Program-made: the position numbers and the translations under genes
The notes under the pieces: generated by a model
Seen by the model: the letters and a program-made list of their open reading frames with translations, nothing else
Told to the model about the DNA's origin: nothing
Databases searched by the model: none
In this document: in pieces, positions 1 to 64,000 of the stretch
Position numbering within the stretch: position 1 is the first letter of the stretch
How the letters are laid out: each line of letters opens with the position of its first letter
Assembly (NCBI GenBank): GCA_950295325.1
Contig: OX485806.1
Coordinates: 36,644,001-36,708,000, forward strand
Source: Polytrichum commune
Taxonomy: Eukaryota > Streptophyta > Polytrichopsida > Polytrichales > Polytrichaceae
Reading direction: 5' to 3'
Length of the DNA stretch: 64,000 nt

Positions 1-395
1 CCCTGACGAATGTTGAGTGCTAGGGAGATATATTGGCTTAACTGTAAATACCATTTGTTCATGGCAAACTTAAACTCTTAGTCATAAGACAAGGTTGGTT
101 GGGGTATGCTTAGCTCATGGAAACTCTAGGCAAGTCCAGTGTGACCTCAAATTCTATGGAACTGTAACTTCACAAACCCCTAAGTGGCGGTGCGGGTGGG
201 GCTTTAGAAAAAATAAGGAAATTGCTCACAAACAAGTTCAGAATATCTCTAAGCAACATCAACAACAACCAACATAAGGTATGCACTACAATACCTTTCA
301 AATGCAGCTTTCTTGAAGCTAACAGACAATGTTCCACTTCCAATGCACCATCAGATGCCAATATACGCCATCGGAAGAGCAGCTGATAATTTTGA

Positions 396-827
396 TCAAG
401 CCTTGCCATAGTATGAAAGTTGAGAGGCCAATGGATATCCCATGGAAAAAAATGTGAAGGTTAAATTCATAAGGTCCATGTGCTTGATCTCAAGGTCTTC
501 TAGATATAGCATGGTGATACTGTGATATTGCATCATATCAATACAATGTAAGCTTGGAAAACTTAGAATATCAGACAGCCGCTCATGTTGCTCACAAGGT
601 GAAACTTCAAACATGTCTCTGAATATGCCAACATTAACCAACTTGCTCATTCCAATTCTCTCGGATTGTAGCTTCTGTAGAGCTAAACTTACATTTTCCA
701 CTGCCATCACCTCCTCACGTGCAAGACAATCCAGTAAGTGTGGCATTACAGAAACTCTGTCTGACATACTTACATTTTCAAGGGAGCATTGCCTCCAGAA
801 ACCATTTGCACATGTCCAGGTTGCCAA
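396..827 (-). pseudogene. LRR-like 3' fragment of the resistance-gene relic
   Basis: An open minus-strand segment of about 143 codons, in a different frame from the P-loop fragment just upstream. Hydrophobic residues recur at LRR-like spacing, for example SLENVSMSDRVSVMPHLLDC, SKLVNVGIFRDMF and FPSLHCIDMMQYHSI. Its position downstream of the NB-like fragment fits the LRR region of the same former gene. There is no clear splice pair joining the two segments, so a frameshift or lost intron is as likely as a working exon. The assignment rests mainly on context. Confidence 0.35.
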
Positions 828-844
828 TAAACCTAAACCGCTCT

Positions 845-1309
845 TTAATTTAGATCCCTTTTAAAGGTAGCTTGTGCAGATGTAGTAGAATCTCCAAATC
901 CCCATATCTCCAATGGAGGGAAATTATCCTCTTTATTATGTTTATTCAAATCAAGCAGGCCCCAGAAACCATAGAGAATATTTGGCATAGCACGAAGTTG
1001 AAGACACCAATTGATATTCAACATTTGGAGGTCCTCCAAGGTCAGGATGAGATGCACATCTTTGAGTCTGGCTAGACCAATCACAAATCTCACAATTAAA
1101 TAGTCACGCAAGCTCCAGAAGCTGGTAACCCATTCCATATATTTCTGTTCCTTCATAGACTTGGCATTCAATGTGAGATCAATTATGGCAATTCCTCCAG
1201 ATCCCAGAAAATGGTTGCATATGGCTTTCCATAATGCTGTCTTCCCCATATTACCCCTTATGCCAAGCATACCAATCTGAGGCTGTAAGAGGTCACATTG
1301 AGTTATCAT
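845..1309 (-). pseudogene. NB-ARC P-loop plus LRR-like fragment
   Basis: About 155 codons on the minus strand. Near the start it reads GIRGNMGKTALWKAICNHFL, which matches the NB-ARC P-loop and the helix after it. The usual GxGGxGKTT loop appears two residues short, which would damage nucleotide binding. Kinase-2, RNBS and GLPL motifs are missing. Within about 45 residues the sequence already becomes leucine-rich, with LEDLQMLNINWCLQLRAMP fitting an LRR. Most of the NB-ARC has therefore been deleted. With the TIR-like segment at 2030-2350 and the LRR-like segment at 396-827 this is most simply the relic of one minus-strand intracellular immune receptor gene. Confidence 0.5.
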
Positions 1310-2029
1310 TTCAGGTACTCTAACTCATAAAATACAATCTGCGAGGAAAACATGTCAAAAATTGGTCAGTTATGTCTCGGGATTGACTGAATCCTCCTCA
1401 GGATGTTAAAGGATAGGACTATCTCAGGAAATATTATTCCTAAACCCGTACGAACATAAAGAAGACACAAGCTTTGGATATCACCGACTAAAGGACTTCT
1501 TGTGGGCTCCCCTATCAAAATTCAATCCATTAGCCAAAACATTTAGCAAAAGGAAGAAAAAAAAGGTAACCACGTCATGAAAGAAGCATCGCAGGATCAC
1601 CCTGCTCAAGTCGAAACTTGTGATTGCACTACTGCAAAGAACAAGTTTTCTCTCTTGTATGTGCGCACATAACCACCTTCCATTTCTCAAGTGTCCATTT
1701 GGGAAAGTGTCCTTTTTAGGCAAACTTATCTTACCGTATGAAAGTGGTCTCCTTTTACACCTGCGATTGACTAGGAAGTAATGACGGAAGCCCTGACCAA
1801 ACAACTTTGAAATATGGGATAGAACTTACCTGATAGAATATCTCTTCCTGCTACACAAAAAACCTCAAACACCCTTTAATTTAGGCCAACACTGCAAATA
1901 GTTTCAAAAATTTGAGTTTCCTGTAAGGTCCTTTCCCTGGCTCATCTGAAAATTGATGCCATTGCTTTTCTCCGTCTTCAATGCTTCCCCCGCTTTTCTT
2001 GGTCAATGCTCAAAGTAGCCAACGCCCAA

Positions 2030-2350
2030 TCAGTTCCAATAAATCCAAGCTACTTCGCCTCGAGTTCTGCAGGAGAAATATTCTTGAGACGTATAGAAAG
2101 ACAAGTTATCTTGAGGTTGCAGTTGCCATTCTGAGCTGATTTCACATCTGCAGCCAGCTCCAGCAATATTGACAATATGTTTCTTTGAGAAATACTCCGT
2201 GGACAACACAAGAATATTGGCATCAAAAGTATGATTTAGAAATGTGAGGCCCTTGTTCAATCTGTCAAGATCTCTGCAAAGTTGGTCCATGAAATCCTTC
2301 GGAGCACCAGTATGATTTGATTTCAGGCCTTGTGTTCTGATCTCTGGCAT
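2030..2350 (-). pseudogene. TIR-like domain fragment of a resistance-gene relic
   Basis: An open segment of about 107 residues from an in-frame ATG at 2350. It reads HTGAPKDFMDQLCRDLDRL near the start and VLSTEYFSKKHIVNI about 20 residues later. These resemble the first conserved blocks of plant TIR domains, especially the moss type in which a SHTGxQKDFxxQLC block is followed by a VLSxEYF block. TIR domains of such receptors form NAD-cleaving signalling assemblies. The segment lies upstream, on the same strand, of a P-loop fragment (845-1309) and an LRR-like fragment (396-827), the order expected of a TIR/NB-ARC/LRR gene. The usual catalytic and middle portions are not evident, so I read it as a decayed first exon. 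A chance resemblance is possible because the match is short. Confidence 0.4.
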
Positions 2351-2819
2351 TGGGTCCACCCTGCATCTTCTGAAGTTAGAGATTAGTCACAAAAGGGAAC
2401 AAGTCTTTAGTTCCTTCCAGCATTAACTAAATCACAAATCCCCACTGTCATGTAGCAGTCATGAACATTAGAAACGCCGTTTTTGAATGAGGTGTCGCGG
2501 GGCAAGGTTTGGATTCGTCGTTTTGAAATCCAATAGTTTCGACTAGAGATGAAAAGAGACATTTCTACCCAAAAAGAGAGGGACAACCTTGGGACCAAGC
2601 CCCGTAGGTTAAAAGGCACATGTCAACACCAAAATTCTTTTACCTTGGCCCACCGAACCCTGTTTCGAAAACAGCATGTGACCCCAACCCCACCTACCCA
2701 CCCAACAAAGGCACGTATAAACAGACTACCTGTTGTTGGTCGATCAAAACATTCAATTAGACAATCTTCATCAAAACGATGCAAGCATGAGCTCGCAAGA
2801 TTTATGTTTCCTGCCCTAG

Positions 2820-2960
2820 AACCTAACTTGCACAGCCGTTCAAAACTTGCAAACCCTACTTGCTCTGCTCCATAGAGTTTGCATGTAGGTCGCCCAGAAC
2901 CTAAGGGCAGAGAGAGATGGGGTCCCCTCTGTAGCACTCTACCCAAGTATGTATCAAATA
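2820..2960. repeat. Dispersed repeat R3, copy 1
   Basis: The stretch containing GAGAGATGGGGTCCCCTCTG and AGCACTCTACC is closely similar, in the same orientation, to 54150-54260, where the same blocks read GAGAGATGGGATCCCCTCTG and AGCACTCTACC. Similarity extends upstream through an AAAC..CTACTTG..CTGCTCC block. No termini or coding sequence were recognised, so the element class is unknown. Confidence 0.5.
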
Positions 2961-4741
2961 GACCAATATATTTCAACGACAACCGTCACCCAAAACTAGC
3001 CAGACATCATAACCATGTGACACATATAACTTCACACTCACAGCTTCTCACACTCTACATATTTTCAGATATGGAATCAAACTCCAAGCATACCAAGACA
3101 CAATCAAGGTAAGCCAACATAAAATAATGCAGTTTGGGAATGCCTAGAGTCCCTGAGACAAACACAGCATTTGTGCAGTTTAAGGGGGGAAGTTCTCTCT
3201 TAAGGTTGTTCTAAGTTCTCGTCAATGGTATTGAGAGAACCAAGAACAGCCTGCGAAAGCGTCACAAACCAGGAGAACAGGAACAATTACTCTGCAATTG
3301 GATTTTGATTTCTTTCATAATTTGCGCAAGAAGCTTGTGACAAAATTTGTATTTGGGATGTGCAGCTTCACAGCATAGCCATGTCTGTAAACTCAAATTC
3401 GCAGTGCTTGCTCTTTCACAAGTTACATCAATTGACCTGCAATTCTTATGCATAGTGCTGGGAGTATAACTCCACTCAAATTTTCAAGTTTAGCCTGACT
3501 GTATGAATAATAAACAAATATTCCTAGTTTGTTCGAGGACCCACAGATCATGATTGACATATTCCACAGTCATGGAACCTACCCACGTGGCTAAATAAGT
3601 GTTCACATAGTTGATTGAGCTAACAACAAACTATAATATTTTCCTCCACTTCTAGTGCCCCTTTAGGAAGAAACCAATTCGATGGGTTTTTTCTTTACTA
3701 AACGGTGCACTAGAAGCACGGAATAAAACAATCTCCTTTCTGACGTTGTTGTTTGTCCAATTTACCATGAACCCCACGAAGGAAGCGCCACTTGCAGGTA
3801 CATGAGCTTTAAGCTAGTCACCACAACACTTAGATGTGATATTTAGATGCTGAAGAATGGAATGCGACGATCAAATAAATTAATCAAATACGTTTGTCAC
3901 CCATGACACTTAAATACTTGAGAAATGAAAGGTGGTTGTACGCACACATATAAACACATAAACTGAGAGCGACCTTCTTCCCGAGGACTTTCTACTAACA
4001 TTTAAGAATGACATTCCAATACTCTTATAGTGGCACCTGGAATATAAGAGACTCACCTTGCTTACAAATATATATATATATGGTGCAAATGCACGAAGGG
4101 AGTCAAGGATCAGAACCCCCACGAGCATCGATGGCTACCAAAATCACCCAACTTGGCTGATCGATTAACACCCCTCGCATCCTCCGAGCTTTCATTTCGA
4201 CGAACCTCCTGGTAATACACTACTAGCCAAGCACAAACTATACTGTCGGTACAGGTCATCGTGCACTCACAGTTCTGGTCGCTAACAAGCACTTAGAAAT
4301 GAATACTTCTCACATTCTAAACTGTACAACGGAAACACGGATCGGTATTTACATGTTGCCGTGACCGAATCTTCCCAAGTCTCAATTGTCTGCACATATC
4401 TCTATCCCAAATATGGCAACTGCCCCCACCCCGGCCAGCAATAATGATCCCGATGGTCAGTTCTGACTAATGGTAATCAACATCCGTCGTCCACGGAGGA
4501 GCTGCAAGCATCAAAAACCTGTAGATAAAGATTTCGGTAAGTACATTTGGGTGCCTTGTAAGGCTTCTCCGAAATCGTTCTCCTGCACACAGGAAGACAT
4601 GACCGGAACTAGTTGCTGCAAAAATGGGTCTTCCGATCGCACACTTTGTCTATACAACAAATTCCAGGCTAGCAGGGACAAGGTCTTCTCAAAAGACCTA
4701 TTGGAACCCTAAAGAACAACCGTCCCCGCTCGTTGTCAGTA
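2961..4741. other. Intergenic, no gene recognised
   Basis: Only short open frames without recognisable motifs. A short TA dinucleotide tract sits near 4068-4082. I see no transposon termini here. Confidence 0.5.
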
Positions 4742-5855
4742 AGGGCCAAGTTCCATGTGCCGGTCCCGGTCCGTTTTTTTCAAAATAAATGGGTGGGCCG
4801 GTGAAAAGAGGGTGGTGCCATGTGCCCATCCCTCTCACCCAAGGACCGGTACCCCCATGGATGGGTGTCTCACATTTTGTGTTGTGCAAGAACGGGTATC
4901 AAAGGACTGGCGGTCCTAACGGTCACAAGAAGGACATGTGCCGGTTAGAAAGCTCCGGTGACCGGATCGGCCGGTCACTTATGGTACACTCTTGGATACT
5001 AAAGGCCACTTTGTTCTTCAAGTCCTTTCTTTTGAGGGGCACTCCTAGGGCTCCTTGCGGTACATTGGTACTCCTTTGAGAAGGGCAAGGTACATATCAA
5101 TCACCAACATGAGATTTTGCAAATGTGATGTTATATTAGTATTAATTATTACTCTCTTGAGCTTATTACTATGCACGAACAATCATTTAGTTATTATTCA
5201 GTTGTATAAGTAATTTGTATATTCATTGAACTAGAGATTTTTTTAGGGTTTAAGGTATAGAATTCAATAACATTCATCAATATTCATTATTACTAAACTT
5301 GTAAATTTCATATACGTTCTAATTTATTGATTGTAAACTAATGGGAACGTGTATTTTATGATGTTTTCAAAATTTTGGATCTTAATAGTTAATAATACAT
5401 ATACATAATGCAAGATGATAATAAGTGTCAGGTTTAATTTGAAAATTCAAAGTCTACACAAATGTATCAAAAATCACTTATAAATAACGTACAATCACGA
5501 TTTCAACTGAAAGTAAAATATATAAATACTTATATATTTCCATAGATGACATCCGTACCACCTATGGACACCAAGAACATATAATTTGGAATTCATTCAA
5601 TAAATGTACAAAAAATATTGTGCAAGTCAAATATCAAAAGTTAAATGACAATGACCTTCATTACCGGTCACTTTCATAAAATGTGACATCTTATTCATCA
5701 AATTTGGTGAGAAAGTAGGAATTCGGAATACACCGGCACCCCACATAGAAGTACCCCTCCATTAAATGGGTGACATCACCCATTTTTTAGATGATGTCAC
5801 ATGTTTCTCACCCACTTAAAAAATGAATTGGCATTGGCACATGGAACTTGGCCCT
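4742..5855. mobile_element. Non-autonomous TIR element with TA target duplication
   Basis: The ends carry a perfect 20-bp terminal inverted repeat, AGGGCCAAGTTCCATGTGCC at 4742-4761 and its complement ending at 5855. Both ends are flanked by TA (4740-4741 and 5856-5857). Weaker inverted similarity (GGGTG-rich blocks) continues inwards. The 1,114-bp interior shows no transposase; its left third is GC-rich and the rest AT-rich. A TA duplication is typical of Tc1/mariner elements, but the terminal sequence does not match the Stowaway consensus, so the superfamily is left open. Confidence 0.8.
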
Positions 5856-6657
5856 TATATAGTTGCAGTGACAAATTTATGTTCTCACACTCAAGTCAAC
5901 TAATAGTGTCAGAATTTGGGCACAACCAGAAAGTCCCTTGAACTCAGGGCAAGCCCAGTGGTCCTAGATGCGCATCTGCATCTGCATTTTTTCATCCGTG
6001 ATGCAGATGCAGATCTAGGAATGTGGCCTAGTCGTCCTTGTTAACTGCATGTGCGGATGAAATTGAAAGCAGGAACTGACGCCCTCCCTGCACTCCCTGC
6101 ATAATGTCGACTTATGCAAGGAGTTTGCTATTTGAATAAGACGCCCATCATTAATTGAACTTATCAGATAAGACAAGCCAACTGCCAAATTCTGCTTGCC
6201 TGGCTTCCGGTACAGGGGTAGTTTAGGGTAAAGTAATTATTTGTCTTGCTACTTATTACAAAGTAACTGATTTTTGAATTAAATTATTTTCTCAAATTAA
6301 ATTATTTTCAAATTAACTAATTTTCTTGAATTAACTTTCGAATTAACTGATTTTCTCGAATAAATTATTTACGAATAATTGACATATTGATCATATTTTG
6401 AACTAAATAAACATTGTTTACTTTGAGTTATTTAATATTAAATTAGTTAATGAATAAAGGGATCATTTTTTATTAGAGTTTAGTTTGGACTAAATTTAGC
6501 ATTTAAGATTAACAATCCATGAAATTTTAATATTAATTGGAGCAATAAATGAATATCCACACACTTAATGTTAAACTTAGCCCACAATATATAAATAAAA
6601 AAATGAATATAATTATTTGAGTATCAGAATAAAAACATTACATATTAACCGTCCTAT

Positions 6658-7686
6658 CTAAGAGCCACCCACATCAGCATTCAAATCAAGTGTGTCATAT
6701 AGGCTAGAATTTTTTCCTAGACCTCCTTCTTCCCCCTCTTCTTCCTCCGCTTCTTCTTCATCTATAGTAATCACTGGAGGTATTTGGGCCGAACGTGGGA
6801 GTTCTTTCCGCAATTTCATCACATATTTTTGCCGTTCCAAATAAGCTTGTTCTTCTCTTAATTTGAAATATGCTTCAGATATTGTATCGGGTTGTCGGCC
6901 GGGACAATTGAACAGTGCATCATCATTAGCATCCTTTAGTACTATGGACTTCTCCGCAGACGACTCACTCATAAGTTTGAATGCCTCTACTGCACTTTTC
7001 AATGCAGCCATATGTAGTTCTTGATTGAGCCTTGCTGTTTTTGCATTTTTTTGTCCTTCCGGTCGTTGTAATTCGTCAGTTGGATTTTCACCCGAGCCTT
7101 GTCCCGCTTGACCTTCACCCACAATCAAATCTATATCAACATCTATGCACCTATTGGGAGTGTTTTGTACCCTTCTCGCTGGATCTCTATAAAACCATTG
7201 TGGATAGTCCTTCAAATACAACCAACAATGCATAAATCTCAATGGTTATTTATCCTTAGGATTTCCGGCTTTATCAAAAATCGTCTTTTGCGCTTCTTTG
7301 TACATCACTTGCGCATTTTGTTGTATGTCCTCCTCCGTGGTGCCTGATTTGTTTAGTGTTTTTACATTCAGATAATATTGATTATATATACTGCACTCTC
7401 TTTGTATTAGTCCCCACCTAGACTCTAAGGACTTTGGAGTTCTCTTGCAGTTATTGACATCCATTGAATTAAAATGATCAGCCACCCTTTGTAAAAATGT
7501 GGCCGAGGTTTGGTTGATGCCTTGTATAGGATCTTGCGAAATATGTACATGACTCCTACACAATTGAATATCCTCACATGGGCCAAAATTTTTGAATCGA
7601 AACGATTTGCCGATATTTCCACTAGAACCAGGTACACTTTCCATTTTATGTACTTGGGAATGATATTTTGCGACAAAGAGTTTCAT
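6658..7686 (-). pseudogene. Harbinger ORF1, Myb/SANT-like and NAM-associated type, one nonsense codon
   Basis: A frame of about 340 codons interrupted by a single TAA at 7246-7248. The first half has a SANT/trihelix-like region (FKNFGPCEDIQLCRSHVHIS then KRTPKSLESRWGLIQ, aligning with the ORF1 of the element at 14.7-18.6 kb). The second half has the HCWLYLKDYPQWF block, a polar linker, a charged helix (YFKLREEQAYLERQKYVMKL) and a Glu-rich tail. In this superfamily ORF1 is a DNA-binding partner of the transposase that assists its nuclear import and binding. The start could be the ATG at 7686 or the one at 7644. It diverges from the transposase pseudogene at 7976. Because only one stop disrupts it, ORF1 has decayed less than the transposase. 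Confidence 0.75.
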
Positions 7687-7975
7687 AATTCTTCGTATCT
7701 ACTATTTATACAAAATTTGGACAAAAAGTCAAAATGTATATTTTTACTTTAGTATATTATAAAATAAAAGTTTTATTTTATTTTTCATTATATAACTATA
7801 TTTTATTCAAAAATAATAACCAACTTTTATAAATATAAAATTATGTAATTATTCCAATGTATAATTGATAATGGGACATGTTTTCGTTAATTGTGTGTGA
7901 GTTTGTATGTTCAAGTTTTTGAAAATTGATGTATTTCACAGACAATCAAAAAAATGATTCACAAGAATTTTATAA

Positions 7976-9210
7976 GATGATGTTGATGACCATGAATTGT
8001 CAATGGCTTATAGTTTGTTGGAAGATTTGATTGACGTGCAACCGTTGCCTAAAAAATGGGGAGGGTCTGTGCCTAGTTGGTTAGCATATCGCAAGAGAGG
8101 CAGATTAGTGCATCATGAGATAATAATGAGAGATTATTTTTGCAACAATCTTGTGACTGTACGATGATGTCCAGTTCTGCACTCGGTTTACAATGTCAAA
8201 ATGATTATTTTTAAAAGTGGTCGAGGCAATATGTGCGTTCGATTCTTATTTTGTATAAAAAGTTCATGCAATTGGTACACTTGGCTTGTCAAGTGTTCCA
8301 AAATGCGTTGCTGCTATTTGTATGATAGGATATGGTGTGCCCTCTGATGCAACAGATGAATACACAAAAGCAGCAAAAAATACAATCATGGAGAGTATGA
8401 AGTGGTATGTGAGGGCTATTCGTGTTGTTTATGAAAAATAATGCTTATGACAACCCACACGAGAAGATTTGAAAAAATAAATGTCAATCAACAAAGCAAG
8501 AGGTTGGCCAGGTATGTTTGGCTCAATAGATTGCATGCATTACCAATGGAAGAATTGTCCAGTAGCATGGAATGGACAATATTTAGACAAAGATGGCAAC
8601 ATGTCTATTATTTTGGAAGCAATAGCAAACCAATCTCTTTAGATTTGGCATGCATTTTTTGGAACCGCGGGATCCAACAACGACATCAATGTTCTACAAA
8701 GAAATCCTTTGGTAAGAAATTTTTTATCTGAGGAGTACGACGATATATCCCTTGATGTAAACTCTCAACGGCATTTCAAATATTATCTACTAGCAAATGG
8801 CATATATCCAAAGTGGTCAATATTTGTGCGATCTATAAAAGATCCAGAAAGTGAGAAAAGAAAACACTTTGCCAACAAACAAGAAGCAGCCAGAAAAGAT
8901 GTGGATAGGTATTGTGGGGTGCTAAAAGCGAGATGGTCAATTCTACAACAATCAAGTCGTTTGTGGGGTATGTGTGATATTGAAAATGTGGTAATTGCAT
9001 GTTGCATCATGCATAATATGATTATCCAGGATGAAAGAGATCGTAATCTATCAATTGTTTTAGAGCATCTGCATGTTTGAAAATACACATCGAAATCTTA
9101 ACTTTGAAGAGTATCTCCAAGGACAAGTTGAAATTGAAAACAGAGATCAACATTTTCAATTAAGGAACGACCTCATAGAACATTTATGGAATTTGAGGGG
9201 GAATTTATGA
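7976..9210 (+). pseudogene. Harbinger (DDE_Tnp_4 type) transposase, inactivated
   Basis: Homologous pieces of a PIF/Harbinger transposase can be read in several frames. An N-terminal block with LPKKWGGSVPSWLAYRKRGR and MRDYFCNNLVTVR comes first. The first catalytic block GSIDCMHYQWKNCPVAW follows near 8519-8567, with its Asp intact. A long intact segment spans 8709-9080. The C-terminal block HFQLRNDLIEHLW ends at the stop 9208-9210. The second catalytic Asp is Asn (LLANGIYP, codon 8796-8798, for LLxDGIYP). The third acidic residue is Asp instead of Glu (KDVDRYCG, codon 8904-8906, for KDVERAFG). With several frameshifts and stops this cannot encode an active enzyme. The homologue at 16951-18261 provides the comparison. 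Confidence 0.85.
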
Positions 9211-9394
9211 CTTTTAGGTGTGTTTAGGGTGATTAGACTATGTTAGGAACCTATACAATTATTAGTGTTTAGAATCGCATAAATCTTGTTTTTTTACAAT
9301 AAATATTTATCTTAGCCTATATCATGTAAACATGTTATCGTAATAATCTATACACCTATAGTCGAGTGATATGTGGTTAAGTAATGAAATATTG

Positions 9395-9590
9395 TCATGG
9401 ATGATTGAATTTTGGATCGAAAATCACTTAGTAAGTGACAATAATTTCAACATTATGAATGTATAATGCCCAAAACTGTTAGTTTGACATTTTGTGTTAG
9501 TGACACCTCATGGGTTGTTTACAATTAGTATTGACTCTTGCGCAAAACAAATAGAATTGGTGACACTAACGATCAATGCTTCTATTACAA
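9395..9590. repeat. Dispersed repeat R2, uninterrupted copy
   Basis: The segment from TGTCATGGATGATTGAA through AAATCACTTAGTAAGT to TAGAATTGGTGACACTAAC matches the two flanks of the CACTA element. Its left part corresponds to about 28421-28467 and its right part to 44938-45090. It therefore resembles the empty target site of that insertion. It lies downstream of the transposase pseudogene inside the decayed Harbinger element. Confidence 0.6.
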
Positions 9591-9779
9591 ATACTTAGGC
9601 TTATACTTATAAATTTGTAGATGAAATGGATTATATAGCAAATTCCAATTTTTCAATTACTAGACAAGTTATATGTACATAATAATTATTTTGATTATCC
9701 ATTTATCGCTTAGTGTGATTAGACTATGTTAGGAACCTATACATTATAAATATGTTATAATAAGTTTCATATTAATAGG

Positions 9780-9900
9780 TGTTAATCAACATTCAATATA
9801 CTAATAATACTAATAATACCAATATCATATTAGTATATGATAATACTAATAATACCAATACTAATAATCTAATATATAATAATCTAACTATTTTATCTAA
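9780..9900. repeat. AT-rich degenerate simple repeat
   Basis: Repeated ATACTAATAATACC-like units, nearly free of G and C. It belongs to the AT-rich 3' region of the decayed Harbinger element. Confidence 0.5.
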
Positions 9901-10089
9901 GTATATGCTTATATATAATTTTTGGTTACATATTATCCAATTATCCAATTTTCTGGTTATATAATTAATTATTTTAAAACATGATCATCTAAGTAAGGTG
10001 TGTAGAAATCACTAAATTTATGAAATGATTACTAACACGAGGAAGGGTGCAGACCTTGTACAGCCGCTAGCCCACGGACTTTTTGGGCT

Positions 10090-10300
10090 AGCGGCTAACC
10101 TCATAGCTAACAGTTATAGCTGAAAACGGTTCTCGAAAAAAATGGGCTAGCCCAGCTATGGCTAGATCGCGGCTTGAAAAATTATGGGCTAGCCTAGCTA
10201 TGGCTAGATCGAGGCCTCAAAAAATATGGGCTAGTCCAGCTATGGCTAGATCGAGGCCTCAGATAATATGGGCTAGCCCAGCTAGTTATTAGCTAGCTAA
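10090..10300. repeat. Left subterminal minisatellite of the hAT element
   Basis: About four direct copies of a 40-45 bp unit: GGGCTAGCCCAGCTATGGC, then TAGATCGAGGCCTCAAAAAA, then ATAT. Each unit contains the self-complementary GGGCTAGCCC. Confidence 0.8.
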
Positions 10301-10487
10301 AGATAAGTCATGTAACTCAATTGGCTCAAGCTAAGGCCCAGCCATGTCATCCCTACCACTACCATAAAAAATTTAGGGTTGAGATCATCTATCCATATCC
10401 AAGTGTTTCCAAGTGCAACCGGTTACATGTTTACATCTTTTGATATGTCTTTACTCAAAGTGGGCTAAATTCTCTACATTCCTCTAA

Positions 10488-10778
10488 AAAGATGGGTCTG
10501 GTGGGCTAGAATGTGACTTTGGCAGTCTAAATGATATCATTACTCCAAAGAGATCATCGCTTGGGGGAGGATTTGCAGAGGCATCAATGATGTTGAAGTT
10601 GAACAAACATCTAATGCCGTACGATCCTGAAAAGTTGATCTTGTTGGATAATTCCGATTGGAAGAATCACATTCCCAAACGCCCTATTTTCGATGAGGAG
10701 TTGCAGATAGAGGATGATGACAATTTGTTGGTAGAGAATGATGAGCAACATGTTTTAGATATTGATGACAATGAGTGA
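10488..10778 (+). pseudogene. C-terminal fragment of a hAT transposase
   Basis: The frame is open from 10488 to the TGA at 10776-10778, about 96 codons. It reads CDFGSLNDIITPKRSSLGGG, then EASMMLKLNKHL, and ends in an acidic tail. The order FG..x..IT.KRSSLG..EA.MMLK fits the C-terminal dimerisation region of hAT transposases, where a FSxGGxxxxxxRxSLxxxxxEAxxxLK pattern is usual. The rest of the transposase is missing, so the element depends on a relative for movement. The next feature to the right is the second subterminal array. The stop and length are clear, but the family assignment is by pattern only. Confidence 0.5.
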
Positions 10779-10884
10779 TTTTGACTGATATGAAATATAA
10801 TTGTATTGATGAGACAATGTCTCCTTGAATTCATTATATGAGCTACATGAATTAATTTATTAGGTCAGCTAGTCCAGCTATATG

Positions 10885-11140
10885 GCTAAAAATGGTACCC
10901 AAAAAAAATGGACTAGCCCAGCTATGGCTAGATCAAGGCCTCCCAAAAATATGGGCTAGCCCAGCTATGGCTAGATCGAGGCCTCCCAAAAATATGGGCT
11001 AGCCCAGCTATGGCTAGATCGAGGCCTTAGAAAATATGGGCTAGCCTAGCTATGGCTAGATTGAGGCCTCAAAAAATATGGGCTAGCCTAGCTATGGCAA
11101 GATTAAGGCCTCAAAAATATGGGCTAGCCCAGCTAGCTAA
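10885..11140. repeat. Right subterminal minisatellite of the hAT element
   Basis: About six direct copies of the same 42-bp unit as at 10090-10300 and in the same orientation, so the two arrays are direct, not inverted. Later units are more diverged (AAGATTAAGGCCTC for TAGATCGAGGCCTC). Confidence 0.8.
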
Positions 11141-11394
11141 TGGGCTATAAAAGGTGTGGAAGGGTGGCAGCTCGTAGTCTGAATCGAATAAAGTCGGGAG
11201 AATTACTGGAATTTCGAATTACGTACTTTACCCAAGCCATAAAGTAGTTTGGCGGGATGCATGCATGACTGACCGACTTACATGCATCTACTTCTGCATC
11301 CCGGATGGAGCCCACTTTCCGTTCCCGGATGCAGATGCAGGTGCAGGAAGTCACTGGGCTTGCTCTCAAGATTTGTGGTTGGAGAGGAAGAAGT

Positions 11395-11910
11395 TGCGGG
11401 ACAATTTTTTGGGCACAACTTGCCGAGACCCTACTATTTCCAAGTCCAAGCGGTGACATGTTGTGATCTTTCACGCTTTCTTCATTGATTTGAGGTATGT
11501 TTCAGGTTTTATTTATTGATTTCAAGTATGACAATTATGTTAGTTGCCGGAAGATTGTTGGGCATAGCCAACCGAGGTCCTATTGTTTCCAAGTCCAAGC
11601 AATGATATTTTGTGATCTTTCGGGTTTTCTTATTGATTGAGGTATGGTTCATAGATTCTTCATAAATGAGAGGTAATTTTCCTGAAGTCCTGAACTTCAA
11701 TTGTTTATTTCTCAAACTCAACCGGTTCATTTGTAACTAGGGGTCAGTTCTCCACATTTAGGGTTTAGGGTTTCGTGTCAAGAAAATAGTTATTTTGTGC
11801 TAAGAGCAGTGTCCACGGAGATTTTTGGGCATACTGGCCGACATCCTAGTGTTGCCAAGTCCAATTGGTGACATGTTGTGATCTTTCAATTTTACTTTGT
11901 TGATTTCATG
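11395..11910. repeat. Dispersed repeat R1, three copies in direct order
   Basis: Three related blocks begin near 11400, 11540 and 11812. Each carries TTGGGCATA-like sequence, then GAGRTCCTA, TTTCCAAGTCCAA, GTGACATGTTGTGATCTTTC. The second is the longest and extends to about 11745 through TGAGAAATAA-like sequence on the complement. Reverse-orientation relatives lie at 21180-21245, 53890-54070 and 59397-59606. Confidence 0.65.
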
Positions 11911-12166
11911 TATAATTCATAGTTTCATATAGTGAAGCGCTCTATGTAGACACTCGGCTATTCAGATCTTAGAAACAGGAAAGAAACCTGCGGTGGATTA
12001 TCTTTCTCAAATTTCCTTCTTTTGCAATCCATCTGGCTACTCCTTTGGCGCCAAATTGAGGAATTGAGACACAAGTTTCAGAGGTTTCACAAGTTTTGCA
12101 CACGCTGCATAAAGTGCCCTGGAAATTGGATTGTACATGATGTCAATTGTATATTGGAAAGATGTA

Positions 12167-12398
12167 ACAGAAGTGATGTTATTCTTGATCTAGTGTATTT
12201 GGAACCATTTTCAGTGCAAGTACTAGATTTGCTACGCACTTGACTTTGCTTGAGGTTTGATCGTCTTTAGAAGAAATTCATCTTTGTCGATCTCCTTGCA
12301 CTGTGTAGTAATGTAAATGGTGGAGGGACATCATGTCAGTTGAAACAAGTGTCTCTGAAAGAAATTCAAGGTAACTAAGGGGAAATTTATAATGACGC
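12167..12398. repeat. Dispersed repeat R4, copy 1
   Basis: From ACAGAAGTGATGTTATTC to the GTAACTAAGGGGAAATTTAT block this matches 18857-19088 in the same orientation, with shared landmarks GTGCAAGTACTAGATTT, TTTAGAAG..TTCATCTTTGTCGAT and GTCAGTTG.AA..AGTGTCT. It is non-coding. The two copies lie on either side of the intact Harbinger element but are not at its borders. Confidence 0.6.
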
Positions 12399-12399
12399 G

Positions 12400-14717
12400 T
12401 GAAGTGCTCTACAGACTAGAATGTACATGTGTTTGCATGAAGGCATTTGTAAATTCGAAAGTCGTAATGGAAGTTGTGGTACCATTTTTTGGTCTGAATG
12501 CTTAAGTTTTAGTTTTGAGATGTAAATGAATGTCAAATTTTACTCAAGACTAGTGAAATAGTGAAGTATTAGACACTTAGTCACTCCGAAATGAAAAGAG
12601 GCTAGGGAAGAAGAGTTTCCTTTGCTGCCCAGAGTTTAGAAGGATATGAGGGGGCATGGAATTCACATGTGACAATTAGAAGTAGCACTTGGAATCCTAG
12701 CTGCAGACAGTCACCACTTTTTAAGGATAGAAAGATAAGAAGAAGGAAGGAGAAGACAAGGGGGGCATTGTAATTTTGATCTTCCTCTCGTGAAGAGAGT
12801 GAATTCCTCAACTCCCAGGGTGTGAAGCCCTTAATTTTATGTGTACAGTCTCTTTTTATATCAATACAAAGTGCCATTATTAAATCCTTCTTTAAGTTGT
12901 GAATGTGAAATTGAAAGTCTTGTGATTGGATCGGTGTGTGGATGTCCTAGAGTTGTTACCACTGTGGAAGTGGGAAGCGGGAGTGTTGTTGTTAATGTGG
13001 AGTTGCGATTCAGGAGTGTGAAACTCTTGAATTGAATTGCATGTGTTTTATGTGTGGATTGTGAACAGTCTTACATAGAGTTATATGGACAGTGTCTTAA
13101 GGTTCTAAGAGAAGCTACAGTTGATGTGGAGACAGTGCATGTCCCTGATTCGGAGAAAGTCAAGAGGAAATATATTTTATCCTACTCTTGTGAAGGGAGT
13201 AAGGATTAGTTGTGCAACTTCAAACTCTTGTAAAGGAACCAGTGACAGAGAAGGGAGTGAGAAACTCTCAGTCGCATGATAAGTCTCTAAGAAATTATAC
13301 TCTCGCACCAATCCATGCAATCCCCATTCCTTGGGTGTGTCTTACTGCTTTGAATATGTGAGCAGAGTGGAATTGAATGGAACAGACAACGGATCTCAAA
13401 TCCGATATTATTATATTTGTGATTATACCTCACCAATGGAATGTGGAACTCCACTGTGAGTAATTACATAATTTACTCTTGAGAATTCTGTAAGACGGGT
13501 CTTCATGATCCTCTCTAGAAGAGAGAAAGATTCACTTACATATTGGATGGGTCTCATAGCAACTTTATGAGAAAACGAGAGGTGCAGGATGCCAACATTT
13601 GAGTGAGATTGAATGTGTGTGACAAGGGTGTAACTGTGAGAAGCAGTTACCTTGTCTCACCCTTAACATTATTATTCACAGATAAAATTTATGAGTGGAA
13701 TGTGAAATTCCACCGTGACTAAGTACCTAATCCAATATTGGTGATTCCGTGATCAGAACCTGAGTGATCCTCGGAGTCAAATTGGTTGAATACTTGTTAT
13801 CTTCGAATTCGTGATGTGAGGACCAAAATTATCGGCCCAGAATTTAACACACAGTCGTAGAAGCGCTATGTTTATTCCCTGTGTCACTTCAAGAGGAATG
13901 ATACAGTCTTGAGGGAAAGACTGATAGTTCCCGACTTAAGTGTGGAAGAAAAAGTCTTCGACTCACATCCCAAAAAGAGGGGTAACAGTTTGTTGTTGAA
14001 GGGGCATAATTACTACCTGGTTACCCCCATGATAATCGAGTGCTGCGGGTGAGAAATCCGGGAGCTTCGGAAAGAGGTTCGAGAATAAGCCTAGAACAGG
14101 ATTAAAGTCTCCACTTGTAGATAGTTTGTGGGAACCAGGAACCTTAGCAATATTTTCCTCGTGAATGTATTGTGTGTGCGTGTGTCGAGTTTCACGATTG
14201 AGGTGTGCGACCGAACAAATGTTTAGCAACTTGGCTAGGACAGTTATTCACTTCCTTTTCCGGAATCAAGATCGTAGCATCTGCACTATCTTTGGTGGAG
14301 TGAAGTTGAATCCAGCGTAGAAGTTTTTTTCGCGAATAAGAAGAATCGAGAGAGTTGATTATTGCAGGTGCACTCGCTGTGATTAGAGTCTCCCACAGAT
14401 GCTAAGAAGGAGAGAAGATGGTGTGCTGCATGGAGCAAGGTGAGTCGCAAAGAAGGAAGAAGTACCAAAGGAAGGAGCTGTGAAGAGAAGAGGGCGCGCT
14501 TTTAACCCATATCGTTTGCGGGAGCAACCAAGGGCAGGTATAAAGGCTAACCCTTCTCAATGGCTAATGTGTCTAGACGCTTCTCACGACACAAGACTGT
14601 CTACTGGTTACTAGACTCCTTACTTGGCTACTCAGAGTGTCTATTTGGCACTGGTGACTAGGCTGTCTACTTGAGACTCTGGTTCTAGACTCGTGACACT
14701 TAGGCCGATTAAGACGC
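12400..14717. other. Long non-coding stretch, possibly an old retroelement fragment
   Basis: I see no coding motif. The text is rich in recurring short phrases such as GGAACTCCAC.GTGA.TAA, TACTCTTG and AGGAGAGA. From about 14570 to 14710 there are degenerate repeats of TAGACTC and CTTGGCTACT, and these continue beyond the Harbinger insertion at 18577-18660. A TATA-like GTATAAAGG lies near 14540. No LTR pair was found. Confidence 0.35.
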
Positions 14718-14913
14718 TTAGAGCATCCCTAATGGGACCCTCAACGGGTCTCGGCAACGGCCCTTGGCGGGCCCGCAGCAGTAAGTGGGACCTAACGGCC
14801 ACGGCACAGCCCCCGCATTATTTATGGGCCTCGCCAGACTTGGCCCTCTCTCGCCAATTATTCGCGTTTTGCAGGGAGATAATTCCGGGACGCCATCACG
14901 AGTCAACGCCAGG

Positions 14914-16927
14914 ATGGCAACGGGGGAGGCGGGAAAGGGGAAGAAGGGGAAGAACTTCAGCGCTGATGAGGAGAGGGCCTTGTGCCGGAGTTTTTTGGCG
15001 GTTTCGCAGGATCCTGTCTGTGGCAATGGCCAACGCAACACGGCATTTTGGGAGCGCATCACAACAAATTACAACCACAACAAACCAAGATCATGTCCTA
15101 TCCGTCCTGCTAGGTCTCTAGAATCGAAGTGGAGTCACATCAAACACGATGTTGCAAAATTCAGTGGTGTATTCAAGCAAGTCTCAGATTGTAGGGAGTC
15201 CGGGGCATCTGCTGAGGATGTTTTAGAGAGGGCGCTTGAGTTTTACAAGGATCGACATCCCAAACAGCAGGGATTTGCATTTCTACATTGCTGGCACCTC
15301 CTTAAGGAGGTGCCGAGGTGGTGGCAGTCGGCCCAGGATATTCAACGTCGTGGTTCCGGAGCCGGTGCGGCGTCGCCGGTTGCCATGGCTAATGCCACTG
15401 CTGCAGAGGTCAATGGTGGTTTACAAGCCGAATGCGGGGAAGCAGGCGAGGAGGATGACGTGCAGGTGGTGAAGCAGGTGAATTTCCCGAGCCGGCCCAC
15501 ACGACCCCAGGGAAGCAAGGCGGCGAAGGCAGATCTGGTTGACCAGACCAGGCGGGATTCGATACTGCGATCCCAGGCTCTAGCGACGGAGCAGATGGCG
15601 AGAGCAAACATGCGGAAGGCCAAGGCAATGGGGGACCACGCTGCGATGTCCCTGTTCCGAATGCCCATCGAGGATGTCGACGAGGAGGCTCGGGAATACT
15701 TCAAGCTGCGGCGCAAGGAGGAGCTGGAGCGCATTAAGCGCCGGATGGAGCAAGAGCAGCGAGTTGCGGAGCGGGAGAGGATCGAACACGAGAAGCTGCT
15801 TCGGGAAAGGGCCGCCGACCACCACCGCACCAAGCGACCGAGGGTGCAATCGAAGACACCTGTGCTCCCCCAATCTGAACCAGAACCCACAATGTCGCCG
15901 AATGTGCCCCGCTCCGACGCCACCCCGGCTCCCCCGACCCCAGGTCCTCTTCCTGCTGTGGAGGAGGATTCCCCGGTGCAGCCAGATCTCGGTGAGTTTT
16001 TGTTTTTTTTTGTGGCATCTACTTAGGGTTTGGGTACATTGCTAGTTCGGTGTTTTTTTTTTGCAAAGACTGGTTGTGAATGCTGGGATGAGGCTGCAGG
16101 TTAGGTTAGGTTTTTTTTTGCAAAGACTGGTTGTGAATGCTGGGATGAGGCTGCAGGTTAGGTTAGGTTTTTTTTTTGCTAAGACTGGTTGTGAATGCTG
16201 GGATGAGGCTGCAGGTTAGGTTAGGTTTTTTTTTGCTAAGACTGGTTGTGAATGCTGGGATGAGGCTGCAGGTTAGGTTAGGTTTTTTTTGCAAAGACTG
16301 GTTGTGAATGCTGGGATGAGGCTGCAGGTTAGGTGTTTTTTTTTTGCAAAGACTGGTTGTGGATGCTGGGATGAGGCTGCAGGTTAGGTGTGTTTTTTTT
16401 TTGCAAAGACTGGTTGTCAATGCTGGTTGTCAATGCTGGGTTTATGCTGCAGGTTAGGTTAAGGGTTTTTTTTTTTGCAAGCAGTGGTTGTCAATGCTGG
16501 TTGTCAATGCTGGTTGCTAGGCTGCAAGTTAGGTTAGGTGGTTTTTTTTTTTTGCAAGCACTGGTTGTCAATGCTGGTTGTCAATGCTGGTTGCTACATG
16601 TAGGGATGAGGGTGCAGTTAATGGTTTTTTTTTTGTAAGGACTGACTGAGTGTGGTTGCTGGTTTCTGTGCAGATGATGCACAGGCTGATCATTGGGATG
16701 ACTCGCAACCCATCCCGGATACACAACCTTGCGGGGAATCTCCAATACCCCAGCTGAGATTTGGAGAGAATAGACCCCCTGTTTTTGCACAACAAGGGTC
16801 TATGTTTAGTTTAGGGAATAGCTTTGGTTTAGATGCACATCACTCACCCATTGTAGAAGGACAAATGTATGGATTCAGAAATTTTGGGCAAGGATTGAAC
16901 CTTAATGCCCGATTCTTTACACAATAA
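14914..16927 (+). CDS. Harbinger ORF1 protein, Myb/SANT and NAM-associated type, spliced
   Basis: Exon 1 runs from the ATG at 14914 to 15991 and exon 2 from 16674 to the TAA at 16925-16927. The intron begins GTGAGT at 15992 and ends TTTCTGTGCAG at 16673. The joined frame is 443 codons plus stop. Residues 10-120 form a SANT/trihelix-like domain (FSADEERALCRSFLAVSQDP, RSLESKWSHIKHDVAKF). Then come the HCWHLLKEVPRWW block, a variable linker, and a long Arg/Glu-rich helix ending near a KRPR nuclear-localisation-like patch. Exon 2 adds a GFRNFGQGLNLN tail. ORF1 proteins of this superfamily bind subterminal DNA and work with the transposase. The intron consists largely of a minisatellite. Upstream non-ATG sequence is open but the ATG with a lysine-rich start is the natural choice. 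Confidence 0.85.
16050..16665. repeat. Minisatellite filling the ORF1 intron
   Basis: About nine to ten direct copies of a 55-80 bp unit: GCAAAGACTGGTTGTGAATG, then CTGGGATGAGGCTGCAGGTT, then AGGTTAGG and a run of 8-12 T. Later copies contain an internal duplication of GGTTGTCAATGCT. The T runs provide pyrimidine tracts throughout the intron; only the last is followed by the acceptor used in my model. Confidence 0.9.
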
Positions 16928-16950
16928 CGAGTTACATTTCATTGTGCAAT

Positions 16951-18261
16951 TCACAATCTTCTCCTTTGCCCTTTAATCATCCACAAATGGTCTATCAAAT
17001 CATTTCGTAATGCAAAATGGGACTCTACATTCTCAACCTCTCTAGTGCTGGCTACCAAGTCCCTGAATGAGAAAGGAATGGGTGTGGTCTCCACAGGTAA
17101 TCCCCAATCGGGAAATGGCTCTAAAGTTAGGCCCTTCTCATCTTCCAAAATCATGTTGTGCATAATAATGCAAGCGATCATGATGTTCTCAATAATACCT
17201 AAATCCCATTGCCGTACTGGATTCTTGATAATTTCCCACCTTGCTTGCAGGACCCCAAAAGCCCTCTCAACATCCTTGCGGGCACCCTCTTGACACTTCG
17301 CAAAGTGCTCCTTCATCTCACCCACAGGCTCGTGTATTGGTTGCACGAAACAAGCCCAGGCTGGATATATACCATCCGTCAACAGATAATAGCGGGGGTA
17401 CACATGCCCATTTACCTGGAATCTAATGTCGTGACCTGCTCCCCGTAGCATGTTCAAAAGAAATGGAGAGTTATCAAGGACATTGATGTCGTTGTTGCCT
17501 CCTGGCAACCCAAAAAATGCATGCCATATCCACAAGCTCTGGTCGGCAACAACTTCAAGGATGATGCTCCTGTTCTTGTCTTTGTCTTGGAACTGACCCT
17601 GCCATGCCACTGGACAATTCTTCCAAGTCCAGTGCATGCAATCCAAACTTCCAAACATCCCTGGAAATCCACGCTTCTCATTGATGGACATCTGCTTCTC
17701 TATATCATCTCTAGTAGGTTGTCTCAAATACGTGGCCTCAAAACAACCTCGAATGGCAACTACAAACCTCTCCATGCACATCTGAGCAGTGGATTCTCCT
17801 AATTTGCAGTACTCATCACATGCATCAGCAGCTACACCATATGCCAACATACGGATGGCGGCAGTGCATTTCTGCAAGGAAGATAATCCCATACGACCTG
17901 TGGCATCAGGACGTTGTTTGAACCACGGATCAAAATGGACAACGGTATCAACAATGCTTGTGAATAACTCCCTCCTCATCCTGAAACGTCTTCGGAACTT
18001 AACTGGCCCATACGTAGGACTCTCAGAAAAATAATCCTTGTATAGGAGATTATGACAATGCTCCCTATCACGCCACACAAATTCTCTACCAACCGTACTC
18101 CCACCCACCTTGGGCCTGGTGGATGACTCACCCAATACCTCAGTAGAAAAAGCCTCAACCATCTGTAGGAATAGGTCATTCTCAAATTCCTCTTCCATGT
18201 CCTCATCAAACCCTAATCCAAACCCAAGGCTCCTCTCAAGCTCATCCTCCCAACTCTCCAT
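16951..18261 (-). CDS. PIF/Harbinger DDE transposase
   Basis: 436 codons from the ATG at 18261 to the TGA at 16951-16953. The start MESWEDELERSLGFGLGF is typical, and the open frame upstream lacks a better ATG with coding character. An HTH-like region (RRRFRMRRELFTSIV, LQKCTAAIRMLAYG) precedes the nuclease domain. The catalytic triad is intact: Asp in FGSLDCMHW (residue 207), Asp in YYLLTDGIYPAW (residue 296), Glu in KDVERAFGVLQARW (residue 332). The NIMIACIIMHNMILEDE block and the C-terminal LRNDLIDHLW block are also present. The protein is full length for the plant ALP1-like DDE_Tnp_4 family, which cuts and pastes DNA at TWA targets. It converges with ORF1, leaving 23 bp between the two stop codons, so the two transcripts probably overlap at their 3' ends. 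Confidence 0.93.
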   Translation of the reverse strand: MESWEDELERSLGFGLGFDEDMEEEFENDLFLQMVEAFSTEVLGESSTRPKVGGSTVGREFVWRDREHCHNLLYKDYFSESPTYGPVKFRRRFRMRRELFTSIVDTVVHFDPWFKQRPDATGRMGLSSLQKCTAAIRMLAYGVAADACDEYCKLGESTAQMCMERFVVAIRGCFEATYLRQPTRDDIEKQMSINEKRGFPGMFGSLDCMHWTWKNCPVAWQGQFQDKDKNRSIILEVVADQSLWIWHAFFGLPGGNNDINVLDNSPFLLNMLRGAGHDIRFQVNGHVYPRYYLLTDGIYPAWACFVQPIHEPVGEMKEHFAKCQEGARKDVERAFGVLQARWEIIKNPVRQWDLGIIENIMIACIIMHNMILEDEKGLTLEPFPDWGLPVETTPIPFSFRDLVASTREVENVESHFALRNDLIDHLWMIKGQRRRL

Positions 18262-18856
18262 GACTAGAACAAAGTAGAGAAACAAAAAACTAAAAGTCCA
18301 CACCCCTCACTCACCAATATTCACAGCAGCAGGAGGAGCAGGTAAAAATTCACAGCAACAGGAGCTCCGGGAGAGAGAAGGAAGGCCACGAGGCCAAGAG
18401 AGGAAGGCCACGAGGACCCGCGACCTGCCAGGTAAGTGCTGCTTTTTCCTTGCCGGGGTCTCTTCACGGGCCACTGTTGGGGCACACGCTGGCCACTTCT
18501 CCCCGCGATTTTCGAGAGACCACGCCACAGCCCCTTGGCGAGTCACTATTTTGAGGGATGATTGGGGATGCTCTTAGACTCGGTCCCGGTTACTTGTCAC
18601 TAGACTTTTGTTAAGTTTGACAAAATGATATTTTATGAACACTTAGACTCTTTATAAGTTAAGTAACCCCTACAAGTGGTCACTAAGTATAAATGAGAAA
18701 GTGAAACCTAAATTAATTGACTGTCAAAAGCATTTCATAATCCTTTCAACCTATCAATTAATCTTATTATGACACACTAAAATTATACCTGACACTTATT
18801 TGGTCTTCCTTGGGGTTTTTTTTTGAGAGTATGAACCCAACCTAAAAAACCTAACT

Positions 18857-19088
18857 ACAGAAGTGTTGTTGTTCTAGATCTACTATACATGGAGCCATTC
18901 TTAGTACAAGTACTTGATTTTCTGCACATTTGACTTCGTCTAACTTGGTTTGATTGTTTTTAGAAGTTAATCTTTGTCGATTTTCTCGTATTTTGTAGTA
19001 TTCTGAATGATGGAGGATATCTTGTCAGTTGCAATGAGTGTCTTTGAAAGCAATTTGAGATTACTGAGGGGGAAGTTGAAGTTATAAC
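18857..19088. repeat. Dispersed repeat R4, copy 2
   Basis: Partner of 12167-12398 in the same orientation, with the shared landmarks AGTACAAGTACTTGATTTTC and TTAATCTTTGTCGATTTTC. A weaker third relative, GATGGAGCCATTTCTTCATA, occurs near 61370. Confidence 0.6.
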
Positions 19089-20430
19089 AACAGGGAATGC
19101 TAAAAGAATCTTTGTGTCTGTATTTTGATCATTTGTCTTGTTTGTTGTACCAGGTCATGGGAAAATGAATATGCTAAAGTGCAAAGCTTGTAGCCATTTG
19201 TTGCTAGTGAAAAACAACTTTGTTAAATTTGCCAGAAAATGGTAATTTGTGTCTTTCTGTTTGTGAAGAAATTTTGCCTTCACCTCAAGCTAAATGCAAA
19301 CCATGAGTTTCTGGCACAAACTAGTGCTCCTCATCAAGGTTTTTACAATGTGTGGAAGGTTGTTACACATGTGCATCATTTGTCATGCATGAATCATAAT
19401 GCACTTGGTATATTAATTTTATAATATTGGCCCAATATAGAGGTGTCTTATTAATAATCATAACATGATATGAGCACATTTCAAACACATTGTTTTTCAA
19501 TTGCAAATTATTATAAAGACAGTCATGTGATAAAAGTGGGTAATTTTCTTAACAATAGTTTTTAAACATAGGCACAACACATTATGATCGCTACTTTTGC
19601 TCATGATGTGTAAACATAATAATATATTTGTGACATCCTTGCAACAATTTTGCAATAGTACATTTTTAGCTTGTCTATTGACATGTATGTTGAAAACGTT
19701 TATCCAATAATTTTTTTTTATGTGTCAAGTATGATCCATGAAAGGTTAAACACATGATATTGAGGTGATTCATATCATCAATCATAATTTTCACATATTT
19801 TTATGATTAAATATCAATTGTTTTAAAATATTATGTGATTAATGTTTTTGAGAAATTGGAGATTGAAACCAACTCACTCATATTCTATTTAGCACATATT
19901 TTTTGGAAAATATGTTAGAATGATACTTCAATTTCAATTGCCCATGCAAAAAAAATTTGGTTGATGAATGAGAAATTGAGTACCTATCCTTCAAAATCAA
20001 GCTTCTTGACATAATATGATTGCTATATCTATATTCATATCAAAATTTCCTATCTCATGGGCTATGAGGATGGGCTGTAGATTATACATGTGGTGATTCT
20101 AAATCCTTAGAAACATAAGATGTCATGCACACTAAATTATCAATAATGTTGTAATAACCTTGCTTGAAGCAACGATTAAAGCATTTAAAACAAAGAAACG
20201 ATGGTTTTTCATGAATCCAATAATTCAAGAAAGTGCTTGACCAATCAAGGATTAAAAAGTCTAATGAGCACTTCATTATGGAAATGAAATTTCAATCAAA
20301 TGCTTATTCACTAAGTGAAAGTGAACATATATATTGGATTTTGGACCTTGAAGGTGAGGTGCATTTAAGATGGGTTTTATAGACCAATGAACAAGGAGAA
20401 CCAACCACTACACTAAATAATGTATTTTGT
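19089..20430. other. AT-rich intergenic stretch, nothing recognised
   Basis: Short open frames only, no motif, and no terminal repeats that I could pair. Confidence 0.5.
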
Positions 20431-21027
20431 CACTTACTATTTGGCACGGGGAGGTCACTTCATTGTCAAGTTGACACCACGTGCGGACAAAGTTTGCTAC
20501 CCCTATATTACATGCCATATATAATTTTAAAATTTATGATATTTTTTCTACATATACATAACCATTGATAGTATCTTTTGTATACTTTTTTGAAAATTTT
20601 CGTCATCTTTGTTTTTTTTAGTAAATTTTTTAGTTCAATTATGTGTCATTCTAGTTAGAAATGGTATGTTTTATGAAAAAAACAAATCATCAAATTTAGT
20701 TACCACTTTTAACTATGTCATAGGTATTGTGTATATCTACTCATGAAAAAAATTTGATAAAATTTTGACCCATTTTGGTGGTGCAACTTACCAAAAGAAG
20801 ATTTTTTTTGGCCGCACGTGGTGTTCAACTTGACAATGGAGTGATCTACCCGTGCTATTTGGAAGTACACAATGCTATAACAATTTATTGTATATTATCT
20901 CATTTTTTTGCCAATAAAGGTCAAACTTGTTGTTGTTTGGACATTATAGAACATTGACATCTTTACTTTGTAAAAAATTCATTAATAATAAAAAGATATA
21001 TCATTTTGTAACTCCAAATAGTAAGTG
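20431..21027. mobile_element. MITE family A, copy 1, interrupted by another MITE
   Basis: Ends CACTTACTATTTGG (20431) and CCAAATAGTAAGTG (ending 21027) are inverted repeats. Removing the nested 20445-20854 element and one 8-bp duplication leaves about 179 bp. The remainder is similar throughout to the uninterrupted copy at 58408-58580 (landmarks TTTATTGTATATTATCT, GGTTGTTTG.ACATTAT, AATAATAAAA.GATAT). No target duplication of the host MITE was established. Confidence 0.7.
20445..20854. mobile_element. hAT-like MITE nested in MITE family A
   Basis: The 410-bp element has inverted ends of about 42 bp: CACGGGGAGGTCACTTCATT against CACGGGTAGATCACTCCATT, both continuing GTCAAGTTG..ACCACGTGCGG. 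The 8-bp duplication CTATTTGG lies at 20437-20444 and 20855-20862. The interior is AT-rich and non-coding. The 8-bp duplication points to the hAT superfamily. The target is the end of MITE A, and the empty equivalent at 58408 reads straight through. Confidence 0.85.
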
Positions 21028-21174
21028 ATACTAAATACAATATTTAATGTAATTATGAATGATCCAAATGAATTTGAAAAATGACCAGTTGAAATTCAAG
21101 ATTTTAAGAAAATTACCAAAAATAATCATGCTAAAAATTAATATTATGCTCAAATTAATAAATAAAAATACCGG

Positions 21175-21250
21175 AAGATGTTAACATGTGCTTGGTTGGA
21201 CTTCGAAACACTAGGAGGTCCACACGTTAAGCCCAAAAAATCTCAATAAG
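21175..21250. repeat. Dispersed repeat R1, partial copy, reverse orientation
   Basis: GATGTTAACATGTGCTTGGT followed by TGGACTTCGAAACACTAGGA and AAGCCCAAAAAATCTC matches the complement of the R1 copies at 11395-11910. Confidence 0.55.
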
Positions 21251-21329
21251 TAAGAAAATGAAAAAAAGTAAGTGGGCAAGGCAAAGCGGGTGGGCATGTA
21301 GGGCAGATAGAGGTGGGGCCCCTCTTTTG

Positions 21330-21395
21330 AGGTGCCCATATGTGGTACTTTTGGGCCACCCCCTTTCGAGGGAGCCTAAAAGTATCACACAAGCC
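21330..21395. repeat. Imperfect hairpin
   Basis: GTGGTACTTTTGGGCC near 21335 pairs with GAGCCTAAAAGTATCAC near 21372, and the loop CCCCCTTTCGAGGG can itself pair. It lies in a GC-rich patch within otherwise AT-rich DNA. Function unknown. Confidence 0.4.
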
Positions 21396-21429
21396 CTTCG
21401 GTGAAGGTGGCCTGCATTTGCAGGCGCCC

Positions 21430-22585
21430 AAGCCGAACCCGGATGATAGGTGTATAACGTGAGTAGTTAGATTTTTAAGGGAGATTAAATATGCGTCGTA
21501 GTACCTCCGGAGGTTAGGCCTTAGTTTTTTACTAGTGTGGCTTTAAACTCCACTAACCAATTTCATATCTAGTTCTAACCTTAACCTACAACCTATTCTA
21601 CGCGCAGACGCACCAGCCTTGAAACCAAGGCAATCATAATTTGTGAATTGGGATGGTTCTGATACACCCAACCGGGTGTGACTCATACCACCCTAATTCA
21701 ACGAACGGAATAACGACAATTTGATGGACCATTCAATTCTTCTTATTTCTTTATTTAGTTCTATTTAGTTTTCTAAGCGGGGGAACTTGGCCTAAGTCCC
21801 ACCCTTCACACAAATTCCTTCTTAATTACTTACTTTTGTTTGCACGTCCTAACTTACTACATTAACATATTAGGCATCACCCCTTACCTCGGGTCTCTTG
21901 CCAACAAGGGTTTACGATTTATTTTGTATGTTTTGATTGTTAAATGTGTTTACACTGGATAGACCACGAAATGCAACTCAATGGGACCAGGGTGACGGGC
22001 GACCTGTAGGTTCAACCTGTTGCGCAATCTTCATAAATTGGGGCCATTACTCCCAATCTATGGGGCCAACAACATAATAGTGGATTCGCGGGTCATTAAC
22101 CCCACCTTTCCACCAACAACATTCAGAGTGGTCGTGTCGGTGATTAATCCGACTTACCACACACGAAACTTGCTAATAAATGAAGCTACTACCACAAAAC
22201 ATACCAAGGGCCCCAAAAACAATGGAATTGGGTACTCCCTTGGCGGTCAAGTGGTCAAGCCACTTGACCTTACGAGATAGGTGAGTGGGTTTAGAGATGC
22301 GTACCTTAGCCGTGCTCCCTCCGATCCTAAATGGAAGGCTTAAGGTTAGTTAATTTACCTCAATTTTCCTCGGTTGATTTGGGCTTGATGTAGGCCGAGC
22401 CGCTACCTCCTTCCTTGCTCCACTTTCCGAGCGTCGACCTTGCCTCCTTCTTTGTAACTAGTTTGGTAGTAAGCGTACCTTAGTTAACAATTAAAATATA
22501 AAGTGTTATTCTGCCCTGTAATTTAATCCTAAGCATAATATTTATACTTAGTGCACCAAATTATCTTTCCAATGATCTAAAAATC
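21430..22585. other. Non-coding, retrotransposon-LTR-like sequence
   Basis: Unique-looking text with no protein motif, rich in CTAACCTTAACCTACAAC-type phrases. Its style continues through 24140 and resembles 37300-38400. I could not find a second terminal copy, so an LTR origin remains a guess. Confidence 0.25.
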
Positions 22586-22589
22586 ACTC

Positions 22590-23335
22590 TAATCGGATAA
22601 GAAATGCAAAAGTTATGAGGGTTGGAAGTGTGAGGTCGATTCAACCGACCCTTCCAACCCACCTATCTACCTTCTAACTTCAAAAATTCATAGCACATTC
22701 CTTACTACTTGGATCTAGGCTTTCCTTATACCATTGGAAAGCTATGAACAAGCTCTAACTAGAAAAATTATGACATCAGCAGGTTAAGCTAATAGAAATT
22801 CAGCGGACTCCTTGTAACACAGCAGTCAATCAAGAAGGCTTGAACTATGTATCTCGCCTTCAACAATTCATATCTAATTCAAATCTTAGTCAAATCAAAC
22901 GTTCTATATGACCCTGGAGAGATATTAAAAAGATGTATTTGATAAAAATATGTGATTAGAAAGGTAAGCCGAAGTGAACCCAGCAGGTCCTCTGTAATGC
23001 AGCAGTCAACCAAAAGTTCTCAAACTATGTGTCCCATCTTGCACAATTCATATCTAATTCAAATCATGCTCAAATCAAATGTTCTAAGCCATTTTGGAAA
23101 GCTACACAAAAGTTCTACTTGGGAAAAATATAATTTCTTGGAATTAAAATTCCTATTGGGCTCGCAGGTCTGATCCAGCAGCCGCTACCCACAAGACCAT
23201 CCAGTTTTTCTACTCCATCTTTGAAAATCCATAACTAATTGTCATCTCAACCAAATCACAAATGGGAAACGGCTATGGATGGCTATATGAAATCTCTCTA
23301 AGAGAAAAATGATAAGTATCTTGTTCTAGCTTTTG
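22590..23335. repeat. Degenerate tandem repeat, about 180-bp period
   Basis: Roughly four diverged units. Each contains an ATTCATATCTAATTCAAATC-like phrase, then TCAAATCA...GTTCTA, then GAAAGCTA, then AGAAAAAT or GGAAAAATA, then CAGCAGGT. Units two and three are the most alike (CTGTAATGCAGCAGTCAACC against TTGTAACACAGCAGTCAATC). Confidence 0.65.
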
Positions 23336-24179
23336 AACTAAGCCTTCAGGGCATTGGCAGATGAGGTCTATAATGCCTCTACTCAAAACTCTACCATCCA
23401 ACCTACCTCTACAAAAGAAGGAATAATTTTGTTGGTGTGTTAATAAACACACAACCTAACTAGGAGAGAGAGTAGAGGAGGTTCTCAAGCCTTTCTTTTA
23501 GACCATTGAGAATACATGCTAAAGGATTTTTTTCCTAACTACATTGAAGCAGGGCTTCGCCCAAAAACTAGAGAAAGAGAGAGAGCTACAAGGTGGAAGG
23601 AGGGGTTTTTAAACCCTCTCACAAAAGGGTTGGACCCCTCCTCCACCGGATCCATTTTTCAAACCCTTTCCCGAAATTTTGGCTCGGGGGTTTTCCCGGT
23701 TGAGGTTGCCACCCTCTCGCCGAGGTGGCTCCGACAAAAAACCTTTAGAAATCTTTCTAATTTTTCGCCATCGAGTTGGCAAGGGGGCAAGTGGGCAAGT
23801 ATCCCCCTTGCTCTCTTTCTTTTTTTGTCTTCAAAATTCTTCACGCCGATTTTATCTTCTTACGTAAAACACCTCCAATAGTCTTGTGTGCCTCACACTA
23901 ACTAATAAACTAACACTTGCTTAGCTAGCATCTACTAACATTTGCTTAATAACTAGCATCTACTAATATTTGCTTAGCTAGTTGTTTTTACTAGCTAGCA
24001 CATTTTTTCTACTTTGCTATCTTCTAGCACTACTTAGTTTCATTTTGACCTTCCTTCTTCTAGGCTAAATGCTAAATGAACTAATTTTTCCTAAATTCCC
24101 TATCAATTCTAACTTTTAATGCTAACATTCTAACTAAAAGTGATCCCGCAGAGTGGTGGACCATTCAAAGGGTTCACAC

Positions 24180-27060
24180 CATAGAGACAAGGATCCCCTC
24201 TAGACCTGGGAATGGCAGACTTCACACCATCCCATCTTCTCACCCTCTTCAACAACGATATGAAGTTTTCTTGTCAACTTGGTGGCCTAAATTACTCCTC
24301 CCGCAATTTCTTTGACGACTTTTACATGTGGTTCAAACCCTGCCCCCTCCCCCCACACACACACACACAATTAAAACCCCATACAATGCCAAGCAAATAC
24401 CTCCCCCCCTATTTTACTCAAAGCATGTACCCATCCAAATATCCATCATAATTTAAACATAATATTAATAAATATGGGAGTTTTACAATCCCTAAATTTT
24501 GGGGGGAAAATGGGAATTATATATTATGATGAACTTGGGTACAGTATAACACTCCATAGGGAACGTGGAAACACATGCTTAGGAATGTGGAAACACGATA
24601 ATACAATGGGAAGATGGGCACAAATTTGCATAAATTTCAAGCATCGCATATTTCAATAAGTTTTTATAAAAATTGGTTGATGTAGTTCAAGTTAAGTGTG
24701 TAGAACATGACAAAAAATGCCATGGATAAAAGACCATATCAATCAAGCATACATATATCACAATGCTACATCCAATATCTTAATGCTCACTACAACTACT
24801 TGCACTCACCTCAACAAGTTCCCAACACCAACTCACTACGTCTACCTTACTATCTATACAATGCACTCAACGAGCACAAGTATGACCTCATCTCATCATG
24901 GGAAGGGCACTTGACGTACTCCCAATTGCACGTTTTAGCCAACTCACAATGCAAAAGGTGGTTTTGAAAAATTCTATTTGGTTCACAAGGATATTCATCC
25001 TTGCCAAAATCCATCCATTTTTGAGTCAGGAGGCCATGAGGCCACTAAGCAATGAATAAATTGCCAATCGGGAGTTGAGTACTCAAAGTTGCGTTTCACT
25101 TTATATTTAATTTTGGTGTCCCATTCATTATATTTCTTTGCCACAATTATTCTAGTGGAACTAGGCATGTACCATTCAAATAAAAAATTTACCTCCAAAT
25201 TTGGTGGACTCAAAGCACAACACATCCAATTGGCTGATCTAAATCTTGATCTTGGGGCCAAAGAATCAAAAAGTGACCAATGAACACATCATTGGTAAGG
25301 CGGAAAGAAGGTGAGGCCTCCCGCTTAATGGTCATCAATTTGGTGAATTTCTAGAAGTTGCCTAGTCTCAAGAAAACAATTGTTTGAACTAGCCTCCACT
25401 CGAGTTTTGGACCAAACCCTTCTTGCAAACGCATGTACTCTGTTCAAAGATCCAAGAGAGGAGTAGATAATGTTTCCTTCACAATTGTCCAATATTTTGC
25501 GAGAGGGCCATGCACCTTACTATATCCTCCAATGCAATCGTGTTTATAATTCAATTCTCAATGGTCAATGATTCTTTACACAACATTGATGACATCATGT
25601 AGTTTTCCATCTTACAAGGTCGAGCAGGAGTAGGGTCGCCATCTAGGATTGAATGTTTATCTTTGGGGGCATTCACGGTTGGGGTACTACTTTTGGGTGT
25701 CTAACGGTAAAAAGACTATTTTAGATAACTTCACATACTTGGTGTGCTTAGATTTGTATTGTGAAACATATTTTGGATCATACCTACTTTTCATACTCCA
25801 TACTGAGTACACCGACAAAGTTAATTTACAAGGAATAGGGATATTTAAGATATCATTTTGATTCCTTAAAGGACATTCATGGGTGTTGTCAAAATTGTTC
25901 ACATTAGGATCAAGGAATGAAAAGGACAACAAAAATTAATCGAAATGATCCCAATTTTTTTCCTCATAATCATCGGTCAAGTGTGTACCAATAGAACCAA
26001 AAATGTATTCCATACCAATTGTATAACTTTACATGTGGCACCAAACATGGCCAAAAATACACAAAATCATGGCTACATGAAAAAGGAACGTTTAATATTA
26101 CAATTGGGCATAAAAAATTATATGTATGGACACATGACACTTATACCAAGGTACTAAGATGCAAAACATGAAATAATTGATCTCCAATGCACACCTAAAT
26201 AGCAAAAAATGCCATTGATGTGGCCAAATTGTCATTTTTTATATCGGATTCATGCTGCTCTGAAAATCCCGTCACCTTCCCGCTCACGCTTAACCGAGAA
26301 GATCTCGGCCATTGGTTCTCCCCGAGATTTGTTCAAACGATTCCCAAAGATCTCATCTTGGCCGCTTGACTGGGCGCCATGGAATAGTGGCCACCCACAT
26401 CAACCTAAACCCTAAAACACATCTTCTTCGTTTGTCACTTCGAAATCATGGAGCTGCTGCGGTGGGTGTACTATAACATTCTATGTCTGTACATTGTGTG
26501 TTGTGTATTGAGTCAAATCCATGATCTTTTGAGTACTATGAATCATGATATGAAGTTTTCATACACCACCTTAAACTCCTCCTCATAGAATTTTGGGGAA
26601 TGACAAGGGTCAGTTTCAAAGTCCTTTAATGAGAAAATGGATATGTGGAGCAGTACTTAGGTTGCACAAGAATACAATATGCCAATTTTTGAATTCCAAA
26701 TGTGTTCCTTAAGCAAACTTCCCAACTACAAAGAGAGTGCCCAAAATTACTTTGTCAGATGTCTAGGGTACGCAATAGGTTTAAGCAACTCCTATCATAT
26801 GTTGAGGTGAAGAATTATACCACATGCTTTCAGATAACCTACATGATTTCAAGTAACATATAATTGCTTTCATGTTTTGTGTTTTTGTATGGACTGGTAG
26901 GTGTCTTCAAATTTTAGTGATTAGTAGGATTATTGATGCGTGACCATAACAATTTCGTTGTCTGTGATGCAAGTGATGAAACCAAATATGTTTGGGCTAA
27001 CTATAAACATGATTGTTTGGTATAGGTAAGATCTTAAGTTCAACATCATTGTCGAGGATA
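24180..27060. other. Intergenic, no gene recognised
   Basis: Contains a CA microsatellite at about 24353-24371 and several open frames of 60-90 codons without motifs. A GC-richer block at 26250-26450, with GAGAAGATCTCGG, may be the leader of the decayed gene that starts at 27063. Nothing further is seen. Confidence 0.45.
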
Positions 27061-27062
27061 CG

Positions 27063-27875
27063 ATGGCAAACAAACGAAACCGCCAGGTCCTAGGTCAACA
27101 TAGTAGGAAGTTATTGGCCGCAGTTGCAGCTAAGAGGATCCATAATACACAAACTAAGCGTAAAAATAGGGCACAACATAGGAAGCACCAACAAAACTTG
27201 AGATTGCAATCTGAAAATGTGGACTAGGTTTTTCCCCATACATCTAGCTCAGAATGTCCTGGAACCCCCTCAGAAGGTCCATCATCCTCAACAAAAGCTG
27301 CATCCCGATTTGGTAAAAGTTGGGTTGTATCTTTGTTACAAGCAACCAACACAAGAGGGTTGGAGTTTCAAAAATTGGTAGTTGAAAACATCTTGGGTAG
27401 TACGGCTCTGCAACATGTCATGCCAGAATATGTACTAAAACACAAGAAATTGTTAGGGTGTGAGGTTGTTTGTGATAGTATTGCATCTGCTTGGGACCAC
27501 TTAAAATTTGGGAAGGGTAAGGATAAATATGTGGCAAGAAATGTGGTTGAGGTTGCAGTAGTGTCCACAACCTCCGGATCCAACATGCTGGGTGCTGGAA
27601 AATGCATTGGACTCAATAGAAGAGCACTTTTGAGAGCTAGTCATCGTAGGCAACTACTTGATGCTCAGGAGGAATACGAATGTTGGGCAAAGGGTGATAG
27701 AAAGCCTAGAAAAGACTCCATTCCAGAAGATGTCAAAGATTTAGTTGGGAAGTGGTATCTTGAAGAGACAAGAACGAGTCCAAACATGGATACCGTAGTT
27801 CGGCGCCTTATTGGTCGTCGTCAATCGATGATGGTCCTCATTGGCACAACAACATGTAATATCCAATCCGACTAA
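27063..27875 (+). pseudogene. Decayed gene of an unrecognised, probably mobile, protein family
   Basis: From the ATG at 27063 one frame runs to 27875 with a single stop (TAG, 27225-27227). The start is lysine/arginine-rich (RKNRAQHRKHQQNLRLQ). The middle has a hydrophobic helix region (FQKLVVENILGSTALQHVMP) and the block AWDHLKFGKGKDKYVARNVV. The end has RKPRKDSIPEDVKDLVGKWY followed by TRTSPNMDTVVRRLIGRRQS. After the last block the frame is lost near 27830; an alternative frame continues with DGPHWHNNM. The basic N-terminus and the TRTSPN..xVVRRxIGR block recall uncharacterised repetitive proteins of algae and bryophytes, which I remember only vaguely. I assign no function. It ends about 600 bp before the CACTA terminus and is outside it. 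Confidence 0.5.
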
Positions 27876-28420
27876 CTTGCCATCACTAAGTATTTCCCAC
27901 ATCCATACACAGTGGCTGTGATTACATCACTTGGGGGTTGTTTTTATGAAATTGAGGATAGAAAGAAGTTGGGTTTGTCTACATCGTTGAAATTGTACGC
28001 CAAAAGTGTAGTTTGAGTGAGGCGTGATAAAACAATCGATCACTAGGAAACAAGATCATTCCAAATTTCACAAAGTAATCTAAATAGGAACACAAAGTTT
28101 TTCTTAAGACTTCCCATACACACAAAATTTTGTAAACTTTCTTCATACCAAGGCAAGTCACATCCTACAACCCCTGCATGGATTATGAATAGACAAGGAC
28201 TTGGATCAAACTCCCAACATATTCAATCTCCTTCATATTATGAGATATAAGTAGCTATGCATCAAAGGTAGAAGAATCCTAACAAATGAGTAATGAACAA
28301 CAACTTGGCATGGCCAAATATTTCATCCTCACTAGAACTTTGCGCTATTCCAAGTTTGAGAAACTTGTAATTTACACTAATTTTCTAAAGTTTTGTCCAA
28401 AAGAATCTGTGATAAAAAAT

Positions 28421-28467
28421 TGTCATGGATGATTGAAATTAAGATGAGAAATCACTTAATAAGTAGT
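28421..28467. repeat. Left half of repeat R2, split by the CACTA element
   Basis: TGTCATGGATGATTGAA and AAATCACTTAATAAGT match 9395-9445. The copy stops at AGT (28465-28467) where CACTA begins, and the rest of R2 resumes after AGT at 44938. Confidence 0.6.
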
Positions 28468-28847
28468 CACTACAACAAAACATGTCTTTTATTCCAACAC
28501 CCACTTCATTACATGTCTTTTACTACTATTATCAATGAACTGGTGAAATGGATGAATTCCAACTTTACACATTTTATGTCCGAGTTAACTTTGGGGTGAC
28601 ATGGTAGTGAAGTGGGACAAAGATTCACTTGGGAATGCACTTGAGAACGTCTTTGGGAACATCTAAGAGAATGTGCATGACTGTGGAAAGTAAAGTGGTT
28701 GAATTGGATTTGTCAATTCAAAATGTTACATGATTTGGGGTTTTGCATTGAATACTCAAAAAAATGATCCATTTCTTTTTGGATTAATAATGAATTGTAC
28801 ATATTTATACACAATATGGCATTTCTACATACTGAGCATATTGTAAT

Positions 28848-29200
28848 TTAATATATCAGAGCATTTCCATCTTCTTCAATTCCAAATTCATCCTTGTCTT
28901 TGTAAGATGGTTCATCTTCATTTGTGTTCAAAGCTACAACCACTTGATCACTACTTAAAATCACAACCTTGTCTAATATTGAATTTGTTGGTGTAGTATC
29001 ATTATCTAATGATGCTAATACCAATCCACAATGCTCTTCAACATTGCCTAAAGACAAGCATCTATGTCTAGCATAGAATCTTTTCTAGAAACAACTTTTG
29101 CTCCCCTTGGCTCTTTCCGTAGAACCACCTTCCATCCATAATTGTTTAAATCATCCACAAAGAAAACTTGTTCAACATGGAGTGGAAATGCAAAGATTCG
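28848..29200 (-). pseudogene. C-terminal remnant of a CACTA TNP2-like transposase
   Basis: On the minus strand the block FAFPLHVEQVFFVDDLNNYG is followed by WKVVLRKEPRGAKVV and then, after a one-base frameshift near 29055, an acidic tail ending at 28848. The pattern (Q-V-F-F/Y-V-D/E-D followed by W.VV...PR) is found near the C-terminus of plant CACTA transposases. The preceding sequence is the N-terminal piece at 29172-29609, so the whole DDE core has been lost between them. Confidence 0.5.
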
Positions 29201-29609
29201 GTTGAGAATGATCATTATCAAGAAGCATGAGAATTGCTTGCAACCGGTTGGTAGGGTTGTCCTTGAATAGTGGACTTCTAGCTCCTTTCAATAATTCTTT
29301 CATGTTCTCAGCATTGTCACCATTATCTTCATCATTCACATATGGTTCTACATTGGCCAATTCGTCCAAGTCTTCATGAATTTCATTAAGTTCTTCTTCC
29401 GTTTCCTCTTTGTTTGGAGTGGCAGTTGTACATCCGGGCAAATCATCATACCTTTTGAAACATTCATTGACCATCTGAATTACCTCCACTTCTTCATTAT
29501 TATCCTGCACCATTTCTGCATTTTTTTCTAGTGCCATGTCTCCATCTATTGTTGTTTCCATATCATTATTTCTTTGTACCATCATATAACTCCCTTCTTG
29601 TGTTGCCAT
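29172..29609 (-). pseudogene. N-terminal remnant of a CACTA TNP2-like transposase
   Basis: 145 codons from the ATG at 29609, mostly acidic linker, then the block KELLKGARSPLFKDNPTNRL followed by QAILMLL. This fits the TNP2 segment that normally precedes the Transposase_21 catalytic domain (LL.DA..PLYPG....L.A...LLNL). Immediately after it the sequence switches frame into the C-terminal block of 28848-29200. An internal deletion in the parental element is the simplest reading. It sits about 400 bp inside the left CACTA end, consistent with a transposase gene transcribed towards that end. Confidence 0.5.
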
Positions 29610-30125
29610 ACATATGTGTTTTTGTGCAATATAAATGTCATTGTTTACCTCCTATATGTACACCAGGAATAAGAAAGCAATACAATTGCTCTTGATAAAA
29701 AAGTTTTTCGTACATCCAATTTCCATATATACCATACAAGATAAACCATATCCCTTTACTATGTATATTAGGGATCAAAACTTAAACCCTAGAACCAATA
29801 ACCTAATGTATAAATGAAAGTTTAATATTCTATAATGGCTAGTCCAAAGGTCCAATACAATGGGACAAATTTAGACTGTTATATTTTTTATTACATGACT
29901 ACTGGAAGTTGTATCTGTATTGTACAATATGATATTTTTACCCGGATTTCACTCAATATTGGAGATGAGAATCGCACATATAATGATATTAAGTGAACCC
30001 TACATTTTAAATCTTATGTATGAGGAGCATATGTTAAATGAAACCAGTAGATTCTTATACAACTTTAGTTGTATAATGATATAATGACATGTAACATCAG
30101 CTTGCTACAAGTTATAACCCACTAT

Positions 30126-30155
30126 GGCACCCTAGGTATGCATACCTAGGGTGCC
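30126..30155. repeat. Perfect 30-bp palindrome
   Basis: GGCACCCTAGGTATG is followed directly by its exact complement CATACCTAGGGTGCC, with no spacer. It lies alone in AT-rich DNA inside the CACTA element. It could be a protein-binding site, a cruciform, or a precise excision footprint joining two inverted ends. Confidence 0.9.
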
Positions 30156-30836
30156 CTTTCTTTGCTACATGATAACCTGTGGTAATCTAAGTAACATAAT
30201 AACTCTATGACACCCCATGATAACACTCTGCTACTCTAAGTATTAGTATATGTCCACTAATTATTAAATTTTTTTTACATGTGATTATATTAAGAGGACC
30301 CTAATATCCTAGTACAATACATAATTTTAAAATTAGTAATAAATTAAATATGCAAAATATGTGGGAGCCTGAAATTACCAGGAAGTCCGGATTACCGGCC
30401 AAACCGGTCTTTAGTAGGGAAGTAGGCAAGTTGTTTTGATTAAGTTAAGAGACTTTAGCATAGCTTAGCTGTTTTAAGAAATAACTCAAAGTACGTCTGT
30501 CCAAACGCAATAAAATGGCTAAAACGGCCCTTTAACCAAACCGGGTCCGAACCCATAATACCGTTAAATAACTGCCATCTCCAACCGGAATGATGGCAGT
30601 TGCACGGGAATAGGGTGGTTGCCATAAAACGGTTACCCTAGGCGGTTACGGGTCGAACTCGAGGAGGGCAGGGCACTGGGGCGGGGGCACTTAAAGGAAA
30701 TCAACCCTCCCCTTGAGCCATTTGCGTAAGTGCGATAGTGCCGAGAGAAAGAGTGGTGAGGTGCTTTATTTTTGTCGAATCATCAGCAGTTGGATTGCTG
30801 AGATTCTGCTTTAGGACGGAAAGGGATTAGTGCACA

Positions 30837-32921
30837 ATGCCGGAAGTGCGGGAGGACGAGTATTTGGTTCCGATTCCTCTTCGACATGTAGCGCTTGCCA
30901 TTCCGACTCGGGAGACAGAGTTGAAGGAGCTGGTAGAGGACCTCACCTGATGTGAGGGCCTTCTGGCGAAGCCCTGGAATTTGCGGAGTGAGGCAACATT
31001 GAGGGAATTTCTGTCTGAGAGAGGAAATCAGTGGGAGAGGACACTACGGCAGGTTCCGGAACAGTGGACCGCCGAAGTTTGGGTTGATGTCTATGGGTTT
31101 GCACCGAGGAGGGGCAAAGGGTGGGCAAACCGGAAGGATACGTACTTTGTAGGCAAGTTCAGAACGGAACATGATCCAAAGGATGGGTTCCATCCGGGAG
31201 ATTGCCGAAACCTTAGGGAGTGTAGGGTAATAGAGTTTCTTCTCCCTATCCTCTACTCGGAAAAACCCAAGAGATTAAGTATTACAATGGCAAACACCAT
31301 CTTCGGAGCCCTGTCCGGAACCCGGCCAGTCAATTGGGGGCGGCTCATCCAGGAATTGGTGGAGAAGTCAATCCTTCACATTGGCAAGAAACCCTCTCTT
31401 CTCTCCCCCTACATTCTTCATCTCTATCAGCGGAATGGGTGCGTCAAAGAAGAGGAAGAGGATGCTTTGACAATCGCGGAGGACAAGGTCGTCTACAAAC
31501 TTGGGCCGGAGGTTGAACTGACAGAAGCCGGAACGGAAGAATCCTTGAGTGACCCTGCCGTCCCGGAGCCACATCCTGTCGCACCCACCCCCAAAGCGAG
31601 AAGAACAGCCACTCCTCAACCCCGAACCGAAGCCGGCCCAACCAGGGAGCCGCACGAGAGGGACATTGACCTGCCCTCCTTCAAATATCCGGAGGCTCCC
31701 TTCAAGCGAGTCCGGGAGGAGCTGACCCACCTCCAGAATCATTATTTCCGGCTGGAGCATATTACCCGGGGTGTGAGCAGGGCGCTGGACAACTGCGGAC
31801 CCGGAAACATCCTCCGGGAACTGGCTAAGAAAACGGACCGGTCGAAAGTGGATGCCCTGGAGACTGAGAAGGCACAATTGGCCGCGCAGGTGGCAGCAAT
31901 GACTCTGGAGCTTGCGCACAAAAACGAGGAAGTCCGCCGCTACCAGGTGGAGCAGAAAGTGGTACTGGACCGGGTCCGGGAGCTGGTCGGGTATTCGGGA
32001 GACATTGTCAACAAGGCCCACTTGTACAACAAACTTGTGGAGACAGCGAAGCCCTCCTCGGCCCAGTAGACCCTGCAGATTCTGGTTAAGTACTCCAGGT
32101 CAATGAAAAACCTGTTGAAGGAAACCCAGAAGCTCCTGCCCCCACGTGGAACCCCAAGGCGGATGACGGATTCAAGCTTGCCCGGATCGCCCACGGCCGG
32201 GATTTACGAAGTGGTAGGCGAAGTAGAGCTCGTCCCAACCGCCCAGGCCACTCCAGGACCTAGCCAAGCCGCAGGGACATCAAGGCAGCAGGAATCCGGC
32301 AGAGTTCCGGATCGCGAGAAGACTCCAGAGCCGGAAAGGGTCCGGTCACCTCCAATTCGGAGGAAGAGCACAAAGCGTTCCGCGAGATCGGGGCGGGTCC
32401 AATCTCCAATGCCGGAAAAGGCTCATTCGCAGGAGAGGGCCAGGACTCCAGATAGGAACAGGACTCCGGAGCGAGCCAAGACTCCAGATCGTGGTAAGGC
32501 CCTTGCGGTACAAGTTTTGCAGCCACCCGCACCTGACTACTTGATCGTGGAGCCTTGGGGACAGCCACCCCCTCTGGCAGTTAAAAAACAACGGATCACT
32601 CCGACCCCGAGCAGTCGAAACAGAGGACGGAACGCGGTGAGCAAGCCTTCACCGAGGCAGAACTCCAGGAAGAAGAAGAAAGTTCCGACCCCGGAACGAT
32701 CCGGCTCGGACGACAGATCTTGGGAGCAGACAGGGCCTTCGGCAACAGAGGAGTCCAAGGAAGAGGTCACCCCCTCTCCCAGCATGCGCAAGATCTTCAC
32801 TCGGCTACAGGAGAGGAGATTGTTGACCCCATGTGGCGGAGCATCCGGAATTAGCGGGCCAGCAGGGACGGCCAGCCAGTCCCAAGCAAGAACGACACCG
32901 AAGAAGCACCGCACCACTTGA
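30837..32921 (+). pseudogene. Long GC-rich coding frame with two in-frame stops, transposon-associated
   Basis: From the ATG at 30837 (MPEVREDEYLVPIPLRHVAL) a frame of 694 codons runs to the TGA before 32922. It is broken only by TGA at 30948-30950 and TAG at 32067-32069. The first third contains YGFAPRRGKGWANRKDTYFV and LSITMANTIFGALSGTRPVN, followed by a helical block. This resembles the uncharacterised domain of plant-transposon-associated proteins, by general pattern only. The middle is Pro/Glu-rich, then a predicted coiled coil (ETEKAQLAAQVAAMTLELAH). The last third is a basic, Pro-rich region with recurring TPER/TPDR units. GC content is far above the neighbours. A poly(A)-signal-like AATAAA lies downstream at about 33197. 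It may be the gag-like gene of a non-autonomous retroelement; no LTRs were found. Confidence 0.5.
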
Positions 32922-33373
32922 TTTAAGGAGTTAGGCAGTATTAGGTAGTTGGGTAGTCAGGAATAGGAGATCCTTTTAGGACTAGGCAGTTCAAATTTTG
33001 TGTCAGCGCAAAAGACGGATTTGAGATCCGGAATTTCCGCAAACACGTCAATTCCAGGGCATTCTCAATTAGGGTAGGGTAGAGCAGCCAACGGCGCCGC
33101 CCCTTCAATTTGGGGTCAAAGACCACTATTTGAAGGCCTTGAAGTTGGGGAAGGGGTATTTTCCCCCCTTTGTATTGTTTTGTGCTTTCTCAGTCAATAA
33201 AACTCTGATTCTCTATAGCCCTGGTTTGTTTTGTGCACGAACAGTCCGGAGAGTGTCCAAGGATCAGGGAGAATAAGAAGGTTAGGACGTCAAGATAGCA
33301 CGAGAGGGAAAAACCCAGATTGGATCCAGCTACAGGGTTGGGTTGACCACTTCTGTGGTGTAGTGGGAGATGA

Positions 33374-33840
33374 AGCCTCGCTGTTCCGTTTGCTTGTATA
33401 ACTTCTATGTGGGATAACCGCTGTTAGGAATGGGTAAGGGGCTCGAGGGGTACTCGGACTTACGCCATCCGACCTTCTGATGAGGTCCCACAATATCTGG
33501 GAGGGGTAGTACGGAAAGCAGTACGGGTCGCCCAATTATCCCGGATTTACTGGACCCCATTCACCTGTAGCCGGAAAGGTCTGTTAGAAGAGGGAGAGAA
33601 TCCGGATAGGTTAGGATTCTGGATCGGGTTGATCAATTCTGTGGTGTAATGGGAGTGAAGCCTCGTTGGTTCGTTTGCTTGTATAACTTCTATGTGGGAT
33701 AGCCGGTGTTAGGAATGGGTAAAGGGCTCGAGGGGTATTCGGACTTACGCCATCCGACCTTCTGATGAGGTCCCACAGTATCGGGGAGGGGTAGTTCGAA
33801 GAGCGGTACGAGTCGCCCAGTTATCCTGGATTTATAGACC
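33374..33840. repeat. Direct duplication, about 285-bp offset
   Basis: The 180-bp block with GTTTGCTTGTATAACTTCTA, ACTTACGCCATCCGACCTTC and TGATGAGGTCCCACA at 33374-33555 recurs at 33659-33840 with few differences. It lies in the 3' non-coding part of the GC-rich island. Confidence 0.85.
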
Positions 33841-34324
33841 CCGGGCGGATCCAGATCAATCTGTCGTTGTAGTTCCGGGCATGCGTTACGGATTCTCTGT
33901 GTGACCTGCCAGGCCGGATGAGGCTAATCCGGACTGGTTGTGAGGGATTACCGGAACGTGGCCGTAGTGGAGCATTTTCCTCGGATGAACCACATCACCA
34001 TTGGAGTTAGGACTAGAGGAGGTAGGATTTGAGGAGATAGGAGTAGGAGTAAGTTTTAGATTTAGTGGTTCATCCGGAAGGCAAGTCTCGGAAGTGAGGA
34101 TTTCCAAACTGACCATCCGGAAACGGAAAGGCCATTCCGCCCGGTGGTCGATTTTCAAGTAGGGAAGGAGAGGAGCTGCCATCTTACACTTCACAGGGTC
34201 CCTGGAACGATACTCGGATCGTCCGGACAGCCGCTTAAGCACTAAAAACGCTTAACTAGATGTTTTTATCGATTCCGTGTTCCGACAAAATAGCTTAAAA
34301 AAACAACATAAATTCATTTCACGG

Positions 34325-34890
34325 AGTAATGCGCCTACTATTCTTCTCCCGCTTCTATATCCCTTGATGCAATTGTCATAACAAAACCCCATTTAGTCAT
34401 CTTTCAAGGTTTTGGAAGCATGCTATACTCCCACACTACATTGGCAATTTCTTCTCGTCCTATGGAGTTATTAATAACACTTGCAACATTGCCCCTCTCC
34501 ACACTCCCGTCTATGTAAATATCATCCTCGGCTTTAAGGACATAAGTTTTGAAGTAGGTACAAGATTTATCAATTTTCAGTATCATTTATCTAACTCGGT
34601 GTATTGGGGACCCACAAATGGCAAAAGGATATCGCCTGATTTTGCAGAATCCATAGCAAATAAACCCCATCCCATGAATGAAAGTTTTGAAATTTTCACT
34701 TCCCAATTTCTTTGGTGAAAGTTTGAAAGTGGTGAACTTTGGTATGGGACCATTGCACCACTGCCCATCAAAGGCTTCAAACCTCCAATTCATCAATGTC
34801 AGCTCCTCATTAGTGTAGTCTCTCTTTTTGGGGACACGTTTTGGGATTCTTATCTCTTTAAAAAACAATTGTATGGCCAACTTCGTTGCT
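34325..34890 (-). pseudogene. SET-domain (histone-methyltransferase-like) gene fragment
   Basis: Conceptual pieces on the minus strand give the order of a SET domain. MGWGLFAMDSAKSGDILLPF then VGPQYTE is the N-terminal part. After a frameshift near 34585, TYVLKAEDDIYIDGSVERGN then VASVINNSIGREEIANVVWE is the central part, with VINNS in the place of the NH[S/C]xxPN motif. Beyond a TGA in the TGG position at 34404-34406, GFVMTIASRDIEAGEE is the C-terminal core. A further frameshift near 34710 separates FEAFDGQWCNGPIPKFTTF upstream. SET proteins transfer methyl groups to lysines. With two frameshifts and a nonsense codon this copy is dead. Lying inside a CACTA element it is probably captured or TE-encoded. 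Confidence 0.7.
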
Positions 34891-35034
34891 TCCTCAACAA
34901 AAGGCCGTCTTTGTGCCTACACGAATGCAATAAATATTACATCAAAATTCAATCGACTCATTTATAAAACAATATAATACGATGAACGCAAATATATCAC
35001 ATTTTAATATGGATTTTGTAAACGTTGAATCTCA

Positions 35035-35130
35035 TTTATATCGACGAAGATGTTTTATTATGGTTGCTCTTGACAAAACCTTTCCCCCTAGACACATACT
35101 GCAAGGCCATCGATACTTTACCAATCCTCT
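35035..35130 (-). pseudogene. Zinc-finger-like exon, CACTA transposase N-terminus type
   Basis: About 30 codons on minus: KYRWPCSMCLGGKVLSRATI followed by IKHLRRYK and a stop. The C-x2-C-x-GGK...H pattern matches the small zinc-finger-like segment at the N-terminus of CACTA transposases. An AG acceptor precedes it. It is upstream, on the same strand, of both the SET fragment and the TNP2 remnants, so it may be the first coding exon of either. Short and therefore uncertain. Confidence 0.35.
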
Positions 35131-35539
35131 TTTGTCTGTTTATTTTTCCTCCGAGTCCATAGCTCCAAGTCCAACAGTGCGCGCTTTGATGTTTCATCCA
35201 TTTTGAATCTACATTAAAGTAAATGAAATTTGGTTACTCCAAATGTGAACTTAAATTATTTGATAAAAGATGTGGGCACAATTGCAAAATAAAATCCCCA
35301 ACAACATCATTTGCCCCACATATGTTGTAATTAGCCTAGAGAACTTGAAATGTAGGTTGCTTTAACTTAAAGTCCACATCTTTACTTAATGTAGTGAATG
35401 ACATTACTTAACATAGTGAACAACAACTAAAGGCAGTGAATTATTTTTCCCGCCTAAATACCCATGACGCCAACAAAATTATTATTCAAATACTGAAAGG
35501 TATAAGAGCTACAAGTGGGGGGCCTTGGCACTTTCTCTT

Positions 35540-35990
35540 CCTGCATACTTCACACCTTAGAAACCCTACTCTGCACACTTCAACCTCTTCAAACCTTACT
35601 TGCACGCTTTACAACTTAGAAACCATAGTTTTACACTTCACAACTTCTGAAACCCTAGTTTACACTTCAAATCCTTCAATCCGTTCAACTTTCTACTCAC
35701 AAAATGAAATTGTTATGGTTCCAACTTATAATCGCTTGAAGGGCAAAATACCGAAAATGAGGCAACCTACCAATGGGGGCCAAGACCCGCTTTCTACTTG
35801 CAAGCTTCACAACTTCTCAAACCCTACTTTGCATGCTTCACTTTGTATAAACCCTACTTTGCACATCCCACTTTCTAGAAAGCCTACTTTGCTGGCTTCA
35901 CTTTAAGAAACCCTACTTACACATCGTTTCTCAAACCCTACTTGGTGCACTTCACAACTTAGAAACCTTACTTGTACACTTCAACCTCTT
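35540..35990. repeat. Degenerate minisatellite
   Basis: Around a dozen diverged units of CTTCACAACTTAGAAACCCT then ACTTGCACA, interrupted near 35700-35790 by unrelated sequence. It lies directly upstream of the TnpA-like first exon. Confidence 0.7.
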
Positions 35991-36026
35991 CAATATTTGC
36001 AACTCTTTACACACAATGGAGATCTT

Positions 36027-36187
36027 ATGGCGTTCACAATGACTTGCAAGGTCAAACGTGTGATTGAAGAGGTGCTCGAATATGAGCAACTTAGGCGGCA
36101 AAAAATTGAAGCCCACACCAGAAAGTTGGAATCCTTGGGGCTTCCAGCATTAGCGGCGGCGGTCCTATCGGCAACTAACTTGAAGAG
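36027..36187 (+). pseudogene. First exon of a TnpA-like CACTA ORF1
   Basis: ATG at 36027, then MAFTMTCKVKRVIEEVLEYE, then QLRRQKIEAHTRKLESLGLP and a short alanine-rich end, followed by AAGAG|GTAAAC, a good splice donor after 36187. The motif YE.LR..RI..N...LE.LGL is the recurring start of plant CACTA ORF1 (Transposase_24/TnpA-like) proteins. These bind subterminal repeats and work with TNP2. Later scraps at 36990-37196 and 40077-41720 on the same strand look like its remaining exons. Confidence 0.5.
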
Positions 36188-36989
36188 GTAAACATGCATC
36201 CCTAATCAAAGTCGATGGTGTCTTTGTGGTTTTAGTTTACATTAATAATTGTTGTGGCTTGAAACTTATCACCACAATATGTCCCCCTTACCGCAATTCC
36301 TTTGTCGCAGCTACCCAGGTGCCCGAATACGACTATGCTTGCAACTACACAAGCACATCCTACCCCCTCCTAATTGCGGATCTTGATCTCTTAGGGTTTG
36401 GTCTTGGCTGCCTCATCTGAGCTCCATATTCTGCATACATTTAGCCTTGTTAGTTTCTCCATTGTCTCTCATTGTGTCAATATATATTTTTAGATTTGAA
36501 CTATTAAGACATCAACAAACTAATGTCTCTTTGAATATCCTAAACTTACCCTATGTCACACAACTAATGTTAGTGTATCTCACTTTGATAGTTGATTGCA
36601 ACTCCCAAAACTTAAATAACGAATGTCAGTTTGAAATCCCTAAACCAACATATAATCAAAGCTTATGTCAACTTAGCTCACCCTATGTCAAATATGCTAC
36701 GTTAGTTCAGCCCACACAAAAATTTGATATGGACTCCTAAACCCTAAACAAATAATGTGAGTTTGAAGGAAACTAATGATCCAAGCCCTTGTTGTGGCCT
36801 AAACCCGGGAACCTCATTGAGTTCTCTTCCTTTTAGAACAACAATTTATTGAAATCCTATCCTTCTGTCTAGAGCCCCCAACTCACATCAAATTATTATG
36901 GAGTATAAGTTACCCACTTTACTTAGTATAATAGCTACATTGTGCAAAAAAAACGTAAAACACTGCTTGTAGAGGTTCCCAATTCCCTC

Positions 36990-37196
36990 CAATCAATGCT
37001 TGTATGCTAGGAGAAATGCAAGAGTTATTGGCTAACACATTCAAGGATTCTAAGACAATCTCCGATTCCCTCAAGCCACCTAGGAGGAGTTCAAGGTTGT
37101 CAACCTTACCATCAATATCAACGCAAATAGAGGCAGGAGAGAGTAACAAAGAAGATGGTATGTCCAGTGAACGAATAGAAAAAAAGAAAATGATGT
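36990..37196 (+). pseudogene. Internal exon remnant of the TnpA-like gene
   Basis: The frame contains LGEMQELLANTFKDSKTISD then SLKPPRRSSRLSTLP, then an acidic and lysine-rich tail ending in a stop. RRSSRL after a polar helix occurs in the same family as the exon at 36027-36187. No precise splice borders could be fixed. Confidence 0.35.
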
Positions 37197-37299
37197 AGAC
37201 TACGCCTTAGAATCACAAACAGAAGAGGAAAAAAAAGAGTCCAAAATACCCCTCACAGTTCAAAAACCGGTAAGTTAAACAAATCTTTGGCTACATATA

Positions 37300-38560
37300 T
37301 TGTCGCAACCCTTGCTAGCCCCCTTAACCATCTTAACCAATTTCATTTCTAGCAAAGGTTACGAGCGCTAACCCTTCGCATTCCGCCATGCTAATGGTTA
37401 GCTCCTCCTACCCCAGACCTTATAATTTATAGGAGGGGAACCAACCCTCCTACTTTGTTTTCATGACTCACCCCTTTAATCGGTAACCAATTCTTAGATG
37501 TGGACTTATGTGAGGCCAAACCTACCACCTTTAAGCGTCCTAGTCCGGGTAATAGGTTTGGAGATTACATGTGTAACATAACAACTTGTGGTAACATGGG
37601 ATGTACGTTCTACCTTAATGAGTTTCTAATTTAATTCAAATCATAACATTTTATTAGTGTGAACCTCGTGCATAGACACATCCTTGGATTTTTCCAGAGT
37701 CCACCCCACTGTCTTTGCCACGCATGCCTTCAATGATTTCCCCCTTGCAACTTTGGTTCTGGCTGTCGATTCTTCACTGGTGCATGACACCTCGCTGAGG
37801 CTATGATGTATTGATTCCATGAGGCACATAAGTTTTAATACAAGTGTTGAAAAATACTTATATAACTTAACATTACCTCCTCTTCCACAAGTCCCTCACA
37901 AATCCTTCCCAACTTCATCTCATAATGCAACCACTAAACCAACTAGCCTAATCCAACTAGCATAACCCTTTAGCCTAACTAATTAGTCTAATTAACCATC
38001 CTCACTAACTAGTAGTAACTCAACTTGTCGATCTAGCTTAGACTCGGGAGTGCACAACTAGTTGGAACTAGATTCCTCCTTAACTCATTCGCTAAATCTA
38101 ACTGGCTCTACTTAACCCAGCCGCTAGGCCTAACTAGCCTCCCTCTTCAACCCAGCAGCTAAGCCAACTGCCTCCAACTACAAACCAGCAGCTAGCCTAA
38201 GTGGCCTCCGCCTTAAAACCTACAAGGTTGAATGCTTTAAATCTAACATGAATCTAGATGCTATAATTCTAAATGTCATAATTCTAAACACTATAAATTT
38301 AAATGATATAAGTCTAAATTCTATAAGTTGAACACAACGAGCTAAGCTCTAAATGCCTCAAATCAAAGACTACTCCTAACAAGTGTCAACTAACTTCAAG
38401 GCTAATTAGTCTTGGTTCTTCACATTGAGACCTTGCACACACATGTGCTCCTTTCTTGTTTCCCACACACCCATACTCATAACACGTGGGGTGCCAAAGA
38501 GCACAAAGGAAAGAGAGAGAGGGAGAGGGGAGAGTGATGATTATATAGTGAGGTGAAAGG
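37300..38560. other. Non-coding, LTR-like stretch inside the CACTA element
   Basis: Contains many CTAACTAGCCTAA-type phrases (37930-38230) and TCTAAAT..TATAA phrases (38250-38340). No coding motif. Similar in style to 23880-24140. Confidence 0.3.
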
Positions 38561-38567
38561 AAGTAGG

Positions 38568-38740
38568 TGAGCACTCCCAATGCTCAAGATAAATCTTTTG
38601 ATCATTTCCTACTTTATAGGCTCTCATCCTATCATTTAAGCCTTCAAGGGAGTATATGAGCACCCCCAAGGCTCAAGATAAACCTTTTGATCTTTTCATA
38701 CTTTGTAAGCTCTCATCCTATCATTTAAGCCTTCAACTCT
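38568..38740. repeat. Tandem duplication, about 87 bp
   Basis: The phrase CTCAAGATAAATCTTTTGAT, then CTCTCATCCTATCATTTAAG, at 38583-38642 recurs at 38673-38732 with few changes. Non-coding. Confidence 0.8.
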
Positions 38741-39049
38741 TAAACCAATAACATAGATCCTAATTCAAACATTTAACTCAAGGAGCTATCATTGGTTCAC
38801 CACACACTATGCTCACCTAACTAAGCAACTTTCTTCACACCGCTAAACTTCTAATCAACCTAAGGTCTAAACATAACTTCACTCAAGCCTCATTTTTTTT
38901 AATATTTTTGTGAATAATCATAAAACATCAAAACATAACTTCTAATAGTTTCAAACGGTTAAGAATTCATGTGGGCACCATTTTGGGCTCACAATTTCCA
39001 TCCATGGAAGTCCAATCTTATGTTGATCATCACATTGCCAAAACAACAC

Positions 39050-39800
39050 TATAACAACCCGAAGCATACTAGGCAACTATGACTTTACATTGGGCCAAAG
39101 CCCATGAAGGCCGTGCCCTCCGGCCTCGGGTGGGTGAGGCTACACCTCCTCACCCATATAAGCCATTAGCACTCTAGGCAGGGCCCCTACCCCACTATCG
39201 AGAAACATTTTGTCTCTCTACCAAGAGTTGGGGCCAAGTAGACATTTTCCCTTAGTCGTTGGGCCTAGAAGCCCTAGCAGCTTCAGACCATCATAACTTC
39301 CTTGTATGATGTCTGATGCTAACAAGCGACCACTCCGTCTTCATCTACGCTTCATGTAGATGTCGATGAACTCCTCATTTGCCTCATTTGGGCAAGTACT
39401 GAGGAAGTTATGCCTGTTCAAACCTTGGCAGTCCCGGGAGCCACTCCCAGGCCAGTGCTGCACCAGGGCGCTGTCCTGGGACAACGCCCCACTCCAATTG
39501 CCATAACTCCTAGATTACACTTCCGATTAAGGTATTCCTTAGCATTCTAGAATCATCACGCCACAAGCTACATGTAACTCATGGCCTTACCCTCGCGCCT
39601 CCTAGTCTCCATGGGTGGAAGGTGTTCTCAACGCCAGGGGCCCTCACCCACACTAGGATCACTTGGGCCCTTTCACCAACGGCAGTACAAGTCCCAGGTG
39701 TCACTCTGGGGTCCCCCTTGTGCCCATGGTGCTTCGGGCACTCCTCATAGAGAGGTGCGCGATATATGTCATTTCAGACTTTGCATTCTTTAAGATATTC
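39050..39800. other. GC-rich non-coding block, possible retroelement fragment
   Basis: GC-rich compared with both sides, with paired phrases such as CCCGGGAGCCACTCCCAGGC and GCGCTGTCCTGGGACAACGC. No protein motif and no partner copy in the window. The beginning CTATAACAACCCGAAGC resembles some retroelement LTR starts, but only loosely. Confidence 0.3.
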
Positions 39801-40076
39801 ATTTTCATGTATTGAACTCAAACACAAAGGAATAAATATTGTAAGTGTCTTTGTATGTACTATATGTACTCCTAATAGTCAATCATGATTTTGCATTGTG
39901 ATCTAGATCCAATCTGGTAGGACTGTAATTCTAGTCATGTACAATTGAATATTACTATGATAAGTTTAACACTACTATGTACCGTTCAACATTACTATGT
40001 ACAGTTAAACATCGTTCTCTATATAGAAAGTAAGTTATGAATTTATATGATTAAAACAATTTTAACAATTTTTTTG

Positions 40077-41720
40077 CAGCCACCCAAAAATTCAAGAATC
40101 TGGTCACAAAGGAAGAAAAATATGGCTTCAGCCCCTAGGGACAAGAACAAACTACCCGTTGACGATCTTGAAGATTGGGATAAAGATGGTGACAATAAAG
40201 AGGATGGTAAAGAGAAAGGTAAAACTTTTGATTGGAGCAAGCCAATCCATATAGAAGAGGAGAAAAATTATGTACGAGTGCGGGACAATTAACTATAAAG
40301 AGATGATGTTGTTGCTCCCAAAGATGGTGTTGCAGCCAAGCTGGCCTTGGAAATTGAAAAAAAAATTTTGGAAATCATGAAAAAAAAATTGGTTTTGATA
40401 TCACGCCTTCATTCAATGAGGTCACATAATAGTGATGAAGAAAAAAACGGGTTTGGCGAAGAATGTGTTGCAATACAAAGGAAATCAACACATAATTCAC
40501 AAATGAAGGCTAAGAGGAGGGTTGCCAGCAAAGCATGTCAGGAGCAATTTAAAGATAGAGCGAGGGAGGGAAAACGATTTTTTTTGTGGATCTTAATGAT
40601 AATGGTATACATTAGTCAATTGATGGACTTGTAATATGCCTTAAATGCTTGTTAAATATGTGATAATATGGAGTAGTATGTAAATATTTGTGATGTTTCA
40701 AACTAATGTGGTTGCTATCTAACATATGGTATGGTTAATGTGGATTATTTTCCAAGATTTCCTAGTGGGGTGTATAGGCCGCAATGGCTCAATGTTTTGC
40801 GTGACTACTCCAGCGATTTGGATTGGAGTGTGGACAACATTAATGACCAGGATGAGACGACACTTCACAACATCTACACGCATATGAAGAAAAATTGGGA
40901 ATATCGTGGATTCAAAAGGGAACCTAAAGTGTTAAGGTACGAGGACTTGAAAAGGAACCTAGGCCAAGAATTAAAGAGCAAAAGATGTCAAATGAAAATG
41001 CGTATATTGAAATGATTAGGAAAACCAAAGTTTATCCGTATGGATCACTAGTTGAATATGGTAGAACACACTCGCGATCCCAAGTAAATTGAGCAAGAGT
41101 TAATATTGGTGTAGTACACAATGATGACTATTTTCCAGAGATTTTTGCTCACAATATATATTGGTGTAGGCGTCACAATTGAATAGAGAATCCCACCAAG
41201 ATGAGATAGAGGTGGAGCTTGTTAGGGATAAAGGCACAACACGGTCAGAAGGTGATTGTCCAACATTTTCCACTATATCAATGAGGGGGATAAAGTAATG
41301 CTAAATGTGGTTTCGGATTATTTCCTCATGTAAGTCGCACTAATAGTATAGGACTTAAGGAAGTAAAGGCAGATACAAAACAATTAGATGAAAAATTCAA
41401 GACAATTCAAAGTTCGCTAGATGCGGTAATGACTAAGCTTGGTATCCCAATGAAAGAGTAGCTACCACACCCTCATGTGGTGAGCCCTTCTAATATTAAG
41501 AAAAAAATATCAAACTCTCGTAGAAGTGTGTCTCCCCTTGTACGCTCAAGGTCAAAAGAACCTATAAGCAAGGGTTTGGAATTTGGAAGTGTAATTGAAA
41601 AACCAATCGTGGTGGGTGCACAAAACCCTTCTGGATTCCAAAAAACATCGTCAGAGAATGAGAAGAACATGTATGATTCATGTGAAAGTATGAAGTTTTG
41701 TGATTTATTTTTTCATTAAA
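40077..41720 (+). pseudogene. 3' exons of the TnpA-like CACTA gene, decayed
   Basis: After a T-rich tract and CAG at 40077-40079 the frame reads PPKNSRIWSQRKKN, then an acidic-basic segment (KLPVDDLEDWDKDGD). Later open pieces are 40347-40634 (KAKRRVASKACQEQF) and 40731-41015 (YIHMKKNWEYRGFKREPKVL-like charged helix). From 41000 other frames give NAYIEMIRKTKVYPYGSLVE, and 41477-41719 is rich in Ser and Lys. This order (basic region, then KNW-type helix, then YP.G block) is compatible with plant CACTA ORF1 proteins, but many stops and frame changes show decay. Exon borders are not reliable. Confidence 0.35.
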
Positions 41721-41824
41721 GTGTTTATTTTTTGTATTTTTAAAACATGATATTTTGGAGTTTGATCTATCAAAGTTAATGTATGTGTTTAAATCTTTGT
41801 TAACATATGTGGTGGTGTTTAATG

Positions 41825-42438
41825 GGGTGCAAGCATGGTAAAGTGGACCAAAAAAATGCTCTGGTATACTAAAACCATAATTTTTTTGGTCAAAGGCCTA
41901 AAAGTAGTAGCAAAGAGTTATTTAAATTGGAATTTTTTTTATGATGACTTTTATTGTTGTATAAAATAGTGAAATGTAGAATATCAAGTTGAGATTTTTA
42001 ATACTTAGAATCAAAAGTGATGCTAAAAAACAAATGGTTAAGTCTGATTTTGGATGTAGATTTCATGACCTTAATTATTTTGAAGTTAGAATTTCTTTTA
42101 TATTCCTTGAATTCATTATCTACTTGAGGGCATCACCACAAAACTTTGTAAAAAACCATCAATTTAATGTAATTTTATCATATTTTAAACAAATTTTAGA
42201 CAGTCACTTATTCAATATCACCTACTTGCACGCCACTTGCACCGTCTTCTAAAATAGGTAGACTTTTCTTGGAATTCTTTTTGTCATCATAAATTGCTTG
42301 GCTTTGTAGATCAAGATGTTTTTAAAATGTCTATGGTTTATTTCTTCACAAAATTCAAAGTTATTACATAAAATTGAATCACTTTCACTTAACACTAGGC
42401 AGGGATCAGGAGTTGTCCACTTTACCGTGCTTGCACCC
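41825..42438. mobile_element. MITE-like element with 24-bp inverted ends
   Basis: GGGTGCAAGCATGGTAAAGT then GGAC at the left is the complement of GTCCACTTTACCGTGCTTGC then ACCC at the right, with one mismatch. AAT lies outside both ends (41821-41823 and 42439-42441). The interior of about 0.6 kb is AT-rich and non-coding. The superfamily is unclear. Confidence 0.7.
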
Positions 42439-42959
42439 AATGCGTTCAGTGGAAGTTGTTATGAATAGGTACACGAGATTTCCAGCATTGTGATTCGCAC
42501 ATCTGGAAGGCCGTCGTCAAACCAAGGTGTCCAGGAACATGATGGTAATGCAAAAATAGAGAAGGGACCTAAACTTAAGCGGATATGATTGAGTAAGACA
42601 AGAAATTGACTTTGGAGGCGTTGCCAATATTGCAAAAATGTGACGTTTAGACAAAGGGGTTGCACTATGAATATTATTTATGTTAAATTATATTTCTTAT
42701 GTTTTGAGGTCAAATTGTTGTGGACTTACATTGATGGAAGTTGACCAAAGTCAATCTATCTAATATACTAAGATTATGGACAATGGATTAATCAATCTCA
42801 TGCTAAAATAGTTGATTAGACATGGTTAATACCCATCATTGGTGGTAGTTGTTGTATTGTCCAGAGCCTAGTAACATATATGAACATATGATGTAATGAA
42901 AGCAAACAAATAAACATTGTAGAGAATTTGAGGTGTAGCCCATCAAAGAAGGGCAATTT

Positions 42960-43250
42960 AAAAAAAAAAAAATGAGACAAACAGATGGTGGATAAACGTC
43001 GGGCTGATAAACCTCCCCTTGTTACTAAGGTTTCAAAGAGGATTCAACTCCTTTAAGATTTGGTGAGGTTTTTTTTATGTAACATGGAGTATGATATAAT
43101 TGCAAAACACCCAACCCTTAAAAAAATATTCTTGTGACTAACATATGGTTGTTATAATGTGTAGAATGTGGGAAATATGGTATAAATGTGTGGTTATAAG
43201 GAGGAAGACTCCAAAATAATATTCATTGGAAATGGTGTTATTAAGAATGT
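42960..43250. other. AT-rich non-coding DNA inside the CACTA element
   Basis: Includes an A run at 42960-42971. Nothing recognisable. Confidence 0.4.
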
Positions 43251-43259
43251 AGCAGGTGG

Positions 43260-43668
43260 CATGGGGAGTGCACTTAAAGTTAAGATTAGGAATACACGTG
43301 AGTGCGTTTTAATGGCATACACCCTATAATATTTGGCCTTAAAATAGTTTTTAAATTAAGAATTTTTAAGTGCCAAATCATTGCGTATATATCTATCACT
43401 TGGTATAAATTTCAGGACGAATTTTTTTTTATTAAAAAAAATGATAGAAGTTTGAACTAAAATGCATTGTTTTTTGCTTCAAAAATTAATTTAAAAATAT
43501 TTACAATTGATTATTTTTTAAATTTATACAACAAGAACTTTAGATTGTGTTTAATAATTCCATTTTATTTTTTTACAAATTTTAGATGATTTTTTAGTAC
43601 ATACATAGGGGGGTTAAAAATACGCACTCACGTGATTCCTAGTCTTAACTTTAAGTGCACTCCCCGAG
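43260..43668. mobile_element. hAT-like MITE inside the CACTA element
   Basis: 409 bp with inverted ends of about 45 bp: CATGGGGAGTGCACTTAAAG against CTCGGGGAGTGCACTTAAAG, both continuing TTAAGA.TAGGAAT..ACGTGAGTGCGT. The 8-bp duplication GCAGGTGG lies at 43252-43259 and 43669-43676. It is non-coding and AT-rich inside. It inserted after the CACTA element had formed. Confidence 0.85.
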
Positions 43669-44937
43669 GCAGGTGGGATATTGCACTCAAGGGTGATAAG
43701 TAAGGGCTACATTTCTCTTACAATCACGGAGTCGTATGAAGACGACTATCCCCTATTTGATCCCCTTAATAAAGACGACCCTCCAATCACTACAATTGGC
43801 AACACAAAAGGCCATTTTATTGTTTGGCCAACTAATTGTCTAAGGTTGTATGAGGTTGCGTGAGTGTAGAGTGGACTTGTAGACCAATATTGATTTTGAG
43901 ACATATACCTTTATGGAATTGTGTAATTATCACTGGTAGTAGTGAATTTTGAAACATGAATGACATATTATTGTATAAATTATATGACTTGGTTTTTGAA
44001 CCTTGCAACCATATTTATGTGACTGCACTAGATAGATGATTGTATTATGAACTTCATTGTATCTCAGAAAATTTATAGTCACCCTACTTTTGAAAATGAA
44101 GTGAAGAGAAATTAATTGACTCCATATAGAAATGCTAGTATGACCAGTGGGAATATATTGTGTATGCCATTAACATATGACTATATTGAATCAACCTCAT
44201 GTTACTCGTTGTAGTAAACTAAATCATTTGCATCCAAAAAATGACACTTAACAAAGTCATATAAAATTCACTGTTAATAATACATAATAAAAACATGACA
44301 ACCACATGACTTCACAAAGTACGCCAAATACTAATGATTTATGTAAACTTTACTCCACATAGTAAAATATATATCACGCCATAAAGTGAGAAATATATGT
44401 CATTATTGTATTTGTTTATTATATCCAATCACACACGCTTACTACGTAGAGTTATTGACCTCCTTCATTGTTGTCCGAGTTTACTAGAGGCAGTAATGTG
44501 GAGAAATTAATTCAACTAATGTTAGTTAGTTTGAAACATCTTTGTATCAACCACATTGTTAACGTTGACTAGCAGTTTGGAATGTATGTATATGCATTAC
44601 ACATGATATTACTTTGTGTAGTGAAGTGCAAATGTTAGTAGACACCATACATGAGTGGTGCCAGTGCCATGATATCACTAGGCTTAGTTATATGGACGTG
44701 TGTCTTATCTTACTTATATTGACGAGACGTAGTGAAGTAGGACATGCCTTTATGAAGTAAAGTATGTGTAGCACCCTAAACTTCACTGCCATTGGGAACA
44801 TCCTGTCCGATATGACTACAACTATACTTCACTATTTTTCTGAAGCGATTGGTCGTTTTCAACGGCAGTGAAGTCCGTGTTTTCTTACTTGTAGAAGTAA
44901 AAAAACCCAGTTGTAAAAGACGTGTTTTGTTGTAGTG

Positions 44938-45090
44938 AGTAGAAATTGCAACATTGTAAATGTGTAAACCCCCCAAAAAATTACAAAGAATGACAACTAA
45001 TGTTGGATTAAAATTTAGTGTTGGTGACACTACAATGTGGTTTACGATTAGTATTGAGCAAGACAATTAGAATTGGTGACAATAGATATC
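44938..45090. repeat. Right half of repeat R2
   Basis: After AGT the sequence AGAAATTGCAACATTGTAAA, then TTAGTGTTGGTGACACTA, then ACGATTAGTATTGA..AATTAGAATTGGTGACA follows the order of 9440-9590. It continues the copy cut off at 28467. Confidence 0.6.
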
Positions 45091-45099
45091 ATATCTAGT

Positions 45100-46440
45100 G
45101 TATATTCCTCTCAATTTATAAATTATATGAGGATCCTAACATCCAACAACTCACAAAATATCCAAGTGAGAAGTGATCACACTCTTGAATGTAAGGTAAA
45201 TGTACGTCAATTCAAAAAAACGCCTCAAAAAGATGAGATATTAGATAAACTCAAGTGTTGCTGATAGTCAATCTCAAGATAACTTCATTGCTTTGAAAAG
45301 AGGCTTCTTTCAAAAACATCATCCTTTTAATAGTCTTTTCCTTCTAACTAAATCTATGTTTCACATTATATCTATGTTGTTCTATCTAGATACCAATCCA
45401 TCTATATCATTCCTAGATGAGAGTTTCTCTTAAATAGTTACCATCATTGAGCCTATGGGATGTTCATAGACCTAAGATTCTACTTCCATCTTTATGATGA
45501 TTACATATTTCAAATTCCATACAAGTGCAAAAATACCAATATTATTTATTAAAACATAATTGATAATCTCCAATCCTCAAGGTATAGGTGAGGTGGCTTC
45601 AAAATGACTGAGTTGGAAAAATTCCCACCTGATGTGTGATAATTACTAGTCTTACATTCTCTATACTCTAATACTATATTCTATTTTATCTCATAATTTT
45701 TTTTCAAAATGATAATATCAATATTCATAATCTCTTTGTACACTAGGATCTTTTCATTGATACACTACAACATTATGTGTACCCTATTACTATGGATTAA
45801 ATACCCAAAAAACATTTGTCTACATTGTAATTCCGTGGTCGAGCTCCCTCACGTTCACAATCTTGTTCCCAACATTCTCTTAACTCATTAACCTATCTAG
45901 TTTCCTTGGTTTGTTCCCAACTTCCAAGCCGCCAATCCTCTCAAGAGCTCATCTTCTCCTTTCTCCGAAATCCTTTCCTATGGCTGCATGCTACTTGGTG
46001 ATGGCTTTCAAGCTTGCTAGATTACTTGGTGGTTGATGGTTGTTATTGGCTCCTTGTCCTCTCGGGTGATTGATATTTGGTGCTCCTCCATGTGCTTTCT
46101 TTTGCAATTCAATTTGTTTTCATTTTCTGGTAAAAAACATTACTTGGCATTGTTTGCCTCTGCTGCATTTATTGAGGACAACAAATCCTTGGCTTCCAAA
46201 TCCTTTGCTTATCACTTGGTCTTGCTAAACATTCAAATGGAGTGAAGGTTTAAAATTCAAGAAAATTGAATCAATTAGAGAAAGTACTAATGCCCCTTCT
46301 TGAGACTCATGCTGAGGATGATGGTGAAGATAATTGTAGTCAAATATATAGTGATAATGAACCATCAAGAAATGTGAAATGCCAAGGAGGTTCACAAATG
46401 GTCATCTATGGGGGTTGTGAAGACAAATGGCACTTTAGTC
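45100..46440. other. Intergenic, downstream of the kinase/F-box gene
   Basis: No motif-bearing frame on either strand. A plus-strand frame at 46266-46484 overlaps the end of the minus-strand gene and looks like chance. Confidence 0.45.
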
Positions 46441-46446
46441 AAGTGA

Positions 46447-48574
46447 TTAATCAAACCAATGTGTTGTCACCCTCAAAACATTAGTTTCCAATCCTTTTGA
46501 ATTTTCCCCAACCTGATCTTTGAAATTGGGATGGAAAGTGAATGACAATGGATTTAGGCTATGGAACCCTTCTCCCAATTGTGTCGAGGGTGGAGATATT
46601 TCTTTCACTATGCTCCCATTGACAACATCATAAACAATTCCTTTATGTTCAATAGTATTGAAGATGCATATTTTGTCTACCCCATGAGGCACACATGTGT
46701 ATTCAGGATACACCAAAAGACCACGTCCACCAGACTTGGACTCCTTCACAACATTCTTCCACTTCCCAATGCTCGAGGAAACACGTTCAAGCTTCTCAAT
46801 GCAGTGGTCCACATGTCGACCATGTTCACGTTCCAAAAATAGATAGAGTTCTCCGTTGCACTCAAGCAATTGTGCTATAGAATTTGTATGACGACAAGAT
46901 GGAGAGGGTAATGGACATTTCCAATCCGATATCCATTCCCCTTCATCAACGTTGTAGGCAAGCACACCTTTGCCACTTACGGTCTTTCCAGATCCGTCAT
47001 CCATAAATGCAATGCAATACAATACACCATCAATGTATACCCCGGTTTGGTATTCATTCAAACAAAATTCCGGGCCTGGGATGTCCCCAGTTTTTGTCCA
47101 CTTCCAAGTCAAAGAGTCAAAGATTTCAGTGCATTTGGACAACCCTCCTTCCATGCCAGAACTACCCGCAACAATCACCTTGTAGGATTTTGTTGTGGAA
47201 TTCACCAACATGTGCATGAGTACTGGGTTCCTCCGAGAGTTTAGAGGTGGCAGTTCCACCATCTTTTCAGTTAAAGGGTTGCACACAATCACCCTCTCTT
47301 CATGAGCCACTTTGGAGACATTGATGCACAAGAGTCCTTCTCCTCCTGCAACAAAGTACTCTTTGAACAAATCTTCCTCTGGTGGGGGAAGAAATGTAAG
47401 CGCTGGCAATCTTTTCCAATCCCCCGATAACAAGTCAAATCCTGAACATTGCCAAATTTTGTCCTTCATGAAGAAGTAAAGAGGGGATAATGAGGCTTCC
47501 CTTGTGTGTATTTGGCCACGAGAGATATGATATGTGTCACTTTCTATGAATGACTTCACTTCTTTTGATGCTAGTTTCACTTGAGTCAATTCTTTATAGT
47601 CAAGTTTGTTTAGCAATGCTTCTTGTAGGTCCCGAGGTAAAGCACTCCAGCTTCGATCCTTCATTTGGTCAACACAGAACCTTTGATCAAGGAGTATATT
47701 CCATATATCACTTTGTTCATAAGTCTCATCATTGGTCTTCATAAATTCCAAACCACTAGGCTCCTTAGCCATTTCATCCAAAACATATTCAGATTGAACT
47801 ATATTGGGATCTTCAGTCGTCATACTAAGCACCTCTGTCTCAGATTTCATCATTTCCACGAAAAATGTTTCCAAATTCATGTCTTCATTTTTGCTTAATA
47901 CTTCTTCACGAATATCCGTAATGTTTGATAACCCTAGTGAATTGGTACATTCTTGTACTCCCATTGATTGGTTCTCATTTTCATACACTAGCTCTTCAAC
48001 CTTTTCAATTGTAGGCTCCAAAGATGGAGGCTCAAGGGAAGAGATCCATAAACAATGCTTCTCCCTAGAAATATTTGCAAAGTCCTCAACTGATTCAATG
48101 TGATTTTGAGCATTTGTATCCATTGCATTGTCCTCAAATGCCATATCGATGTTGTCATCTAGAGATTTGCACATCGTTTTGCCAACTTCTTCCCCCTCTG
48201 TTGTAACTCCAATGTTAGTATCCATAGAGCTAGAATGACTTTGCTCCTCTTCAAATTGCAAATGCAAGGATGAAACCTCATTTGGTTCTTCAAATGGTAA
48301 TAAACCCATTTCCTCATTCTCTAGAGAAGTCATAGGTGGACCTTTGACATGCTCATACTCACTCCATGGGGACTTGCACACTCTCATGCCAAAATTGTCG
48401 CGTGAGAACTTTGAATAAGGAAGTTCCCCCTTCTTTCCATCAAAAAATATATCTTCCATGGAATTTGCAAAATTTGTATGGTCATTGATCCTCCAATCAT
48501 GTCCTCTTTTCCGAGAATTGGCCCAATGAAAACCAAGACATCTTGCTTTTGAGTCCCCTTTGGCATCCTCCAAT
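46447..48574 (-). CDS. Exon C: acidic linker, F-box and kelch-like domain
   Basis: About 709 codons ending at the TAA at 46447-46449. After RLEDAKGDSKARCLGFHWAN comes an acidic, low-complexity linker of about 300 residues. The F-box is SWSALPRDLQEALLNKLDYK then ELTQVKLASKEVKSFI (about 47655-47538). The C-terminal part resembles F-box-associated kelch repeats: GGEGLLCINV, VIVCNPLTEKMVELPPL, GVYIDGVLYCIAF, GVLAYNVDEGEWISDW, LLECNGELYLFLER. Such proteins usually place the repeat domain against the substrate and the F-box against Skp1. If the exon is an independent gene, the ATG at 48582 (MNRLEDAKG) would be its start. A T-rich tract just before that ATG supports use as a splice acceptor instead. 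Confidence 0.8.
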
Positions 48575-51228
48575 CTATTCATATCAAAAAAACAAAAAAA
48601 TAAGATGAGTATGCAAACAAATATCAACAAGTTTGCAATAAATCCTATGTTCAAAGTGCATGCAATAGATAGATATGCACAATAAGATATCTATGCAATT
48701 AATGAGAGTAAGCTACAAGTGGTCATATACAATATTACCTTTTTGTAATCTGTGGAGAAAAAGATGCTCCATCCAAAGAGCACGCAAATGACGTCCATTG
48801 TTTTAAGTCTCTTAGTTGTTCCGCAATGTTTGAAAAATCGGGGCGACAATTGGGATCATGAACCCAACAATTACTTATCAATGTTTTCAAAGATTTAGGA
48901 TAATCTTTTGGTAGCAATGGCCTCTCGTTCTTGCTTATGATTTTTTGCAAGGCATCAAAGTCACTTACATCGTGAAAAGGCACACAACCTGTCAAAACTT
49001 CATAACACATCATCCCAAAGCTATATACGTCTGCCTTACAAGTGGCACTCCCAACTCTCCAGTTGTCTTCCCATGACTCTGGTGCCATGTAAGCAATTCT
49101 CTCAATATTGTCACCACCTGACAAAGGAATTGGGTCTGTAATTTGGGATAAACCAAAATCTGCTAGTTTCACATGGACATAGCCTTCTTTGGCTAGATCT
49201 TGGTGCAGCACATGATTGACAAGAACGTTATGAGGTCGAAGACCGGAATGAACTATATCATGATCATGTAAATACCACATACCTTCAGCAATTTGAAGTA
49301 AAAGATCAATTGCTGCTGAAAATGAAAATGGATGCATTTTGTTCTCACTTTTTCTCTTCTTCATGACCTCATGCAAGTTTGTGGGCATGAACTCCATCAC
49401 AAAGGAATATTCTTCTTTCTCAATAATGCCACAATATATCGGGATGACATTTGGGTGGCTCAAAGTAGACAAACTTGAAGTTGTTGTCTGAAACTTCATA
49501 TCGTTGACATGGTTGAAAATCTTTTGAGCACATATTGCTCCAATCCATCGGATTTTGTACACCCTACCATATCCTCCAATCCCAAGTAAGGTTTTGTTAT
49601 CAACATGAACATCGCAAAGAACATTTGGCCCAAGAAGTCTTTCAACTAAAATGGGCAAGTGAAGAAGATCTCCATCATCCAGCTCTTTTCCTTTTACGTG
49701 ACACTCCAATTTCTCCACCAACGCATTATGATCTTCAAGAGCAATTTGTTCGAGACTTTGCACATCTCTTGTTTGTGGCTTTGAAGATCTCACCTTTGCA
49801 AAGTCAATTCCAATTTCCTCAAGCTCCGGTATCACTGGCAATGCTCTCAATAGTAAACTCATGGACCCAATTAAGTAGAATATTATATGGTGGATCGCTT
49901 GTATTTTGCTGATGATTAATATTGCAGTCAACATCCAAGACTTGTATTGGCAAGACTCTTGTAGTATTTGATTTGCCTCTTCCACAAAACGATATAACTC
50001 TTTCAAGAGTATGTCACATTGTCCTTTGGAGGTGTTGCTTTCATATTGTTTGAGGATACATTCAATTTCTTGAAGTTTGCCCACCAAATATTCACATTGC
50101 AACTTGTATAAAGTCAAACCCACCGAGGTCAACTTCACTTTGACATCTTGAATTAAGTCCAAATTTAGTTGAACCAAATTTGCCTCTTCAAAACCAACTT
50201 GACATCTTGAGCCCTCCATCTTGTAAAACAAATTCAACCTACACCCACAAAGAAACTTAATGACCATTGAAAGTGGGTGAAACTTGAAGCCATTTAAGTA
50301 TTTCTCAAACCACCATGTCATGTGATGGTTAATTTGCAAATGTCACCTCACCAACAACTCTTCACACCCTTTTGTGAACTGCAAATTATAATTTTAGCTT
50401 CTTGAATTGCCCAAAGAAAAAATATCAAGTGACAATTCATTCTTCGTGTGTTCCCTAAAATCTATGCAAAGAACATCTACTTAATTTCATCCACTCAATC
50501 AATGGTTGCACAATAAACTCAAAACATGCATAAGCCACAACTTTGAAATATAATGAAAAGATTACATACTCTTTGTGTAGACACTTGGAGACTTTCACGC
50601 CTCCTTTTGCAAGTTTGACAAAAACATCTATGGAAACCAATCGGGTTGCCAATTGTTCCATCATCATACCATTAACCTCCACCAATTTTTGATTAGCATG
50701 TTCCACATATTTTCCAACACTGACATGTTGCACCTCAATCCAATGAGCATTTAAACCTTCATGCCCCGAGTTAGTATTAAACCCATTCCTCATGTATGGC
50801 TTCATTTGTAGTTTGAAGTAAGGACCACATTTGGAACCTTCTCCCATCATCTTCACTTGACAATCGCAAAATCTTTGATAGACATGTCGGTTGTCTTGTA
50901 TGGAACTTGACCCAAGTTGTTGTGGACTCCCATGAGCTTTGCAATCTTCCAACATAAATTGCAACAATAGGACACGACCATGCTCATACCCATTCCTTCT
51001 CCTCTGAAGTCTAGAAAATGGATCCAAACCACTGGGTACAAAGGTTGTGGTGAGCACACATCCATTTCGAATATCTTCAATGCTCCTTGGAGATGCATCA
51101 AGCTCTTGAATCTCTTGGGCACATTCAAAGTCTTGTTTTTTGTTGCTCGAGCCAGAATAAACTTCATTCATTGTTGAATTCCCACCATAATCCCAATCAG
51201 AGTAGTCACGAACCAAGGGCGGTACCAT
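46447..51228 (-). CDS. Predicted MLKL-like pseudokinase / F-box / kelch fusion gene (three exons)
   Basis: Gene model on minus: 51228-50570, 50238-48739, 48574-46447. Intron 1 (331 bp) starts GTATGT and ends GTGGGTGTAG. Intron 2 (164 bp) starts GTAATA and ends in a T-rich tract and AATAG. Both joins are phase-compatible and the sum, 4,287 nt, is 1,428 codons plus stop. Predicted order: uncharacterised N-terminus (1-219), MLKL-like helical region (about 226-351), kinase-like domain (about 436-676), acidic linker (720-1026), F-box (about 1027-1065), kelch-like domain (about 1100-1420). F-box proteins bring substrates to the Skp1-Cullin1 ubiquitin ligase; MLKL-like pseudokinases act in cell-death signalling. 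The start could lie further upstream. The alternative is two separate adjacent genes, because the second segment has a stop right at the proposed donor. Confidence 0.55.
48739..50238 (-). CDS. Exon B: MLKL-like helical region and pseudokinase domain
   Basis: 500 codons. The first 130 residues after MEGSRCQVGF form amphipathic helices (LVQLNLDLIQDVKVKLTSVG, LYKLQCEYLVGKLQEIECIL, LLKELYRFVEEANQILQESC), as in four-helix N-termini of plant MLKL-type proteins. The kinase-like domain has the Gly loop GIGGYGRV, a Lys in ICAQKIF, hinge FVMEFMPTNL, HRD-position sequence IVHSGLRPHNVLVN (codons 49250-49242), LADFGLSQ, MAPESW, DVYSFGMMCYEVLTGCVPF and CWVHDPNCRPDF. The catalytic Asp is replaced by Gly, so phosphotransfer is unlikely although DFG and the Lys remain. 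The domain resembles tyrosine-kinase-like (TKL/MLK) kinases. It ends in PQITK at AAAAAG|GTAATA; without splicing a TAA follows at once. Confidence 0.85.
50570..51228 (-). CDS. Exon A: uncharacterised N-terminal segment
   Basis: Open from the ATG at 51228 to the donor at 50569. It begins MVPPLVRDYSDWDYGG and ends GGVKVSKCLHK before GTATGT. About 219 residues with no recognised domain; it contains a short basic stretch (RLQRRRNGYEHG) and two predicted helices (VGKYVEHANQKLVEVNGMMM, EQLATRLVSIDVFVKLAKGG) that could start the helical region of exon B. The frame stays open about 57 codons upstream with coding-like text (VEWSSHKDTQIAIK), so an earlier exon or start is possible. The last two bases of the exon and the first base of exon B form one codon. 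Confidence 0.5.
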
Positions 51229-51399
51229 CTTGATTGCAATTTGTGTATCTTTGTGGGAGCTCCACTCAACTTTAGAACCTATCACCACATATTGTTCACA
51301 CTTTAACTTCTCAATGTTTGTACAAAGTTTAAAATCTTGATGGCAACAATCACCTTTAGTCAATATAACACCAATTTTATGGCAATTGATAGCATACAA

Positions 51400-53880
51400 C
51401 CAAAGACAACAACTCCTTGGGTATGTCTTGCTTTAAAGCAATTTCAACACAAAGCTATCTCAAAAGAAGACAATATGAATGCAATTGATCTTTCTCATTT
51501 CCAATATGGATGCCATGAACACAACAAAGAAGAGGACCAAAGAAATGTCACAGAAAATCTCACAGTAACAAAATACAAAAGACCATAAAGAATGCATGCA
51601 TAGCTTGAAGCAAATGCACTCTATTTGTTCTTGATTTTGAAAATTGATCATAAGGATCATATGCCCTTGGTTGACAGCTTTGGTGAAATGTAGGTTTCCC
51701 ATCATATGTTAACTATAGTGAGAAGTTAACTTGTTCTTGAAATCACAAGTTACCTAAATCACACGCACTTAAATTATGTTCTTAAAGAATGATTGGTCAT
51801 GTATTTTTGAGTGACCACTACATTAGTGTAGAAATGACATTTATTAATAATCATGAATGTTATAGTATGCACAAAACACAACAATTCAATAATTAAACAT
51901 TCCTTGGGTGAGAACAGTGTCAAACAATCAAAAAATTAAATTAAAAAAATTAAAAATTAAAAATTAAAAAATATATATGTTTGTATATTGGATCAAATAC
52001 AATCATAATCTTACTTGCATCTTATGATGCTTTGTGCTAGGTTAGAGTTTGTGTATAAATAAATAGATTGTTTGAATACCACATGAATATTTCACATTTT
52101 TACATCAAAAACCCAAAATCTGAAACAACACTCCCTATTGCTCACACACATAAAGAACAATTTCCAAACAAAGAAGAATTCTTACTAAAAGGTTAAAGAA
52201 AAAGAATAAGGCACATTTCTTTGAAGAATGCATCACAACACAACTTAACTTGGGGTGGCACCTCAAACATATAATGTGTAACAAATATTCCATCCATATT
52301 ATCCTTGTACATTCATACCAAAGAACAATTTTACAGAACTTAGAATGGAGTGATGTAGTGCACATTTAGACCGCCCATAATACGTAATAATTTTTGGATT
52401 TGAACATGTCTATGTATTATAATACATGAATAAATTGAAAATAATGTGGACTTTCTCTTGGACAAGGGGGCTAGTCCATAACATGGTCTCCATCATAGCT
52501 AATTACAATTTATATAATCTACAACAATTTGAAGATTATGTCGATTATTTTGGCTTGTAAGCCTTCCAACTCTCTTCCCGACTTCTCTCAATGGCTTCTC
52601 TCCCACTACTCTTCTGAAACTTTTCAATCCCTCTTCAATATTTGAAAGTTGTAGATTATTTGAAACATCATCTAGATTATATGTACGATTATGTGTACAT
52701 AATCTATGCCTTTGTGAAAGTTTTGGACGAGCCCCTGAAATTATTTGTTTGAGGTGCTACTCCGAGCTATGATCTCTCTTTGGTTGCGAAACCATGAAGA
52801 TCGATTTGCATCGTAGATATATAGTGATGCACATTGGTTTTGGAATATCCTACGAAGTTGTAATTTGACTTTCATTTGTGACTCACACTAGATTCTAGTT
52901 CACATTATTTTCAATCAAAGAATAGTCTTGATATGTAGTATTTCTTAGCCTTAAATTATCAAAAACGTCTTAAAAACATTATCTCAGTGATGTCCTAATA
53001 TTTAGCAGTTTAGGATCCTTATTAATGCTTAATATCACCAAAGAACTCATTTCTCATTGTGAAGACAATTAGTATGACCTAATAATTGTTCAGTCACACT
53101 AGTCAAGCATTCACACAAGGCCCAAACCAAAAAATAAACAAAACTCAACAAAACAAAAAATTCACACATAAGAATGGCTTCCTGAAACATTCAAGTGTTG
53201 GAAGTGTCCTCTAACTTGCATCTAATCTCCGGAGAAAAGCAAGAGCAACATACTCTCAATCTGAAGCTGAAGACGATTCACTTGCAAATATCGATGAGGA
53301 GTAATAGCTTCTTGAAACGCAAAAAGTATCGAGATTAGTCCAAAAGCTTGGAAGAACAGCATCAGTGCGTCACAAGTGGGAAGGACAAGCTTGCTTTAAA
53401 CTTCCGTTTCCTGCAAAACAGGAACGTCGCCATCTCACATCAGCTGAGGTCCACACAACATTGTCTTGGAAATTACGCCATCCCCATTCTGTGCTTCCGA
53501 TTAGTACGACTCTCTATCTCGAAAAATTTACAAGTCTGGTCTTCTCTAAACATGCAGCAACTTCCCGCTAAGCACCCATCATCCAAAATAATGTTTTGTC
53601 GAATGAATCGAGCACACAGACGAAACCTGGATGATTTGATATCAAACACGCACCCACCATCCACAGTAATATTTTGTCAAATGAATCAAGCATAAAGACA
53701 GAAGGAACTGATCAATGTAGAAGGGCCATGCCAATTCTTTCGTAGAATTCCAAGCCATACAAAATATTTGGTAGGATTCCAACAGTGTCAAAACTCCCCA
53801 ACTCTATCCCTTCTATTGAGAGATAGAGAGAAAATACTCTACGAGACCAAAAGTATCTCTAGCTACGATCCTAAATCCAA
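51400..53880. other. Intergenic, upstream of the kinase/F-box gene
   Basis: AT-rich with no recognisable coding motif. It contains an AAATTAAAA-type simple repeat at 51930-51975. Any promoter of the minus-strand gene should lie in its left part; I could not pick out a convincing TATA box. Confidence 0.4.
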
Positions 53881-53889
53881 CCACTACTT

Positions 53890-54075
53890 ACAGATGAGCC
53901 AGCTGAATTTGAGAAATAAGCGGTTCAAGTTCAGTAGGTTAAGCAAATTGCCGAATTTTAAAGGAATCTATAGAATACTAAAATACCGAAAGTTATTAAC
54001 ATCTAACTGGTTGGACTTGGAAACACTTGGATTTCGACCGATGTTTCCCAAAATCTCCCCGGACAGTGGTCTCTA
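53890..54075. repeat. Dispersed repeat R1, reverse orientation
   Basis: GAGAAATAAGCGGTTCAAGT, then GTTATTAACATCTAACTGGT, TGGACTTGGAAACACTTGGA and CCCAAAATCTCCCCGG follow the complement of 11540-11745 along its full length. Confidence 0.7.
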
Positions 54076-54084
54076 GGCCTACCA

Positions 54085-54265
54085 AGGACAAGTGATGCAG
54101 AGAGTCCCCAACCATTGAGGGGACATCTGTAAGGATCTTAAAACAGGATAGCTTGTTCAAACCCCACTTGTTCTGATCCAAAGGTTTTGCATGGCCCAAG
54201 AAACTACCAAGGGCAAAGAGAGATGGGATCCCCTCTGCAGCACTCTACCGGGCTACTTCATCCTA
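54085..54265. repeat. Dispersed repeat R3, copy 2
   Basis: Same orientation as 2820-2960; shares GAGAGATGGGATCCCCTCTG (one change) and AGCACTCTACC. It follows R1 directly. Confidence 0.5.
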
Positions 54266-54269
54266 CATG

Positions 54270-56640
54270 ACATGCTCTTAGGGTGAACGAGCCGGATGCA
54301 AATCACCAAGATAAGTCGAACCACGACGCAGGAGAGAACAGAAAATTGAATTCACAATAGTCACTCAAGGTAAACAGTTCACACCAAATCTTGAATTCAG
54401 TACATGTGATGCCCTTCTTTACAATGATTCTGTAGTAGGTTACAAGTTACCAGATATGAACATAGTCCATTTCGAGTAACATCTAGGCATTTTTACAAGA
54501 AATGGCTAGAGCGACTTGCTACCTCTGTAAGAATTTGTATGCAGAAATTACTCTATCCAGGGCAAGACACTCTCTTCACCTGAGTGTTCCAGCACAGTTA
54601 CATATCAAAGGGGGTACATGGTACCAGCACTTAAGAACATCATGTTTTCAAGAATTACAAACACTCAAGTCTACCTATGTTCTGCCATACTGGATACTCT
54701 AATAGATCAACATCTCAGATTGCAAACTGCTCTAATTCTCGAAAAACATCACACCTAACTACTAAAAACACTCTGCAAGGGCGCTAGTATGTCCTGGATA
54801 CACTGTAATAGATCAAAATCTAAGACCTCGGCTTCTAAGTAAGAACCTGGGAGATGAAACTCGACGAGCTAACATGTAAATCTGGTGCTGCAAGAGAAGA
54901 TCTCCAGCCGCGGCGTGCGTCAGTTTTGAGGACTGACTCCAGTGCCCGACTCCAGTGTCGCTAAACAGACCCAGCTTGACTGTACTCAGCTGCCAACGCT
55001 CCAAGCAATCCCACCGCCCTCCTGGACCTATCTATTGGAAAATCAAATGAAACCACGAGGATTCTCGAGTGAGCTTTCCTCCCTTCCAACACCAAAACTT
55101 GCACCAGAAACGTGAGGCGCAGCAGATGGATTGGACCGATGATGCAATGATGAAGGTGCAAGAATGTTTGAGCGAAGAAATGAGTCCATATAAAGGCGGT
55201 CGCTGGGACTGTCCTCGCCAATACCGACGGCATTGGGCCCGGCACGGGCGGGCAGTAAATTAATGTTTTAATTGGCGACTGCATCAACTTCTCTGTCTCA
55301 AGAGGAAATTTTCTAACTATTTTGCGTTTACATTTGGACATTACCTTTTTTTTATTTTGGTTCGGTTTATTTAATGTGGATGTTAACTTTAGTTATATAT
55401 ATCTAGTTAACTATAGTTGCTTCCTAAAACATATTGAAAAAAATTAAAAATTAACTATAGTTATTTTGGCAGTTGTTAATTATTATTTAAAAAAATTTGG
55501 ATGATAAATGAGTAGCTTCAGTCCTTGGCCCGCATTTCAGAAGAAGGTGCACAAAATTCAAGAAAGTTTTGGTTATAGGTATAGTAAATAGCCATGGATT
55601 GGCATGAGCAAAGTGAACAGCTACAATTGTAGTCTTTCATAGTTAAGGATAGAGCCTCACGGTTTTCTTGTTCTTAGTATGTTTATTTTATAATAGTTTA
55701 ATTCATACCTTTTGACCTTCTACTTTCACAAAGTATTCATACACATTTAAGCTAATCAAGTGTGATTGAATGTAATGAAGTCTAAATAACCGTATTAGAA
55801 GGTAATTGAGCGCAAGGCCTAGGTGCTCACTAGTATTCATACACATTCGAACTAATTAAGCCCAATTAAGTGCAAGTAAGTGCATTTAGCCTAATCAAGC
55901 ATAATGAAGCCTAAACAAGTGTAATCAAGCACATCATTCCTCGTATATGCATTAGATTATGATTAATTCTAGTAAGTGCATCCCAAAAAGCTCGTAGCAA
56001 GAGGTTTCACGTCCCTTCCATATAAGACTTTTCCACATTCATGATGCTAAATGTCATGCATCATTGTTGTCTAGTGTCTTATTAGAGAACTCTTTATATT
56101 TTGGTGTTAATGAAATTAGTAGTTTCCGAAAGTTAATTGGGAATTTAGATAAGAAAATAGTTGCTAACTTGGGTAGGCAACACTAGAGATCTTTGGACTC
56201 TTATTTCAAGAGTTCTTGATAATATTTGTATTTTTTTGGAGTTATGAGTTATTATTTCATACCATCTATATTTCTTAAACTCCTTGTATATATTTTCAAG
56301 CTCATATTACTTATGTTTTCGTAATCCCTCAATTATACAACAACTATACGCCATTTGTCATATTAATAAGAAGATGACACCTCGATAATACGATTTTTTG
56401 TGTTTCCCAAACGTGTCATACTAAAGAGGGAGAACAATACTTGTGGAATCGAAGAGGTGAAGCCACCAAAAAAAACAGACGATGAACTTTAAATTCCATG
56501 AGAAATTACATACAATATGACAAAATACAACACCTATACATAGCAAGGTACATGCCTCATAATTTCTATCAGGCCCCATCCAGACTAAGCAGTTAGAATT
56601 AAATAACGCATCCACTCAATACATCACTCTGTAAAATGAA
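54270..56640. other. Intergenic, no gene recognised
   Basis: A GC-richer patch at 54880-55260 contains CCATATAAAGGCGG (TATA-like) and CGGCATTGGGCCCGGCACGG but no domain-bearing frame. From 55740 to 55960 short phrases of the type CTAATCAAGCATAATGAAGC recur irregularly. Confidence 0.4.
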
Positions 56641-56650
56641 ACTGGAGAGA

Positions 56651-56716
56651 AACATTTTTATTGAAGTTGGACTTCTCCGGAGGCGAAGTTTCTTGTCCAA
56701 CTTCAATAAAAATGTT
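56651..56716. repeat. Perfect 22-bp inverted repeat with 22-nt loop
   Basis: AACATTTTTATTGAAGTTGG then AC at 56651-56672 is repeated as the exact complement at 56695-56716. The loop contains TTCTCCGGAGGCGAA. It may be the tip of a fold-back element or a small-RNA-type hairpin. Confidence 0.85.
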
Positions 56717-57437
56717 GCCCAAGGAGGTTGCCCAAGAACCTTGACCTCCAGAAAACTCCCCTTCAAAAACGTGTCGCCACGTTGGCAACCATGTCATTTT
56801 TCCACCAATGTACAAAGTTCTCCACCAAAGCGGACTCTTGGCCGTGGCGTAAACCACCACCAGACAAGAATGTCACTTTCAACTAATCAAATGTTAAAAC
56901 TCCCCTAGAATTCATGACCGGTGGGGGCTACTCCGCCCGGTGGTCCTAAATTTCCCACCAAAATTGACTCAATGATTGTGAAATGGCACGTAAATCAAAA
57001 GCTACCTGACTTTGATAATGGCACGAAACCACATACCTAATGTATTCCGTGACGACATCACACTAATGGACATCCAAGAGCAGCAATGAGCTGACGGCTT
57101 GTGCAGACAACCTCAGATTCAGGCCCTTTACACATTGTCTGCAGACACAATAGTGGCTTTGTGCAGACACCACCACCATGACACTTGCCTTGAAGTTTCG
57201 GAGTACAGACAAGCACTTCATGCATCCTATATATTAAAAGCAGCTCCCCACAATGGACTTGCAGAGCAGTATTCTGTAGTAAAAGTAGCTCTAGTGCCGT
57301 ACTACTAATTACTCCACTTTAGCAGGGGGCTCCGTCATATCTAGGCCTCGTACAGACAGTGATGCCACACGTAATAAGTTAGACAATGCCTGCTTGATAC
57401 CAAGGCCACACCGAAATACTCAGCAGCTCCGGTCACC

Positions 57438-57585
57438 AAAAAGTCCAGCCCTACATATTCTCCGGAAATACAGGGCTGGGATTTCAGATGGCTGGAGCTA
57501 CTAGAGTGGTTGGAAGCAGGCGGGTAGCCTGCAACCAGTAGCTCCAGCCCTGTATTTCCGGAGAATACGTAGGGTTGGGCTTTTT
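57438..57585. repeat. Fold-back element with 42-bp arms
   Basis: The left arm (57438-57479) and right arm (57544-57585) are complementary with three mismatches; both contain TATTCTCCGGAAATACAGGG in complementary form. The spacer holds further partial pairing (GGCTGGAGCTACTAGAGTGG). Outer sequence GGCCACACC near 57402 and GGTGTGGCC near 57598 may be the true ends of a larger MITE. Confidence 0.75.
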
Positions 57586-57623
57586 GGCTGGGCTTTTTGG
57601 TGTGGCCCTAGTATGAGCGGCTA

Positions 57624-57709
57624 GGGCGAACCAACCCGTACACTGGGTCCTTGGAGGCAAGGGTTTAGGCATCCAACAAGAAATGAGGAGTGTATGGGTT
57701 GGTTCGCCC
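57624..57709. repeat. Short fold-back family FB1, copy 1
   Basis: Begins GGGCGAACCAACCCGTACAC and ends with a GGGTTGGTTCGCCC block, its approximate complement; the middle is GGAGGCAAGGGTTTAGGCAT. Related copies are at 59300-59388, 60001-60062 and 60367-60450. Confidence 0.75.
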
Positions 57710-58407
57710 AAATCATGTTCGAGCGAGGCAACCCATCTCATTGTTGCCAAGGCAAAGGGAGCCAAGTAAAATTTCAGCCCCCTTTTCTTTGCAGGTAATT
57801 AATTTCAAGTGGGTCTTTCTAGACTGGTTCGGGGCCCATGATGCTAATTACTCAACACTCGTCACTCGTTGTGTGGGTTCTCATAATATAACAATCGGAT
57901 GCTCGAAAAGTTGCGCATGAATACTTAGGGGTTGTTTACACCATGGACCATGCAGGTGTCCCAAGGTCTTGTAGAATAGGTGATTGACTGTTGAACTCGT
58001 CCCGAAACTACTTTGGTTTACACCAAGGAAAAAAAATATCACAGTGATCATGGAGTTCGAGGTCCCCGAAAGACATATTTTAAGGCCTACATTATCCATT
58101 GACATGGTCCAACATGTTTTGCGGTGGGGGAGGCAAAAGAGGTGCTCGGGTTAAAAAAAAAATTAAAAAAAAAAACCCGGGCCCATGGTAGAGAAATGTT
58201 ATTATAATGGAATTTTAATGAATTATTTTTGGGGCAAGAGAAGATGAAGATAAGAGAAGACAAGAGAATGATCGAACTTGAAAAAAACTAAAAATCAAAA
58301 TCAAAATTGCCCTTTTTGGGCATATATTAAAAAAATCAACAAATTCACATTTCGGTGCATGTCATTCTTTTCGGTCCGCATTCGGTTTACACCTAGTATT
58401 TGAGTGT

Positions 58408-58580
58408 CACTTACTATTTGGAATCACGCAATTGATATGTTTATTTATTGTGTATCTTATATTTTACCAACAATTGTTAAATTGGTTGTTTGAACATTAT
58501 GCAACATTAACAACTTCACTTGGTGAAAATTTACATCAATAATAAAAGATATAGTATTATGTAACTCCAAACAGTAAGTG
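58408..58580. mobile_element. MITE family A, copy 2, uninterrupted
   Basis: 173 bp with ends CACTTACTATTTGG and CCAAACAGTAAGTG. Similar along its length to 20431-21027 once that copy's nested element is removed. No coding capacity. Confidence 0.7.
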
Positions 58581-58605
58581 CCCATTTCTTATGACTACTT
58601 TGCAA

Positions 58606-59000
58606 ATATGTGTAGGTTGCATATGAATTTTTTTTAAAAGGTGGTAGAATCTTTATATGTTTTTAGATCTATGGAGTTTTTAAAAAAAATCCCAAGCTAT
58701 CTAGCTTCTATGGAATTTTAGGCCCATGTCTTAACAAAACTTTGCGAATTTATGTAGGTTGCATATGAATTTATTATTTTCAATAATAAACATCAGTAGA
58801 CTCTTTATATTTGTTCAAATATATGGATTTAAAAAAAAAACATTCCAAGCTATTCAACTTGGCCAAAGTGTGCCCTTCCTAAAACAACCTTGGGAATTTT
58901 TGTAGGTTGCATATGATTTTCTTTTTTGGAAAATAGAATCTTTATCGATTTTTGGATCTGTGGAATATTTTTGGAAATTTTCCAAGAAATTAGGCTATTT
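58606..59000. repeat. Three diverged tandem units of about 150 bp
   Basis: Each unit contains TGTAGGTTGCATATGA, an A/T-rich stretch, a CTTTAT..GTTTTT..ATCTATGGA-like phrase and CCAAGCTAT or CCAAGAAAT. Non-coding. Confidence 0.7.
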
Positions 59001-59299
59001 GATAGTTTATATTAGGCTTTTAGTTTTCAATACTCGCTTAGGTTTTACATATCTGCCCAAAGTCGTGAAGCCAAACGATGAGGCTTACATAGTGACCACA
59101 TGCTCAAAATGACATAAATTAGTCACAAAGACCGTGGCCATGAGCCATATCACTAGGGTGTAAAAGTGACCACCCAAAATGATCCTTTTGTATGACTTAA
59201 AATTTGATTTGGCTTGAAGCCAAGTGGGCTCCAAACATGATAATTTTAGTACATAGTGAAATGCACAATGAAAATCACGAGACTTGGGAACCAATTGTA

Positions 59300-59388
59300 G
59301 GGTTGGGGCAAAACACCCCGTACACTGGTTCCTTGAAGGCAAGAGTTTAGGCATTCAACAAGGAACGAGTGCATGGGTTGGTTCAGCC
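59300..59388. repeat. Fold-back family FB1, copy 2
   Basis: CACCCCGTACACTGGTTCCT, then AGGCATTCAACAAGGAACGA and ATGGGTTGGTTC. An R1 copy begins immediately after it, and an FB1-like phrase TTCGCCCAAATCC resumes beyond, so R1 may have inserted into FB1. Confidence 0.7.
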
Positions 59389-59396
59389 CTATGATC

Positions 59397-59606
59397 GGGG
59401 AGAACTGGCAGTTAGTTACATATGAACCGTTTGAGTTTGAGAATTAACCGGTTGAAGTTCAACAGTGCAAGAAAATTATCGATCATTTAGGAGGAATTTA
59501 AAGAATATACCCGAATCTAATAAAGGAAAACTGAAGGATGTCAACATGTAACCGGTTGGACTTGCAAACACTAGGATCTCAACCGATTATGCCCAAAAAT
59601 CTCCCC
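59397..59606. repeat. Dispersed repeat R1, best-bounded copy
   Basis: Starts CGGGGAGAACTGGCAG and ends AAAAATCTCCCCG, so the outer CGGGGAGA is inverted at the two ends. This suggests R1 is a MITE of about 210 bp. It contains GTAACCGGTTGGACTTGCAA, the family hallmark. Confidence 0.6.
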
Positions 59607-59767
59607 GATCACTAGTTCGCCCAAATCCATTTGTAGTGCAAGAAATTACTTTTTATATATAATATAAACAGGTTTGGATTCTTCTGTACTCATGATTAAT
59701 AACATGAGAATAATGGAGTACTGTATAGCATGTGTATTGTTGGCAATGGATCCCTAGTATAGGGATG

Positions 59768-60353
59768 AGTATATACTATATAGATAGTGAACCGTGTACA
59801 CCAATCCATAGGGTTGCGTGTAGTATGCACTTTAGGCCGTATATACCTGGATGCCACTTGGATGAGAATCTCAAATGCTATACGTAGGCATACTTACCAT
59901 TTGTTGCAACACCCTTAAATGTTCACACTTCTTAAATTGGATACGTATATTTGAGTGAAGACTATATGGTAAGCATCATTTTCACTAAATAGGGGATGGT
60001 GCCTTGGAGGCAAGGATTTAGGCATCCAACAAGGAACGAGTGTATAAATTGGTTCGCCCAAATCCAATACGAGTTGGTTATTAGTTACGAGTGTGAGTGA
60101 CTCCTAAATCCTTGCCTCCAAGGCACCAACCCCATGTTAAATGAATAATGATGCTTACCATATAGTCTTCGCTCAAATATACGTATCCAATTTAAGAAGT
60201 GTGACCATTTAAGGGTGTTGCAACAAATGGTAAGTATGCCTACGTATAGCATTTGAGAATCTCATCCAAGTGGCATCCAGGTCCATACGGCCTAAAGTGC
60301 ATACTACACGCAACCCTATGGATTGGTGTTCACAACCACCATCTATATACTCA
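59768..60353. repeat. Large inverted repeat, arms about 250 bp, spacer about 80 bp
   Basis: The left arm (59768-60022) and right arm (60103-60353) are near-complementary along their whole length. They share GGGTTGCGTGTAGTATGCAC, CTGGATGCCACTTGGATGAG and TTACCATTTGTTGCAACACC, each matched by its complement in the other arm. There are only scattered substitutions. The spacer is the second half of an FB1 copy plus about 40 other bases. A transcript would fold into a very long hairpin. It does not encode protein. Confidence 0.9.
60001..60062. repeat. Fold-back family FB1, copy 3 (partial)
   Basis: CTTGGAGGCAAGGATTTAGG, then CATCCAACAAGGAACGAGTG and TTGGTTCGCCCAAATCC. Its first part belongs to the arm of the large inverted repeat, the rest to the spacer. 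Confidence 0.7.
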
Positions 60354-60366
60354 TGTCTATGGATTT

Positions 60367-60450
60367 GGGCGAACCAACCCATACACTCGTTCCTTGTTGG
60401 ATGCCTAAATCCTTGTCTCCAAGGAACCAGTGTACGGGTTGGTTCACCCC
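60367..60450. repeat. Fold-back family FB1, copy 4 (inverted)
   Basis: GGGCGAACCAACCCATACAC at the left and GGGTTGGTTCACCCC at the right, in reverse orientation to copy 3. It follows the right arm of the large inverted repeat. Confidence 0.7.
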
Positions 60451-60459
60451 AGCCCTCGT

Positions 60460-61880
60460 ATCGGGCCGTGCTTTTCTTATTACCCTCTTGATAGGTGTTA
60501 TGACACCACATCCTTATGTAGGTTCACATTTGTTTGTCAATTTGAGTAGTGTTGATTACGGCATCGACTTGCGGTTTTGAGTTACCAAGATAAAGTCAAT
60601 TTCACATACCAACACATGAAGACACATGGAACTTGGTGTATTAAATTTTTAGTAAATTGGAAATCTATGAATTTTTTTTGGGAACTAGTGTTAATTGTGA
60701 AGTAATGTACCTACTTGGTGTAGTGATAGACACACACCAAGAAGACACGTGTTTCCATAGGTCCTATGTGACACTTTGAGGTAACATGGAGAATATTCAC
60801 TTTGATAGCTTATGATTAACTTTTGCATCTCTTTTCTAAATCACAAACTTAAAATTATGAGATTCTCTAATCCTCAATTTTTTTTGGGTTGCTAATTGGT
60901 TAAGATTTCCCAAACGCAACTACAATGCAACTGGTCAAAATTATATGTGGAGTTGGAATATCATTACAGGTTGAGTGCAAAATTTACTTTTTGGGATCAC
61001 AATGTCATGCCTATCAAAAATATTGCATGCAATGGGACATAGTTCCTTTAACCTTAAATGCCAAGGACGAATTTTGAAAATTGAGACACTTTAGATGACA
61101 TACTTTCAATACTCTAATTTTTATTTACTTAAAAAATGGTTATAATTCATTCCATTATTACATGAACATATAGTTGAAAGCTAAATTTATCATTTTGGCA
61201 TGCCAAAAATCCTTGTATAAGATTTGAATTGTAAATATTCACAACAATCCATAGCTTCAATAGTTGCTACTTATATACGGGATGGTTTGAATGATGCAAG
61301 AAAGACAAAAATGTAAAATTTAAAATTGATGGGTTAAAAAAACTAGGTGTTGTATAGAACTGTAGATGGAGCCATTTCTTCATATACTTGACTGTATTTG
61401 TACCTAATCTTCAATATTTCAATAAGGAGTATTTTCTTGTGATGACTAAAGCTGAAGTTATGAACAACATTTTATTTTCATTTATCTTGTCTCCAATGTC
61501 CTGTCGGGGCGTCATTGATGTTTAAGGATTGAGCTGCAAACTTCAAGGTTTCTACCACGTCATTATGGCTAATTAGCATTGTGCTTAGCTTGTTAGCACT
61601 TAATTCAAACATTATTTGCATACACAAGACTAAATGGATAGTCAGGTTGGAGCCAGTGTGTATGTTTGACAAAAATCATTTGACGTTCAACTTCAAATCC
61701 AAAGTGTCACGTGATGTTTTCAAAAATAAGAATGAATGTCAATTGACATGTACATTTTATTCTAAAATGTCATCTCGATTTTGGGTTACACAATATTTTG
61801 GAAAAACTAATATTTTGAATAATCAAAATACGATCTTGATTTGTAACAAAAAAGAACTATTAATCGAGCGTAAGTATCCT
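60460..61880. other. AT-rich non-coding DNA
   Basis: No motif-bearing frame. A weak relative of R4 lies near 61366-61410. Confidence 0.4.
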
Positions 61881-61886
61881 TTGGTG

Positions 61887-62135
61887 TCACATGTTTCTCC
61901 AAATGTTGAAGATGGTAGCGCAATCCATTACATCCACTTCAAGCCCACAAAGAGAGAACTGCATAAGAGCATCAAGGGTCTTCAAGTTCAACTTATTGCG
62001 CAAGTGGCTTTTGATTGCATTTTGTTTGGAAAATCCTCTCTCATAAATAGCTATACTTGATGAAATGAGTATAATTTTTTTGCCAAAGTTGTATAAGTTT
62101 AGGCCAATTTGTGTGCCATTCCAAATTGATGGCAT
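61887..62135 (-). pseudogene. C-terminal hAT transposase fragment (dimerisation region)
   Basis: On minus the frame reads LISSSIAIYERGFSKQNAIK, then SHLRNKLNLKTLDALMQFSL, then ATIFNIWRN before a stop at 61887. ERGFSxxNxIKxxLRNxLxxxTLDxLMxxSL is the well-known C-terminal signature of one hAT group. About 83 codons remain. Upstream text (62140-62247) has the right direction but no clear family motif. No termini of the parent element were found. It is unrelated to the shorter hAT fragment at 10488-10778, which belongs to another group. Confidence 0.75.
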
Positions 62136-62259
62136 TTAAATCACAGACCCAACAACAATATTGCTTCCAATCCAGCTTCAATTGATACATTTTGAATTGT
62201 ACATTGTACATTAAACTCAATTTGAAAGGGATCTTTGCATTATGCAAAGATTACCTCAA

Positions 62260-64000
62260 GTCACATCAATGTCAAGCTAAGACGCCTTCAAATTAGCCCA
62301 ATATTTAACCAACCAAAGCATCACTTTTCAAGATCTGCTAGGGCAAATTGGTCATTCATATACTTGCATGAAAACAGTCGTGGAAATACATCCACAAGAG
62401 ACCACGAACAATGGTCTTGTCGGCCTTGTATTTAGCCTTCACCACCTCTCTAATCATCGTCTCAGATGTAAAGCCTTCCCGGGTACAAAGGAAATTACAA
62501 GAACAAGGCTAAACTTAAGTATTTAAGTGAGTGTAGGAAGTTCTCCTATTGTTATGGGTTACATTTTTACATACTTGAGCTGCAGTTTATAATAGTTAGG
62601 TTTCCTAGTAATACTTGCCATTTCGATTTCTAGCATGTCAATTGACGTGCATTTTTTTTTGTGTGCAAGTTTTTTTGTGTCAAAAGTGAAATACTTGCAA
62701 AAACTTTGTCAAACATACACATTGGTCGGAGCTTCAAGGTGTCTACACAAACTTGTCCATGATGGATATAGGGGCTTTGGTAAGAAAAGAAAAGATAACG
62801 CCCGTACTATGTGTACCGGCGTGAATGTGAGCCCGTTAACCCTATATTGATCTCGGGGATCCGAGATGGGGCTTTGGTACAACTAAGTTGGCTAAAGAAT
62901 TGAAAGTTGATTCATTCCAACTAGACCACACTACTAGTACGAATTTACGTAAACAACACGAAGCTTTAGCTGATATTTGTTGCTAGAGCTCCGTGATGTC
63001 TACGCAAACTTATACAATGGGAAGCGCTTTGAATTCTTATATAGTTTGAAATGATCTATAATGACAATGCCAATAGATATTCTAAATTTGTCCAATAAAA
63101 TTTAGTTGGAACGAATCGGTCATCGATGTATATTAGAAATCTTATAATTACTAGAACCCCTAGATGCATGCACGATATTGAATGAGTTTACTTAGACACC
63201 ATGAAGCTCTAGCTGATACTTGTTGAAGACTTGTCGATTTTGATCAAGAGCATTGTATGTAGACTCTCATAGCTTGATTAATAATTTGTGCATGTATAAG
63301 TGGTGCATGAGTCCAATTGGGGGACAGGGATGAGTTCCGGAGTAGTGAACAAACAATTGCAGAATTTAGGCAAGGGGTCATACAAGCCCAAGTAGATCAA
63401 GTTGGTGGTAGAGATATAGTACAACAGTGGGACAATGGTTGTTTGGTATTTGGGCCTTAATATGTGGTCACTCTTTTTTATTGGATACCTACTAGGTTGG
63501 ACATGTGTCGTTCTGATACGTTGCACCCATGCAACCACATGCCCATGGATATGTGCCAAATGCATGTATGGTCGTGCCCATAAAGCCCCCCCCCCCCCCG
63601 GCATTGTCATCACATCTCCCCCCTAGCTCCCATTGTCATGGTCACCACCTCCTCTAGGTTTCTCCTACTATACCTACCCCTAAGCCCATCATCTTTTGAC
63701 CTTTTAACATGTTTTTGGGGAAGATCTTTGGTATGTATCCCCTTTACTTTGAAAAGTTTTTACTTTTTAGGCAAGATTGGTGGGGAATGGTGGGAAATGG
63801 TAGGGCGATGGCCATTATTACTAGTCATGTTCATCGTTGTACATTAGATATATGCAAAAAATGGTATATGGCAAGGTACACTCTAAAGTCAGTAATATCA
63901 CGCTTGTGGCAACCAAAGTGTATGTGATATTAAGGAGTTATGCAATATTAATATGAATGTTTAATAAAAGAAAATTAGTGTAGCATGTGACATGAAGGAA
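62260..64000. other. Intergenic, no gene recognised
   Basis: Contains a loosely repeated phrase CGAAGCTTTAGCTGATATTT (62960) and TGAAGCTCTAGCTGATACTT (63205), a T run at 62651-62659 and a run of 14 C at 63586-63599. No domain-bearing frame to the window end. Confidence 0.4.

Follow-up and report, generated by a model that had tools for sequence, protein, structure and literature searches.

A predicted HeLo-pseudokinase probably spliced to an F-box/kelch protein in the moss Polytrichum commune

A minus-strand locus at 46447..51228 of a 64,000-nucleotide stretch of Polytrichum commune DNA (the window; contig OX485806.1) raises the question of whether a kinase-like exon and the F-box exon downstream of it encode one protein or two. 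A reading of the sequence alone (the sequence-only reading) had connected three minus-strand segments through two phase-compatible GT..AG introns into 4,287 nt. Joining the exons reproduced this model as a single frame of 4,287 nt and 1,428 residues whose only stop is terminal; the underlying open segments measure 325, 535 and 747 codons from stop to stop. Predicted exon 1 (50570..51228) contains 219 codons from its ATG and is followed by predicted intron 1 (50239..50569; 331 nt, GT..AG, phase 2). Exon 2 (48739..50238) encodes a HeLo/RPW8-like helical region and a kinase domain, and predicted intron 2 (48575..48738; 164 nt, GT..AG, phase 2, 27% GC, 46% T) separates it from exon 3 (46447..48574), which holds an acidic linker, an F-box, a kelch/KIB-type propeller and the stop. 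The 13.5 kb to the left and the 12.5 kb to the right, up to the end of the window, contain no further open reading frame of at least 180 codons, a count that would miss genes made of short exons.

Exon 1 and intron 1 are far less secure than the rest of the gene model, and the membership of exon 1 is uncertain. The splice sites of intron 1 are weak (4.8 and 3.5) with better sites close by, the exon has a weak codon score (0.061), and its second frame scores 0.035, which counts against it. Exon 1 has no Pfam match, and a genome search with it matched only the nearby copy of the locus (L019). An in-frame ATG within exon 2 (residue 227, MEGSRC) gives a product of 1,202 residues without exon 1; this is most likely the length of the fused protein, the alternative being 1,428 residues with exon 1. 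The codon scores in the frames of the model are 0.117 for the helical part of exon 2, 0.030 for the kinase, 0.125 for the linker and 0.061 for the F-box part. For comparison, non-coding sequence averages -0.089 (sd 0.045) and coding sequence read off frame -0.030, and intron 2 scores -0.15 to -0.19. The 3' flank, which contains 12 stops, scores up to 0.065 in one frame, and this value together with the second frame of exon 1 makes the codon score a weak witness.

The HeLo-type helical region (49638..50219, minus strand) runs from the MEGSRC methionine, a possible natural amino terminus, to an end set by eye. The kinase domain (48813..49598, minus strand) retains the glycine loop, the lysine (AQK), DFG and APE, and HRD is changed to HSG (49242..49250, minus strand) with predicted loss of the catalytic aspartate, the sole such instance among 27 aligned rows including the query. 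Loss of the HRD aspartate with DFG and the lysine kept predicts a pseudokinase, in agreement with the sequence-only reading. A Pfam search returned the kinase at 8e-45 and DUF1221 at 0.003, the latter under Pfam's cut-off. The best PDB matches are 6lba and 6ka4, labeled 'Protein kinase family protein' and 'F22L4.1 protein', which we take to be Arabidopsis MLKL3 and MLKL2, respectively. Exon 2 alone aligns with them over the kinase only. It aligns with relatives in the genome across residues 39-481, and a profile of exon 2 and seven of these relatives (A1, 8 rows) matches both the helical region and the kinase of 6lba (E 1.8e-82, span 25-517) and 6ka4 (E 2.4e-76, span 22-516). Homology through the relatives points to a HeLo-type helical region joined to a kinase-like domain, the MLKL-family feature that had been read from the sequence. 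A single-sequence AlphaFold model of exon 2 had a pLDDT of 34 and does not demonstrate a four-helix fold. The locus resembles plant MLKLs in the order of helical region and kinase-like domain and in an altered HRD (HGD and HGE in the two PDB entries, HSG here). It differs in that DFG and the lysine, both altered in 6lba and 6ka4, are intact, and in the predicted linker, F-box and propeller at its carboxyl terminus. According to a review (PMC9950082), plant MLKLs are a family conserved throughout the seed plants.

Of the 86 kinase matches scored in the genome, at least 51 are closely followed by an NB-ARC domain, and most of these relatives of exon 2 are thus moss PK-NLR (PNL) immune receptors. 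The picture of an MLKL-like module was borne out, but it missed this kinship. The PNL arrangement of a kinase followed by NB-ARC and LRR is absent at the locus: an NB-ARC query gave a single match in the window, over 22 residues at 1211-1276 (E 0.52), far from the locus, and none of the 126 NB-ARC matches listed falls in C4:36.5-36.9 Mb. Exon 2 is 30-31% identical to three PNLs in alignment A1. A kinase tree, built with no Arabidopsis rows, placed the locus on a long branch (support 51/40) outside the PNL clade without support, and topology tests rejected neither the PNL grouping (p-AU 0.229) nor the stand-alone grouping (p-AU 0.343). The locus and moss PNLs (PK-NBS-LRR, Pkn-NLR) share a homologous helical-plus-kinase module; in contrast to PNLs, the locus has no NB-ARC that was found, has lost HRD, and has a phase 2 rather than a phase 0 intron after the kinase. 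The amino termini of moss PK-NLRs seem to be helical-plus-kinase modules akin to plant MLKLs and not bare kinases. A PNL-only profile matched the kinase of 6lba strongly and the helical region at 11.5 bits (i-Evalue 0.8), and this weak helical match argues against assigning PNL amino termini firmly to the MLKL family.

Exon 3 begins with an acidic linker of 307 codons (47653..48573, minus strand; 21% D+E, 9% K+R) followed by Pfam and alignment matches to an F-box (47533..47649, minus strand) and a KIB1-4/kelch-type β-propeller (46750..47385, minus strand). The Pfam search placed the KIB1-4 propeller (PF03478) above the cut-off at 1e-8 and the F-box under it at 0.004. The F-box and propeller are 40-49% identical to nine relatives in the genome. 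In alignment A3, PF00646 was matched in all 10 members at E ≤0.05, Kelch_6 in nine and PF03478 in four, which upholds the F-box and kelch-like domain called earlier; L030, excluded from A3, has no F-box match. A PDB profile search with the F-box family returned nothing at E 0.01. The order of F-box and propeller is that of F-box/kelch KIB1-4 (PF03478) proteins, from which exon 3 differs by its long acidic linker and, if spliced, by a pseudokinase in front. A derivation of the linker from F-box relatives was rejected: it is unaligned among 10 F-box frames, and a genome search with it found only the copy. Comparison of exon 3 with the copy gave 12 synonymous and 13 non-synonymous changes (dN/dS 0.28, binomial P 0.002), which shows that the F-box exon is under purifying selection.

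The copy is 100% identical to the locus over 3,921 bp (48010..51930), and the flanks of this tract differ by 1.7% and 3.9%. The pattern suggests gene conversion between the copies, with assembly collapse as the alternative. Copy L019 keeps the frame, ends 22 codons earlier and has the same kinase/F-box junction. A degenerate F-box copy is located ~47 kb from the locus.

Intron 2 is a good candidate for an intron that would join the kinase and F-box exons. Its donor (8.9) tops all donors in 48300-49000; its acceptor (5.2) is not the best locally, with sites of 8.3 at 48750, 5.9 at 48321 and 5.2 at 48691. The rough chance of an in-phase splice pair of this quality is ~0.005, an estimate based on generic plant splice weights and on search spans of 69 and 170 nt of our own choice. 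Intron 2 is not homologous to the introns of the relatives, judged by the phase of their best-scoring donors. The intron after the kinase of a PNL is in phase 0 (PMC3352924), as is the top-scoring donor after the kinase in 13 of 15 PK-NLRs. PK-NB-ARC introns, chosen by eye from scored candidate sites in 9 of 15 relatives, are 117-270 nt long, a range that includes intron 2. Fusion through a reused PK-NB-ARC intron, the F-box replacing NB-ARC, was rejected on phase (2 versus 0). The idea of a shared intron originated in an apparent alignment of the L011-L016 kinase tails with the intron 2 donor; donor scoring places the PK-NB-ARC donor further downstream.

We consider it probable that the kinase and F-box exons form one young chimeric moss gene spliced through intron 2. 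The intact frame, the strong donor, the acceptable acceptor and the low-GC, T-rich intron support this explanation, as do the length of intron 2, the purifying selection on the F-box exon and the frame kept in the copy. Two genes would need a terminator and a promoter within ~150 bp, in surroundings otherwise free of long open frames. It is weakened by an acceptor that is not the best locally, by an intron not shared with relatives, and by a TAA ~20 codons past the kinase domain and an ATG 8 nt before exon 3. These codons are positioned as stand-alone genes could have them, and they define a rather unlikely alternative of two unspliced same-strand neighbors, a HeLo-pseudokinase ending at the TAA (48735..48737, minus strand) and an F-box/kelch protein starting at the in-frame ATG (48580..48582, minus strand) shortly before the acceptor of intron 2. 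Kinase relatives without a nearby NB-ARC fit the two-gene arrangement in that 7 of 11 frames close 2-21 codons past the kinase match, but all seven have a phase 1 donor scoring 6.6-9.0 near the stop, so a stop near the kinase end does not imply an unspliced gene. Several F-box relatives also have unalignable open-frame stretches before the F-box, a further point for two genes. The intron make-up of the ~150-bp gap and its strong in-phase splice pair argue against two genes. The pairing itself occurs, among the scored matches of the genome, only at the locus and its one near-identical nearby copy, which makes it young or rare within this genome. No listed kinase match comes closer than 49 kb to any of the remaining 62 F-box matches; there is thus no independent case backing the fusion, and the unrepeated pairing favors separate neighbors.

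The TAA overlaps the intron 2 donor (AAG|GTAATA), and intron retention would yield a clean kinase-only protein. A partly spliced pair, with mainly a kinase-only product, a minor fusion isoform and the TAA over the donor as the switch, draws on this arrangement and overlaps the one-gene explanation, so the probabilities of the readings do not sum to one. We regard it as improbable, and purifying selection on the F-box exon requires that the F-box be expressed somehow. A decaying locus or an assembly artefact (false duplication or chimeric join) could account for copies identical over 3,921 bp and for the degenerate F-box copy, but is very improbable given frames open in both copies, the same junction in both, diverged flanks and the purifying pattern of exon changes.

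The one-gene explanation implies that a HeLo-kinase module of the family found at moss PK-NLR amino termini landed directly upstream of a KIB-like F-box/kelch gene and that the two were then joined by splicing through the 164-nt intron. The predicted product is an SCF ubiquitin ligase adaptor of the F-box type with a dead HeLo-kinase at its front. The F-box part would bind SKP1. In the role that we find most likely, the pseudokinase would act as bait for kinases of its own family, PK-NLRs or the effectors directed at these, and the bound targets would be ubiquitinated through the F-box part. The further suggestion of the sequence-only reading, that the pseudokinase would steer ubiquitination by sensing a ligand or phosphorylation, is speculative. 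A single protein would tie the HeLo-kinase immune module to turnover by ubiquitination through a natural gene fusion, and would allow the idea of an immune decoy serving as degradation adaptor to be tested. The titles and abstract openings that we consulted describe no family in which a pseudokinase precedes an F-box and kelch domain, in line with the sequence-only reading, which likewise knew of none. A bolder version, to which we give little credence, has the dead HeLo-kinase as an SCF substrate arm that pairs with and removes PK-NLRs and catalytically competent HeLo-kinases in the moss itself; a decoy that arose as a copy of a receptor-family member would be that family's own degradation switch, and the TAA in the donor would set the choice between a free pseudokinase and a ligase-linked form. 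CPR1-type F-box proteins limit NLR amounts. The receptor-directed role proposed for the locus would be similar, whereas the locus has a kinase domain and, to our knowledge, CPR1-type proteins have none.

The sequence-only reading had proposed that three minus-strand exons (51228-50570, 50238-48739 and 48574-46447) join into a single 4,287-nt frame, and its coordinates and exon borders are correct. Exon 2 encodes a helical region and a kinase-like domain in which HRD is replaced by HSG, and exon 3 encodes an acidic linker, an F-box and a kelch/KIB-type propeller. The fusion depends on predicted intron 2 (48738-48575, minus strand). Its donor scores 8.9 and is the top donor within 48300-49000. 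The acceptor scores 5.2 and is not the best in this interval, where rival acceptors score 8.3 (48750, ahead of the donor), 5.9 (48321) and 5.2 (48691). On the sense strand, intron 2 is 27% GC and 46% T compared to 39-41% GC in exons 1 to 3, and a coding signal is present in the linker and absent from the intron 2 gap. Equally good donors occur once per 2,035 bases and acceptors once per 301 in the remaining window. With search spans that we set at 69 and 170 nt, the chance of an equally good in-phase pair is ~0.005, and the donor (P = 0.033) together with the phase condition accounts for nearly all of it; the estimate is rough because splice sites were scored with generic plant weights. The alternative is that the kinase and F-box frames are not spliced together, and it is consistent with a TAA that overlaps the donor and an ATG that begins 8 nt ahead of exon 3. 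Intron 1 (donor 4.8, acceptor 3.5, with higher-scoring sites nearby) is a less convincing case than intron 2. An ATG at residue 227 belongs to the helical domain itself, and in-frame ATGs lie at comparable positions in some kinase relatives and not in L034. We would not count on exon 1 being part of the gene.

Exon 2 alone matches Pfam kinase families (8e-45), with a DUF1221 match under the cut-off. Its top PDB matches, 6lba and 6ka4 (taken here as Arabidopsis MLKL3 and MLKL2), are confined to the kinase part. When exon 2 is combined with seven relatives from the same genome, the resulting profile aligns to both structures across the helical region and the kinase. The HRD aspartate is lost in 1 of 27 aligned kinases, the exon 2 kinase itself. 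A tree of these 27 kinases puts exon 2 on a long branch (1.59) adjoining the group that contains the kinase-NB-ARC-LRR receptors (PK-NLRs), a position without support (51/40). Constrained placement with the PK-NLRs (p-AU 0.229) or with the stand-alone clade (p-AU 0.343) was not rejected.

The search with exon 3 across the 408-Mb genome of 64 contigs, in which the window is G000:C4:36644001-36708000, gave at least 64 scored matches. In an alignment of exon 3 with nine relatives, the F-box family matched in 10/10 sequences and Kelch_6 in 9/10. A tenth relative (L030:99-1973:-, G000:C4:21.52 Mb) was excluded; it is a kelch relative that lacks an F-box match, and its long, different N-terminal part resembles armadillo repeats by eye. 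For the ten relatives L021-L030, the 4.6-5.7 kb upstream contained no kinase match at E = 0.001. Among the 64 F-box and 86 kinase matches, both lower bounds, only the two fused copies pair at less than 49 kb. A degenerate F-box copy (L020) lies ~47 kb left of the candidate gene, and neither L020 nor the window shows a kinase match next to this copy. From this, a cluster of F-box genes may have come first at the site, with the kinase arriving later upstream of one member.

The second fused copy, L019, is found 53.6 kb to the right, and the copies share without any difference a tract of 3,921 bp (48010-51930) that spans the kinase exon and not the F-box. The flanks carry 25 substitutions (46502-48009) and 31 substitutions plus 22 gap columns (51931-52719), a rate at which ~96 differences are expected across the tract. 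Gene conversion between the copies is the simplest reading, and assembly collapse is a possible explanation. The F-box exon has 12 synonymous and 13 non-synonymous changes, one of the latter a stop that leaves L019 22 codons shorter, beyond the propeller. The dN/dS of 0.28 departs from neutrality (P = 0.002) and argues that the F-box exon was maintained as coding sequence over at least some of the period after the copies split. The kinase exon is invariant between the copies and so allows no selection test.

The kinase search scored 86 of 754 candidates, and the NB-ARC search listed 126 of 466. For 40/86 kinase matches, one of these 126 NB-ARCs follows on the same strand within 3 kb. Excluding the two fused copies, DNA was read for 22 of the 44 remaining matches; NB-ARC was found in 11 and was absent within the span read in 11. 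Therefore, at least 51/86 are PK-NLRs by this measure (for example L011:1402-3075, NB-ARC from 3394; also L014, L036 and L045). These genes belong to the PK-NBS-LRR class, which Xue and others conclude is moss-specific (PMC3352924), so the genome is very probably that of a moss. A helical region precedes the kinase in the six PK-NLRs scanned. Pfam matches in these regions are RPW8 in three (best 5e-6), MLKL_N in one (0.003) and DUF1221 in one (0.001); the L011 RPW8 and MLKL_N matches fall under cut-offs. Based on these matches, moss PK-NLRs may consist of an MLKL-type module joined to NB-ARC-LRR. Against the 6lba helical region, a profile made from PK-NLRs alone gives only a weak match.

Seven of the 11 kinases read without a nearby NB-ARC (L015, L031, L032, L034, L038, L040 and L050, on contigs C5 and C6) have a phase-1 donor scoring 6.6-9.0 right after the kinase domain. 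A second kinase match follows ~1 kb downstream in L040 and L050, and L041 has an additional similar frame, judged by eye; each case is either a tandem of genes or a protein of two modules. Related kinases in long open frames (768-928 codons) occur at G000:C3:43650565-43811874 and C1:66119600, and in one example (L035) the ~420 residues past the kinase match no Pfam family.

The family identities of the parts are established; we infer the splicing of intron 2, SKP1 binding and the target. The product would most likely be an F-box adaptor with the dead HeLo-kinase as a second binding arm, and its target would be a protein bound by HeLo-kinases of the same family. In the work of Chia and others (PMC11218826), the response to a moss Pkn-NLR kinase domain is modest and variable, and ion leakage is mild with all kinases tested but one mutant. 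Because of these activities, turnover of such kinase modules would be a sensible control. The parts are known and their order is new to us; among the open-licence papers listed in literature searches, no title or abstract opening describes this order.

The window also carries a Plant_tran transposase frame (16951-18306, minus strand; 2e-86) and two NAM-associated-domain frames (14785-16026, plus; 6658-7245, minus), types that partner in PIF/Harbinger elements.
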